Source: Cellulophaga sp. RHA19 (GTDB lineage: Bacteria > Bacteroidota > Bacteroidia > Flavobacteriales > Flavobacteriaceae). Taken from it: a stretch of DNA of 64,000 nucleotides. The notes beneath the pieces are model-generated. The model was given only the letters and a program-made list of their open reading frames with translations, did not search any database and was not told the DNA's origin. Numbering within the stretch: position 1 is the first letter of the stretch; each line of letters starts with the position of its first letter. Location: assembly GCF_002813425.1 (NCBI RefSeq), contig NZ_PHUL01000001.1, positions 2,983,001 through 3,047,000 on the forward strand, written 5' to 3'. Position numbers and translations under genes: made by a program. Of this stretch, positions 1-64,000 are shown one piece after another.

Positions 1-499
1 TTAATTTTTTCTTATAAAACACAAAAAAAATACAATTACAACTAGACTTCTACGAGTAACACACTATATACGTGCATTTATTAAAAATAGTTGTCAAAAA
101 AATATATTTAGATTCAATTAACTGAAAAACAGAATTTTAAAAATTAATTATATTCATTTTTCTACAGTTTTAATTATAAAAAACGAAAAATAATCGGTTT
201 ATTTTACTAACTATCAAATTAACATATTAATTTATTCTTTTATGAAGTTAATATATAGCCTATGTAAGTAAAAAGGGAAGGTTTAGATAGCTTATAAAGA
301 CATACAGCTGTTATTATGCTGTAAAAGACTAAGTATATTCTGCCTGTTTCGTATACTAATTCTTTAATTTAGGGTATAAACAACAAGTATACTTTTAATA
401 AATTAAAAAGTAAAACACCATTAACCAACAATCAAATAAAAAACAATACTAATGGACTTAGCATAGATTGGTTAAAAAACTATTATTTTAAACTTGAGT
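1..499. other. Intergenic region, no gene recognised
   Basis: This AT-rich stretch holds no open reading frame that I would call a gene on either strand, and no tRNA-like fold was recognised. It is bounded on the right by the terminator of the cytolysin-like gene. The left edge is cut by the window, so a promoter or a gene end may lie here that cannot be judged. Confidence 0.5.
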
Positions 500-535
500 A
501 AAAAAAAAACTGGGCAATAATTAAATTGCCCAGTT
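500..535 (-). terminator. Rho-independent terminator of the cytolysin-like gene
   Basis: A perfect 11-bp stem (508-518 with 525-535, AACTGGGCAAT / ATTGCCCAGTT) with a 6-nt loop is followed, on the minus strand, by a run of T (A-run at 500-509 on plus). It lies about 130 nt beyond the stop codon of the leftward cytolysin-like gene, giving that mRNA a fairly long 3' tail. Confidence 0.8.
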
Positions 536-664
536 AAACTAACTCAATTCTGTATAATTATTAACAGTTATTAAGACCATTACATAATTAAATGTAATCA
601 TAAGTAGGAAGCAAAATTTGAGAATAATTTAGAGCTAGTTATTTAGATGTATTTTATTGAATAC

Positions 665-2623
665 TTAAAGACTAAAAATTGGAGAATAATCACCCGTATT
701 ATTACCAGAAACAGTGTATTTTGTACCAGTTATATCAAAAAACACAGTTCTTAATTTATCTCCTAAATAAAAGTTAAAAGATGCACCTACAGTCTCTAAG
801 GGTATATTTTTAAATAAAACGTTTTTAGAATCTTTAATAGCATATACGTTTAATGGTAATACCGTTCCTTCTTCAGTATTTCCCGCTAAAAAGTAGACAA
901 TTCTTTTACCTAATTTGTCAAACGCTATTGTTATACTCTGGTCAGAATCTTCTTCTTTTAAGTCATAAAATTCATTTAACAAAGCTCCTATACCTTCTGT
1001 ACCAAAACCTTCACTACTACCTGCTCTTCCTAATTTCTCTATAGAAAGGTCTTCTAAAGAGGTGAAATTTTCCCATGAATTTGAACTAACATATTTAAAC
1101 TGTAACCCGTTTTTTGATATTGCTAGAAACTGTTTTTCTTTATCTACACTGCTGTATTCTCCATTTTTTCTAAGATTTACAATAGCTCCTATACCATCAA
1201 ACTCTCCACTGTCTTTATCACCAGTAAAGAATGGGTATTCACCACCAAACAAATCAGTTACAGAAAAAGGACCTTCTAAAGCACCGTTAAAACTACGCAT
1301 ATATTTATCTCCAGAAGTATTTACAAGTATAAACTCTCCTTTATTGCGCTCAAAAGCTGCACCAACGCCTCCCATTTTATTTAAAATATTACCTCTCCAA
1401 TGCTTTGTTTGTATTGGTTCTCCATTATCAAAAAGAGGTTCGCAATTAGTTTCGTTATACTTTGTAGCAAGCTGCACACCAACTATTTGATTTGTATTTA
1501 CACTACGTACCACATAACTTATAGGTAATCCTGAACCTATGTTAGCACTCTTGGACAGTAAGCTAACTAGAGAGCTTAAATTTGTTTCGCCTATAGTAGA
1601 TATAGTAGATTCTGTATCACCACCAAAAGCAATAACTTTTACATTAACATTTTTTAGCTCTTTTAAATGGTTAACCTCTAACTCTGCCTTAACTTTAGTA
1701 CTAAACACACCAAAACTAGCATTAGCAGCTACGTTTAGCTCTTGGTAAGATGAGCTTGTTTCTATCAACATATAATAAACTCTACCATAGGTAACATCAC
1801 TAATATATGTTGCAGGATTATCTTCTTGTATATATTTAGCTAAATCTTCTGGTGTTACCGTGTCTGCAAATAAATCATCCTTACTAGTTGGCAAATTCAT
1901 AGACATAGTGTAAAACGTTTGTTTCAACTTTACCAAGATTCTATTTTTATTGTCTCCGTTTTTAAAGTCAAAACTAGCACCTGCTTTTACAAAGGCAGAT
2001 TTTATATCTAACCCCATACTAATAGCTAAAGCCTCTCTACTTTGCACTTGTTCATACTCAAAAGTAAAATTTGCTGGCGTTACATCTGGTGATGCTGCTA
2101 TTATCTGGTTCATAGCATCTTGTATACTACTTTTAGACACCACATCTACAGTTACATTACTAGATATGTTACCATTTACCAAATCATAAGACACTGTTCC
2201 TCCAGCTCTATCAACTGCTATTACGTCTGGAGTTGTATTTTTAAGTGTTTTTCCCTGTAACAAGCTACCTGGATAAATTATTTTAGCATTTGGACTAAAT
2301 AATGGAAAACCATCTTCTCCACCAGATTCCCTTTTTAAATCATAAGTAGTTGTTGTGCAACTCCAGTTTTCTATAGTTGAGTTACCCTGATCGTCTGTTG
2401 TAGTAATTGCTTGCTCACTTTGTGTAGAAGAAACCTCTATCTGTTGTTGTATTGGATCTTCTAAATCTTCACCAACAGCAAGAACAGCATTAAAACTACT
2501 CTTTTCGGATTCGTTATCTTTTTGCGAAGAATCATCTTCCTTACTACAAGACAACAATGATGTAAATAGTATTAAAAACATTAGTAGGTTTGTTTTAATA
2601 CTATATGAATGCATTTGCTTCAT
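665..2623 (-). CDS. Cholesterol-dependent-cytolysin-like (CDCL) surface lipoprotein
   Basis: A 652-residue lipoprotein with signal peptide and lipobox LLSC (Cys26), followed by SKEDD. That pattern resembles the Bacteroidota lipoprotein export signal, so surface display is inferred. Residues ~90-400 match the thiol-activated cytolysin core: IIYPGSLLQG, the LPTSKDDLFADTVTPEDL region, DVTYGRVYYMLIETSSS, the AFGGD strand and LPISYVVRSVNTNQIVGVQL. No tryptophan-rich undecapeptide typical of the cholesterol-binding domain 4 is present. Instead, residues ~405-652 hold about four related repeats (GVGAAFE, GIGAIVN, GIGALLN, VGASFNF) with a hemopexin-like look. Family knowledge: oligomeric beta-barrel pore formers. 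Target and partner are unknown. It is transcribed divergently from a TPR-HTH regulator. Confidence 0.85.
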   Translation of the reverse strand: MKQMHSYSIKTNLLMFLILFTSLLSCSKEDDSSQKDNESEKSSFNAVLAVGEDLEDPIQQQIEVSSTQSEQAITTTDDQGNSTIENWSCTTTTYDLKRESGGEDGFPLFSPNAKIIYPGSLLQGKTLKNTTPDVIAVDRAGGTVSYDLVNGNISSNVTVDVVSKSSIQDAMNQIIAASPDVTPANFTFEYEQVQSREALAISMGLDIKSAFVKAGASFDFKNGDNKNRILVKLKQTFYTMSMNLPTSKDDLFADTVTPEDLAKYIQEDNPATYISDVTYGRVYYMLIETSSSYQELNVAANASFGVFSTKVKAELEVNHLKELKNVNVKVIAFGGDTESTISTIGETNLSSLVSLLSKSANIGSGLPISYVVRSVNTNQIVGVQLATKYNETNCEPLFDNGEPIQTKHWRGNILNKMGGVGAAFERNKGEFILVNTSGDKYMRSFNGALEGPFSVTDLFGGEYPFFTGDKDSGEFDGIGAIVNLRKNGEYSSVDKEKQFLAISKNGLQFKYVSSNSWENFTSLEDLSIEKLGRAGSSEGFGTEGIGALLNEFYDLKEEDSDQSITIAFDKLGKRIVYFLAGNTEEGTVLPLNVYAIKDSKNVLFKNIPLETVGASFNFYLGDKLRTVFFDITGTKYTVSGNNTGDYSPIFSL

Positions 2624-2981
2624 AATATATTATTTTAAGATTTGAGAGGACAAAAATAATTTTTTACAAGCTCTTAAACATCAAATATACAATGGACAAA
2701 GTATGGACACGTATATTAAAAACTATACAAAACAAAGGACGTACAATATGATTTTATAAGAGCCAAAACAAACTCGTATCCTATAAAAATCAATAGGTTA
2801 AGTCAAAAATAAAAGTTTAAAAACCTCTTAATAAAAATCAAAAAATATATGGACAAATGAAGAATAATAGATTTTTATATATTTAAATTTTTAAAAAAAT
2901 TAATATCTTAGATGCAAAGAAAGAAGGTAAAGTCCCCAATTATTTTATTCTTTATATAATTAACTTTATCAGAATTAACTT
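2624..2981. other. Divergent intergenic region between cytolysin-like gene and TPR regulator
   Basis: This 358-nt gap contains no gene. It must hold the promoters of the two divergent genes. A clear -7 element for the leftward gene is at 2651-2658. For the rightward gene only an imperfect TATCTTAG-like box near 2905-2915 is visible. The tract ATGGACA/TATGGACA recurs several times between about 2690 and 2860, which could be regulatory, but the pattern is loose. Confidence 0.5.
2651..2658 (-). promoter_or_regulatory. -7 element (TATTTTTG) for cytolysin-like gene
   Basis: Reads TATTTTTG on the minus strand, matching the Bacteroidota TAnnTTTG consensus, 27 nt before the ATG at 2623. No convincing TTG -33 element lies at the usual 19-20 nt spacing, so the promoter may be weak or activator dependent. 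Confidence 0.6.
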
Positions 2982-4859
2982 ATGAAAACCATATTAATTA
3001 CCTTTTTGGTAATAAGTGTTACAACTTTTTCTTTTAGTCAAAATAATCAAAAAATAGATAGCTTAAAAAATGTTTTACAAACTGAAGTATCAATAACTCA
3101 AAAATTAAAAATACTAGACAGTTTACATTCAAATCTTAAGTATAGTAATCCAAAGTTATCTTTAAAATACTCCTTAGAGGCATATAATTCTGCTAAATTA
3201 ATATCAGATAAACCCAAAATAGTTTCTAGCGCATACAATAGTGCACTGGTATATAAAGTAATTCACAAATTAGATTCTTCTGTCTATTATCATAAAATTG
3301 CTATGTCACTAGCAAAGGAACTTAATGATGATGTAAGCTATGCTAAAGGCCTTAATGAGTTAGCTGATATTGAAAGGCAAAACTCTAATTTAGATAGGTC
3401 TTTAAAAATGTTTAACAAGGCCAAAGATATTTTTAAAAAGAATAATAAAACAACACTTTACAGCAATTGTATTGGTAATATAGCTAGTGTTTACCTAAGT
3501 AAAGGTCAGTATAGATTATCTCAAAAAATGTATATGGAGTCTTTAGGTATTTTAGACTCTATAGGAGAAAATAGCGTATCTAAAGCAGATATTACTGCCA
3601 AAATTGGTGAAATACAAAATCGTATTGGTAATTATAATGAAGCCATCACATATTACAATAAAGCTCTTGAAGTATATAAGTTAAAAGATGATAGTAATTG
3701 GATGTGTAATATGTACCTGCAAATAGGAACTGCTTTTGTTAATTTAAAAAGGTTTGATAAAGCTATTATAAATTTTACAAAGAGTTTAAAAATAGCAGAA
3801 GATCAAGGATTAGTATCTAATCAAGGTTTACTATATACCAACATTGGATCTGTATACAGAGAGTCTAAACAATTTGAAGAATCTAAAGTATACTTAGAAG
3901 AAAGCTTAAGGTTTCATGAAAGAGAAGGCTTTTTATATAACTATATAGATGTTTTAAAAGAACTAGGAAAGTTATATATAGATTTAGGTGAACCAAAACA
4001 AGCCATTATATACCTAAACAAAGCTATAGAAAAATCTAAACCTATTAAAAGGCTAGACTATTTAATGGAGAATTACAAGTTACGCGCATTGGCTAATGAA
4101 CAGCTTGGTAAAAGCAACTTAGCTCTGAGTGATTTAAAAAAGCATCAAAAATTTAAGGATAGTATTTATAACTTAAAAAAAATACAACAGATTGAAGAAT
4201 TAAAAACTATATACGAAACTGAAAAAAAACAAACTCTACTAGCTCTTAACGAAGAAGAAATTAAAAACTTACAACAAAAAGATAAACTAAATACCTTAAC
4301 TATAAGTCTTTACGCTGCTGGTATGGTAGCTGTAATTTCTATTTCAATTATGCTGTTTTTTATATTTAAACACAGAATGAAGAAAAATATAAATAAACAG
4401 AAAAAACAAGATGAACTATATAGAAAAGAAATAGAGCACAAACAAAAAGAATTAGCTAGTTTAACAGTGCACTTAGTACAAAAGAACACGTTTACACAAG
4501 AACTTATAGATAATTTAAAGGAACTTAAAAATAACCCAGATAAATTTAAATTAGAGTTTAGACGTATATTAATGCTATTAAAAAAACAAACTGCAGACGA
4601 CAAAGATTGGGAATTATTTAAGTCTTACTTTGCAGATGTTCATAATGATTTTGATAATAAACTAAAAAAAATATACGCGGACATATCTGATAAAGAAATT
4701 AGACTTGCTGCTTTTTTAAGGATGAATTTATCTACTAAAGAAATCGCCGCTATTTTTAACGTACTACCAGACAGTATTTTAAAGTCTAAATATAGATTAA
4801 AAAAGAAGCTAAGTCTTAAACGAGAAGTAGATCTAAGTGATTTCTTAAATTCATTATAA
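2982..4859 (+). CDS. TPR-repeat sensor with membrane segment and C-terminal HTH
   Basis: 625 residues: signal peptide (1-19), tetratricopeptide repeats over roughly residues 40-390, a coiled coil, one transmembrane helix (~440-463), a second charged coiled coil and a C-terminal helix-turn-helix (IRLAAFLRMNLSTKEIAAIF, then SILKSKYRLKKKL). This is the architecture of Bacteroidota TPR/LuxR-like regulators. The periplasmic TPR part is thought to sense or bind a partner and the cytoplasmic HTH to bind DNA. It is divergent from the cytolysin-like gene, so control of that gene is plausible but not shown. There is no histidine kinase domain. Confidence 0.8.
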   Translation: MKTILITFLVISVTTFSFSQNNQKIDSLKNVLQTEVSITQKLKILDSLHSNLKYSNPKLSLKYSLEAYNSAKLISDKPKIVSSAYNSALVYKVIHKLDSSVYYHKIAMSLAKELNDDVSYAKGLNELADIERQNSNLDRSLKMFNKAKDIFKKNNKTTLYSNCIGNIASVYLSKGQYRLSQKMYMESLGILDSIGENSVSKADITAKIGEIQNRIGNYNEAITYYNKALEVYKLKDDSNWMCNMYLQIGTAFVNLKRFDKAIINFTKSLKIAEDQGLVSNQGLLYTNIGSVYRESKQFEESKVYLEESLRFHEREGFLYNYIDVLKELGKLYIDLGEPKQAIIYLNKAIEKSKPIKRLDYLMENYKLRALANEQLGKSNLALSDLKKHQKFKDSIYNLKKIQQIEELKTIYETEKKQTLLALNEEEIKNLQQKDKLNTLTISLYAAGMVAVISISIMLFFIFKHRMKKNINKQKKQDELYRKEIEHKQKELASLTVHLVQKNTFTQELIDNLKELKNNPDKFKLEFRRILMLLKKQTADDKDWELFKSYFADVHNDFDNKLKKIYADISDKEIRLAAFLRMNLSTKEIAAIFNVLPDSILKSKYRLKKKLSLKREVDLSDFLNSL

Positions 4860-4885
4860 AACACTTTTATTTGTTTAAGGTATTT

Positions 4886-4893
4886 TATCTTTG
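4886..4893 (+). promoter_or_regulatory. -7 element (TATCTTTG) before the DCC-family gene
   Basis: TATCTTTG ends 4 nt before the GTG at 4898. If used, the transcript would start at or next to the start codon and be nearly leaderless. It also overlaps the alternative upstream TTG-initiated frame, arguing against that start. Confidence 0.4.
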
Positions 4894-4897
4894 CCTT

Positions 4898-5305
4898 GTG
4901 GTAGTAGATAAAAAAATTATTCTTTTTGATGGCGTTTGCAACTTATGCAACAACGCTATACAGTTTATTATTAAACATGATAAAAAAGACCTGTTTAGGT
5001 TTGCAACATTGCAAGGAGAAACTGGCAAAAAACTTATTACAGAACGCAATATAAACACATCTAAAATAGACTCTATTATTTTAATAGAACCTAACATTGC
5101 TTATTACATAAAATCTACTGCTGCACTAAAAATTGGTCGTAATTTTGGAGGTGTTTGGATATTTTTATGGGTTTTAGAACAAATTCCTGTTGGTTTTAGA
5201 GATTGGGTATATAGTTATATTGCTAAAAACAGGTATAACTGGTTTGGAAAAAAAGATAATTGTATGATTCCTACTCCGGAATTAAAAGCTAAATTTTTAG
5301 ATTAA
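4898..5305 (+). CDS. DCC-family thiol-disulfide oxidoreductase (DUF393)
   Basis: About 135 residues with the family signature DGVCNLC close to the N-terminus and the downstream DLFRFATLQ, STAALKIG and IAKNRYNWFGK segments. The two cysteines of DxxCxxC are the predicted redox pair. The start is taken as GTG at 4898 because the only upstream alternative is a TTG at 4871 whose codons overlap a -7 promoter box, and homologues begin just before the KIILFDGVC strand. No partner is evident; it sits 38 nt after the TPR regulator. The substrate of this family is not established. Confidence 0.8.
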   Translation: MVVDKKIILFDGVCNLCNNAIQFIIKHDKKDLFRFATLQGETGKKLITERNINTSKIDSIILIEPNIAYYIKSTAALKIGRNFGGVWIFLWVLEQIPVGFRDWVYSYIAKNRYNWFGKKDNCMIPTPELKAKFLD

Positions 5306-5374
5306 TTAGCATCTAATTAATATTATTAATCAATTACTTAACTTAATTTCACCTAAATATATTAATCTTTTTTT

Positions 5375-6640
5375 ATGTACAGTTTAAATCAAATTTCATA
5401 TTCACTGCACGACTATTTAGTTGACTTTGGTTTAGATGATATTTACGCTAAATACCTAAACACACTAATACTTTTAGTTCTTTTAGTTATTGTTCTCTAT
5501 ATTTTTGATTTTGTTTTAAGAAAGATTTTTATTTCTGTCTTTGCAAAATTTACAAGCATATCTAAAACCAATTTTGATGACTTTTTGGTTAAAAATAAGG
5601 TACCAAGAAATGTTGCTCATATAGTACCTATTATTATTGCTTACAACGCTGTTCCATTGGTTTTTAACGGTTTCATAAAAGCACAAGGTGTAATTTTAAA
5701 AGGGTTAGAAGTTTTTGGTATTGTATTAACTCTATGGGTAGTTAGGAGTTTGCTTAACACTTTAAAAGATTTCTTTAAAACATTACCAAATCTAAAAGAC
5801 AAACCTATAGATAGTTACATACAAGTATTTATGATATTTTTATGGTCTATTGGTATTTTGTTAGCTATATCTATACTTACAGACATAGAACTTTGGAAAT
5901 TTTTAACTGGTTTAGGTACCGCCTCTGCTGTAATATTATTAATTTTTAAAGACACCATACTTGGTTTTGTTGCCAGTATACAAGTATCTATAAATGATAT
6001 GGTGCGTATTGGCGATTGGATTTCTTTTAATAATTACGGTGCAGATGGTGATGTTATAGAAATTAACCTTGCTACAGTTAAAGTACAAAACTTTGATAAT
6101 ACAATTACAACTATACCAACATACGCCTTAATTTCTGATTCTTTTAAAAACTGGAGAGGAATGACAAATTCTCCTGGACGTAGAATTAAACGTGCTTTAA
6201 TAATTAAGCAAGAGAGTATTAAATTTTTAGCTCCAAAAGATATTCAAAAATTAAAAAAAATAAGTCTCATAACAGAGTATATTGTTGGCAGACAAGAAAC
6301 AATTACAGAGTACAACCAAAGTAACAACATAGATAAATCTATCTTAATAAACGGAAGAAACCTTACTAACATTGGTCTTTTTAGAAAGTATGCAGATACC
6401 TATTTAAAAAATCATTCTGCCATAAATAAAGATATGATGGTTATGGTTAGGCAGTTAGCCCCTACTGCACAAGGTATACCTTTAGAGGTTTATGCTTTTA
6501 GTAGTGATAAAAGATGGGAAAACTACGAGTATATAATGTCTGATATTTTTGATCATTTACTTGCTGCTATTCCATTTTTTGAATTAGAATTGTTTGAGCT
6601 TCCTAGCAGCACAAACTTTAAAAGTACTTCTAAACCGTAA
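5375..6640 (+). CDS. MscS-family mechanosensitive ion channel (YbdG/MscM-like)
   Basis: 421 residues with about five hydrophobic segments in the first 210 residues, then the MscS pore helix and beta domain: GLGTASAVILLIFKDTILGF, the VRIGDWISF strand, GDVIEINLATVKVQNFDNT and TTIPTYALISDSFKNW. The sequence is closer to the YbdG type, with extra N-terminal helices, than to minimal MscS. It is an inner-membrane channel opened by membrane tension, protecting against hypo-osmotic shock. It follows the DCC gene by 69 nt and may be transcribed separately. Confidence 0.9.
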   Translation: MYSLNQISYSLHDYLVDFGLDDIYAKYLNTLILLVLLVIVLYIFDFVLRKIFISVFAKFTSISKTNFDDFLVKNKVPRNVAHIVPIIIAYNAVPLVFNGFIKAQGVILKGLEVFGIVLTLWVVRSLLNTLKDFFKTLPNLKDKPIDSYIQVFMIFLWSIGILLAISILTDIELWKFLTGLGTASAVILLIFKDTILGFVASIQVSINDMVRIGDWISFNNYGADGDVIEINLATVKVQNFDNTITTIPTYALISDSFKNWRGMTNSPGRRIKRALIIKQESIKFLAPKDIQKLKKISLITEYIVGRQETITEYNQSNNIDKSILINGRNLTNIGLFRKYADTYLKNHSAINKDMMVMVRQLAPTAQGIPLEVYAFSSDKRWENYEYIMSDIFDHLLAAIPFFELELFELPSSTNFKSTSKP

Positions 6641-6748
6641 ACTAGCTCAAAAGTTAACTTTACTCACTCTAAAGACCACTTTACAAACTATTAGTTTTTT
6701 TCAAGTATTGCTATTCTTAGGTTTACGCAACCTTAAAAACTAATATCT

Positions 6749-8776
6749 ATGAAAAAGCTACTTTATCTATTGTTACTAATTCCCATAGCAATAACTGCGA
6801 ACGACAAAAAAACTCCTTCTACCATAAAAGAGGTTACAGTTTACTTAAATGGAGCACAAATTACACGCACAAGTAATTTTACGCTTAAAGAAGGTACAAC
6901 CGAGTTAAAGTTTACTGGTTTATCTTCTAAAATTGATGAAAATAGCATTCAAATATCAGGGTTACAATCTGTTTCTATTTTAGCAATGGATTACGGTATT
7001 AACTATTTAGATAAGTTTATGGTAACTCCTGAAGCTACAGAATTACAAAATGAAGCCAAATTACTATCTAAAAAAATTCAACTATTAAAAAATAGAATAT
7101 CTGGTTTACAAGAAGAAGAATTATTAATTACCAAAAACAGACAAGTAAGCGCAACTACAGAAAATTTAGACCTAGAGAAGCTTAAACAAATAAGTACTTA
7201 TTACAGAAAACGCATTACTGAAATTAGAGATGAGATATTTACTATAAATAATGAAATAGAAAAAATAAGCACAACAATTAGAGATCTAAATTTACAAGTA
7301 AAAGAGCTTACAACTGGGCCTGCTATAGCGCAAGGAGAATTAATTGTTAAGTTTGATGCCCCTTTAGACATTAACATAAACTTAATTTTGTCTTATGTTG
7401 TTTCAGATGCTGGTTGGGTGCCAACTTATGATATAAAATCTAAAAATACAGCCAGTAATCTTCAACTTAAATACAAAGCTAATGTGTACCAAAACACAGG
7501 TAATGAGTGGAAGAATGTAAAAATTAATTTATCAACCGGAAACCCTATAAAACAAACAACTAAACCGGTTATAGACACTAAATATCTAAACTTTACAAAC
7601 GGGTACAATTACCAATCTAAAGCTATAAAAAAGAGTAAATATTATTACAATCCTTCAGTAAAAAAAGTAACAGGGGTGGTTACAGACGCATCCGGACAAC
7701 CTTTACCTGGCTGTACTGTTTTAATAAAAGGCACTAACATAGGTACACAAACAGATTTTGATGGAAACTACACCATAGCAACCCATACTGGGCGAGAATT
7801 ACAGTTTTCTTACATAGGAATGCAAACAACAGAACTACCAATTTATGCATCTATAATAAACACAAAATTAGATGAAGATAATGAAGCCTTAGATGAAGTT
7901 GTAGTTACAGGTTACTCTAGTTCTTTACAAGGTAAGGTAGCGGGCGTAAAAGTTAGAGGAACATCTACCCTAACTACAAATAAACCAGAATTGCCTTTGT
8001 ATATTGTAGACGGCGTGCCAATGGAAAATTTTATAGAAGGTGATATTGATGCCAACGATATACAATCTTTAGAAAAATTAAATGGAGTTTCTGCAACTGC
8101 TGTTTACGGTTCTAGAGCTACTAATGGTGTGATTGTAATTACTACTAAAAAGAGTACTACAGAAGACGATGTTACCAATACAACTTTTGCAATTAAAAAA
8201 CCGTATTCTATTAAGTCTGATGGAGATATAATAGCCATAGAAATTAATACCTTTAATTTAGATGCTACATACGAGTACCTTTCTATACCCGTATTAAATG
8301 AAAATGTTTTTTTAACTGCATCGTTTAAAAACTGGGAACAATACAATTTATTACCTGGTGAGGCTAACATATACTTTAAAGGTGGTTTTGCTGGTAAAAC
8401 GGTAATAGATCCATACAAAACAACAAAAGAAATGGTAGTTTCTTTAGGTGTAGATGCAGGTATTACAGTTACAAGAAAGCAAGATCGAAACTTTAAAGGT
8501 AAATCTTTATTTGGTAATAATCGTGTGTTAAACAGAGCGTATGATTTAGAAATTAAGAATAATAAAAGCACAGCGATTACCGTAAAGTTAATAGACAGGA
8601 TTCCGTTATCTGAAAATAAAGAGATCAAAGTAAGTGAAATAGAAACATACAATGCAAATTATAATGACGCTAAAGGTTTGCTAACGTGGAAAATAGATTT
8701 AAATAGTAAAGAAACACAAAAAGAACGTTTTTCTTACCAAGTTAAATATCCTAAAAACAAACATATCTCTTTATAA
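6749..8776 (+). CDS. DUF4139/MuiA-type protein with inserted SusC-like regulatory and plug segment
   Basis: 675 residues with a signal peptide. Residues ~25-120 match the N-terminal DUF4140 region (VTVYLNGAQITR), ~95-190 form a coiled coil, and ~200-300 begin the DUF4139 beta domain (SYVVSDAGWVPTYDIKS). Residues ~305-470 are an insertion with the sequence of a SusC-type TonB receptor N-terminus: carboxypeptidase-regulatory-like (GVVTDASGQPLPG, GTQTDFDGNYTI), then DEVVVTGY, LQGKVAGVKV, YIVDGVPM and TAVYGSRATNGVIVITTKK. DUF4139 then resumes (~480-675). No beta-barrel follows the plug. Function is unknown; it is probably periplasmic or outer-membrane associated. Confidence 0.85.
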   Translation: MKKLLYLLLLIPIAITANDKKTPSTIKEVTVYLNGAQITRTSNFTLKEGTTELKFTGLSSKIDENSIQISGLQSVSILAMDYGINYLDKFMVTPEATELQNEAKLLSKKIQLLKNRISGLQEEELLITKNRQVSATTENLDLEKLKQISTYYRKRITEIRDEIFTINNEIEKISTTIRDLNLQVKELTTGPAIAQGELIVKFDAPLDININLILSYVVSDAGWVPTYDIKSKNTASNLQLKYKANVYQNTGNEWKNVKINLSTGNPIKQTTKPVIDTKYLNFTNGYNYQSKAIKKSKYYYNPSVKKVTGVVTDASGQPLPGCTVLIKGTNIGTQTDFDGNYTIATHTGRELQFSYIGMQTTELPIYASIINTKLDEDNEALDEVVVTGYSSSLQGKVAGVKVRGTSTLTTNKPELPLYIVDGVPMENFIEGDIDANDIQSLEKLNGVSATAVYGSRATNGVIVITTKKSTTEDDVTNTTFAIKKPYSIKSDGDIIAIEINTFNLDATYEYLSIPVLNENVFLTASFKNWEQYNLLPGEANIYFKGGFAGKTVIDPYKTTKEMVVSLGVDAGITVTRKQDRNFKGKSLFGNNRVLNRAYDLEIKNNKSTAITVKLIDRIPLSENKEIKVSEIETYNANYNDAKGLLTWKIDLNSKETQKERFSYQVKYPKNKHISL

Positions 8777-8802
8777 TTTACAAACTTATTTAACATACAA
8801 TT

Positions 8803-9258
8803 ATGGTCATATTAATAATCCTATTTATAGCTATCGTCTTATTTTTCATTTTTAATTGGGCTTTAAAAAAAAGCAATAGAATTGCTTTAAAATATAAAAA
8901 AATTACTGCAATAGGACTATCTATTGTTTTTGCTCCATTAACATACATCTTTAGCATATATTGTTTTGTAGCAATAATTTCCTACTACCCTAAACATCAG
9001 TTTAATCAACAAAAATGGAACAACAATCCTGAGCAACGTTATGAGTTATCTACTGATATAATTGAGAGTAATATGCTAATTGGTAAAACTAGAACAGAAG
9101 TTATACAATTATTAGGTGAAGATTTTTATGAATACAACCCAGAACATATTGCTTATATATTGGGGTTTAAACCTGGTATTTTTAGTATTGATACAGACGC
9201 ATTAGATATTATTTTTAAAGACAATATAGTTATAAAAGTAAAACAGCATCAAACTTAA
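8803..9258 (+). CDS. Small membrane protein with SmpA/BamE-like C-terminus
   Basis: 151 residues with two N-terminal transmembrane helices (~3-20 and ~32-58). The soluble C-terminal half (MLIGKTRTEVIQLLGEDF, then FKPGIFSIDTDALDIIFKD) resembles the SmpA/OmlA (BamE) fold, in which a short helix pair precedes a three-strand sheet. It lacks a lipobox. The stop codon lies inside the loop of the following terminator. It starts 26 nt after the DUF4139 gene and probably shares its transcript. Function unknown. Confidence 0.7.
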   Translation: MVILIILFIAIVLFFIFNWALKKSNRIALKYKKITAIGLSIVFAPLTYIFSIYCFVAIISYYPKHQFNQQKWNNNPEQRYELSTDIIESNMLIGKTRTEVIQLLGEDFYEYNPEHIAYILGFKPGIFSIDTDALDIIFKDNIVIKVKQHQT

Positions 9259-9276
9259 TTGTTTGATGCTGCTTTT
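9244..9276. terminator. Bidirectional terminator between convergent genes
   Basis: A perfect 11-bp stem CAGCATCAAAC / GTTTGATGCTG (9244-9254 with 9261-9271) with T-rich flanks on both strands separates the BamE-like gene from the leftward symporter. The left arm is the last coding sequence of the upstream gene and its TAA stop (9256-9258) sits in the loop. Confidence 0.8.
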
Positions 9277-9296
9277 ATATATTAAAAGTAGTTATG

Positions 9297-10628
9297 CTAC
9301 TTTACTTCGTCATAATTATCATCCCAATTTTTAGCCTTAGGATTATCATGTAATTTACCAGCAGATTTAGCAACAATCATAGATACTGTAGCATCTCCTG
9401 TAACATTTACTACTGTTCTACACATATCTAATGGTCTGTCTACAGCAAAAATTAACGCCAATGCAACAGGGTATAAATCTGCCGGAAAACCAATAGCTTC
9501 CAACACTATAACCAACATTACCATACCTGCTCCTGGTACTGCTGCAGAACCTATAGAAGCCAATAATGCTGTTAATACAATAGATAGTTGGTTACCAAAA
9601 GTTAAACCTTCTGGCCAAAGTACCTGCATAATAAATACAGCAGCTACAGCTTGGTATAAACTTGTACCATCCATATTAATTGTAGCTCCAACTGGTAAAA
9701 CAAAGCTTGATACTTCCTTATCTACCCCAATGTGCTCTTCTACCCTTTCCATAGTTACTGGCAAAGTTGCCGCACTAGAACTAGTAGAAAAAGCTAATAA
9801 TTGAGCCGGACTCATTTGTTTTAAAAACCAAATAGGATTCTTTTTTGTATAAAAATATACTAGAGAACAGTAAAAAGCTATCATTAGTATCAACCCTAAA
9901 ACAACTACTCCTGCATAAGATAGTAACTTCTGTAAAATTTCTGGATCATCTGCAGTAACTACAACCTGACTTAATAATGCAAATACAGCAAAAGGAGCGG
10001 CAAGCATAATTAAATCTACCATTTTAAGAATAACATCATTTAGTGAGTCAAAAAAATCTTTTAAAGGTTTAGATCTTTTTTCACCAACTAACAACATAGA
10101 TATTCCCATAAAAATAGTAAAGAATATAACTTGTAACATTAGTTTATTATTACTCATAGCTGCCAAGGCATTGCTAGGTACCATATCTACTAAAAACTGC
10201 AATGGGCCACTTTCTTTTTGTGTTGTAGCTTCCGCAATTTTACCTTGCAAACTACTATCGTTAGCATAGGTATTAGTTAGTTTTGTTATAGTTTCTTGAG
10301 AAATACCTTCACCTGGCTGCAATACATTTACTAGTACAAGGCCTATGGTAATAGCTATTACTGTTGTAAACATATAAATACCAATAGTTTTAAAACCGAT
10401 ATTTCTAAATTTGGAAATATCTTTTAAGTCTGATATTCCTTTAATTAACGATGCAAGTATTAACGGAACCGCAATTAACTTTAGGAGGTTTACAAATATT
10501 TGTCCAAATGGTCCAATCCAGTCTAGTATAAAATCTTTGCCCCATGTAAGTTGTGCCATGCCAAAACCAAAGAGGATACCAAAAACCATCCCTATCATAA
10601 TCTGCCAGTGCAGCTCCAATTTCTTCAT
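9297..10628 (-). CDS. Dicarboxylate/amino acid:cation symporter (DAACS family)
   Basis: 443 residues of the GltP/DctA type, an inner-membrane trimeric elevator transporter for glutamate, aspartate or C4-dicarboxylates coupled to Na+ or H+. Visible signatures: the serine-rich re-entrant hairpin (LAFSTSSSAATLPVT), the TM7 motif (GATINMDGTSLYQ), the second hairpin (SIGSAAVPGAGMVMLVIVL) and the TM8 motif (DRPLDMCRTVVNVTGDA). The length is normal for the family. It is monocistronic between a bidirectional terminator and a 126-nt gap before aroC. Whether glutamate or dicarboxylate is preferred cannot be read from the sequence. Confidence 0.93.
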   Translation of the reverse strand: MKKLELHWQIMIGMVFGILFGFGMAQLTWGKDFILDWIGPFGQIFVNLLKLIAVPLILASLIKGISDLKDISKFRNIGFKTIGIYMFTTVIAITIGLVLVNVLQPGEGISQETITKLTNTYANDSSLQGKIAEATTQKESGPLQFLVDMVPSNALAAMSNNKLMLQVIFFTIFMGISMLLVGEKRSKPLKDFFDSLNDVILKMVDLIMLAAPFAVFALLSQVVVTADDPEILQKLLSYAGVVVLGLILMIAFYCSLVYFYTKKNPIWFLKQMSPAQLLAFSTSSSAATLPVTMERVEEHIGVDKEVSSFVLPVGATINMDGTSLYQAVAAVFIMQVLWPEGLTFGNQLSIVLTALLASIGSAAVPGAGMVMLVIVLEAIGFPADLYPVALALIFAVDRPLDMCRTVVNVTGDATVSMIVAKSAGKLHDNPKAKNWDDNYDEVK

Positions 10629-10754
10629 ACTTCTATTTTATAAAAATTTTTGTGAGTAATATACCATTTTGGTCTGTTACGTTCCAAATAAAATTGAATC
10701 AATAATTTTTAACATCAATTATTACTAATAATTCAATGTAAAAATATCTGTCAA

Positions 10755-11816
10755 TTATTTAATACTGTTGTTTATTAAGGTGTAATCTGCTAAAACTAAA
10801 GCTGCCATTGCCTCTACAATTGGTACGGCTCTTGGCACAACACAAGGGTCATGACGACCTTTACCTTGAGTTTTCACCATATTACCATCCTTATCTATTG
10901 TTTCATAAGGCTGTATAATAGTAGCAACAGGTTTAAACGCTACGTTAAAATAAATATCCATACCGTTGCTTATACCACCTTGTATACCACCACTAAAATT
11001 GGTTTTTGTTGTGCCATCTGTATTAAATTGGTCGTTATGCTCACTACCTTTCATAGCTACACCACTAAAACCACTACCATATTCAAAACCTTTTACAGCA
11101 TTAATACTAAGCATTGCTTTTCCTAATTCTGCGTGCAATTTATCAAAAGCTGGCTCACCTAAACCAATTGGCACATTTTGTAGAACACAAGTAATAACAC
11201 CACCAATAGTATCTCCTTGTTTTTTAATATCCTTAATGTATGTTTCCATTTTAGCAGCCATATCTTGGTCTGGACAACGTACAGGGTTTAACTCTGTATC
11301 TGCTAAATTTAACTCGGTATAATTTTTATTTAATTTTAATTCTCCTACCTGAGAAACATAAGCATTAATTTTTATGTTAGATAAAAATTGCTTTGCAATT
11401 GCACCAGCTACTACTCTACTAGCAGTTTCACGAGCAGAACTACGTCCGCCGCCACGGTAATCTCTAAATCCGTATTTTTTATCATACACATAATCTGCAT
11501 GCGATGGTCTATACGAGTCTTTTATATGTGAGTAATCATGAGATTTTTGGTTAGTATTGCGTATGGCAAAACCAATTGGAGTTCCTGTAGTTTTACCTTC
11601 AAAAATACCAGAAAAAAATTCTACCTCGTCTGGCTCTTTACGCTGTGTAACTATTTTAGATTGTCCAGGTTTTCTTCGGTTTAACTCTGTTTGTATAGCT
11701 TCCAAATCTATTTCTATGCCTGCTGGGCAACCATCTAATACTCCGCCTATTGCTACTCCGTGTGATTCTCCAAAGGTTGCTACCTTAAAAAGGTTACCAA
11801 AAGTGTTTCCTGCCAT
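10755..11816 (-). CDS. aroC: Chorismate synthase
   Basis: 353 residues, full length. It converts 5-enolpyruvylshikimate-3-phosphate to chorismate, the last common step of aromatic biosynthesis, using reduced FMN. Characteristic segments are the N-terminal [34 protein letters not shown], the [20 protein letters not shown] region and the C-terminal [19 protein letters not shown]. It is monocistronic and driven by the -7 box at 11846-11853. Nothing is unusual. Confidence 0.97.
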
Positions 11817-11845
11817 CTAATTATTTTATTGGTATGTATAAGTTC

Positions 11846-11853
11846 CAAAGATA
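11846..11853 (-). promoter_or_regulatory. -7 element (TATCTTTG) for aroC
   Basis: TATCTTTG on the minus strand, 30 nt upstream of the aroC ATG at 11816, matching TAnnTTTG. Confidence 0.65.
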
Positions 11854-11982
11854 ATTTATAAGCATCAGAATATAAAATTTAGATATGTCTTAATGTACAC
11901 TTAACACAATCATCACAAAATTTTCATTAGTTGTTTATATTCAGTTCATATGTAAAGGGTTAGTTTGTATAAACTGGTAAAG

Positions 11983-12849
11983 ATGAAGAAAAGAAAAATT
12001 GAGGTTGCTGTTATTTCTGACGTTCACTTGGGTACTTATGGTTGTCATGCAGACGAAATACTAATTTATTTAAATAGTATTGACCCAAAAATTTTAATAT
12101 TAAATGGAGATATTGTAGATGTTTGGCAATTTAGCAAGCGGTACTTTCCATCTTCACATATGAAAGTTTTAAAAAAAATTATTGGTATGGCCTCTAAGGG
12201 CGTACGAGTATATTACATTACTGGTAACCATGATGAAATGCTACGTAAATTTAGCGGTACAATTATGGGTAATGTGCATATTGTAGATAAACTTGTTTTA
12301 GATTTAGACGGAAAAAAAGGGTGGTTTTTTCATGGTGATGTTTTTGATGCTTCTATTACAAATGCTAAATGGTTAGCTAAATTAGGTGGTAAAGGATATG
12401 ATTTATTAATATTAATAAATAGAGCCTTAAATTGGGGATTATCTAAAATGGGAAGAGAAAAGTATTCTTTATCTAAACGAATTAAAAACAGTGTAAAAGG
12501 TGCTGTAAAATATATTAGTAATTTTGAAGAAACTGCTGTTAATTTAGCCATTGAAAAAGGATATGATTATGTTGCTTGCGGACACATACACCAGCCTAAA
12601 AAAGAGTTAAAAGAAAACAAATATGGTCGCTGCGTGTATTTAAACTCTGGAGATTGGATAGAAAACTTAACTGCTTTAGAATATTCTTTTAAGCGTTGGA
12701 AACTATACCAATACAATCATGATAAATTATCCCCTTTTTTTGCTGACGAAGAAATAAAAAATATGGATATGCAAGAGCTTATAAACTCTATTACCAGCAA
12801 TAATCCTATTAAAAATGGTAATAAAATTGAAGATAACACTACAGAATAG
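11983..12849 (+). CDS. UDP-2,3-diacylglucosamine diphosphatase-like metallophosphoesterase
   Basis: About 288 residues of the calcineurin-like phosphoesterase fold with the metal motifs in order: SDVHLG, NGDIVD, GNHDE, a His in FHGDVFD and GHIHQPK. It resembles the LpxH/LpxH2 enzymes that cleave UDP-2,3-diacylglucosamine to lipid X in lipid A synthesis at the inner-membrane face. The start is taken at the ATG giving MKKRKIEVAVISDVHLG; a TTG six codons upstream is less likely. The last 40 residues are charged and low complexity. It converges on the FAD/Fe-S gene and shares its terminator. Confidence 0.85.
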   Translation: MKKRKIEVAVISDVHLGTYGCHADEILIYLNSIDPKILILNGDIVDVWQFSKRYFPSSHMKVLKKIIGMASKGVRVYYITGNHDEMLRKFSGTIMGNVHIVDKLVLDLDGKKGWFFHGDVFDASITNAKWLAKLGGKGYDLLILINRALNWGLSKMGREKYSLSKRIKNSVKGAVKYISNFEETAVNLAIEKGYDYVACGHIHQPKKELKENKYGRCVYLNSGDWIENLTALEYSFKRWKLYQYNHDKLSPFFADEEIKNMDMQELINSITSNNPIKNGNKIEDNTTE

Positions 12850-12877
12850 AAACACTTGCTATTTAAACAAGTGCTTC
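12850..12877. terminator. Bidirectional terminator overlapping both stop codons
   Basis: The hairpin GAAACACTTG / CAAGTGCTTC, with a 9-nt loop, lies between two convergent genes. The plus-strand stop (12847-12849) abuts it and the minus-strand stop (12863-12865) falls in the loop. T-rich sequence follows on plus. Confidence 0.65.
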
Positions 12878-15769
12878 TTTTAAAATTGTTATTGGATGTA
12901 ATGCTTTACGTTTTGTACCGTCATAAATTTGATGTCTACAACTAGTGCCATTTGCAGAAATAATGACATCATTATTACTCTTATTAATTGCCGGAAATAA
13001 TTTTAAATTACCTACAGCCATACTAGTTTCATAATGTTCTTTTTCATAACCAAAAGAACCTGCCATACCACAGCAACCAGAGCTTATTATAGATACTTTA
13101 TAATTTTCTATAACGTTAAGCACATCAAAAGTTACTTTTTGGTTGCTTAAAGATTTTTGATGACAGTGATTATGAATTTTTACAGTTTTAGCTTCTTTGG
13201 TAAATTGGTTTTTAGAAATGTTTCCTTTTTCTATTTCACCAGCTAAAAACTCTTCAACAATAAACGCATTTTTAGCAACAGCATTTACCAATTCCTTATC
13301 ACTCACTAATTTTTTATATTCATCTCTAAAAGTTAAAATAGCAGAAGGCTCTAAACCAACTACAACTACACCTTTATCTGTAAATTCTTTTAATTTAACT
13401 ACGTTCTTTAAAGCAAGTTCTTTAGCTTGTTTTAAAAATCCTTTTGATATAAATGTGCGTCCACTCTCTGCATAAAACAACTCTACATTGTACCCTAACT
13501 TAGTTAATACTTGTATAGCATCTATACCAATGTTAACATCTAAATATTTTGTAAATTCATCTATATACAAAACAACTTTGCCAATACTTTTTTTACCATT
13601 AGTATCTATTTGGCTTAAGTATTTGTCAAAATTAAATTTGTAAACATTTGGTAAACTACGCTCTGGAGCAACACCACTTATATTTTTAATTACACCACCA
13701 AAAAGTGATGAATTAAACATAAAATTAGTCATTTTGGGCATTTTACTACCTAAAGCGTTGTATTTTGTATTAAAAGCAAACAATTTATTTCTAAAAGAAT
13801 ACCCGTTAACTTCTTGGTATTGGTAACTAAACTCTGCCTTTAAAGTTGCTATATCTACATTACTAGGGCACTCACTAGAACAAGCTTTACAACTTAAACA
13901 AAGATCAAAAACCTCTTTAAGCTCTTTTTGGTTAAACTTGTTAGCCTCCTCTGTATTAGTTAGCATTTCTCTTAGCGCATTTGCCCTACCTCTAGTAGTA
14001 TCTTTTTCATTACGAGTAACGTGGTAACTAGGACACATTGCACCAGAAGACTTTTCTGTTTTTCTACAATCACCACTACCGTTACATTTTTCGGCAGCTT
14101 TTAATATTCCTTCACTTTCTGTAAAATCTAATAATGTTTCTATTTCAGGTTCTTTCCGGTCAATTTCATACCTAAAAGACTCATCCATTGGGTAGGAGTC
14201 TACAATTTTACCTGGATTAAAAATTCCTCTAGGATCAAAGTAAGATTTTATTCTGCGTAGCAATTGGTAATTTTTATCACCAATCATTAACGGTATAAAC
14301 TCTGCTCGTACAATACCATCTCCGTGCTCACCACTAAAAGAGCCATTGTATTTTTTAGTTAATTTAGCTACATCAGTTGTAATATCTCTAAATAATTTAA
14401 CATCATCTCCTTTTTTTAAATTTAATATAGGACGCAAATGTAACTCGCCAGCTCCCGCGTGTGCGTAATACACAGCACTCTGGTTATGACCTTTCATTAT
14501 TGTTGTAAACTCACCAATAAATTCTTTTAAATCTTCAATAGCAACGGCAGTATCTTCTATACAAGCAACTGCTTTTTTATCGCCAACCATATTACCCAAA
14601 AGCCCTAAACCAGCTTTACGTAGTTCTACAGCCTTTTTTATATCATCTCCAAATAAAATAGGATTAGCATAACTAAGACCAGATTTTTTTATGGTATTTA
14701 GTAAACTATCTATAAAATAATTTAAGTCTGCTTTAGTGTTTGCTTTTAACTCTAGCATTAATAATGCAGCAGGGTCTTCTTCTACAAAAAATCTATTTGC
14801 TAGTTGTGCTCTGTTATTTTTTGTACAATCTAAAATAACCTTATCCATCATTTCACATAAATGCAGTTGGTGCTCCATAACAGGGACTACATCTGCCAAA
14901 CAATCTTCTAAAGAATTGTAATGAGTAACAACCATTGCCGCATACTTTGGCGGAATAGGATCTAAGCTTAGTGTAATTTCTGTAGTAAAAGCTAAAGTAC
15001 CTTCACTACCACTTAACAGTTTACACATATTAAACTTACCATCGTTACCAAAAACACTATTATGCAATAATTCATCTACTGCATACCCTGTATTTCTACG
15101 ATGAATAGATGGTTTTGGAAATTCTTTTATAATTTCTTCTTGGGTTTCTTTTATACTTAATTCATTAAAAATAGAATTGTAAATTTTACCCTCTAACGTA
15201 TCCTCTTCTCTTTTTTTATGAAACTCATCTTTAGTTAAATCTCCAAAGTTAGCCTCTGTACCATCAGACAATATAGCTTTTAAAGAAACAGTTTTTTCTC
15301 TTGTAATACCATACTGAATAGATGTTGTACCAGATGAATTATTACCAACCATACCACCAATCATACATCTATTAGAAGTAGATGTATTTGGTCCAAAAAA
15401 CAACCCATAAGGTTCTAGAAAAAGGTTTAACTCATCTCTAATTACACCAGGCTGTACTGTAACTTGCCTTTTATCTTTATCTACACTAATTATTTTAGTA
15501 AAATGTTTAGATACATCTACAACAATACCATCACCAACACATTGACCCGCTAAAGATGTACCTGCAGTTCTTGGTATTAACCCAATGTTGTTTTCTGATG
15601 CAAAATTAATTAGCTTTTTTAGATCACTAGTAGTTTTTGGTAGAGCAACAGCTAAAGGCATTTTTCGGTATACAGATGCATCAGTAGCATACAAAGTTGT
15701 AGAAAGTTTATCTACAAATAAATCTCCTTCTAAATTCTGTTCTAGTGAGTTAAGTAGTTTGGTATTCAA
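12863..15769 (-). CDS. FAD-linked and Fe-S oxidoreductase (GlcD-GlpC fusion, YdiJ-like)
   Basis: 968 residues fusing an FAD-binding PCMH dehydrogenase half (GLIPRTAGTSLAGQCVGDGI, GMVGNNSSGTTSIQYG, and YYAHAGAGELHLRP and FSGEHGDG nearer the middle) with an iron-sulfur half. The Fe-S half has CNGSGDC and CLSCKACSSECPSNVD ferredoxin-type clusters and a CCG domain with HNHCHQKSL and SGCCGMAGSFGYEKEHY. Such proteins oxidise D-2-hydroxyacids (lactate or 2-hydroxyglutarate) and pass electrons on at the membrane; the substrate here is inferred only. The only possible start ahead of the domain is TTG at 15769; the next in-frame Met is residue 37. Confidence 0.9.
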   Translation of the reverse strand: MNTKLLNSLEQNLEGDLFVDKLSTTLYATDASVYRKMPLAVALPKTTSDLKKLINFASENNIGLIPRTAGTSLAGQCVGDGIVVDVSKHFTKIISVDKDKRQVTVQPGVIRDELNLFLEPYGLFFGPNTSTSNRCMIGGMVGNNSSGTTSIQYGITREKTVSLKAILSDGTEANFGDLTKDEFHKKREEDTLEGKIYNSIFNELSIKETQEEIIKEFPKPSIHRRNTGYAVDELLHNSVFGNDGKFNMCKLLSGSEGTLAFTTEITLSLDPIPPKYAAMVVTHYNSLEDCLADVVPVMEHQLHLCEMMDKVILDCTKNNRAQLANRFFVEEDPAALLMLELKANTKADLNYFIDSLLNTIKKSGLSYANPILFGDDIKKAVELRKAGLGLLGNMVGDKKAVACIEDTAVAIEDLKEFIGEFTTIMKGHNQSAVYYAHAGAGELHLRPILNLKKGDDVKLFRDITTDVAKLTKKYNGSFSGEHGDGIVRAEFIPLMIGDKNYQLLRRIKSYFDPRGIFNPGKIVDSYPMDESFRYEIDRKEPEIETLLDFTESEGILKAAEKCNGSGDCRKTEKSSGAMCPSYHVTRNEKDTTRGRANALREMLTNTEEANKFNQKELKEVFDLCLSCKACSSECPSNVDIATLKAEFSYQYQEVNGYSFRNKLFAFNTKYNALGSKMPKMTNFMFNSSLFGGVIKNISGVAPERSLPNVYKFNFDKYLSQIDTNGKKSIGKVVLYIDEFTKYLDVNIGIDAIQVLTKLGYNVELFYAESGRTFISKGFLKQAKELALKNVVKLKEFTDKGVVVVGLEPSAILTFRDEYKKLVSDKELVNAVAKNAFIVEEFLAGEIEKGNISKNQFTKEAKTVKIHNHCHQKSLSNQKVTFDVLNVIENYKVSIISSGCCGMAGSFGYEKEHYETSMAVGNLKLFPAINKSNNDVIISANGTSCRHQIYDGTKRKALHPITILKEALV

Positions 15770-15859
15770 TTTGGTATAATTTTTGGGAACTAAAATAAGT
15801 TTTTATTCACTTAAATATGATTTAAACGTCATATTTTTACATCAAAAATATATAGTATT

Positions 15860-16375
15860 ATGAAAATCTTAAAAGTAATTCCATTTTTTGTTTTTTTGAT
15901 AACCGCCACTTTAAGTGCACAAGATATTGCAGAACATACTGCCGGTTTAAGACTTGGAGATAGTAAGGGGTTTGGTGCAGAATTATCATACCAAAAAAGT
16001 TTAACAAGGTACACTCGTTTAGAAGCTAATTTAGGCTGGAGAGATAGTAAAAATTACGATGCTTTTAAGCTTTCTGGTATACACCAATGGGTTTTTGCTA
16101 TAGATAATGGCTTTAATTGGTACTATGGTGCTGGTGCTGGTTTTGGTAGTGTAGATTTTGAACCAATTGCAAACCCTAATGACCCAACTGATATTAGAGA
16201 ACCAGATGGAGGCTTATTTATTTTTGCTGCCGGAGATGTTGGTATAGAATATAATTTTGACTTTCCATTACTAATTTCTTTAGACATAAGACCAGAAATA
16301 GGCTTAACAGGATACAAGCACTTTAGTGATAATTTTGATTTTGATATAGCTTTAGGTTTACGTTATAAATTTTAA
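15860..16375 (+). CDS. Small outer-membrane beta-barrel-like protein
   Basis: 171 residues with a cleavable signal peptide (to about ATLSAQ, residue 20), then alternating amphipathic strands rich in Gly, Tyr and Phe: YQKSLTRYTRLEANLGWRD, QWVFAIDNGFNWYYGAGAGF, DVGIEYNFDFPLLISLDIRP. It ends in an aromatic C-terminal residue (LGLRYKF), typical of outer-membrane barrels. About eight strands are possible. No specific function is recognised. It is followed by its own terminator. Confidence 0.75.
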   Translation: MKILKVIPFFVFLITATLSAQDIAEHTAGLRLGDSKGFGAELSYQKSLTRYTRLEANLGWRDSKNYDAFKLSGIHQWVFAIDNGFNWYYGAGAGFGSVDFEPIANPNDPTDIREPDGGLFIFAAGDVGIEYNFDFPLLISLDIRPEIGLTGYKHFSDNFDFDIALGLRYKF

Positions 16376-16397
16376 ACTGTAAACTAGCCAATAACAA

Positions 16398-16430
16398 GCC
16401 CTTACATGCAAAATGTTAAGGGCTTTTTTT
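16398..16430 (+). terminator. Rho-independent terminator
   Basis: Stem GCCCTTACAT (16398-16407) with ATGTTAAGGGC (16413-16423; one bulged T), then seven T. It ends the outer-membrane-protein gene. Confidence 0.8.
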
Positions 16431-16447
16431 ATGACTTTTAGTTTCCC

Positions 16448-16455
16448 TACATTTG
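16448..16455 (+). promoter_or_regulatory. -7 element (TACATTTG) for TlpA-like gene
   Basis: TACATTTG lies 25 nt before the ATG at 16481 and just after the preceding terminator, consistent with an independent promoter. Confidence 0.65.
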
Positions 16456-16480
16456 TAACACTAAATTATAAAAACAAATA

Positions 16481-17590
16481 ATGAAAAAATTACTAGTTAT
16501 TCTTACTATTGCTGTATTAGCAGTGTCTTGTGGAGAAAAGACCGATTCATTTGTATTAAACGGAACCTTAAGAGGAGATGTTGCAGATGGAACACAAGTG
16601 TTTTTAAAAACAGCAGGAGAAAACAACTCTATTAAAGAAGTAGATACTGTTACAGTTAAAGAAGGAAAGTTTGTATTTAATACACCTACGCCAAAAACTT
16701 TAGATCCTTACTACGTATTTATTGATAAGGTTAGGGGTAATATGATGTTTTTTCCTGAAAACGGAACAATAGAAATGTCTGCCCATAGAGATAGTCTAAG
16801 AAATGTAGTTATTAGTGGAACACCACAAAATGATATGTTTTCAGATTTTATTGAAGGTTCTAAACTTATAGGAGAAAAAGTACAATCTATACAGCAAGAT
16901 TACCAAAAAGCTGCTATGGCTAAGGATACCGCTACAGTAAAAGCATTACAAGACGAAATTAAAGAAATACAAGAAGAAGGTAAAGATTACGAGATTAACT
17001 TTACTAAAGCAAATCCTAATGCTGTTATATCTGCAATGATTATTAACAGACTGTTAATGAACAAAATTTTAACAGAAGATGAGATTAGTGAATTAGTTAG
17101 CGGTTTATCTGAAGAGGTTAAGCAAACTGCTGCAGCCAAATCTGTTTTAGAAATAATAAACAAAAACAAAGCAACTTCTATTGGTGCCAAAGCTCCAGAG
17201 TTTACAGCGCCTAGTTTAGATGGTACACCTTTAGCATTAAATAAAGCATTGGGTAAAGTAACTATAGTAGATTTTTGGGCTGCCTGGTGTGTACCTTGTA
17301 GAAGAGAAAATCCTAATGTTGTAAATGTATATAATAAATACCACGACAAAGGTTTAAATATTGTTGGTGTTTCTTTAGATAAAAATGCAACTGAATGGAA
17401 AAAAGCTATTGAAGAAGATGGCTTACCTTGGAGTCACGTTTACAATGAAAAAGACGTACAAGAAATTGCTAAATTATACAATGTAACTTCTATACCTTCT
17501 ACTTTTATTTTAGATGAACAAGGAGTTATTATTGCTAAAAACCTAAGAGGAGACGACTTAGAAAAGAAAATAGCAGAGTTATTACAATAA
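16481..17590 (+). CDS. TlpA/ResA-like thioredoxin lipoprotein with DUF4369
   Basis: 369 residues: lipobox AVSC (Cys17), an N-terminal DUF4369 beta domain (~residues 22-125), a helical linker, and a C-terminal thioredoxin domain starting at IGAKAPEFTAPSLDG. The catalytic motif is WCVPCR in DFWAAWCVPCRRENP, and the cis-proline is in SIPSTFILDEQG. Periplasmic, membrane-anchored disulfide reductase of the kind used in cytochrome c maturation or oxidative repair. Gene order gives no specific substrate. It converges on the LVIVD gene across a strong shared terminator. Confidence 0.9.
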   Translation: MKKLLVILTIAVLAVSCGEKTDSFVLNGTLRGDVADGTQVFLKTAGENNSIKEVDTVTVKEGKFVFNTPTPKTLDPYYVFIDKVRGNMMFFPENGTIEMSAHRDSLRNVVISGTPQNDMFSDFIEGSKLIGEKVQSIQQDYQKAAMAKDTATVKALQDEIKEIQEEGKDYEINFTKANPNAVISAMIINRLLMNKILTEDEISELVSGLSEEVKQTAAAKSVLEIINKNKATSIGAKAPEFTAPSLDGTPLALNKALGKVTIVDFWAAWCVPCRRENPNVVNVYNKYHDKGLNIVGVSLDKNATEWKKAIEEDGLPWSHVYNEKDVQEIAKLYNVTSIPSTFILDEQGVIIAKNLRGDDLEKKIAELLQ

Positions 17591-17612
17591 TATATTGTAA
17601 TTTTAATTGCAT

Positions 17613-17650
17613 AAAAAAGTCCGAAACTAAAATTAGTTTCGGACTTTTTT
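17613..17650. terminator. Bidirectional terminator
   Basis: A 17-bp perfect stem (17613-17629 with 17634-17650) around GTCCGAAACTA with A/T-run ends and a 4-nt loop. It sits between convergent genes and can act on both strands. Confidence 0.9.
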
Positions 17651-17668
17651 TATAGTAATTATTCTTTT

Positions 17669-19306
17669 TTAAAACTTGTTTCTAACATCTCTGTATGTAC
17701 CAATAACTTTAGCTGTTGGCGCTTTAGTTACTGTTCCAAAAACGTTTACCACAGAGTCTTCTCCTAAAAACTCTAAAGTTGCACCCTCTTCTAAAATAAC
17801 ATTACCGTAAACATACAAATTGCCTTCTACTCTAAAAGTAGCATCTTTTTTAATTGTTAAAGAAGATCTACTACTATTTGTTGCCATATAGTAAGAACCT
17901 CTCATCTCTAACAAAGCAGCTTCCTCTACAATTGTATTGTATCTGGTAGACCAAGAACCACATAATAATAATTCTCCGCTAGTAGTAACAGAATTAAATC
18001 TTGTATACCCTGTATACTGAGCAATTTCACCTTTATTAACTGTTAAGTTAGATGATCCTCTGTACCATTCTAAACCTGTACATTTAGACTCTAAACTTGT
18101 AGTAGGTCTGTTTAATTTTATAATTTGCAATCCTTCTGTACCAGTAGCAGCAAATACGTAATCATCTTTGGTAGTTACATAATTTACAGATCCATCAATA
18201 TCAATAACTCCAAAAATACTTAATTCTCCATCTTTTTCTTCTGCTAACGATAAACCAGCTGCACCATTCGCAATCATTACAACATTCTCATTTTTAGAAA
18301 TTGCATTGGTTACATTATCTCCGTTAGCGTCTGCGTCTGGATGAGCAGAAATTGGAATATATTTAATACGTTCTCCTGATGCAAAGTTGTATACTCCAAC
18401 TCCTTTATTAGCTTCAGGTACAAGAATTTTAGTAGACGTAAAGTCCATATTTTTTTTAGTACCAATACCTAAATCTGTATTGATAGCAATTGTACTAATC
18501 TTTTCTAAATTAGAGTTATAAACAGTAACTCCAAAATCTCCGTCTAAAACAGCTATTTTATTATCGTGCGTAGCAATAGAAAGTAAGTCGTTAGCCTCAA
18601 ACTGACTTTCAATTGTCATATTTGCAGCACTATAAACTGTTAAAGTACCTTCTTTACCACTAGTTGCGTATATTTTATTATTAAACGATAATACGTCTGT
18701 ACCAGCTTTTCCTTGTTGAAAACCGTATGTTATATCATTTAAATTAAAAGAACCATTACTTGTACTTATTTTTGCAACAAAAGAATTGTCTGTTGCTGTT
18801 GCAGATAGTTCTGCGTCAACACTACCAGCAGCATAGACATAACCGTTAGATACGGTAACAGAATTAATGTCTGCATTTGTATAATTTAACCTTGCAGTTA
18901 CTTCAGGATTGTGAGGGTCACTAATGCGCACAATATCTATAGCACCACCATAAGTGTCAAACTGAGTGTTATAAGATACATAAGCATAATCACCATCTAC
19001 AGCAATATGAGTGGCAGCTAAGTTTGCGTTTCCATTATAAGTAGGCGCTTTTACCTGTGCAACTAAAGTTAGCGGGTAATCACCAGCTTGGCCATCTTCT
19101 TCTTTTGAAAATTTACCAGTTGATTTATCTTCTTCAAAAACACCAAGTACTCCGGCTTTTTCAAAATCGATACTATTTGTAAGAGTTTCTTGATTTACTT
19201 CTAACTCAGCTAATTTTTCTGCTTCATTAAACACGGTAGTCTCATCACTACACGCTACAAATCCTAAGGCAATAGCCATAGAAAATATTAAAGATCTAAA
19301 CTTCAT
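17669..19306 (-). CDS. LVIVD-repeat beta-propeller lipoprotein
   Basis: 545 residues with lipobox FVAC (Cys19) followed by SDE. Residues ~75-390 carry repeats of the LVIVD type (AIDIVRISDPHNPEVTARL, then HIAVDGDYAYVSY-like strands and GLQIIKLNRPTTSLE), forming a predicted beta-propeller. The C-terminal ~140 residues are a beta-rich, low-charge domain (GELLLCGSWS, KKDATFRVEGNLYVYGNVIL), perhaps a short beta-helix. Probably an outer-membrane or surface lipoprotein; no enzymatic motif was seen. Confidence 0.8.
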   Translation of the reverse strand: MKFRSLIFSMAIALGFVACSDETTVFNEAEKLAELEVNQETLTNSIDFEKAGVLGVFEEDKSTGKFSKEEDGQAGDYPLTLVAQVKAPTYNGNANLAATHIAVDGDYAYVSYNTQFDTYGGAIDIVRISDPHNPEVTARLNYTNADINSVTVSNGYVYAAGSVDAELSATATDNSFVAKISTSNGSFNLNDITYGFQQGKAGTDVLSFNNKIYATSGKEGTLTVYSAANMTIESQFEANDLLSIATHDNKIAVLDGDFGVTVYNSNLEKISTIAINTDLGIGTKKNMDFTSTKILVPEANKGVGVYNFASGERIKYIPISAHPDADANGDNVTNAISKNENVVMIANGAAGLSLAEEKDGELSIFGVIDIDGSVNYVTTKDDYVFAATGTEGLQIIKLNRPTTSLESKCTGLEWYRGSSNLTVNKGEIAQYTGYTRFNSVTTSGELLLCGSWSTRYNTIVEEAALLEMRGSYYMATNSSRSSLTIKKDATFRVEGNLYVYGNVILEEGATLEFLGEDSVVNVFGTVTKAPTAKVIGTYRDVRNKF

Positions 19307-19343
19307 AATAAGTAGGTTATTAATTATTTGGGATAATTATAAC

Positions 19344-19351
19344 GCAAAAAT
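19344..19351 (-). promoter_or_regulatory. -7 element (TATTTTTG) for LVIVD lipoprotein
   Basis: TATTTTTG on the minus strand, 37 nt before the ATG at 19306. Confidence 0.6.
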
Positions 19352-19422
19352 ACACCAAATAGTATATAATTTATATTATGAGTAATATTTTAGCTGTATT
19401 AGGCATTTATACCGATAAAAGT

Positions 19423-20070
19423 CTATAGTTTACCTAATTTATCAAGTATAAATAATACTATAATTGGTATTGCCATTAAAATTACCACAAGTGTATCTGT
19501 AAAAATTAAACTTGGCATAAAAAACAAAGTAGTTACATAACCACCTATTGCACCACCAAAATGTGCTGTATGCCCAATATTACCTATACGTTTTTTCATC
19601 CCATAAATAGAATATAATAAATACCCTATACCAAAAACGTAAGCTGGCATTGGTAATGGTATAAACATTAACCCTAAACGCATATTTGGCTCCAATAAAA
19701 TTGCAGCATATAAAATACCTGTTACAGCACCACTTGCCCCTACTGCACTGTAGTATGGTTCATCTTTATGAAAAAACAAAGCAAGTAAACTACCAGCCAA
19801 TAAACTAATTACATATATAAGTACAAAATATAGAGCACCTAAATATGCTATTACTACGTTAGCAAAAAAGTACAACGTAAACATATTAAAGAAAATATGA
19901 GAAATATCTACGTGTAAAAAACCAGAGGTAAACATACGCTCTTTTTGTCCTGCCTTTATACCACCTATACTAAACTTGTAACGTTCAAAAAAAGAAGTGT
20001 CTTTTAACCCTTTTAAGGTAAAAATTATATTTAAAGCAATAATAACTATTGTAACTGGGTGTAATTTCAT
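19423..20070 (-). CDS. Rhomboid family intramembrane serine protease
   Basis: 215 residues with six hydrophobic segments. The catalytic serine is in GASGAVTGI (~residue 112) and the catalytic histidine in GHTAHFGGAIGGY (~residue 170). The upstream loop has SGFLHVDISHIFFNM, the L1-type HxxxxHxxxN signature. It cleaves transmembrane segments of other proteins within the membrane; the substrate is unknown. It is divergent from the acyltransferase gene with only 58 nt between start codons, and the two -7 boxes are back to back. Confidence 0.92.
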   Translation of the reverse strand: MKLHPVTIVIIALNIIFTLKGLKDTSFFERYKFSIGGIKAGQKERMFTSGFLHVDISHIFFNMFTLYFFANVVIAYLGALYFVLIYVISLLAGSLLALFFHKDEPYYSAVGASGAVTGILYAAILLEPNMRLGLMFIPLPMPAYVFGIGYLLYSIYGMKKRIGNIGHTAHFGGAIGGYVTTLFFMPSLIFTDTLVVILMAIPIIVLFILDKLGKL

Positions 20071-20094
20071 TTTTTAACTGCTATAGTTTAGCCT

Positions 20095-20102
20095 CAAATA
20101 TA
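20095..20102 (-). promoter_or_regulatory. -7 element (TATATTTG) for rhomboid gene
   Basis: Minus-strand TATATTTG, 24 nt before the ATG at 20070. It is separated by only 2 nt from the mirror-image box of the divergent gene. Confidence 0.65.
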
Positions 20103-20104
20103 GT

Positions 20105-20112
20105 TATATTTG
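20105..20112 (+). promoter_or_regulatory. -7 element (TATATTTG) for acyltransferase gene
   Basis: Plus-strand TATATTTG, 16 nt before the ATG at 20129. Together with 20095-20102 it forms a perfect 18-bp palindrome, so the two promoters overlap. Confidence 0.65.
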
Positions 20113-20128
20113 CATAATTTTATTATTA

Positions 20129-21016
20129 ATGCAGCTACTAGTTTTTATTTTAGTTTACCCTATACTTTGGGTTATTTCTATATTACCACACACTCTATTT
20201 TATGGGGTTTCTAACGTAATGTACTTTATTGTTTTTCGGATAGTTGGGTATCGAAAAAAAGTGGTCTTAGATAACCTAAAACTTGCTTTTCCTAATAAGT
20301 CTAATGATGAATTAAAGTCTATTTGTGTTAATTTCTACAAACATATGTGTGATGTGTTTATGGAGATGGTTAAAACGATGAACTTATCTAAAGCTGCTGT
20401 AAAAAAAAGATTTAAAATTGTAAATCTTGAAGATTTAAAACAAATAGAGAAAAATAAAAGCGTTCTAATTGTATGTGCACATTATGCTAACTGGGAGTGG
20501 CTAGTTAGTATTAATAATTTAATAGATACAAAAGGTTATGCTGTGTATCAAAAAATTGCTAATAAGTATTTTGATAAATGGATTAGAAACCTAAGAGCAC
20601 GTTGGAACACTACTCCTATATCACAAAGAGATACTGTAAAAACAGTTATTAGAAATGAAAAAAAGGGAGTTAGAGCTATTTACGGAATGGTTAGCGACCA
20701 GTCTCCTCAATATTCTAAAGCTCAACACTGGAGCAATTTTATGGGATTAAACGTACCTATACATAACGGGCCGGAAACTTTGGCTAAAAAGTTAGATTTA
20801 GCAGTAGTTTACGCAAAGGTTTCTAAAGTAAAGAGAGGTTATTACCAAGTTGAATTTATACCTATTACACTAGCAGGTAAAGAAACTGAAAAAAATTATA
20901 TAACAGAACAGTTTTTACGCTTAACAGAAGAGCAAATAAAAGAAAAACCAGAGTATTATTTATGGACTCACAGGCGTTGGAAGCACGCAGGAAAAAAACC
21001 TAAGTTTAATAAATAA
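20129..21016 (+). CDS. LpxL/HtrB-like lysophospholipid (lipid A) acyltransferase
   Basis: 295 residues: an N-terminal membrane helix, the HxxxxE catalytic motif in VCAHYANWEWLVS, a Y-Q-K-I segment after it, then SDQSP and a C-terminal YYLWTHRRWKHAGKKP that is typical of lipid A late acyltransferases. Predicted to transfer a secondary acyl chain to the lipid A precursor at the inner leaflet of the inner membrane. It is followed by a strong shared terminator. Confidence 0.9.
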   Translation: MQLLVFILVYPILWVISILPHTLFYGVSNVMYFIVFRIVGYRKKVVLDNLKLAFPNKSNDELKSICVNFYKHMCDVFMEMVKTMNLSKAAVKKRFKIVNLEDLKQIEKNKSVLIVCAHYANWEWLVSINNLIDTKGYAVYQKIANKYFDKWIRNLRARWNTTPISQRDTVKTVIRNEKKGVRAIYGMVSDQSPQYSKAQHWSNFMGLNVPIHNGPETLAKKLDLAVVYAKVSKVKRGYYQVEFIPITLAGKETEKNYITEQFLRLTEEQIKEKPEYYLWTHRRWKHAGKKPKFNK

Positions 21017-21053
21017 AAAAAACTCATTGCTATTAAAAGCAATGAGTTTTTTT
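21015..21053. terminator. Bidirectional terminator
   Basis: Stem AAAACTCATTGCT / AGCAATGAGTTTT (arms about 21019-21031 and 21038-21050) with A-run and T-run flanks. It separates the convergent acyltransferase and glmM genes. Confidence 0.85.
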
Positions 21054-21072
21054 GTTTAAGCCAGCTTGTATA

Positions 21073-22461
21073 TTACAAACCTGCTACTTCTTTTATTTCT
21101 CCAATTACACGATCTGCAAGTAAATCAGCTTCAGTCTGGCTCTTTGCTTCTGTGTATATTCTAATAATTGGCTCTGTGTTAGATTTACGTAAGTGTACCC
21201 AATTTTCTGCAAAATCTATTTTAACACCGTCAATAGTAGATATTTCTTCATCTTTATATTTTTCTGCCATAGCAACTAGTATACCATCAACATCTAAACC
21301 AGGTGTTAATTGTATTTTCTTTTTGCTCATAAAATAACTTGGGTAACTAGCTCTTAATTCTGCTACTGTACCTCCTTTTTCGGCCATTAACATTAAAAAT
21401 AAAGCGGAACCTACTAAAGAGTCTCTACCATAATGACTTTCTGGGTAAATTATACCTCCATTACCTTCACCACCAATAACTGCGTTATTAGCTTTCATTT
21501 TAGTAACTACGTTTACTTCACCAACTGCAGCAGCTTCATACGTACCACCGTGTTTTTCTGTAATATCTCTTAGTGCTCTAGAAGAAGATAAATTAGACAC
21601 CGTATTTCCTTTAGTTTTACTTAGTACATAATCTGCACAAGCTACTAAAGTATACTCTTCTCCAAACATTTCACCATCATTACTAATAAATGCCAAACGG
21701 TCTACATCTGGATCTACAACAATACCAAAATCTGCTTTTTCCTTAACTACCAAATCACAAATATCTGCTAAATGCTCTTTTAATGGTTCTGGGTTATGAG
21801 GAAAATGACCTGTAGGATCACAATATAATTTTACAACTTCTACTCCTAATTCTTCTAACAATTTAGGAATTGCAATACCACCTGTAGAGTTTACACCATC
21901 TACAACTACTTTAAATTTAGCTGCTTTAATTACTTCTTTATCTACTAATGATAGGTTTAATACTTCATCAATATGAATATCTATATAAGAATCATTTCTT
22001 AAAATAGAGCCTAAATCATCTACATCTGCAAACGTAAAATCTTCTTTTTCCGCTATAGCTAATATTTTTGCTCCTTGTGCTGCATCTAAAAACTCTCCTT
22101 TTTCATTTAAAAGCTTTAAAGCGTTCCATTGTTTTGGGTTGTGACTAGCTGTTAAAATAATACCACCATCTGCTGCTTCTAAAGGAACAGCAATTTCTAC
22201 TGTTGGCGTTGTAGACAAGTCTAAATCTATTACATCTATTCCTAAACCTACTAATGTAGATACTACTAAATTCTGAATCATTTCTCCAGACAATCTAGCA
22301 TCACGACCAATAACTACCTTTAATTTTTCTTTTTTAGCATACTCCTTTAACCAAATACCATATGCTGCGGCAAATTTTACTGCGTCTAATGGTGTTAAGT
22401 TATCTGAAGGTTTACCTCCTATTGTTCCTCGTATTCCCGAAATAGATTTGATTAGTGTCAT
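21073..22461 (-). CDS. glmM: Phosphoglucosamine mutase
   Basis: 462 residues of the alpha-D-phosphohexomutase family. Phosphoserine loop TASHNPKQWNALK (~residue 103), metal-binding DPDVDRLAF, sugar-binding GEGNGGIIYP and C-terminal phosphate loop RKSNTEPIIRIYTEA. It interconverts glucosamine-6-phosphate and glucosamine-1-phosphate for peptidoglycan and LPS. The GEGNGG form (rather than the GEQSGH of Gammaproteobacterial GlmM) leaves some room for a phosphomannomutase-type role. Monocistronic with a -7 box 21 nt upstream. Confidence 0.88.
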   Translation of the reverse strand: MTLIKSISGIRGTIGGKPSDNLTPLDAVKFAAAYGIWLKEYAKKEKLKVVIGRDARLSGEMIQNLVVSTLVGLGIDVIDLDLSTTPTVEIAVPLEAADGGIILTASHNPKQWNALKLLNEKGEFLDAAQGAKILAIAEKEDFTFADVDDLGSILRNDSYIDIHIDEVLNLSLVDKEVIKAAKFKVVVDGVNSTGGIAIPKLLEELGVEVVKLYCDPTGHFPHNPEPLKEHLADICDLVVKEKADFGIVVDPDVDRLAFISNDGEMFGEEYTLVACADYVLSKTKGNTVSNLSSSRALRDITEKHGGTYEAAAVGEVNVVTKMKANNAVIGGEGNGGIIYPESHYGRDSLVGSALFLMLMAEKGGTVAELRASYPSYFMSKKKIQLTPGLDVDGILVAMAEKYKDEEISTIDGVKIDFAENWVHLRKSNTEPIIRIYTEAKSQTEADLLADRVIGEIKEVAGL

Positions 22462-22481
22462 ATTTATTATAAAAGTTTTTA

Positions 22482-22489
22482 CAAATATA
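22482..22489 (-). promoter_or_regulatory. -7 element (TATATTTG) for glmM
   Basis: Minus-strand TATATTTG, 21 nt before the ATG at 22461. Confidence 0.65.
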
Positions 22490-22556
22490 CATGTACAAAA
22501 GCAATTCTTAGGTTTTGAATTTGTAAATTCGATTTTAACAATGCTAATATCGATTT

Positions 22557-23150
22557 ATGAATTTTTTGGCACATATTTACCTTTCTTTTGAAAACGATGA
22601 AATTACTATAGGAAATTTTATAGCCGATAGTATTAGAGGCAATAAGTTTAAACACTTGCCAAAAAACATACAAAAAGGAATTACACTGCATAGGCACATA
22701 GATACTTTTACAGATGCGCACAAGACTGTACGTAAAAGCACAAAAAAGCTACACGAGAATTACGGACATTACAGTGGTGTAATTGTAGATATTTTTTACG
22801 ATCACTTTTTAGCTAAAAACTGGAGTACCTACTCTAACACACCTTTAGCTGAGTTTGTAGATAATTTTTATGACCTTTTAGAAGATAATTATCTGATATT
22901 ACCAGAAAACACTAAGCGCATGATGCCTTATATGATTGCTGATAACTGGATACTTAGTTATGCTAGTTTAACAGGTATTTCTAAGGTTTTAGACGGAATG
23001 AATAGACGTACTAAAAACAAATCTAAAATGAATTTTGCCATTGTAGATTTAAAAGAGCATTATGAGGAGTTTGAGAAAGAGTTTACATCTTTTTTTGAAG
23101 AATTAACAACCTTTGCTAAACAAAAATATATTTCCTTATTGGAAGAATAA
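22557..23150 (+). CDS. Acyl carrier protein phosphodiesterase-like (AcpH, DUF479)
   Basis: 197 residues of the HD-like AcpH family. Signatures: MNFLAHIYLS at the N-terminus, GNFIADSIRG, LHRHIDTFTDAH and the metal-site IVDIFYDHFLAKNW. Members remove the 4'-phosphopantetheine group from acyl carrier protein in other bacteria; in Bacteroidota the role is usually untested. The following small hypothetical gene starts 12 nt after the stop and may be co-transcribed. Confidence 0.88.
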   Translation: MNFLAHIYLSFENDEITIGNFIADSIRGNKFKHLPKNIQKGITLHRHIDTFTDAHKTVRKSTKKLHENYGHYSGVIVDIFYDHFLAKNWSTYSNTPLAEFVDNFYDLLEDNYLILPENTKRMMPYMIADNWILSYASLTGISKVLDGMNRRTKNKSKMNFAIVDLKEHYEEFEKEFTSFFEELTTFAKQKYISLLEE

Positions 23151-23162
23151 GATGGGGTAAAA

Positions 23163-23852
23163 ATGACTAATTACGAAACAACAAAAATAAGGCAATATGA
23201 AAAATTCATTAGAAATATTTTAACTGTTATTACTCAAAAAATAGATTTAGAGAAATTAGATAATGAAAAAAAGAGTTTTTTAGCCAAAATTAAAGAAAGA
23301 CTTTGTTTAGAAAAAGACGATAGTTGGAAATTTTTAAAGAACTCTTTAGATGTAATTGGAGATTCTGAATTTGCAATCAATGTATTTTTAAATACTTTTT
23401 TGAAAAAAAAATCAGTATCTAATCAAAAATACCTTGAATTATATGGTGTTCTTAGCGCTAGTTATATACAACAACAAGCTATATTAGAACTTTCAACTTT
23501 ATTTAAAATTGATGATAGAAGGAAAATAAAGGAAAGTTTTGATAATTTAGATATTACTTTTTTAAGACACAGTATATCAGCTCATCCTACAAACTATAAT
23601 AACGAAGGAACAAAAGTTTGTTATTCATTTGTTAGAAGTTCTTTTTATAGTACTGATGGACTTCTAGAAATAATGGATGAAGATAGTAATATTCAAAAAT
23701 ACAATATCATTGATTCTATTATAGAATATAGCGCTTTTGCAGAAAAACACTTAGAAAATGTTTGTAGAAAATTAATTTCCAATTGCTACAAAACAGCTAA
23801 ATTAAAATATGATGAATTAAATATTGAATTAAATGAAATATCAAATAATTAA
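23163..23852 (+). CDS. Hypothetical helical protein with a HEPN-like R-x5-H motif
   Basis: 229 residues, mostly predicted alpha-helical and Lys/Glu rich, with no signal peptide or membrane helix. I do not recognise the family. The segment FLRHSISAHPTNY carries an Arg and His separated by five residues at the end of a helix, like the Rx4-6H motif of HEPN RNases, and the surrounding helix arrangement would allow it. The start ATG follows the AcpH-like gene by 12 nt. If HEPN is correct, an abortive-infection or toxin role is possible, but no antitoxin-like neighbour is seen. Confidence 0.6.
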   Translation: MTNYETTKIRQYEKFIRNILTVITQKIDLEKLDNEKKSFLAKIKERLCLEKDDSWKFLKNSLDVIGDSEFAINVFLNTFLKKKSVSNQKYLELYGVLSASYIQQQAILELSTLFKIDDRRKIKESFDNLDITFLRHSISAHPTNYNNEGTKVCYSFVRSSFYSTDGLLEIMDEDSNIQKYNIIDSIIEYSAFAEKHLENVCRKLISNCYKTAKLKYDELNIELNEISNN

Positions 23853-23886
23853 AAACTCTTGAAAATAAATACTTTATTACTATATT

Positions 23887-25239
23887 TTACTTCTTCTTAT
23901 TACGTTTATTATAGTTTTTATCCCCTCTAGTTTTTGGCTTTTTATATTTTCTTGCTATTTCAAACTTATAAGAACCACCTTTGTTAACCTTTTGGTTTTT
24001 CTCTTTTTTCTCATGAAAACTAGCACCTCTTTCTTCCGCATTAAGATTAATAGGATTATGGTGCTCTAAAATTTTTGGTCGTTCTTCTGGTATTAATTCT
24101 TTAGATATCTCAACTGTTTCAGGAATATCTATGGCCGGAATATTATAATCCATTAATTCCTCAATAGCATCCTTATATTGCTCTTCCTTTTCTGTGTAAA
24201 ATAAAATAGAATTTCCTTGTTCTTCAGCTCTACCTGTTCTACCAATACGGTGCATGTAGTTTTCAGGAAAAGTAGGTGTATCAAAATTAATTACGTGAGA
24301 TATTTTATCTAAATCTAAACCACGAGCCATTACGTCTGTAGTTACAAGAATCCTATTAACACCTTCATCAAATTGGTTTATAGATCGTATTCTATAATTC
24401 TGTGTTTTATTAGAGTGTATTACACACAACTCATCAGAAAATATTTCATCTAAAGATTTAAATAAACGGTCTGCAAAACGTTTGTTTGCAACAAAGACTA
24501 ATACTTTTTTATACGTTTCTTTATCCTTTAACAAGTCTACCAATAAATTAGCTTTTGTATAAAAGTTAGGAACTGCATAGCTAGTTTGTGATATATTATC
24601 TAACGGAGTACCACTAACAGCAATAGAAACCTTTTCTGGATTTATAAAAAAGTCATTTATTAACACCTCTACATCATCTGTCATTGTAGCAGAAAACATA
24701 ATGTTTTGTCTACGACTAGGCATCAACTCAAAAATATTTGTGATCTGAAAACGGAAACCTAAATCTAACATTACATCTACTTCATCTATCACTAATTTTT
24801 TAATAGATTTTAGTTGCAATGCCCTAGCCAATACAAGATCGTATAAACGGCCTGGTGTTGCCACAATAATATCTGATCCTTGAGATACTGCTTGTGCTTG
24901 TGTATTCATATTTGTACCACCATAAACACCCATTACACGTACATTTATGTACTTAGCAAAACTGTTTATTTGTTCTACAACTTGTAAAACTAATTCTCTT
25001 GTTGGTACTAGAATTAATACTCTTGGATTTTTTTGTTTAGAAAAAGCCAAATCTTGTAAAATTGGCAACATATAAGCAAAGGTTTTCCCTGTACCTGTTT
25101 GCGCAATACCTATCATATCTTTACCAGACATAACTACCGGAAAAGCTTCTTTTTGTATAGGTGTTGGAGTTGTAAACCCTAAGTCGTCAATTGCATAATG
25201 CAATTGTTTTTTAAGATTAAAGTCAGAGAAAGATTCCAT
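23887..25239 (-). CDS. DEAD-box RNA helicase (RhlE-like) with DEVD motif
   Basis: 450 residues with the ordered helicase motifs: Q motif (GFTTPTPIQKEAFPV), AQTGTGKT, PTRELVLQV, TPGRLYDL, motif II as DEVD instead of DEAD, SAT, then HSNKTQNYR, TTDVMARGLDLD and HRIGRTGR. The C-terminal ~60 residues are basic and Lys/Asn rich (KKPKTRGDKNYNKRNKKK), typical of RNA-binding tails. Probable role in ribosome assembly or mRNA turnover, often cold-related. The neighbouring upstream gene encodes a cold-shock-domain protein, which fits this. Confidence 0.92.
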   Translation of the reverse strand: MESFSDFNLKKQLHYAIDDLGFTTPTPIQKEAFPVVMSGKDMIGIAQTGTGKTFAYMLPILQDLAFSKQKNPRVLILVPTRELVLQVVEQINSFAKYINVRVMGVYGGTNMNTQAQAVSQGSDIIVATPGRLYDLVLARALQLKSIKKLVIDEVDVMLDLGFRFQITNIFELMPSRRQNIMFSATMTDDVEVLINDFFINPEKVSIAVSGTPLDNISQTSYAVPNFYTKANLLVDLLKDKETYKKVLVFVANKRFADRLFKSLDEIFSDELCVIHSNKTQNYRIRSINQFDEGVNRILVTTDVMARGLDLDKISHVINFDTPTFPENYMHRIGRTGRAEEQGNSILFYTEKEEQYKDAIEELMDYNIPAIDIPETVEISKELIPEERPKILEHHNPINLNAEERGASFHEKKEKNQKVNKGGSYKFEIARKYKKPKTRGDKNYNKRNKKK

Positions 25240-25254
25240 TTATAATATTTTGGA

Positions 25255-25262
25255 CAAAGTTA
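25255..25262 (-). promoter_or_regulatory. -7 element (TAACTTTG) for DEAD-box helicase
   Basis: Minus-strand TAACTTTG, 16 nt before the ATG at 25239 and downstream of the terminator of the cold-shock gene. Confidence 0.6.
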
Positions 25263-25304
25263 CAAGTTATTTTCTAGTCGTAGAGTGGTGACTACAAAAT
25301 TAGA

Positions 25305-25340
25305 TTTAAAAAAAACGGTCATATTAACTATGACCGTTTT
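25305..25340 (-). terminator. Terminator of cold-shock-domain gene
   Basis: A 12-bp stem (25312-25323 with 25329-25340, AAAACGGTCATA / TATGACCGTTTT) is followed by a T-run on the minus strand. It separates the cold-shock gene from the helicase gene. Confidence 0.85.
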
Positions 25341-25363
25341 GCATACAATATGTTAGTATTGTA

Positions 25364-25813
25364 TTATATTCTTTTTACACGAACAGCATTCATACCTTTC
25401 ATACCTCTTTCTAGTTCATAACTTACTTTATCATTTTCAGATATTTCATCTATTAAACCACTAACGTGTACAAAATACTTTTCATTATTTTCTGCGTCTA
25501 TAATAAAGCCGAAACCTTTAGAAGTATCAAAGAAAGAAACTTTACCGTTTCTTACTGGATCTTCTTCTTCCATTTCTTCTTTCTTAGGAATACCTATAAC
25601 AATACTTTCTGCGTCAACTTTAACTTTTTTAGTTGGATCTGGAGGCGTATCGGTAAGGTGTCCATTTTCATCAACATACGCAATCATATCTTCAAACTCT
25701 CCACCTTTAGAGTTTGCTTTTCTTTCTATTTTACGCTTTGCTTTTTCTTCACGTTTTTTTAAACGTTTCTTTTCTTTTTCTTTTTTACCGAATGTCTGTT
25801 GCGATCTCGCCAT
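25364..25813 (-). CDS. Cold-shock-domain protein with basic N-terminal extension
   Basis: 149 residues. The C-terminal ~62 residues form a cold-shock domain: GKVSFFDTSKGFGFI (RNP1-like) and KYFVHVSGLID (RNP2-like), ending NAVRVKRI. The N-terminal ~40 residues are very basic (KKEKEKKRLKKREEKAKRK), followed by an acidic linker. This longer form is common in Bacteroidota and likely binds RNA. It has an unusually long 5' leader of about 160 nt if the -7 box at 25980 is used. Confidence 0.92.
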   Translation of the reverse strand: MARSQQTFGKKEKEKKRLKKREEKAKRKIERKANSKGGEFEDMIAYVDENGHLTDTPPDPTKKVKVDAESIVIGIPKKEEMEEEDPVRNGKVSFFDTSKGFGFIIDAENNEKYFVHVSGLIDEISENDKVSYELERGMKGMNAVRVKRI

Positions 25814-25979
25814 TAAAATTAACTATTTTTTAGAATTGTACTTAGCCTGTATAGCTCTTTAAAAAGGAATGGAGTAAATACGTAGATGGGCGACTTTTGT
25901 TTAAGAACCTGTCTAAAAAGATCTAGAATCAGGATTTATAGGGACCACTTGTTGTGTATTTACACTTTCTTTTAGGCTA

Positions 25980-25987
25980 CAAATATA
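25980..25987 (-). promoter_or_regulatory. -7 element (TATATTTG) giving a long leader for the cold-shock gene
   Basis: Minus-strand TATATTTG, 166 nt upstream of the ATG at 25813. No other TAnnTTTG box is closer, so the predicted leader is about 160 nt. Long leaders are a feature of cold-induced csp mRNAs in other bacteria. Confidence 0.5.
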
Positions 25988-26070
25988 CAAAATTTAAAAT
26001 ATAAATTAGTATTTAGGTGTATTTTCAAAGTTAATTTTTTGATACCTAATGGTTTTAAAACAATTACTCA

Positions 26071-26643
26071 TTACTCTAGTATTGCTTTTACTTGCAATTT
26101 TAGTTCTGGTAACACATCTGTAGTAAACCATTTATTTTTTGCTTGCCATATATTATTTCTGGGTGAAGGATGCGGTAATACCATATAATTAGGTAAATAT
26201 GTATGGTAATTTTTAACTGTTTCTGTAAGTGTTCTTTCTTTTTTATTACCTAAATAATAAGCTTGTGCATAGGCTCCTATTAAAAGTGTTAAACTAACAT
26301 CTTCTATATCGTCTAAAATTTGTTTGTGCCATAATGGTGCACATTCTTTTGTTGGGGGTAAATCTCCAGATTTTCCTTTTCCAGGATAACAAAAACCCAT
26401 AGGTAGTATGGCTACCTTGTCTTTATTGTAAAAATCATCGGTAGAAATACCCATCCATTTTCTTAAATTTTCTCCGCTTTTGTCATCCCAAGGAATTCCT
26501 GTATTATGTACTACACTACCAGGAGCCTGACCAATAATTACTATTTTACTTTTTGGTGAAGCACTTACTATAGGCCTTGGCCCTGAAGGCAATTTTGCAC
26601 TACAAACTGTACAATTTTTTATTTCTGATAATAATTTTTTCAA
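26071..26643 (-). CDS. Uracil-DNA glycosylase family protein
   Basis: 190 residues with the uracil-DNA glycosylase superfamily signatures: KIVIIGQAPGSVVHNTGIPWDD (motif 1 region), LPMGFCYPGKG and the C-terminal LPHPSPRN with the conserved His-Pro-Ser. An N-terminal C-x2-C pair (NCTVCSAKLP) is present, but the four-cysteine Fe-S arrangement of UDG family 4 is not evident. Role inferred as base-excision repair of uracil or a related base. The only start candidate is TTG at 26643; the nearest upstream ATG is followed directly by a stop. Confidence 0.85.
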   Translation of the reverse strand: MKKLLSEIKNCTVCSAKLPSGPRPIVSASPKSKIVIIGQAPGSVVHNTGIPWDDKSGENLRKWMGISTDDFYNKDKVAILPMGFCYPGKGKSGDLPPTKECAPLWHKQILDDIEDVSLTLLIGAYAQAYYLGNKKERTLTETVKNYHTYLPNYMVLPHPSPRNNIWQAKNKWFTTDVLPELKLQVKAILE

Positions 26644-26758
26644 TTACATATAAATTTATAGCATTAAAACTAATACAAAATATAATTGATGTACTGTAAT
26701 AGTGTAATAATTATACTTTTTTTATGGTATTAAATTAGAGGTTACACATATAAATATT

Positions 26759-26766
26759 TAATTTTG
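26759..26766 (+). promoter_or_regulatory. -7 element (TAATTTTG) for HMA-like gene
   Basis: TAATTTTG, 43 nt before the ATG at 26810. Confidence 0.55.
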
Positions 26767-26809
26767 TTTTTTAATAAAATTGATAAAACACACCTAACAA
26801 AACATAAAA

Positions 26810-27073
26810 ATGAGTTTACTTTCTGATAACGTAATACCTGGAAACCACGGAAAAATTTTTACAACTAATGCTAAAGAGCAAGCAGAAATAGCTAAAACTG
26901 TAGCGGCTATACTAACTGTTGAAGGTATTAAAGATGTATTAATAAATGCTGATGTTTTTCCTGCAGAACTTACAGTACATACTACAGCAATTGTAGAAAT
27001 TGAAAAAATTGAAAATGCTGTCAAAACTACAGGATTTCATGCAATTCCTAAAGGTGGTTTGTTTCAACTATAA
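26810..27073 (+). CDS. Small HMA-fold-like protein without metal-binding cysteines
   Basis: 87 residues. The pattern of strands and helices, with AKTVAAILTVEGIKDVLINA, VFPAELTVHTTAIVEIEKIENAVKTTGF, follows the ferredoxin-like heavy-metal-associated fold. It contains no cysteine at all, so the CxxC copper or zinc site is absent. Function is unknown; a non-metal ligand or a protein interaction are both possible. It has its own promoter and terminator and converges on the sigma-factor operon. Confidence 0.7.
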   Translation: MSLLSDNVIPGNHGKIFTTNAKEQAEIAKTVAAILTVEGIKDVLINADVFPAELTVHTTAIVEIEKIENAVKTTGFHAIPKGGLFQL

Positions 27074-27094
27074 ACAACAATCTTTTATAAAGAC

Positions 27095-27124
27095 AAAAGC
27101 AGCTAATATTGGCTGCTTTTTTTA
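27095..27124 (+). terminator. Rho-independent terminator
   Basis: 9-bp stem AAAAGCAGC / GCTGCTTTT (27095-27103 with 27112-27120) with a T-run. It ends the HMA-like gene. Confidence 0.8.
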
Positions 27125-27133
27125 TATTATTAA

Positions 27134-27742
27134 TTAATCTGTAACATCTTCTAACTCTTTTAACAAGGTTTCTGCCGAATTTGTTATCTTTTTATAACAG
27201 TTGTATCCCCATTTAGACACAAAAATCATTAATGTTATTAATATTGGTAATAACCAATACCAAATAGCATTTGTTGTTACAAAAACATCTTTGTCTTTAA
27301 ATAACTTAGAAAAAACAGGAATTACTAACAATAGTGCAGCAAAATTTAAATAAATGCCCAATTGTTGCGCAAGCATTAATTTATTTTTAGCTTTTACATA
27401 TTTTTTTAAAGTTGATGCAAAACTAGCTACATCAATTTTTATTGCTTTTATAGCGTATAAAGACTTTAAAACAAACGCTGGCAATGCAACAAAATAAGTA
27501 GTTAAAAGTATTCCGCATAAAATTAAGTACCAAGTATCTAATTTATTAAAGTTTAGTACAATTACAAATGCTGCTATAAAACAAATAAGTGCTCCCAGAG
27601 TTTCATAAGTAGCTAATTTGCTAAATTTATTAGTAAAACGCTCTTGTGTCATTTTTAAAATTAATGTGTTTGTTAATTTTTTTTGATGTTCTAAATCTTG
27701 TCCCATTTTTTCCCAAACGTTTTGCATATCTTCAATATTCAT
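27134..27742 (-). CDS. Membrane protein, probable partner of the ECF sigma factor
   Basis: 202 residues with four hydrophobic helices (~45-65, ~73-95, ~122-145, ~165-185) and a soluble N-terminal ~40 residues (MQNVWEKMGQDLEHQKKLTN). It begins 2 nt after the sigma-factor stop. Position and topology fit an anti-sigma or membrane-bound regulator, but no zinc-binding anti-sigma motif (HxxxCxxC) is present. The family is not recognised. Confidence 0.7.
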   Translation of the reverse strand: MNIEDMQNVWEKMGQDLEHQKKLTNTLILKMTQERFTNKFSKLATYETLGALICFIAAFVIVLNFNKLDTWYLILCGILLTTYFVALPAFVLKSLYAIKAIKIDVASFASTLKKYVKAKNKLMLAQQLGIYLNFAALLLVIPVFSKLFKDKDVFVTTNAIWYWLLPILITLMIFVSKWGYNCYKKITNSAETLLKELEDVTD

Positions 27743-27744
27743 AG

Positions 27745-28233
27745 TTATTGTTTTAAAATGTTATTCTTTAACTTTTGCTTAATTCTAGAAATTTTAGTTC
27801 CTACATTACTTGCTGTAATACCAATAATTTCTGCTATTTCGTCATATTTTTTTCCTTCTAACAATAACAACATTAATGCTTTTTCTAAAACATTTAGTTG
27901 CTGTATTTGTGCATAAACTAGTTTTAGTTGTTCTTCATAATTACAATCATAATTTTCTGTTTGCTGCAATACAACCTTTTCTATAGGTATACTTTTAGGT
28001 CTTTTAGTATTCTTTTTAAGTTTAGTTAACGCAGTATTTAAAGCAACTCTATACATCCAAGTACTAATTTTAGATTCGTTTCTAAAACCATCAAAAGACT
28101 TCCAAAGTTGATACACAATATCCTGGTATAAGTCTTGCTGGTCTATTTTATTATTTGTGTATACTGTTGTTACCTTAAAAATTAATCCTTGGTGATCTTG
28201 TATTAACTGTACAAATTGTTCTTCCTTGCTCAT
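27745..28233 (-). CDS. ECF-type RNA polymerase sigma factor
   Basis: About 162 residues. Region 2: DLYQDIVYQLWKSFDGFRNESKISTWMYRVALNTAL; region 4: QLNVLEKALMLLLLEGKKYDEIAEIIGITASNVGTKISRIKQKL, with a clear HTH. There is no region 1 or 3, as expected for ECF sigma. The start is taken at the ATG at 28233 because the alternative two codons upstream is TTG. It is co-transcribed with the membrane protein that follows. The regulon is not predictable from this window. Confidence 0.92.
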   Translation of the reverse strand: MSKEEQFVQLIQDHQGLIFKVTTVYTNNKIDQQDLYQDIVYQLWKSFDGFRNESKISTWMYRVALNTALTKLKKNTKRPKSIPIEKVVLQQTENYDCNYEEQLKLVYAQIQQLNVLEKALMLLLLEGKKYDEIAEIIGITASNVGTKISRIKQKLKNNILKQ

Positions 28234-28293
28234 AAGCAATATTCATTTATAACATTAGTATAATTTACTTTAAAAAAATCACACTTTAGCGCA

Positions 28294-28321
28294 TAAAAAA
28301 ACCTCTAAAATTTTAGAGGTT
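28294..28321 (-). terminator. Terminator of the molybdenum hydroxylase operon
   Basis: A near-perfect palindrome AACCTCTAAAATTTTAGAGGTT (28300-28321) is followed on the minus strand by seven T. It lies 28 nt beyond the MocA-like stop and marks the end of the nine-gene leftward operon. Confidence 0.85.
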
Positions 28322-28348
28322 CTATAAATACAAGTATTTAAAACAGTA

Positions 28349-28933
28349 TTAATGTGCTATACTATTGTAATCTTGCTGTGTATCTACATCAATTTCTTTT
28401 CCGTTTGGCTCTACCATTACTATTTCACTTGCGTGTTTAATAAGAATTTCTTTAGCTCCAAAATCCTCATTTAAACCTCTAAGTTCTGCAAAATATTCAG
28501 AATCAAAAATTGCAGGTACTCCTACTCTTTCTCCATAATTAGTAGCTACTATTGTACTAACTGATGTTGAAAACAGACTTACCATTTTAGTTAAGTAAGC
28601 ACTGTCTATTAGTGGCTGATCTGCTAACGATATTAAAACTGCATTGTATTCTTCGTCTAATTTTTGCAGCTCAATAATTCCGTGAGCAATAGAACTCCCA
28701 AGTCCTTTTTTCCAATTGTGGTTATTAAAAACTTGTTCTTCTTTAACGTTAATTTGTTTTTTAATTTCATCTGCATTTGCTCCTAAAACTAAATAAACAT
28801 CTAACAGAGCTGTGCTCTCTGCTTGTTGTATTGCATTGCCCAAAAGTGTTGTATCCTTATAAGGCAATACTTGTTTAGTCTGTTGCATTCTGGTTGATGA
28901 ACCTGCAGCTAAAATAAGATTTGCTATTTTCAT
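28349..28933 (-). CDS. MocA-like molybdopterin nucleotidyltransferase
   Basis: 194 residues of the MobA/MocA nucleotidyltransferase fold: LILAAGSSTRMQQTKQVLPY at the N-terminus, NHNWKKGLGSSIAHGI and LADQPLIDSAYL. Predicted to attach CMP (or GMP) to molybdopterin. The MocA type serves xanthine-dehydrogenase-family enzymes, which fits the hydroxylase at the start of the operon. It starts 9 nt after the XdhC gene. Confidence 0.88.
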   Translation of the reverse strand: MKIANLILAAGSSTRMQQTKQVLPYKDTTLLGNAIQQAESTALLDVYLVLGANADEIKKQINVKEEQVFNNHNWKKGLGSSIAHGIIELQKLDEEYNAVLISLADQPLIDSAYLTKMVSLFSTSVSTIVATNYGERVGVPAIFDSEYFAELRGLNEDFGAKEILIKHASEIVMVEPNGKEIDVDTQQDYNSIAH

Positions 28934-28942
28934 TGTTATAGT

Positions 28943-29953
28943 TTAGTTGTGTATTTTTCCAATTTTATCTTTTAATCGTATAGGCTTTGTTTTTCTTATG
29001 ACTGTTAATATTTCTGCTACTATTGATATAGAAATCTCTTGTGGCGTTTCTGCTCCTATGTGTAAACCAGCCGGACCATGAACTACATCTAAAAATGCTT
29101 CATCTACCTCAGGATAATGTTCTAGAAACTCATTTAATAATTTTTCTCTTCTTGTTGCTGGGCCTAATAGACCAATGTATACTGGTTGTGTATTTTTTAA
29201 GGCTAGTAAATATTGTAAATCCTTTACATAACTATGTGTCATTAAAACAATAGCTGTTTGATTATCAATTTTAGAAACATCTAAATTCTCTGGTATAGTA
29301 GCTTGTAAACTCTCTGCGCCAGGAAAATCTAAAAGTTGTTTTTCTTCATTTGGAATTACACAAACCATTACTTCCCAACCTGTAAGCGCTGCATAAGATG
29401 TAAGTTGTACAGCATCATGTTCTGCACCTATCACCATTAATTTAAAACAAGGTTCTAATTCTTGTTTAAATGTTTGTAACTCTTCATTTAATGTAAATTG
29501 ACTAAAAACTGGGTTTTTATCATCAGAAAAACTAAAAACAGAGCCAAAACCAATGTTTTCTACATCTTTTTGCTCAAAATAAGATGTGATACTAAAGTTA
29601 TTTCTACTTTTAATTGTATTCCAAAAATTAGTACAAAATGCTACACTAGGCTCAAAAGGCTCTATTAAAATATATAAAATACCTTCACAACCTAATCTAT
29701 AACGTCCATCATAAGTCATTACTTTGGCTATACCTGTCTTAAATACAGATGATGCTTGCCTAATAACTTCTTTTTCTACACAACCACCACTAACAGCCCC
29801 AACAGTTTCTCCGTTATTTAATATTAGCATACGTACTCCAGGCCGCCTATAAGATGATCCTTTTAAAGCAACAACAGTAGCTAAAACAGTTTTTATATTT
29901 TGCTGTTTTGCATTGGTATAAGCAGTGATTATCTTTTTAAGTTCGTGCGTCAT
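28943..29953 (-). CDS. XdhC-family molybdenum cofactor insertion protein
   Basis: About 336 residues with the XdhC N-terminal signature (VVALKGSSYRRPGVRMLIL, VGAVSGGCVEKEV) and a C-terminal Rossmann domain (CFKLMVIGAEHDAVQLTSYA, IGLLGPATRREKLL, HGPAGLHIGAETPQEI). XdhC proteins bind, sulfurate and insert Moco into xanthine-dehydrogenase-family enzymes. The start is taken at the ATG at 29953 (MTHELKKII): the longer frame to 30043 would overlap the end of moeA. It is 1 nt from moeA. Confidence 0.9.
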   Translation of the reverse strand: MTHELKKIITAYTNAKQQNIKTVLATVVALKGSSYRRPGVRMLILNNGETVGAVSGGCVEKEVIRQASSVFKTGIAKVMTYDGRYRLGCEGILYILIEPFEPSVAFCTNFWNTIKSRNNFSITSYFEQKDVENIGFGSVFSFSDDKNPVFSQFTLNEELQTFKQELEPCFKLMVIGAEHDAVQLTSYAALTGWEVMVCVIPNEEKQLLDFPGAESLQATIPENLDVSKIDNQTAIVLMTHSYVKDLQYLLALKNTQPVYIGLLGPATRREKLLNEFLEHYPEVDEAFLDVVHGPAGLHIGAETPQEISISIVAEILTVIRKTKPIRLKDKIGKIHN

Positions 29954-29954
29954 T

Positions 29955-31154
29955 CTAAAATAATCTTCTTGTTTGTATAAAAGGGAGCAAAGATCCTTTA
30001 CTGTAAACATCTTGTTTAGGAGCAACACATATAAATCCGTCACAGTTGGCTAAACTAGTTAAATCTCCAGATCCATTCTCTACTATTCTATTGGCCAGTA
30101 ATTTTCCGTTATCAAAACTAATCTTAGCTCGTAAAAATAAGGTTAAACTACCTTTATTATAAAGTTCTTCATTTAAAATAACATAATTGTTAGCTACAGT
30201 TAAACCTAAACTTTTTTGTAGCCAAGGTTTAAAGTAAATATGATAATTAGCAAAAGTAGATGCTGGGTTTCCTGGGAACGAAAAAATAACAGTATTAGTT
30301 GCTTTGTGCACACCAAACCAAAATGGTTTCCCTGGTTTCTGTAATACTTTATGAAACACTTTTTCTACGCCCAATTCTTCTAGCACAACAGGCAAAAAAT
30401 CAAACTTACCTTTACTAACACCACCACTTAAAAGCAAAACATCATTAGTTTGCAAGGCAATTTCTAGTTCCCTTTTAAGATCCTCTTTACTATCTTTTAA
30501 ATGTAGACATTTAGCTATAATTTGCTCGTTTAATAATGCTGCGTATAACGAGTTTATATTAGATTTACGAATTTGATTTGCTAGCGGCTTTTCTGTAACT
30601 TCTACCAGCTCATTACCTGTAGCAATAGTAGTTATTTTAGGTAGTTTTTTTACTGATACTTGTGCCTCTCCAACAGCAGATAGCACTCCTATTTCTGCAG
30701 CTGTAATTAATGTATTTTTATGTAATACAATAGCACCTTTAAGTTTATCACTGCCTTGTATATGTATATTTTGACCTTGTACAGGTACTTTTTGCAATTT
30801 TGCAACACCATTCTCAATATTAATATCCTCATACATTACAACAACATCTGTACTATTTGGTACAACTGCGCCTGTCATAATTTCTACACAAGAAGTTGTC
30901 TCTTTTAATTCTATAGTTGGATTACCCGCAGCAATCACAGCTTCAATTTTAAAAGAATTCTGACCTTTTTCTATAGCCTCATAAGACAATGCTATACCAT
31001 CCTTAGTTGACCTATTAAATGGCGGAAAATCTCTATCAGCACTAACATCAATAGCTAAAACTCTACCAACAGCATCTTTTAAAGGTAACTGTTCTACTCC
31101 ATAATCTACACTATGTTCTAAAACTTTAGTATATGCTTCTTTAAATGTAATCAT
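29955..31154 (-). CDS. moeA: Molybdopterin molybdenumtransferase MoeA
   Basis: 399 residues, full length. Signatures: RDFPPFNRSTKDGIAL, MTGAVVPNSTDVVVMYED, IATGNELVE, LLSGGVSKGKFDFLP and FSFPGNPASTFANYH. It inserts molybdate into adenylated molybdopterin. It sits within the leftward operon between the MoeB-like and XdhC genes with 1-2 nt spacing on both sides. Confidence 0.95.
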   Translation of the reverse strand: MITFKEAYTKVLEHSVDYGVEQLPLKDAVGRVLAIDVSADRDFPPFNRSTKDGIALSYEAIEKGQNSFKIEAVIAAGNPTIELKETTSCVEIMTGAVVPNSTDVVVMYEDINIENGVAKLQKVPVQGQNIHIQGSDKLKGAIVLHKNTLITAAEIGVLSAVGEAQVSVKKLPKITTIATGNELVEVTEKPLANQIRKSNINSLYAALLNEQIIAKCLHLKDSKEDLKRELEIALQTNDVLLLSGGVSKGKFDFLPVVLEELGVEKVFHKVLQKPGKPFWFGVHKATNTVIFSFPGNPASTFANYHIYFKPWLQKSLGLTVANNYVILNEELYNKGSLTLFLRAKISFDNGKLLANRIVENGSGDLTSLANCDGFICVAPKQDVYSKGSLLPFIQTRRLF

Positions 31155-31156
31155 TT

Positions 31157-32221
31157 CTAATGTGCTATTTCTAAACTTCTATAGGCGTTAATTCCGCCCT
31201 CTACGTTTATAACCGTAATTTCTTTTTCTAAAAGCTGATTTTGAGCAATTCTGCTGCGTTTTCCAGACTGACAAATGACATAAACAGCCTTGTTTTTTTC
31301 TATTTTAGATTGATATTTATCTAACTCTAACAAAGGAATATGCGTAGCATTATTTATATGATACTCATTAAATTCTTCCAATGTACGTACGTCTACCAAT
31401 TGAAAATCTTTATTAGCAGAAATAAGCCCTTTAAAATCATTAATTGTTATTGATAAACCTGTAGAACAGCCATTATCTCCATAAGAATCTTCTAAACTTG
31501 TACGCTCTAAATTTTCTTTTACAACAGTAAATTTTATTTTATTATATGCCTGATGCAAACCATTAAACAAGAGTAATTCTCCAGACAATACCTCTCCTAT
31601 TTCGGTTATTAATTTAACCGTTTCTAGAGCCTGTAAATTACCAATAATACCAGGCACAACACCTAGCACTCCGTTCTCATTGCAATTAGGTATTTCATTA
31701 GCAGATGGCATATTAGGAAACAAACAACGGTATGTTGGTCCGCCTTTATAATTAAATACACTTAACTGGCCTTCAAAACCTTGTATTGCACCAGAAACAA
31801 AAGGTTTCTTTAAAATAACACAAGCATCGTTAACCAAATATCTGGTTGCAAAATTATCAGATGCATCTACAACAACATCAAAATTAGAAACTATATCTAA
31901 GACATTCTCTTTTGTTAAAAATGTATTGTATGTTTTAAATAGTGTTGTGCTGTTTTGTGCTTTTAGCTTATTAACAGCAATTGCTAATTTAGAGTAACCA
32001 ACCTCAGCCTCTGTATACAATACCTGACGCTGTAAATTGGTAATATCTATAGAATCTGCTTCTACCAAACCTAAAGTACCAACACCCATTGCATTTAAGT
32101 ATTGCAAAACAGGAATACCTAAACCACCAACACCAATAACTAAAACCTTTGCTTTAGTCAATTTTTCTTGTGCTGCCTCTCCAAACTCTTTTAAAACGGT
32201 TTGTCTTACGTACCTCATCAT
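31157..32221 (-). CDS. moeB: MoeB/ThiF-like E1 adenylyltransferase with C-terminal rhodanese domain
   Basis: 354 residues. The N-terminal ~240 residues are an E1-like domain: RQTVLKEFG, KVLVIGVGGLGIPVLQYLNA, DSIDITNLQRQVLY and DASDNFATRYLVNDACV. The C-terminal ~100 residues are a rhodanese domain with active-site CQSGKRS. It activates the MoaD C-terminus by adenylation. The zinc-binding CxxC pairs of E. coli MoeB are reduced to single cysteines here (PTYRCLFP; no second pair is seen). Two adjacent ATGs are possible starts. ThiF or HesA roles are alternatives, but the operon favours Moco. Confidence 0.88.
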   Translation of the reverse strand: MMRYVRQTVLKEFGEAAQEKLTKAKVLVIGVGGLGIPVLQYLNAMGVGTLGLVEADSIDITNLQRQVLYTEAEVGYSKLAIAVNKLKAQNSTTLFKTYNTFLTKENVLDIVSNFDVVVDASDNFATRYLVNDACVILKKPFVSGAIQGFEGQLSVFNYKGGPTYRCLFPNMPSANEIPNCNENGVLGVVPGIIGNLQALETVKLITEIGEVLSGELLLFNGLHQAYNKIKFTVVKENLERTSLEDSYGDNGCSTGLSITINDFKGLISANKDFQLVDVRTLEEFNEYHINNATHIPLLELDKYQSKIEKNKAVYVICQSGKRSRIAQNQLLEKEITVINVEGGINAYRSLEIAH

Positions 32222-32232
32222 AATTTATATAA

Positions 32233-32835
32233 CTACTTAGTAAGTTGTGTTTCTATTCTTTGTAATGCAACTTTATATTCTTCTTTAGAATTTGCATTAA
32301 GCAAAACTTGGTCTTGCTCTGGATAAACAAGTTTAACATTAGCATTATTAATTAAAAATTTACGTGGACAACTACCATTACCTTCATTTAAATAATCTAC
32401 AGACGTTTTTAAGGCATTTGGCTCCCAAATAGCACACAAGGGCTCTGGCAATTTACTCTCTGTTGTTGCAAAAGCTGTTGCTAGTTTAGTGTTATCTCTT
32501 TCTTGTTTTAATTGTTCTAATACAGCAATGTTAAGCAAAGGCAAGTCACAAGCAACTACCAACCATGCAACATTTTTATTGTGTTTATAAGCACTTAGCA
32601 AACCATTATAAGGACCTTTAAACTCATTTTTATCTACAATAACATTGTCATTTGTAAATTCTGTTTGTTGATCTTCTCTTATGCTGTAAAAAGTAGCATC
32701 ACATACTTGATCTAGTAAATTATATACATAATCTCTTTGTGGAATATTGTGGTAAGTTATAGCTCCCTTATCTGTACCCATTCTGGTACTTTTACCGCCA
32801 GCTAATACCAGTCCGTAAAGTTGTGTTTTTTTCAA
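32233..32835 (-). CDS. mobA: Molybdenum cofactor guanylyltransferase MobA
   Basis: 200 residues with the MobA signature LVLAGGKSTRMGTDKGAI at the extreme N-terminus, then DKNEFKGPYNGLLSA, WLVVACDLPLLN and PEPLCAIWEPNAL. It transfers GMP to Moco. The only start before the nucleotide-binding loop is TTG at 32835. Having both MobA and a MocA-like protein in one operon suggests two dinucleotide cofactors or a division of labour; this is inference. Confidence 0.9.
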   Translation of the reverse strand: MKKTQLYGLVLAGGKSTRMGTDKGAITYHNIPQRDYVYNLLDQVCDATFYSIREDQQTEFTNDNVIVDKNEFKGPYNGLLSAYKHNKNVAWLVVACDLPLLNIAVLEQLKQERDNTKLATAFATTESKLPEPLCAIWEPNALKTSVDYLNEGNGSCPRKFLINNANVKLVYPEQDQVLLNANSKEEYKVALQRIETQLTK

Positions 32836-32865
32836 AGTAAAATAGTTTTTTTGATTGTAATAAGT

Positions 32866-33849
32866 TTACCCTCCTATAGATGTCATAGAGTTACTAAAAA
32901 TACCATCGTATTTCTCTTGAGCTTCAAAACCTGTTTTTGCTCTACTACCAACAGCCTTTAAAATTTGCTCCTTCACAGATTCATCAGAATTCCCCTCTCT
33001 TAAAATAGCTCTTAAATTAGCACTAGGCTTAGCATATAAACAAGTAATAATATCACCAGTTGCAGAAATACGAAGTCTATTGCAAGAACCACAAAAAGTT
33101 CTACTAAAAGATGGTATTAAACCAAAGGTACTCTTATGACCTTTTATTTTATAGTTGATAGAAGTTGATGTAGCAGGAGACTCTAATTTTTCAATTTTAG
33201 GAAAAGTTGTTTTTATATGATTAAAAATACTTTTGTAATTCCATTTTATGGTTGAAAACTCTTTTGAACCTCCATTAAATGGCATTTCTTCTAAAAATCT
33301 AATAGAAACGTTGTAATGCTTCATTAGCTCTAAAATAGGAATAATATCCTCTGTATTTTGGTTATCTAAAACAATAAAATTAATACGTACATTAAAGCCT
33401 TCTGTTATTAGCTTTATTAAGTTACTATGTACTGTGTCATAAGTATCTCTACGTGTAATTTTATTAAACGTTTGCTTATTAATTGCATCTAAACTTACAT
33501 TAACATTTGTAATGCCTAGTTCTTTTAGTTCTGCTATATGTGGGCCAATTAGTGTTGCATTAGTAGTTATAGAAATATCGTTTAAACCATTTAAAGCAGC
33601 TAGTTTACGAAGTAAAACCATAAGATCTTTACGTACAAAAGGCTCACCACCAGTAATTCTAATTTTATCTATACCCTGCGAAACAACAATTTCGCTAAGT
33701 TTCACCAATTCTTCAATAGTAAAAAGCTTATCGTTTTTTGCAAAATTAATACCCTCAGATGGCATACAATAGTTGCAACGTAAATTACATCTATCTGTAA
33801 CCGCTAAGCGCAAGTAGTTTATTTTTCTATTATGATTATCTATCAGCAT
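32866..33849 (-). CDS. moaA: GTP 3',8-cyclase MoaA
   Basis: 327 residues of the radical-SAM family: CNLRCNYC (N-terminal 4Fe-4S), ITGGEPFVRKDL, SITTNATL, NVSLDAI and the second cluster FCGSCNRLRISATGDIITCLY. It ends in Gly-Gly (TSIGG), as functional MoaA should. It forms the first Moco intermediate from GTP, together with MoaC, which is not found in this window. Confidence 0.96.
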   Translation of the reverse strand: MLIDNHNRKINYLRLAVTDRCNLRCNYCMPSEGINFAKNDKLFTIEELVKLSEIVVSQGIDKIRITGGEPFVRKDLMVLLRKLAALNGLNDISITTNATLIGPHIAELKELGITNVNVSLDAINKQTFNKITRRDTYDTVHSNLIKLITEGFNVRINFIVLDNQNTEDIIPILELMKHYNVSIRFLEEMPFNGGSKEFSTIKWNYKSIFNHIKTTFPKIEKLESPATSTSINYKIKGHKSTFGLIPSFSRTFCGSCNRLRISATGDIITCLYAKPSANLRAILREGNSDESVKEQILKAVGSRAKTGFEAQEKYDGIFSNSMTSIGG

Positions 33850-33874
33850 TATTCTCCTTTCGTTTGTCTATAAT

Positions 33875-34120
33875 TTATCCGCCACTAACTGGTGGTATTA
33901 AAGCAATTTCATCTGTCTCTTGTAGAGTAACACTCTCTTGTGCATAACTATTATTTACAGCTATAGCTAAAGATGACAGTTTTTTTAAATCTGGATATTT
34001 TTCTTGCAAATACTGGTGTAACTGTCCAACCGTTGTATCTGCGTTGGTTGCAAAATTAGAAACATCTAATATACTAGAACCAATGATATCTTTTGTTACA
34101 CCAAACAATAAAACTTTCAT
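33875..34120 (-). CDS. moaD: Molybdopterin synthase sulfur carrier subunit MoaD
   Basis: 81 residues of ubiquitin fold, ending in the required Gly-Gly (ALIPPVSGG). It carries sulfur as a C-terminal thiocarboxylate to MoaE. It is 3 nt from the hydroxylase subunit and 25 nt from moaA. MoaE is not in the operon and must be encoded elsewhere. Confidence 0.92.
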   Translation of the reverse strand: MKVLLFGVTKDIIGSSILDVSNFATNADTTVGQLHQYLQEKYPDLKKLSSLAIAVNNSYAQESVTLQETDEIALIPPVSGG

Positions 34121-34123
34121 AAA

Positions 34124-36289
34124 TTATCCTATTATTTCTTTATTTTTTACTCGCATATGCTCTGGGTTTTTAGCAAAAGGCTGTTGTGTAAACCTATGCC
34201 CTGTTACCGCTTTTAATGCATTTGCAACTGCTGCGCCTGCTGGTGGTAAAGTTGGCTCTCCTAAACCTGTTGGTGCTAAAGTGTTTTGCACAAAATGAGT
34301 TTCTACAACAGGAGCTTCTTTCATTCTAATTAATCTATATGTATCAAAGTTTTTAGACGATGGAACACCTTTATTAAAAGCAAAGTCCCCATACATTGCA
34401 TGGCCTATACCATCTACAACTCCACCTTGAGCTTGGTTCTCCGCTCCTATTGGATTAACTACAACACCACAGTCTATAACACAAGTTACTTTTTTAACAA
34501 CAGGTTCGCCATTTATCACCTCTACATTTGCAACCTCTGCAACGTGAGAGTTGTGACAATAATAAGCTGAAAAACCTTGGTATATATTATTAGGTGTTTT
34601 TCCCCAGTTAGATTTCTCTACTGCCAATTTTATAACATTCTCTAAACGTTCTGGAGAATATTGTATTTTTTCATCTGTAGTACCTTTTACTTTTTGTAAC
34701 AAATCTAATCTCATTTGCACACGGTCTACATTTAACTCATCGGCCAACTCATCAAAAAAGCTTTGTTCTGCAAAAGCTAAAAAATTGGTATATGGTGCAC
34801 GCCAAGCACCAGTGGTTATTTTACTTTGGTAATTAGCAGCATCTACCTTATAATTGGCTATAGCTCCTGCCGGAAAAAAATTAGGTATTAAACCGTACAT
34901 ATTACCATTTACGGCTGCCTCTCTTAAATGATATCCTGTTATTTCACCATTTTTTATAGAGGCTTTTATTTTATATTTAGATGCTGGTCTGTATATACCA
35001 GCCGTCATATCGTCCTCTCTAGAGTACACAATTTTTATTGGTTTTTTGGCTAAATTAGATATGGTTGCTGCTTCTATTGCAAAGTCGCCATACAAACGTC
35101 TACCAAAACCACCGCCCATACGTGTCATCTCTAAATGTACTTCTTCTGCCTTTCTTCCAAAATTACTTGCTATAACAGCAGCTGTGCGCTGTGGTGTTTG
35201 TATAGGACCAACTAAGTGAATTTTATCTTCTGTTACATTAGCATAGAAGTTCATAGGCTCCATACAATTGTGTGGTAAAAAAGGCGCCTCGTATGTACGT
35301 TCTAATATTTTATCTGCTTCTGCAAAGGCTTTTTGCACATTGCCATCTTCACGTAATACCTTAGCTTCTTTATTTTGTAGTAATTCTTTGAGTATTTTAT
35401 CGTGGTCTTCTGTACTCTCTAATTCTACATCAGCTTTCCATTCTGCTTTAATAGTTTTTTTTGCTTTAAAAGCAGACCAAGTATCTTTTGCTAAAACAGC
35501 AATTTTATTATCAAACTCAATTACATCTACAATATTACTAGATGCTTTAGCCTCAGAATCATCAAAAGAAACAAGTGTTTTACCAAATGCGGGCGGACGT
35601 ACAACAGCAGCATACACCATACCATCTGCCTTATAATCTATACCAAATAAGGGTTTGCCTGTTATAATTTTATCTATATCTACATTTACCGCATTTGTAC
35701 CAATTATGGTAAAATCTTTTGGATCTTTTACACTTACATTCACTGGTACTTCTAATTCAGCAGCTTCTGCTACAACCTCTCCATAACCTAGAGTCTCTCC
35801 TTTAGAATTGGTTATTACGCCATTTTTTGTAGTACAGCTACTAGGGTCTACTCCCCAACGAATAGCTGCTGCATTAATTAACATTTGACGAGCTGTTGCA
35901 CCTGTTTGGCGTAGAGGTTCCCAACCCAAGCGTATAGATTGACTACCACCAGCTACTTGCCTCTGAAAATTTACAGTATCTAAATCTCCTTGCACAACAT
36001 TTACATTTTTCCATTCTACATCTAACTCCTCAGCTATTAGCATTGGCATAGCAGTTTTAACACCTTGTCCTATCTCTGGATTAGGAGAAAAAATAGTTAC
36101 TGCTCCGTTCTCTGCTATTTTTATGTATGCATTAAAATCTTTGTAATCTAAATCAGCTAAATTTACAGGTGCTTTAGCATTGGGTTTACAGGAGTTAAAA
36201 AGATTAAACCCTATTAATAATCCACCACTTGCTAAAGAAGATGTTCTTATAAAATTTCTTCTACTAAATGCTATTTTTGAATTTGACAT
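34124..36289 (-). CDS. Molybdopterin-binding subunit of a xanthine-dehydrogenase-family hydroxylase (IorB-like)
   Basis: 721 residues with a twin-arginine signal (SRRNFIRTSSLASGG) and a Cys at NSCKPN that could be lipidated. Conserved segments: PNPEIGQGVKTAMPMLIAEE, VAGGSQSIRLGWEPLRQTGA, PHNCMEPMNF, TRMGGGFGRRLYGDF, GAWRAPYTNF, GAENQAQGGVVDGIGHAMYGD and GLGEPTLPPAGAAVANA. It matches isoquinoline 1-oxidoreductase beta type enzymes, exported folded with Moco and the Fe-S subunit. The substrate is not predictable; likely an aldehyde or N-heterocycle. Confidence 0.92.
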   Translation of the reverse strand: MSNSKIAFSRRNFIRTSSLASGGLLIGFNLFNSCKPNAKAPVNLADLDYKDFNAYIKIAENGAVTIFSPNPEIGQGVKTAMPMLIAEELDVEWKNVNVVQGDLDTVNFQRQVAGGSQSIRLGWEPLRQTGATARQMLINAAAIRWGVDPSSCTTKNGVITNSKGETLGYGEVVAEAAELEVPVNVSVKDPKDFTIIGTNAVNVDIDKIITGKPLFGIDYKADGMVYAAVVRPPAFGKTLVSFDDSEAKASSNIVDVIEFDNKIAVLAKDTWSAFKAKKTIKAEWKADVELESTEDHDKILKELLQNKEAKVLREDGNVQKAFAEADKILERTYEAPFLPHNCMEPMNFYANVTEDKIHLVGPIQTPQRTAAVIASNFGRKAEEVHLEMTRMGGGFGRRLYGDFAIEAATISNLAKKPIKIVYSREDDMTAGIYRPASKYKIKASIKNGEITGYHLREAAVNGNMYGLIPNFFPAGAIANYKVDAANYQSKITTGAWRAPYTNFLAFAEQSFFDELADELNVDRVQMRLDLLQKVKGTTDEKIQYSPERLENVIKLAVEKSNWGKTPNNIYQGFSAYYCHNSHVAEVANVEVINGEPVVKKVTCVIDCGVVVNPIGAENQAQGGVVDGIGHAMYGDFAFNKGVPSSKNFDTYRLIRMKEAPVVETHFVQNTLAPTGLGEPTLPPAGAAVANALKAVTGHRFTQQPFAKNPEHMRVKNKEIIG

Positions 36290-36310
36290 GGTTGTTGCTT
36301 TTAACTGTTA

Positions 36311-36772
36311 TTAAACTAATTTAGTTGCAGCAACTTCTACTGCTTTATGAATTCTATTGTAAGCTGCACACCTGCAAATATTACCGTGCATTGCATTTTT
36401 AATTTCATCTGAAGAAGGACTCGTATTTTTTGATAAAAAAGCAGAAGCCGTCATAATTTGTCCGGCTTGGCAATAGCCACACTGTGGCACATCTACCTCT
36501 TTCCAGGCTTCTTGCACAGGATGTGTACCGTCTGCAGACAAGCCTTCTATTGTAGTAACTTCTTTTTCTGCTATTACACTTATTGGAGTAGAACAACTGC
36601 GTACCGCATTGCCATTAATATGAACTGTACAAGCACCACATTGCCCAATACCACAACCAAACTTAGTACCTACCAAGTCTAAATGATCTCTTAAGACCCA
36701 TAACAATGGAGTATCTTCACTTACAATTACTTGTTGTTTTTTTCCGTTAATCTTAAGGTTATATGTTGGCAT
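36311..36772 (-). CDS. 2Fe-2S subunit of the molybdenum hydroxylase (IorA-like)
   Basis: 153 residues with the two iron-sulfur sites of the family: the plant-ferredoxin type (KFGCGIGQCGACTVHING, plus RSC) and the helical type (CGYCQAGQIM, then NICRCAAYNRI). It passes electrons from the molybdenum centre. It is the first gene of the leftward operon, 21 nt before the large subunit. It has no signal of its own, as expected for hitch-hiker Tat export with the large subunit. Confidence 0.94.
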   Translation of the reverse strand: MPTYNLKINGKKQQVIVSEDTPLLWVLRDHLDLVGTKFGCGIGQCGACTVHINGNAVRSCSTPISVIAEKEVTTIEGLSADGTHPVQEAWKEVDVPQCGYCQAGQIMTASAFLSKNTSPSSDEIKNAMHGNICRCAAYNRIHKAVEVAATKLV

Positions 36773-36934
36773 ATTTTTTGATTTAAGAAGATTAGTAATA
36801 AGGGTAAATCATTAGCAATGACAATTTACTTAAAAAAAAAGTATTGAGTGGCACTATTATAACTATTAATAGCTCTGTAACTATTTAATGTAAAACCTTA
36901 ACATTTTTTAACAGCGTTTGCTTTAATAGGTCTA

Positions 36935-36942
36935 TAATTTTG
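36935..36942 (+). promoter_or_regulatory. -7 element (TAATTTTG) for vWA lipoprotein
   Basis: TAATTTTG, 43 nt before the ATG at 36986. Confidence 0.6.
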
Positions 36943-36985
36943 TACGTTTACAGCCGTTAACATTAATGAACATAAATTATTATAT

Positions 36986-38086
36986 ATGAAATTGAATTGG
37001 AAGATTTTTTCACTTTTTTGCCTAACACTTTTATTTATTTCTTGCGGTAATGCAGACGATGATGTAAAGTTTGACTTTAACGATAAAGGTGAATTAGGAA
37101 AAGGAACAACCGTAGATGATTGCCTTGGTTTTGGCGAGAATGATCTAATATTATCTATACAAGAACAATACACAGCTAAACCCTCTAAAGTATCAGTGTT
37201 TTTTAAAGTATCTGACGCAGACGGTAACCCTGTTGTTGGCCTAGTAGAAGATGACTTTACAATATATGAACAAGGTAGAAATGATGACTGTTTTAATAGA
37301 ATATCTACTACCGAGTCTTCAAAAGATATATCTCCTAACGGACAAATATTTAATAACAGCACATTACTTGTATTAGATTTAAGTAAAAGTGTATTAGATA
37401 GTAGTTTAGATGAATTAAAAGCTGCGTCTATTAGTTTTATAAATAATGTAATGCCAGAAGAAGACAAAAAAAGTGACTCTTTTAAAATGAGTATTCATTG
37501 GTTTGATGGTGAAGATAAATTACATGAATTAAACCCTTTAACTTCTTCTAGAGACGAGTTAATTGCTGCAATAGAAAGTATCACAAGTACTATTAGCTCT
37601 GATGCCTCTACAGATTTATATGGGGCAGCAATAAGATCTACAGATTTAGCTAGTAAATATTTAAAAGATAATACAGCAAAAGATGTTATTGGCGCAGCCT
37701 CTGTAGTTTTATTTACAGATGGTACAGACCAAGCGTCTAGATACACTAAAGCTGCTGCCTTAAAAAAGGTAACAGATGCAGATCCTAACATATCTTTCTT
37801 TTCTATTGGTTTGGGTAGTGAAATTGATACTGAAGTTTTAAAAGAACTTGGTAAAACATTTAGTGTATTTGCCACTAATAAAGAAGAGTTAGAAACTACA
37901 TTTAACGAGATTTCTACTAAAATATCTGAAAGAGCTAATAGTTTTTACTTATTTGAGTACTGTACTCCTAAAAGAGATGGTAGTGGCACAAGTAACCTGG
38001 TAATACAAGTTAAAAAACAAAACAGAGAAGGCGCTGTACAAACCAAATTTAGCGCAGACGGTTTTACTGGTGGTTGCGGTCTATAA
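36986..38086 (+). CDS. von Willebrand factor A domain lipoprotein
   Basis: 366 residues: signal peptide with lipobox FISC (Cys20) followed by GNADDD, an N-terminal Ig-like segment (SVFFKVSDADGNPVVGLVED) and a vWA domain over ~110-310 with MIDAS motif DLSKS and later TDLYGA and FTDGTD. A C-terminal cysteine-containing tail follows (FEYCTPKRDGSG, GGCGL). Probably a metal-dependent protein- or glycan-binding surface lipoprotein. It ends at its own terminator. Confidence 0.85.
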   Translation: MKLNWKIFSLFCLTLLFISCGNADDDVKFDFNDKGELGKGTTVDDCLGFGENDLILSIQEQYTAKPSKVSVFFKVSDADGNPVVGLVEDDFTIYEQGRNDDCFNRISTTESSKDISPNGQIFNNSTLLVLDLSKSVLDSSLDELKAASISFINNVMPEEDKKSDSFKMSIHWFDGEDKLHELNPLTSSRDELIAAIESITSTISSDASTDLYGAAIRSTDLASKYLKDNTAKDVIGAASVVLFTDGTDQASRYTKAAALKKVTDADPNISFFSIGLGSEIDTEVLKELGKTFSVFATNKEELETTFNEISTKISERANSFYLFEYCTPKRDGSGTSNLVIQVKKQNREGAVQTKFSADGFTGGCGL

Positions 38087-38110
38087 TATTAATTTTATGA
38101 ATTAAAATTA

Positions 38111-38143
38111 AAAAGAGTTTCTAATTTAGAAGCTCTTTTTTTT
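38111..38143 (+). terminator. Rho-independent terminator
   Basis: 13-bp stem AAAAGAGTTTCTA / TAGAAGCTCTTTT (one G-U pair) with a 3-nt loop, then eight T. It ends the vWA gene. Confidence 0.85.
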
Positions 38144-38256
38144 GCCTAAAAAGTAGGGTTTTCCTAGCTATAGTTGTTTTAATAATATACCAAGCAATTA
38201 GTATTTATATGAAATGCAATTGCAAACCAATTACTAACACTATAACATATAATAAA

Positions 38257-38424
38257 ATGGGAATACTAAAAGAAATTATCCACGAAAGCGCCATTGGCAA
38301 CAAACCAGCAATTTACAAAGCATTTGTAATAAGTGTATTTATTAGCATAGTATTAATTAGTTTTACAATGCTAACTGCAATACTTAGAAACCCACAACAA
38401 GTAATTACTGGATTTGGGTACTAA
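38257..38424 (+). CDS. Small single-span membrane protein, hypothetical
   Basis: About 55 residues: a short charged N-terminus (MGILKEIIHESAIG), one transmembrane helix (AFVISVFISIVLISFTML), and a short polar tail. The start is taken at the ATG at 38257. A longer reading to 38209 adds a Cys/Thr-rich stretch with no obvious sense. Its stop overlaps that of the convergent M14 gene by 4 nt. Unknown function; could be real or chance. Confidence 0.45.
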   Translation: MGILKEIIHESAIGNKPAIYKAFVISVFISIVLISFTMLTAILRNPQQVITGFGY

Positions 38425-39899
38425 TCATTTTTTAATACCAAACCATTTGTAAAAGTACCTTTACCTGTAGTTAAATCTATTAAATAACCATTAACAACTG
38501 CGTAAACGATTTTACCATTTTTCTCTAAAAAGAAATTAGGATTTTTACCCGGTGTTAATCGTAACGTTTTAGGTAATACATAACCAGTATTAACTATATG
38601 TAAGGGTAATTTGGTACTTTTAACTTTACTAGGTATTGTAGCAACAGGAATATACATAAAACCTTCCTTTAAAAGAGAAAGTGCATTTAAACCTAAAAAC
38701 TGATCTAAATTAGCTATTGTTTTAGGATATACTTTTGCAGGTACTATAGTATAACCTTTTGCATTAAAAGTAAAATACCCATAATAGGTAGATAAGTCTC
38801 CCTGATCTGCTATTTTACCTAAATTATAAAAATCGGTGTGTTTAGGGTTATCTATTTCTGTATGGTTAATTCCTATATCTAACTTGTATGTTTTACCTAA
38901 CAAATTATAACTAACGTTAGTCATTTTTAAGTCGAACATTTTTCTATCGTTTTCAGGGATTTTATTATAATCATCTATAGGAATATTAGCATAAGACCCA
39001 TTTGCAATAGTGTATATAGCAGATAATATAGATACGTAATTTAGCTTACGTATTTCTTGCTTCTCTATGTCATCATAATTACCACCAGATTCTATTAAAA
39101 TAGCACTTGTACCCCATTTTTGTATATTATCACCAAAAGCACGCGGTTCAAAATCATCATTATAACGCCCTACTTGTCCTGGCGCATATTTTTGTATAAT
39201 GCTATTCATAAACACAATTACCTTCATAGCATTACCACGTACGCTATTAATATCTTTTTCGTAGTTATAAGCAGGTGCTAAATAAGATATAGTTGCAGGT
39301 TTGTTTGTACGCTCTGCATTGTAGTACGTACTTTGGTCGTGTAAATTAAAGCCAAAATCTGCCTTAAGACTATCTCTAACTCTTTTTAAAACCCTACCCT
39401 CTGGAGATTGTAAATGCAAAGCATCTCTATTTATATCTATACCTAAAGTATTACTACGAGTATAATACTCTGCTCCATCTGGATTAAGCATTGGTAAAAA
39501 GTGTAAAGTTAAGTTACTTAATATTTCTTTTTTTTCATCAGTAAAAGAATCTGCATTTAAAAAATTAAGAATATCAAAAATAGCTTGTGTAGCTGTAGGC
39601 TCATCTCCGTGCATCTGAGACCATAAAAAGACATTAATTTTACCTGTACCAATACTTACCAAAGATATACTACGCCCTTCTATAGACTCTCCTACTTTAG
39701 CAACCTTAAACTTAGTGTTGTTTGCAAACTTCTGCAATAATGGCTGTATGCTTTTATGTTTAATTCTACGCTCTTTTAAACTACCTTCTTTATATGTATC
39801 ATAAGTACTATATAAACTACTAGTTATTTCTTTTTGTTGCGCATAACTATTAAATACAACACTTAAAACAACCACAATGCTAAGGACTAAAGACTTCAT
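38421..39899 (-). CDS. M14-family zinc carboxypeptidase
   Basis: 492 residues with a signal peptide (to about NSYAQ). The zinc ligands are in SQMHGDEPTATQ (HxxE) and FGFNLHDQSTYY, and the catalytic Glu is in ILIESGGNYDD. ARG-type substrate residues (GIDINRDALHLQSPEGR) are also typical of M14. It is a secreted or periplasmic metallocarboxypeptidase, with a ~150-residue beta C-terminal part. No clear -7 box is visible ahead of the gene. Confidence 0.9.
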   Translation of the reverse strand: MKSLVLSIVVVLSVVFNSYAQQKEITSSLYSTYDTYKEGSLKERRIKHKSIQPLLQKFANNTKFKVAKVGESIEGRSISLVSIGTGKINVFLWSQMHGDEPTATQAIFDILNFLNADSFTDEKKEILSNLTLHFLPMLNPDGAEYYTRSNTLGIDINRDALHLQSPEGRVLKRVRDSLKADFGFNLHDQSTYYNAERTNKPATISYLAPAYNYEKDINSVRGNAMKVIVFMNSIIQKYAPGQVGRYNDDFEPRAFGDNIQKWGTSAILIESGGNYDDIEKQEIRKLNYVSILSAIYTIANGSYANIPIDDYNKIPENDRKMFDLKMTNVSYNLLGKTYKLDIGINHTEIDNPKHTDFYNLGKIADQGDLSTYYGYFTFNAKGYTIVPAKVYPKTIANLDQFLGLNALSLLKEGFMYIPVATIPSKVKSTKLPLHIVNTGYVLPKTLRLTPGKNPNFFLEKNGKIVYAVVNGYLIDLTTGKGTFTNGLVLKND

Positions 39900-39954
39900 A
39901 CTATTATTAATTTATATTACTGCAAGATAATGAATGGTATTAAGTAAAATCTAC

Positions 39955-39962
39955 TATTTTTG
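39955..39962 (+). promoter_or_regulatory. -7 element (TATTTTTG) for serine hydrolase
   Basis: TATTTTTG, 24 nt before the ATG at 39987. Confidence 0.6.
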
Positions 39963-39986
39963 AAATAGAGATTAACCCATTCTAAA

Positions 39987-41321
39987 ATGAAAAATTTAAA
40001 AAGAGTATTACTTGTTTTGTTAGTTGTTGTAATTGTAGCCGTTGTTTACAATTACCCAAAATTAAATATGATTTCTGGTTATGCAGTTAAAAATATGGCA
40101 TCTAATGTTTTTATTGCAGATAGAACAGCTGAGGAAATTAATACCGTAGATAACAATGTACCATTAATAAAATTAGCAGACTCTAAGGTTGATAAAAATA
40201 CCAAAAGTGCTACGTCTTCAGTTTTTGGATTAATGACGCGTAAAGCGGTTTACAGAGATGGTTTAGGAGCTGTTTTAATTAATGATGATTATGACCCAAC
40301 TAAGTTTACGCTACAACCACGTAGAAATTTCACAAAAACTGGCTTGCCTTTTCCTTATGGCGATAAAAAACAAAAAGACACTGTATTTACTACCGTAGAC
40401 TATACTGCATTACAAAAAGCTATAGATATAGGTTTCTCTAACCCAGATATTCAAAAAACAAGAAGTACAATTGTTATTTATAAAGACCAGATTATTGCAG
40501 AAAATTATGCTGGCGGTTTTACGGCTGATACTAAAATTTTAGGTTGGTCTATGACAAAAAGTATTGTATCTACCTTATACGGAATATTGCAGTGTAAAGG
40601 AAAATTAAACGTTAACCAATTAGCTCCTATTCCTGAGTGGCAAAATGACGAAAGAAAAAACATCACTTACAATCATCTACTACGTATGCAAAGTGGTTTA
40701 GAATGGGATGAAAACTACACAGAAATATCTGATGCTACTAAAATGCTTTTTTTAGAGTCTGATATGACTTTGGTTCAACAAAAAAAAGAAGCTATTGCTA
40801 AACCAACAGAAATTTGGAATTATTCTTCAGGTACATCTAACTTATTATCTGGTTTATTAAAAAAGAATTTTAAAACTCATCAAGAATACTTGGATTTTCC
40901 TTATGCTAGTTTAATAGATAAAATAGGAATGCACTCTATGTTAATTGAAGCAGATATGGAAGGTAATTACGTAGGTTCTTCTTATGGCTGGGCAACCACT
41001 AGAGATTGGGCTAAGTTTGGATTACTATACTTACACAAAGGAAATTGGAATGGGAAAAGAATTTTTGATTCTGAGTGGGTAGACTATGTTTCTAAACCTA
41101 CTGCACACTCAGACGGTACTTACGGTGGTCATTTTTGGTTAAATGCAGAAGGCAGGTTCCCTGATGTTCCTAAAGATATGTATTACGCTAGTGGTTACCA
41201 GGGGCAGTATGTTTTTGTAATACCTTCTAAAGATTTAGTTGTTGTAAGAACCGGACTTGCAACATATCCTATTTTTGACTTAAATGGCTTTTTAGGAGCT
41301 GTTGTTAAAGCAGTAAAATAA
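39987..41321 (+). CDS. Class C beta-lactamase-like serine hydrolase
   Basis: 444 residues: an N-terminal membrane helix (LLVLLVVVIVAVVYN) then a serine-hydrolase domain with the SxxK motif in GWSMTKSIVST, a Tyr motif in WNYSSGTSN and YYASGYQGQYVFVIP near the C-terminus. It belongs to the broad penicillin-binding or esterase family; true beta-lactamase activity is not implied. Anchored in the inner membrane with the domain in the periplasm. The downstream gap holds the twin repeats. Confidence 0.88.
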   Translation: MKNLKRVLLVLLVVVIVAVVYNYPKLNMISGYAVKNMASNVFIADRTAEEINTVDNNVPLIKLADSKVDKNTKSATSSVFGLMTRKAVYRDGLGAVLINDDYDPTKFTLQPRRNFTKTGLPFPYGDKKQKDTVFTTVDYTALQKAIDIGFSNPDIQKTRSTIVIYKDQIIAENYAGGFTADTKILGWSMTKSIVSTLYGILQCKGKLNVNQLAPIPEWQNDERKNITYNHLLRMQSGLEWDENYTEISDATKMLFLESDMTLVQQKKEAIAKPTEIWNYSSGTSNLLSGLLKKNFKTHQEYLDFPYASLIDKIGMHSMLIEADMEGNYVGSSYGWATTRDWAKFGLLYLHKGNWNGKRIFDSEWVDYVSKPTAHSDGTYGGHFWLNAEGRFPDVPKDMYYASGYQGQYVFVIPSKDLVVVRTGLATYPIFDLNGFLGAVVKAVK

Positions 41322-41426
41322 TAGAATAAGTTTAAAGTATAGATAAGCCTACAACATACTTATCTACACTAACCACATATTAGAACACGTTGACAACATA
41401 AAGTTTTACAAACCTTAAAATCACTA

Positions 41427-41434
41427 TATATTTG
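41427..41434 (+). promoter_or_regulatory. -7 element (TATATTTG) ahead of repeat copy 1
   Basis: TATATTTG at the position expected for a promoter of a roughly 80-nt transcript ending at the hairpin 41484-41519. No TTG -33 is found at standard spacing. Confidence 0.45.
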
Positions 41435-41439
41435 CTGTA

Positions 41440-41520
41440 TAGTTAGTTAGAATAAAATTTTCATTTTCATATAGTGTTCTCGTAAAAAGAGTCTTGTTTT
41501 TGCCGACAAGACTCTTTTTC
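41440..41520 (+). ncRNA. Candidate small RNA 1
   Basis: Predicted from the -7 box at 41427-41434 to the end of a 13-bp perfect hairpin (41484-41496 with 41507-41519, AAAAAGAGTCTTG / CAAGACTCTTTTT) that would be a rho-independent terminator. The region before the hairpin (TCATATAGTGTTCTCGT) is unstructured and identical in both copies, as a seed would be. Because the hairpin has T-runs on both strands, direction rests on the -7 box alone. Confidence 0.45.
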
Positions 41521-41640
41521 ATTTTAAAAGCTTTTTATATAGCACACTAATTAGCTTCAAGTTATTTTAACTCAAAAAAAGAAACCATTTTTCTGTAGGC
41601 CCAATAATTGCTTTTTAAAACGAAATTAAGAGCACAAAAA

Positions 41641-41825
41641 AGCCCCACAACATAAACTTCTATTTTTACCACATAAAAGAGCTCTTTTACAACATAAAAT
41701 TTTAAAACCTTTAAAGTCTATATATATTAGTAGTGTTATTAAAAAAGAATAAATTTTTCATTTTCATATAGTGTTCTCGTAAAAAGAGTCTTGTTTTTGC
41801 CGACAAGACTCTTTTTCATTTTAAA
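41641..41825 (+). repeat. Direct repeat copy 2
   Basis: Second copy of the element; 41755-41825 is identical to 41458-41528. Its -7 region reads TATATTAG rather than TATATTTG, one base from consensus, so its promoter may be weaker. Confidence 0.85.
41737..41817 (+). ncRNA. Candidate small RNA 2
   Basis: Paralogue of candidate 1, with the identical seed-like tract and hairpin (41781-41793 with 41804-41816). The upstream promoter is imperfect. On the minus strand both copies could instead encode a short peptide starting MKKSLVGKNKTLFTRTLYEN. Confidence 0.4.
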
Positions 41826-41873
41826 TACTTTTTAATGAAAAAATATCACTCAGTATATTCCTATTATTTATAC

Positions 41874-41910
41874 CAAAAAAAAAGTGCTCAATAATTATTG
41901 AACACTTTTA
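41874..41910 (-). terminator. Terminator of the DEAH helicase gene
   Basis: Inverted repeat AAAAGTGCTCAATAA / TTATTGAACACTTTT (one mismatch) around 41880-41908 with a long T-run on the minus strand. It lies just beyond the stop at 41931. Confidence 0.75.
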
Positions 41911-41930
41911 ATATTAATAGATTTAGAAAA

Positions 41931-43493
41931 TTAATCTTCTGGTGGATAACCGTGTATTTTTTCAAAATCTCTATCAAAATTCTCTCTTAAATAAGCTGTT
42001 AATCTCTTTTTGTAATCATCTTTTAACCAACTTAAAAAGTTAAATGTACTTCTGCTTATACACTTTGCGTACATTTGTATACGGTGATCTATATCACCAT
42101 CTAATATTTTAGACAAAGCAAGAGCATCATAAACATCTTCACTGTTTTCTATACATATTTTTGCGTGCTGCTCTATAGAACGTTCTAAAACTACTTTAGA
42201 CGATTCACCTCCAGAAACGGCACTTACATATGTTTCTTTTATATCAAAATAAACCTCTTCGGATTTTGCAAATTGCTCACGAATTTCCTCTGGCATCTCG
42301 TGCTTAAAGGTACTTTCTATATCTTCATCGTTCTTTAAACGATCCATATAAAAATTAGGATTGCTAAAGATTGTTTGCCAATCTAAATCTGCTCCCCAAG
42401 GTCCAAACCTATGGTAATTGTTACCTAAATCTATTACCGTAAATTTAGATTTATTATTTAAAATACGAGAACCACGACCAATCATCTGATAATACAATGT
42501 AAGAGATTTGGTTGCTCTGTTTAATATAATAGTGTCTATTGTAGGCTCATCAAAACCAGTAGTTAAAATACTCACAGATGTTAAAATGGCATCTGGAGTT
42601 TCTTTAAACCAGTTTAATATTTGTTTACGCTGTTTTTTTGTGGCCGTATTATCTAAATGCATTACAGGGTAGCCAGCATCTTTAAAAGTATAATATACTT
42701 GTATAGATGTGTTAATACCGTTATTAAAAATAAGTGTTTTTTTATTTTTAGAATGCTCTTTATAAGCCTCCATAAGCTTATCTAACATTGCTGTGCTAGA
42801 GTATAAATCTTCTGAAGATTTTACGGTATAATCACCATTAGAACCAATTTCTAACGATGTTAATCCCATATTATATTGGTGTACTTCTGCACGAGCCAAA
42901 AACTCGTTTTCTATAAGAGAACCAATGCTTTCACCTGTAATTAGCTCATCATAATTATCTTTCATTGGTAAGTTCTTGTTAGAACTTAAAGGTGTTGCTG
43001 TAACTCCTAAAATAAAAGATTTATCAAAAAATTTAAAAAGCTTAGTAAATGAGTTGTAATGTGCCTCATCAATAATTACAAGACCAATGTCAGATATATC
43101 TAACATATCATCATTTAAACGATTGTTAAGGGTTTCTACCATTGCAACAAAACAACTATACCTTTCTTGGTCATCTAAATTTGCTGTACTGTTTACTACC
43201 TTACTAATTACACCAAAACTATCTAACATTTTAGACGTTTGGTTACACAGTTCTACACGGTGCGTCATAATTAACACCTTTTTTTGGTGGTGCTTAAGGT
43301 ACTGTCTTACTATTTCAGAAAATATAACAGTTTTACCACCACCTGTAGGCAATTGGTATAGTAAATGATGGTCATCTGGAGCAGACTCAAAGCGCTCAAA
43401 AATCTCATTTAAAGCTCCTTTTTGGTAGTCATAAAGCTCTTTGTCTGTCTTCTTTTCTTGTAATTCGAAAGCAGTCTTCGTCATAGTATCCAT
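41931..43493 (-). CDS. DEAH-box superfamily 2 helicase (SSL2-like)
   Basis: About 520 residues. Helicase motifs: QLPTGGGKTVIFSEIV (Walker A), MTHRVELCNQT, VIIDEAHYNSF (DEAH), GVTATPL, SILTTGFDEP and QMIGRGSR. The C-terminal ~150 residues are unassigned. This resembles stand-alone SSL2/type-I-R-like helicases of unknown role. The start is set at 43493 or 43484, because the longer frame to 43517 begins inside the -7 box at 43507-43514. No methylase or nuclease gene is adjacent, so a restriction role is not supported. Confidence 0.88.
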   Translation of the reverse strand: MDTMTKTAFELQEKKTDKELYDYQKGALNEIFERFESAPDDHHLLYQLPTGGGKTVIFSEIVRQYLKHHQKKVLIMTHRVELCNQTSKMLDSFGVISKVVNSTANLDDQERYSCFVAMVETLNNRLNDDMLDISDIGLVIIDEAHYNSFTKLFKFFDKSFILGVTATPLSSNKNLPMKDNYDELITGESIGSLIENEFLARAEVHQYNMGLTSLEIGSNGDYTVKSSEDLYSSTAMLDKLMEAYKEHSKNKKTLIFNNGINTSIQVYYTFKDAGYPVMHLDNTATKKQRKQILNWFKETPDAILTSVSILTTGFDEPTIDTIILNRATKSLTLYYQMIGRGSRILNNKSKFTVIDLGNNYHRFGPWGADLDWQTIFSNPNFYMDRLKNDEDIESTFKHEMPEEIREQFAKSEEVYFDIKETYVSAVSGGESSKVVLERSIEQHAKICIENSEDVYDALALSKILDGDIDHRIQMYAKCISRSTFNFLSWLKDDYKKRLTAYLRENFDRDFEKIHGYPPED

Positions 43494-43506
43494 TTCTATT
43501 GGGCTG

Positions 43507-43514
43507 CAAAAATA
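43507..43514 (-). promoter_or_regulatory. -7 element (TATTTTTG) for DEAH helicase
   Basis: Minus-strand TATTTTTG, 13 nt before the ATG at 43493. It overlaps the first codons of the longer reading frame, which decides the start. Confidence 0.65.
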
Positions 43515-43594
43515 CATTCTTTAGCGCGCTTTTAACGAATAATTAGCGAAAAAACTATTCACAAATTTTAAAAAAAATATAGATATAGTAAAAA

Positions 43595-44530
43595 TTAAGA
43601 CTTTTTTCCTATTCGGTTAGAGAATCTAGAAAATATCATAATTTTTTTCTTGGTATTAATAAAATAAACTCCTGTTAAAAGTATTACTGCGGCCGCAACA
43701 GATTGTGCTGTAATAGTTTCATCTAAAAAATACCATCCTAAAAGTAATGCTATAATTGGGTTTACATAGGTAGAAGTTGCAACTTTTTCTGGTGATACAA
43801 ACTTTAATAAATAATTAAAAGAGGTAAATGCAACTATACTACCAAATACAATTAAAAGTAGCATTGCCATTTGTGTTTTTCCTTCCCATTCTGTTGGTAA
43901 TGACCAAGTTTCACCAAAATAAAAACTAGCAATTAATAAAAAGAAACCACCTGATAACATTTGATAACCAGTATTTACAAAATAATTTTTAGGCAAGTCA
44001 TACTTAGCAACAAACAAGCTACCACTAGACCAACTAATCATACAAATAAATATCATTATCATACCTAAAAGCGATCCTTCTTGGTTAACAACTTGTTTTT
44101 GACTAACCAATAAGTAGATACCAATAATGCCTAAAACAACACCAACAATAGACATTGGTTTTATTTTTTTACCCTGAAAAATTCTCATTAACAATAAAAC
44201 CACTAGTGGTTGTGCAGATATTTCTAATGCAGCAAAACCACTATCTACATAACGTAAAGCCCACACCACTACTCCGTTTCCTAAAGCTAAAAATAAAAAG
44301 CCAGCTATTACTGTATTTAGCAATTGTTTTGCTGTTACTTTTATTTCTATTTTTAAAAATTTACTTATAATAAAAACTAGTAAACCAGCAGTAATAAAAC
44401 GTATTGCCGCTAACATAAAAGGTGGCAACTCTGTTACAGCAATTTTATTTAATAAATAGGTAGATCCCCAAATTACATAAATAGAGAAAAAAGCCAGTAT
44501 TATTAAGGTGGTATTAGAGGATTTATTCAT
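43595..44530 (-). CDS. EamA/DMT-family transporter
   Basis: About 311 residues with ten hydrophobic helices in two EamA repeats. Signatures: FFSIYVIWGSTYLLNKIAV, PPFMLAAIRFITAGLLVF and FAALEISAQPLVVLLL in repeat one, and ISWSSGSLFVAKY, SFNYLLKFVSPEKVATSTYVNP in repeat two. Drug/metabolite exporter type; substrate unknown. The start is taken as the ATG at 44530, since the longer frame to 44560 overlaps the -7 box. Confidence 0.9.
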   Translation of the reverse strand: MNKSSNTTLIILAFFSIYVIWGSTYLLNKIAVTELPPFMLAAIRFITAGLLVFIISKFLKIEIKVTAKQLLNTVIAGFLFLALGNGVVVWALRYVDSGFAALEISAQPLVVLLLMRIFQGKKIKPMSIVGVVLGIIGIYLLVSQKQVVNQEGSLLGMIMIFICMISWSSGSLFVAKYDLPKNYFVNTGYQMLSGGFFLLIASFYFGETWSLPTEWEGKTQMAMLLLIVFGSIVAFTSFNYLLKFVSPEKVATSTYVNPIIALLLGWYFLDETITAQSVAAAVILLTGVYFINTKKKIMIFSRFSNRIGKKS

Positions 44531-44557
44531 TATAAAAACAACTAGTTTAGAAAAGCA

Positions 44558-44565
44558 CAAAAATA
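44558..44565 (-). promoter_or_regulatory. -7 element (TATTTTTG) for EamA transporter
   Basis: Minus-strand TATTTTTG, 28 nt before the ATG at 44530. Confidence 0.65.
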
Positions 44566-44651
44566 AGTATAACTTTTAAGTTTATAAGAGTAAAATAAAG
44601 TCTTAATATAAGTTCTTAACATACATCAATGTAAAATATAGTATAGCTACT

Positions 44652-44659
44652 TAAATTTG
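44652..44659 (+). promoter_or_regulatory. -7 element (TAAATTTG) for pirin gene
   Basis: TAAATTTG, 15 nt before the ATG at 44674. Confidence 0.6.
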
Positions 44660-44673
44660 CATTATACTAACAT

Positions 44674-45393
44674 ATGGTTATGAAAACAATACTACATAAA
44701 GCAGATACAAGAGGACACGCAAACCACGGTTGGTTAAACTCTTACCACACCTTTAGCTTTGCTAATTACCAAGACGCAGAACGTATGAATTTTGGTGCAT
44801 TACGTGTATTAAATGATGATACCGTTACAGAAGGCAGAGGCTTTGGAACTCACCCACATAAAAATATGGAAATAATTTCTATACCATTAATGGGCGATTT
44901 AAAGCACCAAGACAATATGGGTAATTCTACAGTAATTAAAGAAGGAGACATACAAGTTATGAGTGCTGGTACTGGAGTTATGCATAGTGAACATAACAAA
45001 AACCTAGATAAAGCTGTTCAGTTTTTGCAAATTTGGATTATTCCCAATACAGAAAATGTTAACCCTAGATATGATCAAATTTCTACATCAGAGCTACATA
45101 AACCTAATAAGTTATACCAAATATTGTCTCCTAATAAAGAGGATGCCGGTGTATGGATTTACCAAGATGTTTGGTTTAATTTAGGTGATTTTACTAATGA
45201 TACAACTACTACCTATACTATAAACAAAAAGGGCAATGGTATATATGCTTTTGTTTTAGAGGGTGATATAGAAATTGAAAATCAACAGTTAAATAAGCGT
45301 GATGGTTTTGGTCTTTGGGAAACAGACAGTATTACCATAAATGCTAGTAAAAACAGTAAAATATTACTTATGGAAGTTCCTATGTTTTTTTAA
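44674..45393 (+). CDS. Pirin family protein (cupin dioxygenase type)
   Basis: 239 residues. The N-terminal cupin has FGTHPHKNMEIISIPL and VMSAGTGVMHSEHN, giving the metal-binding His, His, His and Glu of pirins/YhhW. The C-terminal cupin (YAFVLEGDIEIENQQLNKRDGFGLWE) lacks metal ligands. YhhW-like pirins degrade quercetin in vitro; the physiological substrate is unknown. A second ATG two codons in is also a possible start. Its stop codon directly abuts that of the convergent Crp/Fnr gene, with no terminator between. Confidence 0.92.
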   Translation: MVMKTILHKADTRGHANHGWLNSYHTFSFANYQDAERMNFGALRVLNDDTVTEGRGFGTHPHKNMEIISIPLMGDLKHQDNMGNSTVIKEGDIQVMSAGTGVMHSEHNKNLDKAVQFLQIWIIPNTENVNPRYDQISTSELHKPNKLYQILSPNKEDAGVWIYQDVWFNLGDFTNDTTTTYTINKKGNGIYAFVLEGDIEIENQQLNKRDGFGLWETDSITINASKNSKILLMEVPMFF

Positions 45394-45990
45394 TTACTGA
45401 TTAGGTATACTATTCTGCTTAGCTAAATCTTTTCGTATTCTACTTAAACTCTCGGGTGTTATTCCTAAGTAGGAAGCAATCATCCACTGTGGAACACGTA
45501 ACAAAACATCTGGATACAATTTTACAAACTCTAAATATCTTGATTTTGCAGATGCTCCTAAAAGCAAATGTATTCTTCTGTTTAAATGACGAATGTGATT
45601 GTGTAGTAATTTTTCATTTTTTTTTCTAAAAGAAGGATTTAATTTTGCTACTAACTCTAAAAAATCTTCATCTAATAATACTACAGTTGTATCCTCTAAA
45701 GCATCTATAAAATAGTTTGATGGTTCTTTAAAATATACACTATCTCTATCTGTAACAAACCAATTTTCTGTACCAAATTGCAGAATATTTTCTTTGCCAT
45801 TTTCATCTAATCCGTACAAGCGTAAAACACCTTTTTCTACATAAAATGTATGCAGACATACATCGCCAGATTTTAGAATTTGTTCTCCTTTAAAAACAAC
45901 TTTACTTTTTATGTGAGGCTCTAATTGCTTGTAGGTAGCAGTGTCCACTCCCATTTTATCAAAAAGATATGTTTTAAAGTTTTGTAACAT
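45394..45990 (-). CDS. Crp/Fnr-family transcriptional regulator
   Basis: 198 residues: a cyclic-nucleotide-binding-like jelly roll (GEQILKSGDVCLHTFYVEKGVLRLY) and a C-terminal winged helix (RVPQWMIASYLGITPESLSRIRKDLAK). It lacks the cysteines of Fnr and the full cAMP-binding signature, so the effector is unknown. It is the last gene of a four-gene operon, overlapping the GNAT gene by 17 nt. Confidence 0.9.
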   Translation of the reverse strand: MLQNFKTYLFDKMGVDTATYKQLEPHIKSKVVFKGEQILKSGDVCLHTFYVEKGVLRLYGLDENGKENILQFGTENWFVTDRDSVYFKEPSNYFIDALEDTTVVLLDEDFLELVAKLNPSFRKKNEKLLHNHIRHLNRRIHLLLGASAKSRYLEFVKLYPDVLLRVPQWMIASYLGITPESLSRIRKDLAKQNSIPNQ

Positions 45991-46729
45991 TTTGGTCTAA
46001 AATATAATTTTTAATCACGAATTGATCTTTAAAACCTAATTTTAAATATAAGTTTTTCCCCATACTTGAGGCTTGTAAAGTTATATACTCAACTTTATAT
46101 TCTATACTCTTATTTATAAGTAATTTCATAATACTTTCTGCAAATCCTTTTCTTCTCATTTCTGGCGGTATACCTACAGAATGTATCCCCATTACATTAT
46201 TAGTTTTATATAACATAGCCGTACCTACAGCAACTCCGTCTTTATACGCAATATAATATATAATGTTTTTTAATGTTTCTTGTATTGTAATAGGACTAAT
46301 TTTATACCCAAATGACTTAGCAAATATAGTCGACCAAAGTTTAGTATCGTTAATACTTGTAACCTGTTTTATTTTTACATTATTATTGATAACAAAGGAT
46401 TTATTAACTTTTAAGAACATACCCACTTGCTCAAATTTTAACCTAAAGCCATTACGTATTAAAATAGTATCATCATCTTTATCATAAATGTTCCATAAAG
46501 GAACCGTTATATTTTTTGAAATGGTTGTTAATTTTATTTTTAACTCATCTACTATTCCCTGTGTTATATTTTGTTGTAGCCATAATCTATTTGGCCATTC
46601 AGAATCTTTAATCTCACAATACTCAAAGTTCAATTCTCTCTTATAGGAACCAAATGCAACTCCAACGGTTCTCCACAGTGATATTAAATTATTTAAGTTA
46701 CTATTTATTAAGTTTTGTTCTTTTTTCAT
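45974..46729 (-). CDS. GNAT-family N-acetyltransferase
   Basis: 251 residues. The C-terminal half has a GNAT core with the acetyl-CoA pyrophosphate loop IPPEMRRKGFAESIM and the later YLKLGFKDQF strand. The N-terminal half is a diverged, possibly second, GNAT-like domain. The substrate is unknown. It overlaps the YdcZ-like gene by 4 nt (ATGA) and the Crp gene by 17 nt, indicating translational coupling. Confidence 0.88.
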   Translation of the reverse strand: MKKEQNLINSNLNNLISLWRTVGVAFGSYKRELNFEYCEIKDSEWPNRLWLQQNITQGIVDELKIKLTTISKNITVPLWNIYDKDDDTILIRNGFRLKFEQVGMFLKVNKSFVINNNVKIKQVTSINDTKLWSTIFAKSFGYKISPITIQETLKNIIYYIAYKDGVAVGTAMLYKTNNVMGIHSVGIPPEMRRKGFAESIMKLLINKSIEYKVEYITLQASSMGKNLYLKLGFKDQFVIKNYILDQNVTKL

Positions 46730-47175
46730 TTTATATTAATTAAAATAATTCCAAACATCATTACGAAAAACCCTAATAATCTTTTAAATGTTAAAGGTTC
46801 TAATGGTAAATTTAACCATCCAAAATGCCCTGCAATAATAGAGAATGTTAACTGTCCAAATAAGCCAAAAGATATCATTGTAGATATTCCTAATTTAGGA
46901 ATAGTATAATAGTACAGGCTTATTCCTAAGACGCTAAACAAACCTCCTGAAAACCATAGATAAATAGGTATTTGCTTTAAGTCTGACGCATTAGGTAAAC
47001 TTTTAGTACTAAGTAACACAAAAATTATGGCAAAAATTGTACTAGTTAAAAAAGCAATTACAGATGCTAATAATGGATTCTTTAACAAAACACTTAAAGT
47101 TGAATTTAAAGCTCCTTGAGCTGCTAAAAACACACCTCCAATTATTGCCAAAACAGAAAAAGTAGTCTGATTCAT
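46726..47175 (-). CDS. YdcZ/DUF606-type DMT-family membrane protein
   Basis: 149 residues with five hydrophobic helices. Signatures: GGVFLAAQGALNSTLSVLL, WFSGGLFSVLGISLYYYTIPKLG and FGLFGQLTFSIIAGHFGWL, as in the DUF606 half-size transporters that act as pairs or dimers. No second half-size partner lies next to it. It overlaps the nitroreductase gene and the GNAT gene by 4 nt each. Confidence 0.88.
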   Translation of the reverse strand: MNQTTFSVLAIIGGVFLAAQGALNSTLSVLLKNPLLASVIAFLTSTIFAIIFVLLSTKSLPNASDLKQIPIYLWFSGGLFSVLGISLYYYTIPKLGISTMISFGLFGQLTFSIIAGHFGWLNLPLEPLTFKRLLGFFVMMFGIILINIK

Positions 47176-47801
47176 ATAACCTGAAATAATTGATTAAACG
47201 ATTTCCTAACTTTTAAACGATTTTGCGTATAATCTTCGCTTGAACGATAACCAATAGTTGCAATTACAGCGGCATTTAGCCCTTGTTCAGAAAGCTCTAA
47301 TATGTCATTATACTTTTTAGATTCAAAACCCTCCATAGGACACGAATCAATTTTTAATTCTGCACATGCACTTAATAAAATCCCTAACCCTAAATAAGTC
47401 TGCCTAAAGGTCCAATTAAAGACTTCAGATACTGTCATTTCTTTTAATTTTTCCTTTATAAAATCTCCGTAATTATTTAAGCTTGTTGCATCAATACCTT
47501 GAGTCTCTGCAGTACGCTTTATAAAATCATTTATATTTTGGTCGCTTACGCTGGTGTAATTACAAAAAACAATCAAATGAGATGCATCTGTAACTTGGTC
47601 TTGATTCCAAGAGGCGATTTTTAATCTCTTCTTTAATTCAGCTTTTTCAATAATTATAACTTTATATAATTGTAACCCGTATGAAGATGGTGTAAGTTTT
47701 ATAGCCTCTTTTAATTGATTTAAATGTTCTTGAGATACTCTTTTAGTTGAATCAAATTTTTTAGTTGCATAACGCCATTTTAAGTTTTTTATATATTCCA
47801 T
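47172..47801 (-). CDS. NAD(P)H-dependent nitroreductase family protein
   Basis: 209 residues of the flavin-dependent NfsB-like family: LKWRYATKKFD at the N-terminus, LTPSSYGLQLYKVIII and CPMEGFESKKYNDIL near the C-terminus, with FMN-binding residues in IATIGYRSSEDY. Likely a dimeric FMN oxidoreductase acting on quinones or nitro compounds. It is the first gene of the operon nitroreductase, YdcZ-like, GNAT, Crp. A perfect inverted repeat covers its promoter and start codon. Confidence 0.92.
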   Translation of the reverse strand: MEYIKNLKWRYATKKFDSTKRVSQEHLNQLKEAIKLTPSSYGLQLYKVIIIEKAELKKRLKIASWNQDQVTDASHLIVFCNYTSVSDQNINDFIKRTAETQGIDATSLNNYGDFIKEKLKEMTVSEVFNWTFRQTYLGLGILLSACAELKIDSCPMEGFESKKYNDILELSEQGLNAAVIATIGYRSSEDYTQNRLKVRKSFNQLFQVI

Positions 47802-47837
47802 AATAGTTTTGTTTTAAATTATAAAGCAAAACTATTA
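47801..47837. promoter_or_regulatory. Perfect 11-bp inverted repeat over the promoter and start of the nitroreductase operon
   Basis: TAATAGTTTTG (47801-47811) and CAAAACTATTA (47827-47837), separated by 15 nt. The right arm contains the minus-strand -7 box TAGTTTTG (47827-47834) and the left arm begins at the first base of the ATG. Since the right arm lies upstream of the predicted transcription start, this is better explained as a DNA operator than as an RNA hairpin. Confidence 0.65.
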
Positions 47838-47872
47838 CGGAAAAAAACCTCTGGCATTTACATATGTTGATT

Positions 47873-48469
47873 CTAAAATTTATTTTTTAAATCTTTACGA
47901 ATTCTACTAAGTTGAGTTGGAGTAATTCCTAAATGAGATGCTAAATAAGATTGTTTTATCCTTTCTTGAATGTTTGGGTGCTTTAATAGTAAGTCCAAGT
48001 ATCTCTTGGTGGCATTCTCCATAACAAGAGATACTTCTCTTTCTTCTTTTTCCACAACCCAGTTATTTTCTAAATAAGCGATATACATATTTTTTAAATC
48101 ACTATTTGTATCTATAAAATGTCTGTATTTTTTGTAATTAATACTAATAAGAGTAGTATTTTCTATAGCTTCTATGGTAAAACTTGAAGGTTTATTTAGT
48201 AAAAATGAAACTGTTGATCCAGCAAAATCAGTTTCTAAAAAAATATTTTTACTATACAGGTTGCCATTATAATCTGTAACATATGCCCTTAAGGCTCCTT
48301 TACATACAAAATATATGTTTTTAGCAATCTGTCCGTTTTCAAGTAAAACATCATCCTTTTGTAATTCCTTAAATGTAACTATTGACTTTATTAAATTCCA
48401 AGATTCTTCGGTGATTTGATTATAACTTTCAAATTTTAATCTTAGTTCTGAAATGTATTTATCCTCCAT
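47873..48469 (-). CDS. Crp/Fnr-family transcriptional regulator
   Basis: About 198 residues: a cNMP-binding-like domain (ENGQIAKNIYFVCKGALRAY) and a C-terminal winged HTH (RIKQSYLASHLGITPTQLSRIRKDLKNKF). It is distinct from, but clearly related to, the Crp/Fnr protein at the end of the adjacent operon. The start is taken at the ATG at 48469; the preceding codon is TTG. It is transcribed towards the nitroreductase operon and is the nearest candidate for its regulator. Confidence 0.9.
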   Translation of the reverse strand: MEDKYISELRLKFESYNQITEESWNLIKSIVTFKELQKDDVLLENGQIAKNIYFVCKGALRAYVTDYNGNLYSKNIFLETDFAGSTVSFLLNKPSSFTIEAIENTTLISINYKKYRHFIDTNSDLKNMYIAYLENNWVVEKEEREVSLVMENATKRYLDLLLKHPNIQERIKQSYLASHLGITPTQLSRIRKDLKNKF

Positions 48470-48604
48470 CAAAAGCTATTATATTTAAGCAACTCATTAA
48501 TTTTATAAAAACTTAACTATTTCAACCTATTAAATTGAATTAACCTACAAATAATATTATTTTTATTTATATAATTACTAACTATTATCATAAAAAAGAT
48601 AATT

Positions 48605-49699
48605 TTAGAATATTATTTTTTGAAAAATTAATACTTTTTTATTCTTTTCTTTTCTATCTACAACAGGATAAAACACAATAGCATAACCATTTTCTACTGT
48701 TTTATTTACGCTAGATAAAATTAGATTAGACTCTTTTAACTCTAATACTATATTATTAACCAAGTCTTTGTAACCTTTTACATCTTTACTATAAAAAAGT
48801 TCTAAAATTTCATCATTTTTTATTGTTATCCATCCATTGCCAAATTCCGTATTAAACCTAACTACAAAAGTATTTTCATTAATTTGTACAGGATTCCAAG
48901 TATTATAAAACCTATCTTTAATATCTATTAGAGTTTTAGAGGTACAAACATTATTTGGCGTTATAGTTTCTATACTAATTTTACCTTCTTCTTCACTTAA
49001 AACGTAAGAGTTAGACTCAAAAGATAAACTAATAATTTGCCTAAAATAATTTGTAGTAGCATTTAGCTCTCTACTTCTTAACTCAACTCCTTTTTCATCT
49101 ATTTGCCTATGTAATCACGTACTACCTTTGCTACTTAACAAATGTATTTCATCTCTACCTATAAATATGTTATTGTTTCTTGGTAGTGGAACCTTTTTAT
49201 TGTGCTTCTTTTTTAGAATACCATTTTTAAATTCTATTGCTAAAAGTTTGTCTGGCTTTTTGTCGTTCCAAATATCTACGTCATAAAATATTGAAAATTG
49301 ATTAGAAACTCCAATAAACTTTCCTGTAAAAGGTCTATTACCTTTAGGTAGTTTAGTTTCTTCTCTATTAAAAAGAGGTATACTAACTTCTAATTCTTTA
49401 TTTGGATGATATGGAACAACAGATACGTAGTTTTCTAAAGACGGACTAAGAAATAAGCTTGGTAAAATGCCATCATTCTCTATAAAGCTTTCTACCTTTC
49501 CTTTGTCATCTATAATAGTGTAAACTAAATTATATCCTCCGTCTTCATTATAAATATAATTAGCCAATAAAGTTTGTTCCTTACAACAAATACTATTTTT
49601 TACTGATACCTCGTTATTAGTTTCTAATGTAGTAACAACACCAAAACTCAACTCCTGATTAGTAATATTAAAAGGTGATGTTTTCTCTATATTTTTCAT
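48605..49699 (-). pseudogene. Hypothetical gene interrupted by one in-frame TGA
   Basis: An open frame of 195 codons (ATG at 49699 to TGA at 49115-49117) continues in the same frame for another 170 codons without any stop to TAA at 48605-48607. The downstream part (reading LHRQIDEKGVELRSRELNA onwards, ending FQKIIF) has no in-frame ATG, so it cannot be a separate gene in the normal way. The full product would be 364 residues, beta-rich, with no recognised family. It follows the P-type ATPase gene by 16 nt. Trp (TGG) or Arg (CGA) are likely original codons. A recent nonsense mutation, sequencing error or readthrough are the options. Confidence 0.8.
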
Positions 49700-49715
49700 A
49701 CACTAACTTATTGTT

Positions 49716-51641
49716 TTACCATTTCATTCTTTGTAATCTAACAGCATTTAATATAGCTAGTAATGCAACACCAACATCTGCAAAAACGGCGCCCCACATT
49801 GTAGCCAAACCTAAAGCTCCTAAAAGTAATACAATTAACTTTACGCCAAAAGCCAATACTATATTTTGCCAAACTACCTTACGTGTAGATCTTCCTATTT
49901 TTATAGCTTTTACAATTTTAGATAACTGGTCTGTTTGTATAATTACGTCTGCTGTTTCTATAGCTAAGTCACTACCCAAGCCTCCCATTGCTATACCAAC
50001 ATCACTAACAGCAAGTACAGGTGCGTCATTAATACCATCTCCAACAAATGCTACAACAGCTTTGGGATCTTTCATTAATTCTTCAACCTCTTTTAATTTA
50101 TCTTCAGGTAACAGTCCGCCTTTGGCACGTAAAACATTTGCTTCTTTTGCTACTTTTTTTGTAATGCAATCTCTATCACCAGAGAACATATAAAAATCTT
50201 TAACTCCTATTTTGTAGGCTTCTGAGACTGTTTCTTTAGCATCTTCTTTTATCTCATCAGCAATTATAACGTAACCAACAAACTGGCCATCTATAGCTAC
50301 TAACACACTAGACTCCACAATGTCTTCAATTTCAGTTAGCGCATCTATCTTATAATCTAACAATAACGCCGTATTGCCTACCAGAACTTTTTTACCGTTA
50401 ACAACACCTCTAATTCCTTTACCAGCTACCTCTTGTATATCTGTAGCAATGTATGTTTTATCTAAAGGATAATCTAAAAGTGCTTGCGCAATTGGATGTG
50501 TAGATTTAGACTCTAACGCAAGCATATATTGCATCATTTCTTTTTCATCTATACTAAAAGAAACTAATTCCTGAATTTTGAAGACTCCTTTTGTAATTGT
50601 TCCAGTTTTGTCCATTGCTAAAGTATTTACCTTAGCTATTGTATCTAAAAATGATGCTCCTTTAAATAAAATACCATTTTTAGACGCTGCTCCTAACCCT
50701 CCAAAATAACCTAATGGAATAGAAATAACCAATGCACAAGGACAAGAAATAACTAAAAATATTAACGCCCTATATAACCAATCTCTAAACACATAGTCAT
50801 TTACAAAAAAGAAAGGTAAAAGCGTTAAACCTATAGCTAAAAACACTACAATTGGCGTGTATATTTTAGCAAATTTTCTAATAAATAATTCCGTTTTAGA
50901 TTTGAGAGCTGTAGCATTTTGCACTAAATCTAATATGCGAGCTATAGAACTCTCTTTAAACTTTTTAGTTGCTTTAACTTCTATTACATCTTGTAAATTA
51001 ATACTACCAGCATAAACTGTTTCATTTTTACCTATGGTATTTGGCTTGCTCTCCCCTGTTATAGCTGCTGTATTTAATGATGCTCTAGCAGATAACAAAA
51101 CTCCATCTACAGCTACTTTTTCCCCCACTCTAACCTGTATTTTCTCTCCTACTTTTATATCCTCTGGCGCTACAGTCACATAGCTATTTTTTCTAAAAAC
51201 AAGAGCCTCATTAGGCCTTACATCCAACAGAGCTTGTATGTTACTTTTAGCTCTTTTAACAGCAGATCCCTGAAAAAGTTCTCCTACCGCATAAAAAAGC
51301 ATTACTGATACACCTTCTGGATATTCCCCCAAAATAAACGCCCCAATTGTAGCTATAGACATTAATAAGAACTCTGTAAAATAGCTACCTTTTTTTATAC
51401 TTTTCCACCCCTGTTTTAATACTGGTAGGCCTACTGGTAAATATGCAATAGTATACCAAACTAATCTAATTGTACCATTAAAGAATGAGGCAATTTTAAA
51501 ATAATCTAAAGCAAGACCAAAAATTAGCATGATAAAACTAATTATTGCCGGCTTATATATTTTTAATTTAGATGTATTTAAGTTATGGTTGTACTGGTGG
51601 TTTTGGTTATTTATATTTTCTAGCTTTATCTTCTCTTTCAT
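49716..51641 (-). CDS. P1B-type heavy-metal ATPase (Zn/Cd type)
   Basis: About 641 residues. Motifs in order: A-domain TGES, SCPCALVIS in the metal-binding helix, DKTGT phosphorylation site, STHPIAQALL (HP) and GDGINDAPVL. The CPC motif with the rest of the sequence is typical of Zn/Cd/Co exporters. It lacks an N-terminal HMA domain and instead starts with a short His/Asn-rich tail (NNQNHQYNHNLN). The start is taken at the ATG at 51641, because the residue two codons upstream is TTG. The interrupted gene follows it at once. Confidence 0.92.
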   Translation of the reverse strand: MKEKIKLENINNQNHQYNHNLNTSKLKIYKPAIISFIMLIFGLALDYFKIASFFNGTIRLVWYTIAYLPVGLPVLKQGWKSIKKGSYFTEFLLMSIATIGAFILGEYPEGVSVMLFYAVGELFQGSAVKRAKSNIQALLDVRPNEALVFRKNSYVTVAPEDIKVGEKIQVRVGEKVAVDGVLLSARASLNTAAITGESKPNTIGKNETVYAGSINLQDVIEVKATKKFKESSIARILDLVQNATALKSKTELFIRKFAKIYTPIVVFLAIGLTLLPFFFVNDYVFRDWLYRALIFLVISCPCALVISIPLGYFGGLGAASKNGILFKGASFLDTIAKVNTLAMDKTGTITKGVFKIQELVSFSIDEKEMMQYMLALESKSTHPIAQALLDYPLDKTYIATDIQEVAGKGIRGVVNGKKVLVGNTALLLDYKIDALTEIEDIVESSVLVAIDGQFVGYVIIADEIKEDAKETVSEAYKIGVKDFYMFSGDRDCITKKVAKEANVLRAKGGLLPEDKLKEVEELMKDPKAVVAFVGDGINDAPVLAVSDVGIAMGGLGSDLAIETADVIIQTDQLSKIVKAIKIGRSTRKVVWQNIVLAFGVKLIVLLLGALGLATMWGAVFADVGVALLAILNAVRLQRMKW

Positions 51642-51911
51642 ATTCAATTTTCTATAAAATATACGTGCAAAACAATGTCTTGGACTTAGCGTTCATTGTT
51701 CTAAATATATGGTACTAAAAAATGAAGAGCATCACAAGTATATGAGCAATTCATTTTAATATTTTTTCTAAAAAGAGGATTTTATAAAAAAAGAAATACT
51801 ATTACGACTAATATGACGTTTTTATAGCTGTTATAAACATTAAAATTAATATTTTTTTATGTTTATTTTAGAATGGGAATGTTAGATTTGCATTTTTAAA
51901 AATTAGCAAGA

Positions 51912-52370
51912 GTGATTATAGAATATATTATAGCAATGTTGTGGAGCTTATCTCCGTTTGGAGAAGCCAAAGTTGGCATACCTTATGGTATGTACAATGG
52001 GTTAAACATATACCTTGTTTTTATATTATGCTTTGCTTCTAATGTACTTGTTTTTCCAATAATGCTTTTTTTCTTAAATAAAGTAAATCATTATTTATTA
52101 AAGTGGCGTGTGTATAAAAAAGGTGCAATTTTTGTAGCTCGTAAAGCAAAAACTGGTTCTGGAGATAAAATTAAAAAGTATGGTTTTTGGGGCTTAATCT
52201 TTTTTGTAATGCTGCCTGTACCTGGTACTGGTGTATACGCAGGTACAATTGCAACTTATTTATTTAAAATTGAAAGAAAAAAGGCTTTTTTAGCTAACGT
52301 TATTGGTATTTTCTTTTCCTCTGTAATTGTATGGGTTGTTACCTATTTAGCAATGCAAGGTATGGCATAA
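51912..52370 (+). CDS. Small multidrug export protein family (DUF2-like)
   Basis: 152 residues with four hydrophobic helices, opening with a GTG start. The conserved PFGEAKVGIPYGM and the FVMLPVPGTGVYAGTIATYL regions are diagnostic of the putative small multi-drug export proteins. The function is not established. It converges on the S24 repressor gene with a 5-nt gap. Confidence 0.85.
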   Translation: MIIEYIIAMLWSLSPFGEAKVGIPYGMYNGLNIYLVFILCFASNVLVFPIMLFFLNKVNHYLLKWRVYKKGAIFVARKAKTGSGDKIKKYGFWGLIFFVMLPVPGTGVYAGTIATYLFKIERKKAFLANVIGIFFSSVIVWVVTYLAMQGMA

Positions 52371-52375
52371 GCTTA

Positions 52376-53131
52376 TTACTTTATTCTTTTTTTTAACTCT
52401 TCCATAGATTCCTGAAGTTCTTTTAATAATCCTTTTTCTGTGGTTGTATCTAAACCAAAAGAAATTTTACTATTTACTTGCCAAAGTTCTTGTATTTGAT
52501 TTGCAGCTACTTGGTAAGGCGGATACGTCTCATTTAAGGAAACTAATGACACAAAATTACTATTTGGGACTTTCTCTATTTTTTTAACCAAAACAGCATC
52601 ATACAAAACCACAACATACATTTTATTTGCACTAATGTCATTTAAACTCTCTGTAGCCTTAGCCAAGACCCATTCTCCTGGATACAAATTAGGCAACATA
52701 CTATCTCCTTCAACCTGAAATCCTCTGTAAGTTGCGTTTCTAAACTCTGGAATAGGTAAATCAAAAGCAGGTAATTGTTTATACCAACTAACATCTTGTA
52801 TATTTTGTGGGTAGCCAGCTGCAGCTTTTGCATTTACTAAAACCATATTCTCGTTATCTTCTGCATCTACTGTAATAAATTTAGGAATAACACTATTTAC
52901 TGCTGCAGATAGGTATTTCTGATTTCCATCACCAAAAAGCCAAAGCGGATTAATTTCAAACTGTTTTAAAAGTTCTTTTACAACTTTACCAGATAGCTTA
53001 GTGCGTCCCCGCTCTATATCTGCTGTTGTATTAGATACACCTAACAACTTAGCAAATTCTGACTGTGTAAACCCCAATTCTCTGCGGACTTCTATAAAAC
53101 GTTGTACTTCTATTGTTTGATCATTTCCCAT
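52376..53131 (-). CDS. XRE-family repressor with S24 (LexA-like) peptidase domain
   Basis: 251 residues: an N-terminal HTH (RRELGFTQSEFAKLLGVSNTTADIERGRTKL) and a C-terminal S24 domain. The serine is in EGDSMLPNLYPGEW and the catalytic Lys in YDAVLVKKIEK. The autocleavage site is normally an Ala-Gly or Cys-Gly pair ahead of the serine; AAAGYPQ is the probable one. CI/LexA-type repressors are inactivated by RecA-stimulated self-cleavage after DNA damage. Two matching palindromes lie just upstream of its start, suggesting autoregulation. It may be a prophage remnant, but no phage genes adjoin. Confidence 0.88.
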   Translation of the reverse strand: MGNDQTIEVQRFIEVRRELGFTQSEFAKLLGVSNTTADIERGRTKLSGKVVKELLKQFEINPLWLFGDGNQKYLSAAVNSVIPKFITVDAEDNENMVLVNAKAAAGYPQNIQDVSWYKQLPAFDLPIPEFRNATYRGFQVEGDSMLPNLYPGEWVLAKATESLNDISANKMYVVVLYDAVLVKKIEKVPNSNFVSLVSLNETYPPYQVAANQIQELWQVNSKISFGLDTTTEKGLLKELQESMEELKKRIK

Positions 53132-53149
53132 ATGCTAATATACAAATTT

Positions 53150-53184
53150 TGGAATATATCCATAAGTAAAATGGAATAAATCCA
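53150..53184. promoter_or_regulatory. Pair of palindromic operators upstream of the S24 repressor
   Basis: TGGAATATATCCA (53150-53162) and TGGAATAAATCCA (53172-53184), centres 22 bp apart (about two helical turns). A -7-like TACTTATG (minus strand, 53161-53168) lies between them. The arrangement fits cooperative repression of the repressor gene, and possibly of the divergent lipoprotein gene at 53290. Confidence 0.7.
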
Positions 53185-53289
53185 TCAAAATAAAACTTAG
53201 ATCTTTTAAATTCTATATTACACAACATCAAGGCACTAAAAAACAATCATATACGTTTGTTAAACTTATAACCTTAATCAATTACAATA

Positions 53290-54363
53290 ATGAAAAAAAT
53301 TAACATTATGCTTGTGTGCTTTTTAGCACTAAATTTTTTCTCTTGTTCGTCTGATGATGACTCATCTGTAAAAAATAACGACGCAGAAATTAATGCTCAA
53401 GAAAATGAACCTTTAGAAATAAACAAAGTAAGCTCCGCATTAATTATAGAAGGTGCTACTAAAAAAACTGGATCGCTTACTCCTACTGGTGGTTTAGAGT
53501 TTACTATGGATTATAGCAAACAATCTGCTTTTCAGCAGAACGGATTTGAAATTGAATTTAATTCTGCGTCAAATTATACTGGCGTTTATATACAGTTAAA
53601 AGATGAAAACGGAATGGCAGATTCTTATTTTGATGTTCCTAGATCTGAGATTTATATTTCTGGTAAAGGAGACCAAACTAAAAAAGATAAAGGCTTTCTA
53701 AAAGGAAAATCTGCTGGCAAAGAAAATGATGCTGCTATTGAAGTAAACCTTGAAGAAAGTGTTACAGCAGGTACTTTTTGCTATGTTATTTGCTTGTATG
53801 ATAGTGAAGGCAACATTAGTGAACCTACAGAAGTTTGCGTAACGGTTGAAGCTTGGGGTGGTAATAGTGATTTAGTTGGCACTTGGAATTTCACAAAAGA
53901 CATAGAAGATGGTAAAGAGACAAAAGTAAATGAAGTAAAGTGTTATAATTATAATGCAGATATATGTGAAATTGAAACTGCTGTGAATAATTGTGATACT
54001 ATAAATTCTTTAAAGCTTGAACTTAATAGTGATGGTACATACGAATTAAATGAGGCCTCTTTAGAAAAAAATATAAATTGGGAAGCAAGTAATCAGAATT
54101 GTCAAGCTATTTATGAAGAGTCTAATTACACTTACAAAGCTATTGGTAAATGGGCTTACAGTAAAGACGGTACACTTACTTTATTAACATTTTCTGATAC
54201 AGAAACGTATGATGAAGAAGTATATGATGATATTTATGAAAATGGAGATATCGATATAAACGATAAAATTACATTAAATGGATCATCTTTAATTGTAAAT
54301 ATTCCAGATACAGATGACAATGGGAATATATTTTTTGATCAGTATTTCTTTGAAAAGGAATAA
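53290..54363 (+). CDS. Lipoprotein with Ig-like and lipocalin-like domains, copy A
   Basis: 357 residues: signal peptide and lipobox FFSC (Cys19) followed by SSDDDSS, a ~180-residue domain of Ig-like beta character (EGATKKTGSLTPTGGLEFTM, YDSEGNISEPTEVCVTVEAW) and a C-terminal lipocalin-like domain beginning LVGTWNFTKDIEDG, with LKLELNSDGTYE and GKWAYSKDGTLTLL. Probably a ligand-binding surface or periplasmic lipoprotein. It has a tandem paralogue (copy B): the first ~190 residues are over 90% identical by eye, while the C-terminal domains are much more divergent. It has its own terminator. Confidence 0.85.
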   Translation: MKKINIMLVCFLALNFFSCSSDDDSSVKNNDAEINAQENEPLEINKVSSALIIEGATKKTGSLTPTGGLEFTMDYSKQSAFQQNGFEIEFNSASNYTGVYIQLKDENGMADSYFDVPRSEIYISGKGDQTKKDKGFLKGKSAGKENDAAIEVNLEESVTAGTFCYVICLYDSEGNISEPTEVCVTVEAWGGNSDLVGTWNFTKDIEDGKETKVNEVKCYNYNADICEIETAVNNCDTINSLKLELNSDGTYELNEASLEKNINWEASNQNCQAIYEESNYTYKAIGKWAYSKDGTLTLLTFSDTETYDEEVYDDIYENGDIDINDKITLNGSSLIVNIPDTDDNGNIFFDQYFFEKE

Positions 54364-54395
54364 CTAATCTAAAATCAGAAGATTAACAAATTATT

Positions 54396-54427
54396 AGCCC
54401 AAACTATATTTTAGTTTGGGCTTCTTT
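54396..54427 (+). terminator. Terminator of lipoprotein copy A
   Basis: 11-bp stem AGCCCAAACTA / TAGTTTGGGCT (54396-54406 with 54412-54422) followed by T-rich sequence. The same hairpin with one G-U change ends copy B. Confidence 0.8.
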
Positions 54428-54530
54428 ATTTATATACTTACCACTTAAAATATACGAAATAACTTACATACTTATACTAAATTAGTACTACATTCGTTCA
54501 TTTAACTTATAACCTTAATCAATTATTATA

Positions 54531-55607
54531 ATGAAAAAGATTAACATTATGCTTGTGTGCTTTTTAGCACTAAATTTTTTCTCTTGTTCGTCTGATGATG
54601 ACTCGTCTGCAAAAAATAACGACGCAGAAATTAATGCTCAAGAAGACGAACCTTTAGAAATAAACAAAGTAAGCTCTGCATTAATTATAGAAGGTGCTAC
54701 TAAAAAAACAGGATCTCTTACTCCTACTGGTGGTTTAGAGTTTACTATGGATTACAGCAAACAATCTGCTTTTCAGAAAAACGGATTTGAAATTGAATTT
54801 AATTCTGACTCAAATTATACTGGAGCTTATATACAGTTAAAAGATGAAAACGGAATGGCAGATTCTTATTTTGATGTTCCTAGATCTGAGATTTATGTTT
54901 CTGGAAAAGGAGAACAAACTAAAAAAAATAGAGGCTTTTTAAAAGGAAAATCTGCAGGTAAAGAAAACGATGCTATTATTGAAGTAAACCTTGACGAAAG
55001 TGTTACAGCAGGTACTTTTTGCTATGCTATTTGCTTGTATGATAGTGAAGGCAACATTAGTGAACCTATAGAAGTTTGCGTAACTGTTGAAGCTTGGGGT
55101 GGGAAAAGTGAGCTAATTGGATCCTGGAACCTCACCAAAGAAATAGAAGATGGAGAAGAACTTAAAGTTAATGAAGAAAATTGTTTTAATTTTGATACTA
55201 CAGTATGCGGACAAGAAGTTACAGTAGGAGAATGTGATAGGATAATTTCTTTAACTATAAAATTTAATTCTGATGGAACTTATGAAGGAAACAACTCTAC
55301 ATTTGATAGAATATTTAATACAGAAAAAAGTGAAGCTGCTTGTGACGTAGTTAATGATGAAATAGATGGCTCTTATAAAAGCACTGGTAAATGGGCTTAT
55401 AATGAAGAAGAAAATATACTAACTATAATTTCTTTTTATGCAGTAGAAACTTATGATGGAGAAATAGAAACATATAATAATAAAAGCGGTAAAGTAGATA
55501 TTAACGGTTCTGTTACAATTTCTGATTCTTCTTTAAAAATTGTAGATATCTACTCCTATGGTGATGAAGAAGTTGAAATCTCTGAATACTATTTTAATAA
55601 AAAATAA
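54531..55607 (+). CDS. Lipoprotein with Ig-like and lipocalin-like domains, copy B
   Basis: 358 residues. Same layout as copy A: lipobox FFSC, an Ig-like region over 90% identical by eye to copy A, then a lipocalin-like domain starting LIGSWNLTKEIEDG. The C-terminal domains diverge strongly. The upstream 40 nt and the terminator are also shared, so the whole transcription unit was duplicated. The tandem arrangement and uneven divergence suggest gene conversion or different selection on the two domains. Confidence 0.85.
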   Translation: MKKINIMLVCFLALNFFSCSSDDDSSAKNNDAEINAQEDEPLEINKVSSALIIEGATKKTGSLTPTGGLEFTMDYSKQSAFQKNGFEIEFNSDSNYTGAYIQLKDENGMADSYFDVPRSEIYVSGKGEQTKKNRGFLKGKSAGKENDAIIEVNLDESVTAGTFCYAICLYDSEGNISEPIEVCVTVEAWGGKSELIGSWNLTKEIEDGEELKVNEENCFNFDTTVCGQEVTVGECDRIISLTIKFNSDGTYEGNNSTFDRIFNTEKSEAACDVVNDEIDGSYKSTGKWAYNEEENILTIISFYAVETYDGEIETYNNKSGKVDINGSVTISDSSLKIVDIYSYGDEEVEISEYYFNKK

Positions 55608-55642
55608 GAATATTTTACCAAAAAATATATTCAGAAATAATT

Positions 55643-55678
55643 AAAAGCCCAGACTATGTTTTAGTTTGGGCTTTTTTT
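55643..55678 (+). terminator. Terminator of lipoprotein copy B (also usable from the other strand)
   Basis: 14-bp stem AAAAGCCCAGACTA / TAGTTTGGGCTTTT (55643-55656 with 55662-55675) and a T-run. It faces the leftward gene ending at 55690 and may serve both. Confidence 0.85.
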
Positions 55679-55689
55679 AATATTTTTCT

Positions 55690-56217
55690 CTATTTACTTC
55701 GTTCACCTACAAATTGGTCTTCTTTGCTTTTAAATAACACATTAAAAGACGTTAAGCTACCATAAATACGTGTAATATATTGTTGCAAGTCTATCTTTTC
55801 CTGATCTACAAGGTTTTTACTTGCATTAATTTTTTGCTCCATTACTCTAATTCTGTCACGAACCATAACTATTTTATGAAAAAAAGTATCAATAGGTATT
55901 TCTTTATTTGCAGATTTACCATCTCCTGGCTCTAATACAAGAGTTCCTTTTTTCCATTTATCAGCAATTGGTGTTATGCTAGATGCATCACTCCATTTTC
56001 TTAATATTGCAATTAAAGAGTTTTCTACGTCAGAAAAACTAACACTGTCCACTTCATCTTCTACAGCTTCAATCACCTCAAAATCAGCATCAACATCTAT
56101 CGTTTCTAATCCGTTTTCTATAAAAGTAACCCAATAATGTTTGCTGGTGACATTGGTAACCACACCTTTTCCTAATTCATTATGTTGTATTCTAGAGCCT
56201 ATTCCTAATAATTGCAT
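55690..56217 (-). CDS. Hypothetical protein with N-terminal SH3-like domain
   Basis: 175 residues. The first ~55 residues (GIGSRIQHNELGKGVVTNVTSKHYWVTFI) resemble a KOW/SH3-like barrel of the kind seen in CarD-type or PcrA-type C-terminal domains. The rest is helical (VRDRIRVMEQKINASKNL, then LQQYITRIYGSLTSFNVLF). I do not know the family by name. It is divergent from uvrA with 125 nt between. Possibly nucleic-acid associated, given its neighbour. Confidence 0.7.
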   Translation of the reverse strand: MQLLGIGSRIQHNELGKGVVTNVTSKHYWVTFIENGLETIDVDADFEVIEAVEDEVDSVSFSDVENSLIAILRKWSDASSITPIADKWKKGTLVLEPGDGKSANKEIPIDTFFHKIVMVRDRIRVMEQKINASKNLVDQEKIDLQQYITRIYGSLTSFNVLFKSKEDQFVGERSK

Positions 56218-56342
56218 TCTTCTGTATTTTTTAGTTAATACTGCTAAAATATAATTACGTTATTAATTAACAAAAACTAAATAGACGCAATTATTAAATT
56301 AAAATCCAAAATCGTAACTTAGCAACTTTGCCAAATTAGTAG

Positions 56343-59171
56343 ATGATTACATACGAAGAAAACATAGAGGTAAAAGGTGCACGTGTGCACAACCTTAAAA
56401 ATATAGACGTTACAATACCTAGAGAAAAGCTTGTTGTTATTACTGGCTTATCTGGTAGTGGTAAGTCTTCATTGGCTTTTGATACCATTTATGCTGAGGG
56501 ACAACGTAGATATATAGAAACTTTTTCTGCTTACGCTCGTCAGTTTTTAGGTGGTTTAGAACGTCCAGATGTAGATAAAATAGATGGTTTATCTCCAGTT
56601 ATTGCCATAGAGCAAAAAACAACTTCTAAATCTCCAAGGTCTACAGTAGGCACTATCACAGAGATTTATGACTTTCTAAGATTACTTTTTGCACGTGCTG
56701 CAGATGCTCATAGTTATAATACCGGAGAAAAAATGGTTAGTTATAGTGACGCTCAAATAAAAGAGCTAATTATAACAGATTTTAAAGACAAAAAAATAAA
56801 CGTTCTTGCTCCTGTTATTAAATCTAGAAAAGGTCATTACCGTGAGTTGTTTGAGCAAATTGCTAAACAAGGATTTGTAAAAGTAAGAGTAGACGGCGAA
56901 ATTGTAGACATTGTTAAAGGTTTAAAATTAGACCGTTACAAAGTACATGATATAGAGATTGTTATAGACAGGTTAAAAATATCTGATAACGCCGATCTAG
57001 ACAAACGTATTACAGAAACCATAAATACAGCAATGTATAGTGGTGATAATGTATTAATGATTTTAGAAGAAGGTAAAAAGGAACCTCGCTATTTTAGTAG
57101 AGATTTAATGTGCCCTACTACAGGTATATCTTACCCAAAACCAGAGCCAAATACATTTTCTTTTAACTCACCTAAAGGTATGTGTCCTAGCTGCAGTGGC
57201 TTAGGTCATAAATACCAAGTTAACACCACTAAAATTTTTCCGGATACTAAATTATCTATAAAAGAAGGTGGTATAGCTCCTCTAGGAAAATATAAAAGTT
57301 CTTGGGCTTTTAAACAGTTAGATGTTATTGCGCAACGTTACAAGTTTAAACTAACAGATCCTATTTCTAAAATACCAGAAGAAGCTATAGAAGTTATTTT
57401 AAATGGTGGAAACGAAACTTTTGAGGTAGACTCAAAAACCTTAGGTATAAAACGAAACTATAAAATAGAGTACGAAGGTATTTCTAACTTTATTGAAAGT
57501 CAATACAATGAAGCTAACTCTGCTCCTATTAAACGTTGGGCAAAAGAGTTTATGGATAAAGTAGTTTGTCCTACCTGTGAAGGCTCTAGACTACAAAAAG
57601 CATCTTTATATTTTAAGTTTGATGATAAAAATATTGCAGATTTAGCAACTATGGATATTGTAGACTTAACAGATTTTTTTAGTAAAGTTGATAAAAAGCT
57701 TACTAAAAATCAACTTAAAATTGCTGAAGAAGTCATTAAAGAAATTAAAACTAGACTACAATTTTTATTAAATGTTGGTTTAGACTATTTATCATTAAAT
57801 AGAAGCTCTAAATCCTTATCTGGTGGTGAGGCACAGCGTATACGTTTGGCTACTCAAATAGGATCACAACTAGTAGGTGTTTTATATATTTTAGATGAAC
57901 CAAGTATTGGATTACACCAAAGAGACAACGAGCGTTTAATTGCCTCTTTAGAAGCATTAAGAGATATAGGAAACTCCGTTATTGTTGTAGAACATGATAA
58001 AGATATGATAGAACGTGCAGACCACGTTATAGATATTGGACCAAAAGCTGGCAAACATGGCGGACAAATAATTTCTGAAGGAAAACCAGAAGATTTAAAA
58101 AATTACAATACACTTACTGCTGATTATATTACAGGTAAGAGAGAAATTTCCGTTCCTAAAAAACGAAGAAAAGGAAATGGTAAAAAAATAAAACTAACGG
58201 GTTGTACCGGCAACAATTTGAAAAATGTTTCGGTAGAATTTCCTTTAGGTCAAATGATTGGAGTTACAGGTGTTTCTGGTAGTGGTAAATCTACCTTAAT
58301 TAATGAAACCCTCTACCCTATTTTAAATGCCTATTATTTTAATGGTGTAAAAAAACCAATGCCGTATAAAAAAATTACAGGTTTAGAACATATAGACAAA
58401 GTAATTGATATTAACCAGTCTCCAATTGGTAGAACCCCTCGTTCTAACCCAGCAACATATACTGGTGTTTTTGGAGAGGTGCGTGCATTATTTGCAAAAA
58501 CGCAAGAAGCAGCTATAAGAGGCTACAAACCAGGTCGTTTTAGCTTTAATGTTACTGGCGGTAGGTGTGAGACTTGTCAAGGTGGTGGTTTGCGTGTTAT
58601 AGAAATGAACTTTTTACCAGATGTTTACGTAGATTGTGAAACCTGTAATGGTAAACGTTTTAATAGAGAAACTTTAGAAATTAGATACAAAGGAAAATCT
58701 ATTGCAGATGTGCTAGAAATGACCATTAATGAGGCGGTAACATTTTTTGAAAACATCCCAAAAATTAATCGCAAATTAAAAACCATACAAGATGTTGGTT
58801 TAGGATACATTTCTTTAGGGCAACAGTCTACAACTTTATCTGGTGGAGAAGCACAACGTATTAAGTTAGCCACAGAGTTATCTAAAAGAGATACTGGTAA
58901 CACATTTTATATTTTAGATGAACCTACAACAGGATTGCATTTTGAAGATATACGTGTATTAATGGAAGTTTTAAACAAATTAGTAGACAAAGGAAATACG
59001 GTTTTAGTTATAGAACATAATATGGATGTAATTAAAATGGTAGATTATATTATAGATATTGGTTACGAAGGTGGCCGTGGTGGCGGTAAGTTAGTTGCTA
59101 AAGGTACACCAGAAGAAATCATCAAAGACAAAAAAAGCTACACAGCTAAATTTCTTAAAAAAGAATTATAA
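56343..59171 (+). CDS. uvrA: Excinuclease ABC subunit A
   Basis: 942 residues, the usual UvrA length. Two ABC modules: Walker [15 protein letters not shown] and [12 protein letters not shown], signature motifs [12 protein letters not shown] and [12 protein letters not shown], and zinc fingers at MCPSCSGLG and [17 protein letters not shown]. It recognises bulky DNA lesions in nucleotide excision repair together with UvrB. No LexA box is evident. A short inverted repeat lies between it and the next gene. Confidence 0.97.
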
Positions 59172-59183
59172 CATTAAAAATAA

Positions 59184-59205
59184 TGCATACAGAGTAACGT
59201 ATGCA
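59184..59205. repeat. Short inverted repeat after uvrA
   Basis: TGCATAC (59184-59190) and GTATGCA (59199-59205), 7-bp perfect arms with an 8-nt loop and no T-run. It could be a processing or pausing hairpin between uvrA and the LOG gene, or a weak regulatory site. Confidence 0.4.
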
Positions 59206-59224
59206 GGTAATAAATTAGAATAGA

Positions 59225-59911
59225 ATGAGAAGAGAAAAACACCCAAAAGGCTGGAACGAGATAAAAACAAACGATTCTTGGGCCTTATTTAAAATAATGG
59301 GAGAATTTGTACACGGATTTGAAAAAATGAGCGCCATTGGCCCTTGTGTTTCTGTATTTGGATCTGCCCGTACAAAAGAAGGTTCTAAATATTATGAACT
59401 AGCTGTAGATGTAGCAAAAAGTATTGCAGAAGCCGGTTACGGTGTTATTACTGGTGGTGGACCAGGTATAATGGAAGCAGGTAACAAAGGTGCACATTTA
59501 GCTGGTGGTACATCTGTTGGCTTAAATATAGAATTACCTTTTGAACAGCATGACAACCCATATATAGATCACGATAAAAGTATAAACTTTGACTACTTTT
59601 TTGTTAGAAAAGTAATGTTTGTAAAATATTCTCAAGGTTTTGTTGTAATGCCTGGCGGATTTGGAACATTAGATGAGCTTTTTGAAGCTATTACTCTTAT
59701 ACAAACTAATAAAATTGGTAAATTTCCAATTATACTTGTAGGTACTACTTTCTGGACAGGTTTAATAGACTGGGTAAAAGATACTATGCTTAGCGAAGGT
59801 AATATTAGTGCTAAAGATTTAGATCTTATAAAAATAGTAGATACCGCCGATGAAGTTGTAGAAATAATTGATGCTTTCTACAAAGGACATGATCTAAGTC
59901 CTAACTTCTAA
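59225..59911 (+). CDS. LOG-family (TIGR00730) cytokinin-phosphoribohydrolase-like protein
   Basis: 228 residues with the LOG motifs: GSARTKEGSKYYELA, GGGPGIMEAGNKGAH and PGGFGTLDELFEA. The family hydrolyses nucleoside monophosphates to the free base and ribose-5-phosphate. In bacteria it may recycle nucleotides. It starts 53 nt after uvrA and 6 nt before the M1-like gene. Confidence 0.92.
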   Translation: MRREKHPKGWNEIKTNDSWALFKIMGEFVHGFEKMSAIGPCVSVFGSARTKEGSKYYELAVDVAKSIAEAGYGVITGGGPGIMEAGNKGAHLAGGTSVGLNIELPFEQHDNPYIDHDKSINFDYFFVRKVMFVKYSQGFVVMPGGFGTLDELFEAITLIQTNKIGKFPIILVGTTFWTGLIDWVKDTMLSEGNISAKDLDLIKIVDTADEVVEIIDAFYKGHDLSPNF

Positions 59912-59917
59912 AGTTAT

Positions 59918-62761
59918 ATGATAGCATTAAAATTTAAAAATAATGTAATGTATACAGCAATAGGAATTCTTTTCTTTTGCTGTATACAACTACATGCACA
60001 ACATACAACTGTTATTAATGCTAACTTGGATACTTCTTGCCATGAAATAACCATAGAGCAAGAGTTTAATTATAAAAACACATCAAAAGACACATTAGAA
60101 GTTTTATATTTTAATGATTGGCCTAACGCTTATTCTAGTAAAAAAACTGCATTAGCTAAGCGCTTTGCTGAAGAATATAAAAAAAGTTTACACTTAGCTA
60201 AAGCTAAAGAAAGAGGTTATACAAACATATTAAGAGCTAAAGATGGCAAAGGAAATAAATTAGCAAACAAGCATACTAAAAGTAAAGACATTTTAATGTT
60301 TATACTTAACAAGCCTCTTGCCCCAGACACCACATTAACTTTAAAAATAAATTACAAGGTTCAATTACCGCCAAACAAATACACCAAGTTTGGATATAGT
60401 AATGATAGTACCTATTATCTAAAAGATTGGTATTTAACACCTGCTTCATACAAAGACAAATGGCAGCTATATTCTAATAAAAACTTAGAAGATCTACAAA
60501 CAGACGCTACAACTACAAAACTTTATCTTACTATTAATAAAGATTTTTTTGTAACTACAAACCTTAACAAAACTAACGAGTATAGCGTTAATGGAAATAA
60601 AACCATCGTAATAGATGGTAAAAACAGAAAAAGTGCTGAAGTAATTTTAAGCAATCAAAAAAAGTTTGTTACACATATTACTCCAGATTTAACTTTAGAA
60701 ACAGATTTTAAATCAAAAAAATATCCAGAAATATTACAAGGAATTTCTATAAACCGAGTTACTAAATATATAAAAGATAACTTAGGCGAATTTCCACATA
60801 AAAAACTACTTGTAAGCGAGCTAGACTACAAAAAAAATCCATTATATGGCATTAACCAACTACCATCTTTTATAGTTCCTTATTCTGAAGAATTTAATTA
60901 CGAGCTTAAATTACTTAAAACATCCTTATATAACATTTTAGATGAAAGTGTACACTTAAACCCTAGAAAAGAAAAATGGGTTACAGACGCTATAGTTAAT
61001 TATTTAATGATTACTTATGTTGATGAATATTATAATGGACAAAAACTATTAGGCAAGTTTTCAAAAATTTGGGGAGTAAGAAGTTTTGAAATTGCTAAGT
61101 ATGATTTTAATGATCAATATGCATTAATGTCTATGCTTACAAGCAGAAAAAACTTAGATCAACCACTAACTGCTTCAAACGATTCTCTAATAAAATTTAA
61201 TCAGCAAATAGCAAACAGCTATAAATCTGGTTTAGGTTTAACCTATTTATCTGAATACATTGGGTATGATAATGTAAAAAATAGTATTAAAGATTTTTAC
61301 AAGAATTACAACCAAGAAAAAGTTTCAACTAAAGATTTCGAAAATATTTTAAAAAAATCTACAGATAAAAATATCGATTGGTTTTTTAATGAATTCATCT
61401 CTACTAATGATAGAATAGATTTTAAAATAAAAAATATTGAAAAAACTGAGGACTCTTTAAAAATAACTGTAAAAAACAAAACATCAACTAATTTACCTAT
61501 TTCTTTATTTGGTTTAAAAAAAGATTCTATAGTATCTAAATATTGGATATCTAATATTATAAATGAAAAAAATATAACCATTCCAAGAAATGGAGAAGAT
61601 AAGCTAGTATTAAATTACGACAAAAAAATACCCGAATACAACCAAAGAAATAACTGGAAGTCTTTAAAGGGCTTTTTGGGAAGTAATAAAAAATTACGTT
61701 TTCAATTTTTTAAAGATGCTGAAAACCCTTATTACAACCAAATTTTCTATAACCCAGAAATAAGATTTAATGCTTATGATGGGCTAACTCCATCTATTAA
61801 ACTACATAATAGTACTTTACTAGACAGACCTTTTACTTTTTCAATAGCACCCGCTTACGCCACTAAAGAAAACTCTTTAGTAGGGTCTGGTAATTTCACA
61901 ATTAGAGATCAACATAAAAACAAAAACTTATTTCTTACTACCTACGGATTTAGTTATTCTACATTTCACTTTCAAGAAAATTCTAGATATACAAAAATAA
62001 CTCCTTCTTTTGGTTTAGGTTGGAGACCAAAAGATTTAAGGTCTAACAGAAGTCAAAGTTTTTTTATGCGCTACATAAGTGTTTTTAGAGATTTTGATGA
62101 AAATATTATATTAGATACCGAGTTTGAACCGGATTATAGTGTATTAAATGCCAGGTTTAGGGATACTAATAACGGATTAATAAATTATTTATCATGGTTT
62201 GCAGATGCACAATATGCAGGTAACTTCTCTAAACTATCTTTTGATCTAGAATACCGTAAACTGTTTCAAAACAACAGGCAATTAAATGTTAGGTTTTTTG
62301 CAGGTAAATTTATAAGCAATAATACCGACTCTAATTACTTTAGTTTTGCTTTAGACAGACCTACAGATTATTTATTTGATTACGCATACTTAGGAAGATC
62401 TGCTTCTACAGGTATTTATAGTCAGCAAATAATTATAGCCGAAGGCGGATTTAAATCTAAATTAGAGAATCCTTTTGCTAATGATTGGATAGCAACAACA
62501 AATGTAAGCACCAATATTTACAAGTGGATAGAAGCCTATGGAGATGCTGGCTACATAAAAAACAAAGGAGCCAAAGCTAATTTTGTTTATGACACTGGTA
62601 TACGCCTAAACTTAGTAACAGATTATTTTGAGTTATTTTTTCCTATGTATTCCAACAACGGATGGGAAGTATCACAACCTAATTATGGAGAAAAGATAAG
62701 ATTTATTGTAACCTTAAGTCCAAAGTCCTTAACTGGGTTATTTACAAGAAAATGGTTCTAA
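59918..62761 (+). CDS. M1-peptidase-like protein without HExxH, with a predicted outer-membrane beta-barrel
   Basis: 947 residues, with a signal peptide (IGILFFCCIQLHAQ) and two start options, 59918 and the ATG ten codons on. The N-terminal ~600 residues follow the aminopeptidase N layout: beta domain (EITIEQEFNYKNTSKDTLEV), a helical part with SFIVPYSEEFN and KWVTDAIVNYLMITY where the zinc region would be, and NIDWFFNEFIST. No HExxH is present. The last ~320 residues are strands rich in aromatics and Asn, ending TRKWF, as in surface-antigen or OmpA-like barrels. Function unknown. Confidence 0.75.
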   Translation: MIALKFKNNVMYTAIGILFFCCIQLHAQHTTVINANLDTSCHEITIEQEFNYKNTSKDTLEVLYFNDWPNAYSSKKTALAKRFAEEYKKSLHLAKAKERGYTNILRAKDGKGNKLANKHTKSKDILMFILNKPLAPDTTLTLKINYKVQLPPNKYTKFGYSNDSTYYLKDWYLTPASYKDKWQLYSNKNLEDLQTDATTTKLYLTINKDFFVTTNLNKTNEYSVNGNKTIVIDGKNRKSAEVILSNQKKFVTHITPDLTLETDFKSKKYPEILQGISINRVTKYIKDNLGEFPHKKLLVSELDYKKNPLYGINQLPSFIVPYSEEFNYELKLLKTSLYNILDESVHLNPRKEKWVTDAIVNYLMITYVDEYYNGQKLLGKFSKIWGVRSFEIAKYDFNDQYALMSMLTSRKNLDQPLTASNDSLIKFNQQIANSYKSGLGLTYLSEYIGYDNVKNSIKDFYKNYNQEKVSTKDFENILKKSTDKNIDWFFNEFISTNDRIDFKIKNIEKTEDSLKITVKNKTSTNLPISLFGLKKDSIVSKYWISNIINEKNITIPRNGEDKLVLNYDKKIPEYNQRNNWKSLKGFLGSNKKLRFQFFKDAENPYYNQIFYNPEIRFNAYDGLTPSIKLHNSTLLDRPFTFSIAPAYATKENSLVGSGNFTIRDQHKNKNLFLTTYGFSYSTFHFQENSRYTKITPSFGLGWRPKDLRSNRSQSFFMRYISVFRDFDENIILDTEFEPDYSVLNARFRDTNNGLINYLSWFADAQYAGNFSKLSFDLEYRKLFQNNRQLNVRFFAGKFISNNTDSNYFSFALDRPTDYLFDYAYLGRSASTGIYSQQIIIAEGGFKSKLENPFANDWIATTNVSTNIYKWIEAYGDAGYIKNKGAKANFVYDTGIRLNLVTDYFELFFPMYSNNGWEVSQPNYGEKIRFIVTLSPKSLTGLFTRKWF

Positions 62762-62871
62762 TTAAATAACATATATTTAATTTAAACTGTATTTTTTAAG
62801 TATTTCATAATTTGAAACACCTAAATAGATCTTATTTTATTAAATATTCAATAACATATCGTTCTCATCTA

Positions 62872-62902
62872 TTGCAAAAACCAATCAAATTTGGTACTTT
62901 TG
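62872..62902 (+). promoter_or_regulatory. Promoter (TTG-N20-TACTTTTG) for the 2-oxoacid dehydrogenase E1 gene
   Basis: A TTG at 62872-62874, a 20-nt gap and TACTTTTG at 62895-62902 give the full Bacteroidota -33/-7 arrangement, 22 nt upstream of the ATG. Confidence 0.75.
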
Positions 62903-62924
62903 CAGAAATATAACTTCGTAAGCT

Positions 62925-64000
62925 ATGAGCGTAAAACCACAAACAAAAGACGATATTTCTTTCGACGATTTTAAATCGCAAATCATTAAAGATTATGAAG
63001 TAGCCGTATTAAGTAGGGAGTGTAGCTTGTTAGGAAGACGAGAAGTCTTAACTGGTAAAGCTAAATTCGGAATATTTGGTGACGGTAAAGAGCTACCGCA
63101 ATTAGCAATGGCTCGTTCTTTTAAAAATGGAGATTTTAGAAGTGGGTATTACAGAGACCAAACTTTTATGATGGCTTTAGGTTTACTAAACGCAAAGCAA
63201 TTTTTTCACGGGTTATATGCAACTACAGATATCACTAAAGATCCTATGAGTGCTGGTAGACAAATGGGTGGTCATTTTGGTACACATAGTTTAAATGAAG
63301 ATGGTAGTTGGAAAAATTTAACAGAACAAAAAAATAGTAGTCCAGATATTTCTCCTACAGCAGGACAAATGCCAAGGTTATTAGGTTTAGCACAGGCATC
63401 TAAAATATATAGAAATGTTTCTGGTATTGACGCCACCAATTTTTCAAACAATGGTAATGAAGTTGCTTGGGGTACAATTGGTAATGCAAGTACTAGTGAA
63501 GGTCACTTTTTTGAGACCATAAATGCTGCTGGTGTTTTACAAGTACCAATGGTAATTAGTGTTTGGGATGATGCTTATGGTATTTCTGTACACGCAAGAC
63601 ATCAAACTACAAAAGAAAATATTTCAGAAATTCTTAAAGGTTTTCAAAGAGATGAAGACAATAAAGGCTACGAAATTATAAAAGTTAATGGCTGGGATTA
63701 TACAGCATTAATTCACGCTTACGAAAATGCTTCAGAAATTGCTAGAAACGAGCACGTTCCTGTACTTATTCACGTAAATGAATTAACACAGCCTCAAGGA
63801 CACTCTACGTCTGGTTCTCATGAAAGATACAAATCTCCAGAACGTTTAGACTGGGAAAAACAAAACGATTGTAACAAACGTTTTAAAGAGTGGATTTTAG
63901 AAAACAACATAGCAAAAGAAGAAGAATTATCTGCTATAGATAAAGAAATAAAAAAAGAAGTACGTACTGCTAAAAAAGAAGCTTGGACAGAGTTTATTAG
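62925..64000 (+). CDS. 2-oxoacid dehydrogenase E1 component, 5' part
   Basis: The frame runs from ATG at 62925 to the window end with no stop (358 codons visible). The N-terminal part matches the E1-alpha fold: SRECSLLGRREVLTGKAKFG, FRSGYYRDQTFMMALG, MGGHFGTHS, the GNASTSEGHFFETINAAG thiamine-diphosphate region and SVWDDAYGISV. In flavobacteria this is usually a fused alpha/beta protein near 800 residues, of the branched-chain or 2-oxoisovalerate type. Pyruvate is an alternative substrate. It has a strong promoter. Confidence 0.9.
   Translation, partial: MSVKPQTKDDISFDDFKSQIIKDYEVAVLSRECSLLGRREVLTGKAKFGIFGDGKELPQLAMARSFKNGDFRSGYYRDQTFMMALGLLNAKQFFHGLYATTDITKDPMSAGRQMGGHFGTHSLNEDGSWKNLTEQKNSSPDISPTAGQMPRLLGLAQASKIYRNVSGIDATNFSNNGNEVAWGTIGNASTSEGHFFETINAAGVLQVPMVISVWDDAYGISVHARHQTTKENISEILKGFQRDEDNKGYEIIKVNGWDYTALIHAYENASEIARNEHVPVLIHVNELTQPQGHSTSGSHERYKSPERLDWEKQNDCNKRFKEWILENNIAKEEELSAIDKEIKKEVRTAKKEAWTEFI

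Follow-up and report, generated by a model that had tools for sequence, protein, structure and literature searches.

The repeat examined here lies within a 64,000-nt stretch of the Cellulophaga sp. RHA19 genome (the window). It is flanked by genes for a beta-lactamase-family protein (39987-41321, PF00144) and, in convergent orientation, a helicase (41931-43517, PF04851/PF00271). A sequence-only reading of the window had reported two copies sharing 71 identical nt at an offset of 297, and had taken them for a tandem pair of small RNAs. Sequence comparison within the window reproduced both the coordinates and the identity (41458-41528 versus 41755-41825, 71/71 nt), with the ungapped repeat spanning 89 nt at 97% identity. 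Each copy carries a perfect 14-nt inverted repeat (41484-41497/41506-41519 in copy 1 and 41781-41794/41803-41816 in copy 2) and a T-run; the hairpin and T-run of that reading were thus recovered, while its length of 13 bp was not. When folded as 89-nt RNAs, both copies formed a hairpin with 15 or more pairs (z = -3.5 for copy 1 and -4.4 for copy 2 against dinucleotide shuffles), and none of 200 shuffles folded as well as either copy. The predicted fold consists of this one strong hairpin and a weak 5´ helix. The tract before the hairpin, described earlier as single-strand-like, contains a 23-nt core that was indeed predicted to be mostly unpaired. A simple terminator pattern scan listed the copy 2 hairpin, with the copy 1 hairpin absent from its list, and a search of the window for tRNAs and tmRNA found none. 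We also noted a strong inverted repeat at 41880-41909, in the gap separating copy 2 from the helicase gene; it resembles a minus-strand terminator and is likely that of the helicase gene. The transcribed features predicted for the pair are as follows.

41439..41520, + strand: predicted small RNA copy 1, ~82 nt, ends placed from box and terminator (+/- 2-3 nt)
41458..41480, + strand: invariant 23-nt core, copy 1, identical in 47/47 distinct copies
41484..41519, + strand: terminator hairpin, copy 1, from inverted repeat, fold and covariation
41735..41817, + strand: predicted small RNA copy 2, ~83 nt, ends placed by prediction
41755..41777, + strand: invariant core, copy 2, the same 23-nt core
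41781..41816, + strand: terminator hairpin, copy 2, from inverted repeat, fold and terminator pattern scan

Conservation of promoter, operator, core and terminator

The DNA upstream of the 71-nt block had been regarded as merely a loose match that kept a TATATT-type -7 region in both copies. The -7 boxes are present (TATATTTG and TATATTAG), but the rest of the description did not hold, since a common operator of hexamers spaced 21 bp apart was found in both window copies and across the family. The promoter features of the window copies are:

41351..41398, + strand: operator copy 1, hexamers at 41351-41356, 41372-41377 and 41393-41398, spacing 21 bp, proximal twin repeat 12/12
41427..41434, + strand: -7 box copy 1, TATATTTG, consensus TAnnTTTG, conserved over 158 non-redundant copies
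41647..41694, + strand: operator copy 2, hexamers at 41647-41652, 41668-41673 and 41689-41694, spacing 21 bp
41723..41730, + strand: -7 box copy 2, TATATTAG, from conservation over non-redundant copies

In the window, the hexamers read ACAACA or ACCACA, three per copy and exactly 21 bp apart. Alignment of 158 non-redundant upstream regions on the -7 box revealed TAnnTTTA/G, a TTTC element located 21-24 bp ahead of it and a pair of hexamers with 21-bp spacing. The pattern ACMACA-N15-ACAWCA reached at least 11/12 within 150 nt upstream of 220 of the 222 exact-core copies (157/159 non-redundant), as against 0.6% of shuffled upstream DNA. When the gap between hexamers was scanned, 157/159 non-redundant copies reached 11/12 at a gap of 15, compared with 65 at a gap of 12, 95 at a gap of 18 and at most 26 at any other gap from 3 to 30; the partial scores at 12 and 18 reflect the period of 3 within the hexamer. 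A third hexamer a further 21 bp upstream, present in both window copies, matched at 5 or 6 of 6 positions in 80/219 copies versus 3/219 for random hexamers. We inferred transcription start sites by assigning the box to positions -12 to -5, its reported location in promoters of Flavobacterium psychrophilum, for which the TAnnTTTG consensus is given (PMC9723704). Published descriptions of LytTR sites give two repeats with 11-13 nt between them (PMC4847170), placed directly before the -35 (PMC6193735), and for VirR the motif CCAnTT-N15-CCAGTT (PMC4963840). The operator of the repeat copies, with direct repeats ~21 bp centre to centre directly before the promoter, has the geometry described for LytTR activators.

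Genome-wide, the hexamer pattern with up to one mismatch was no more frequent in the window genome than the reversed control (219/130 vs 266/164), and on this count a regulon extending beyond the small RNAs was rejected as a genome-wide claim. Two or three hexamers spaced 21 bp apart were seen before protein genes at 713.8, 924.5 and 1566.0 kb (exact) and at 884.3 kb (one mismatch) of the window genome, three of the four genes encoding putative secreted or surface proteins. These sites possibly represent a direct regulon of the LytTR regulator and are treated as leads only. Elsewhere in the same genome, a run of CAA trinucleotide repeats extends over ~70 bp (799742-799813), and a fourth 16S rRNA gene (1678809-1680011) was matched in pieces (model positions 9-873, 875-902 and 946-1215), the three others being full.

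Within the predicted transcript, none of the 23 core positions (TTTTCATTTTCATATAGTGTTCT) varied among 47 distinct copies, while the DNA immediately before them was variable; these loci had been collected by similarity, with up to 6 substitutions in 30 tolerated, and indel variants escape the count. The 23-mer was intact in only 3 of 15 weaker copies or matches inspected; several of the others had small indels around TCATATAGTG with TTTTCAT and GTGTTCTC retained, and some of the 15 are probably chance matches. On 91 matches, 96.8% of cells in the terminator stem were paired and 11/13 pairs had changed on both sides, with 122 double-change cells versus 21 +/- 4 in shuffles; structures slid along the alignment dropped to 33-67% pairing. 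The 91-match alignment was fitted to the covariance model, and a plain alignment of 40 copies gave double changes in 10/13 pairs. Hairpins are identical within a site, while loops differ between the three sites of the window genome and stems differ between genomes. This suggests that the long identity in the window reflects, in part, recent duplication or gene conversion. With the core invariant and the stem free in sequence but not in pairing, selection appears to act on these two elements. The earlier proposal of selection on the transcribed part therefore stands for the core and the stem pairing but not for all 71 nt, and the upstream operator and -7 box are conserved too.

A family of copies associated with a LytTR two-component system

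The pair had been presented as a tandem unit with diverged upstream sequence. It stands as a predicted small RNA pair but is in fact part of a genome-wide family: the window genome (one contig, 3.93 Mb) has five strong matches to the block at three sites. Besides the window pair, two copies lie together at 3313.6-3313.9 kb and one stands alone at 2822.8 kb. In a set of 60 relatives, strong matches, with a best E of at most 2e-11, were detected in 17/17 other Cellulophaga genomes and in three further Flavobacteriaceae genera. An exact scan of one genome per species returned at least 120 stretches with the exact 23-mer. Among the matches listed, these came from Flavobacteriaceae, mainly Maribacter, Muricauda/Allomuricauda/Flagellimonas, Arenibacter, Zobellia, Eudoraea, Robiginitalea and Cellulophaga, as well as from a few MAGs labelled Bacteroidia or Bacteroidetes bacterium and the records Cytophaga sp. 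FL35 and Algicola sp. A covariance model run on 80 of these loci matched 80/80, with 91 matches in total. In a sample of the taxonomic family, 106/299 genomes matched the model at E <= 0.01. Clear matches (best E below 2e-8, the next genome being at 8.6e-6) were present in 49/299, with 1-5 matches each at E <= 0.01 (mean 3.3, a single match in 1/49); the other 57 genomes, with weak and mostly single matches, were left out of the count. Seven of 395 genomes from across the phylum matched at E <= 0.001, six of them clear and in the same family and one marginal and outside it. Both the 299- and 395-genome searches used stricter filters, at which weak matches are lost. A covariance-model search of Bacteroidota had been proposed as a check on the small RNA reading, with absence from relatives counting against it, and the block is clearly present in related genomes. 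Single genomes thus carry several paralogous, predicted stand-alone sRNA genes with a common core. Collectively, 222 exact-core copies with a common operator, an invariant core and a terminator that covaries over 91 matches provide comparative evidence for the tandem pair of small RNAs, and it is very likely that each copy is transcribed as an sRNA.

The settings of 225 copies were surveyed using automatic ORF calls. The commonest (35 copies) was a beta-lactamase-family gene followed by an enoyl-CoA-hydratase-family gene (PF00378; menB-like by reading). In 29 copies, a LytTR regulator gene preceded and a TPR histidine kinase gene followed, both on the RNA strand, and in 17 copies the RNA lay between a PEP-carboxylase-like and a glycosylase-like gene (recognised from sequence alone). 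The copies with a downstream ORF bear on whether the repeat might instead be a cis-acting leader or attenuator whose hairpin controls read-through into the next gene. Such an arrangement fits the 74/213 copies with a same-strand downstream ORF, including the regulator-RNA-kinase setting, but 139/213 copies are head-on to that ORF, which makes a leader unlikely. In addition, the flanking genes vary between sites while the core is constant, and in 27/29 regulator-RNA-kinase loci a second, perfect operator lies between the RNA and the kinase gene (the two exceptions being Cellulophaga records), giving the kinase gene its own operator downstream of the RNA. We consider a leader function very improbable.

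The recurrence of these intergenic settings across genera also bears on whether the repeat is simply a recent duplication or mobile element without function. Copies within a site can be nearly identical, as for the four alike in genome G007, and would fit such an origin. This explanation can be given next to no weight, as the core is invariant in otherwise diverged DNA, the stem changes are compensatory and the operator spacing is exact; unless the comparative results are all artefacts, conservation refutes it. The exact core was also not found among IMG/VR viral contigs, which speaks against a mobile repeat, and a phage origin was rejected on this result.

In the window genome, the regulator-kinase pair (3158.6-3161.6 kb, with the regulator gene at 3160904-3161647) consists of a regulator with receiver and LytTR domains and a kinase with HisKA_2 and HATPase_c domains. 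Among eight regulator-kinase loci chosen on purpose, four (G008, G009, G028 and G035) had the core in the gap between the genes, while no core was found in the gap of the other four (the window genome, G000, and G002, G014 and G018). Of these core-less gaps, those of G014 and G018 kept the operator, and those of the window genome and G002 had no exact operator. A close orthologue of the regulator (84-89% identity) was present in 21/60 relatives (G000-G018, G028 and G035), the same genomes that had strong RNA matches. Similarly, the 49/299 RNA-positive genomes of the family are the 49 with the highest-scoring regulator orthologue (78-96% identity), a match obtained with cut-offs set once the data had been seen. 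It also follows a clade, so that the genomes are not independent. The next orthologue was at 76% identity, and 9 more genomes at 58-76% had no clear RNA match. Since there is no wide gap below the regulator cut and the genomes fall in related groups, this co-occurrence is an association and not proof.

Another activator of similar geometry could bind the common operator in place of the LytTR regulator encoded nearby. The genomes hold further LytTR-type regulators, and in G005 and G014 the copies adjoin a different histidine-kinase gene. The RNA and the regulator nevertheless share their 49-genome distribution, and the operator precedes the cognate kinase gene in the 27/29 loci noted above. We therefore judge a different activator to be a rather poor bet, and the conserved operator and gene association make it likely that the copies are under LytTR control. 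We also observed that in loci L051 and L053 (G005 and G014, respectively) RNA copies alternate, ~1.3 kb apart, with small membrane-type histidine kinase genes (HisKA + HATPase_c); these copies are possibly linked to a second kinase.

In seven genomes of the family with a regulator at 68-76% identity, operator-box-terminator units or parts of them were seen by eye after the regulator gene, often several and with other RNA sequences. The RNA-like units (L280-L286, from G327, G117, G295, G070, G136, G262 and G274, respectively) have 21-bp-spaced hexamers, a -7-like box and a terminator, and the RNA sequence differs from that of the window family (for example CCCAAATGTTATTATT in L280, with a similar sequence in L281). 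They may constitute a second sRNA family. Of two genomes with a regulator at 58% identity, one (L288) had 21-bp-spaced hexamers with no evident RNA unit and the other (L287) had neither. The presence of such units with other RNAs in relatives suggests that the regulator-driven RNA arrangement is older than the core.

Candidate targets and partners of the core

The best candidate target in the window is the mRNA of a VWA lipoprotein (gene 36986-38086, VWA domain PF00092):

36968..36993, + strand: predicted core pairing site on the VWA lipoprotein mRNA (gene 36986-38086), covering a 5´ GAACA and the AUG region; candidate target

The predicted duplex, which ranked 1 of 51 window genes, forms in two parts, GAACA with UGUUC and (AU)AUGAAA with UUUCAU(AU). 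For six orthologues from three genera (the window; C. baltica B2M06; Cellulophaga sp. F20128; L056 of Cellulophaga genome G009; a Maribacter MAG; and Eudoraea adriatica), the mean was -15.0 kcal/mol compared with -8.7 +/- 0.9 for 300 shuffled cores, none of which (0/300) was as low. It was the most extreme of 46 gene clusters with at least four members (z = -4.9; cluster mean -1.1, sd 1.3). Five other clusters, two of them likewise lipoprotein- or secreted-type families, also scored lower than every one of the 60 shuffles. The VWA lipoprotein was first noticed by ranking (second in the first ranking, then first) and tested afterwards, with the ranking confined to genes near the loci retrieved. 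The lowest cluster in the first ranking, an RluD-like gene, was rejected, as it reached only z = -1.9 against shuffled cores. We give the VWA lipoprotein an even chance of being a real target.

As a general property, start-codon pairing by the core was weak: in a sample of 300 of 572 genes, start regions had an advantage of 0.45 kcal/mol compared with gene interiors. When 150 genes were used, 0/60 mononucleotide shuffles showed as good a start-codon preference, but 23/60 dinucleotide shuffles did. No site complementary to the 24-nt core within 3 mismatches was found in the window genome besides the RNA copies, while the 20-nt inner core had 9 extra complementary sites versus 4 for the reversed control, 2/9 exactly at a start codon. 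We rejected a single long antisense target given the lack of a genomic complement to the 24-nt core, the 20-nt sites being too few to claim a target. Overall, the balance tips slightly towards pairing at start codons as the main action of the RNA.

Some RNAs with several copies act differently. CsrB and RsmY RNAs are decoys that titrate an RNA-binding protein, and the core could likewise be a site for a sequence-specific single-strand RNA-binding protein that is titrated by the many copies. Multiple copies under two-component control are consistent with this, and 23 consecutive invariant nt is long for a base-pairing seed. However, there is one core per RNA with no repeated motif, the core has a conserved candidate mRNA site, and some diverged copies have small indels in the core yet retain both TTTTCAT and GTGTTCTC on either side, a pattern that fits two-part pairing better than a decoy. 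No RRM or Hfq match was found in the window genome, which also counts against a decoy, and we regard this alternative as unlikely, though less so than the others considered. The protein searches covered Hfq (PF17209), with 0/60 genomes positive including the window genome and 5/14 control genomes positive, and RRM (PF00076), with 0/23 genomes of the same family positive including the window genome and 3/37 overall. If the RNA pairs, it would do so without Hfq or an RRM protein, or with some other helper.

A proposed mechanism and its relation to known systems

The reading we favour, and consider probable from the comparative evidence, is a trans-acting sRNA, present in several copies and driven by a two-component system, that pairs through its core with start-codon regions. 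Each copy would be a stand-alone gene for a non-coding RNA of ~80 nt. The phosphorylated LytTR response regulator, from a menA-like - regulator - (RNA) - TPR histidine kinase cluster, would bind the 21-bp-spaced hexamers just upstream of the promoter and turn on all copies together, along with its own kinase gene in most relatives examined. Transcription would stop at the intrinsic terminator, so that most of the core UUUUCAUUUUCAUAUAGUGUUCU stays single-stranded. This core would then pair with mRNA around the start codon, UUUUCAU being antisense to AUGAAAA, with a second contact between UGUUC and GAACA in the 5´ UTR, and this pairing would block translation, probably of secreted proteins and lipoproteins. 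Extra copies would provide a higher dose and more speed.

The RNA had been put forward as one with no known description, and this agrees with what we found. There were 0 Rfam matches in the window at the gathering threshold; 11 matches obtained at E up to 10 were dismissed, as all scored well short of that threshold (the best, to a snoRNA family, had E 0.014) and 8/11 were on the minus strand. Searches of papers available in PMC on flavobacterial sRNAs and LytTR systems showed no description of the RNA among the papers listed, and the core sequence occurred in none of the papers available there. The one Flavobacteriaceae sRNA catalogue found in these searches is for F. psychrophilum (PMC9723704). 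Rfp18 of that species, like the RNA described here, is an sRNA conserved within flavobacteria (in its case within the genus), and it is needed for the normal mRNA level of two secreted-type metalloproteases. It is set apart by its described structure, since pairing is predicted via a third stem-loop, and the fold here has one strong hairpin and not the three or more stem-loops of Rfp18 (PMC9723704).

Several characterized systems share elements of the proposed arrangement. LhrC1-5 of Listeria are five copies, all dependent on the two-component system LisRK, that pair near the Shine-Dalgarno sequence and start codon. The likeness lies in five copies under, as proposed here, one two-component system, while the sequence is unrelated, with UCCC motifs and three sites per RNA; that account gives no LisR consensus as known at the time (PMC4132741). 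The streptococcal csRNAs under CiaRH are several similar sRNAs complementary to the RBS and AUG, and also have a direct-repeat operator (TTTAAG-N5-TTTAAG), but the repeat spacing is 11 vs 21 bp and both operator and RNA sequence differ (PMC8186281). A two-component regulator with a direct-repeat operator also drives a regulatory RNA in the case of RNAIII under AgrA and VR-RNA under VirR (PMC4227749, PMC4963840). The VirR motif of VR-RNA has the same 21-bp spacing as the operator here (PMC4963840), whereas both systems are from Firmicutes, differ in operator and RNA sequences and, in the accounts cited, are not described as multi-copy (PMC4227749, PMC4963840).

Within the same phylum, the FopS sRNAs of Bacteroides thetaiotaomicron comprise 14 paralogues of ~65-70 nt bound by the RRM protein RbpB, and a conserved seed pairs near the start codons of outer-membrane transporter mRNAs (PMC11697453). 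FopS resemble the RNA in being multi-copy and in that the printed seed consensus contains TTTTCATA, as does the core. In contrast to the RNA, for which no RRM match was found, they are RbpB-bound, and their promoters are of the canonical sigma type, with a possible further regulator mentioned (PMC11697453). The FopS/GibS R1' seed as printed was not found in the core, TTTTCATA being all they have in common (P 0.23). Homology to FopS was accordingly rejected, as the shared 8-mer is not significant, and a P of 0.006 belongs to one diverged variant picked afterwards. By analogy, the RNA may work like LhrC, the csRNAs and FopS, with several copies, pairing at starts and, as for the first two, a common controller. 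Membership in any of these families is not established, the sequence comparison with LhrC and the csRNAs being through Rfam only.

The carriers of the RNA are marine Flavobacteriaceae, among them Maribacter, Muricauda/Flagellimonas, Zobellia, Cellulophaga and Arenibacter, which are known to break down algal polymers. The proposed system has a single regulator and operator, at most five copies, a core that does not vary and one candidate target, and is readily testable. As a tentative proposal, to which we assign somewhat less than an even chance, the LytTR system of Flavobacteriaceae may act mainly via RNA. The operators and the order of regulator, small RNA unit(s) and kinase would be kept while the RNA itself is replaced, from the 23-nt core of the Maribacter/Cellulophaga clade to RNAs of sister lineages that are unrelated to it but keep the layout of operator, box and terminator, and the RNAs would act at start codons without Hfq or an RRM protein. 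If true, these findings would represent a two-component-driven, multi-copy sRNA family in Bacteroidota that operates with neither Hfq nor RRM chaperones, together with an example of a regulator and its operators persisting while the RNA sequence turns over.
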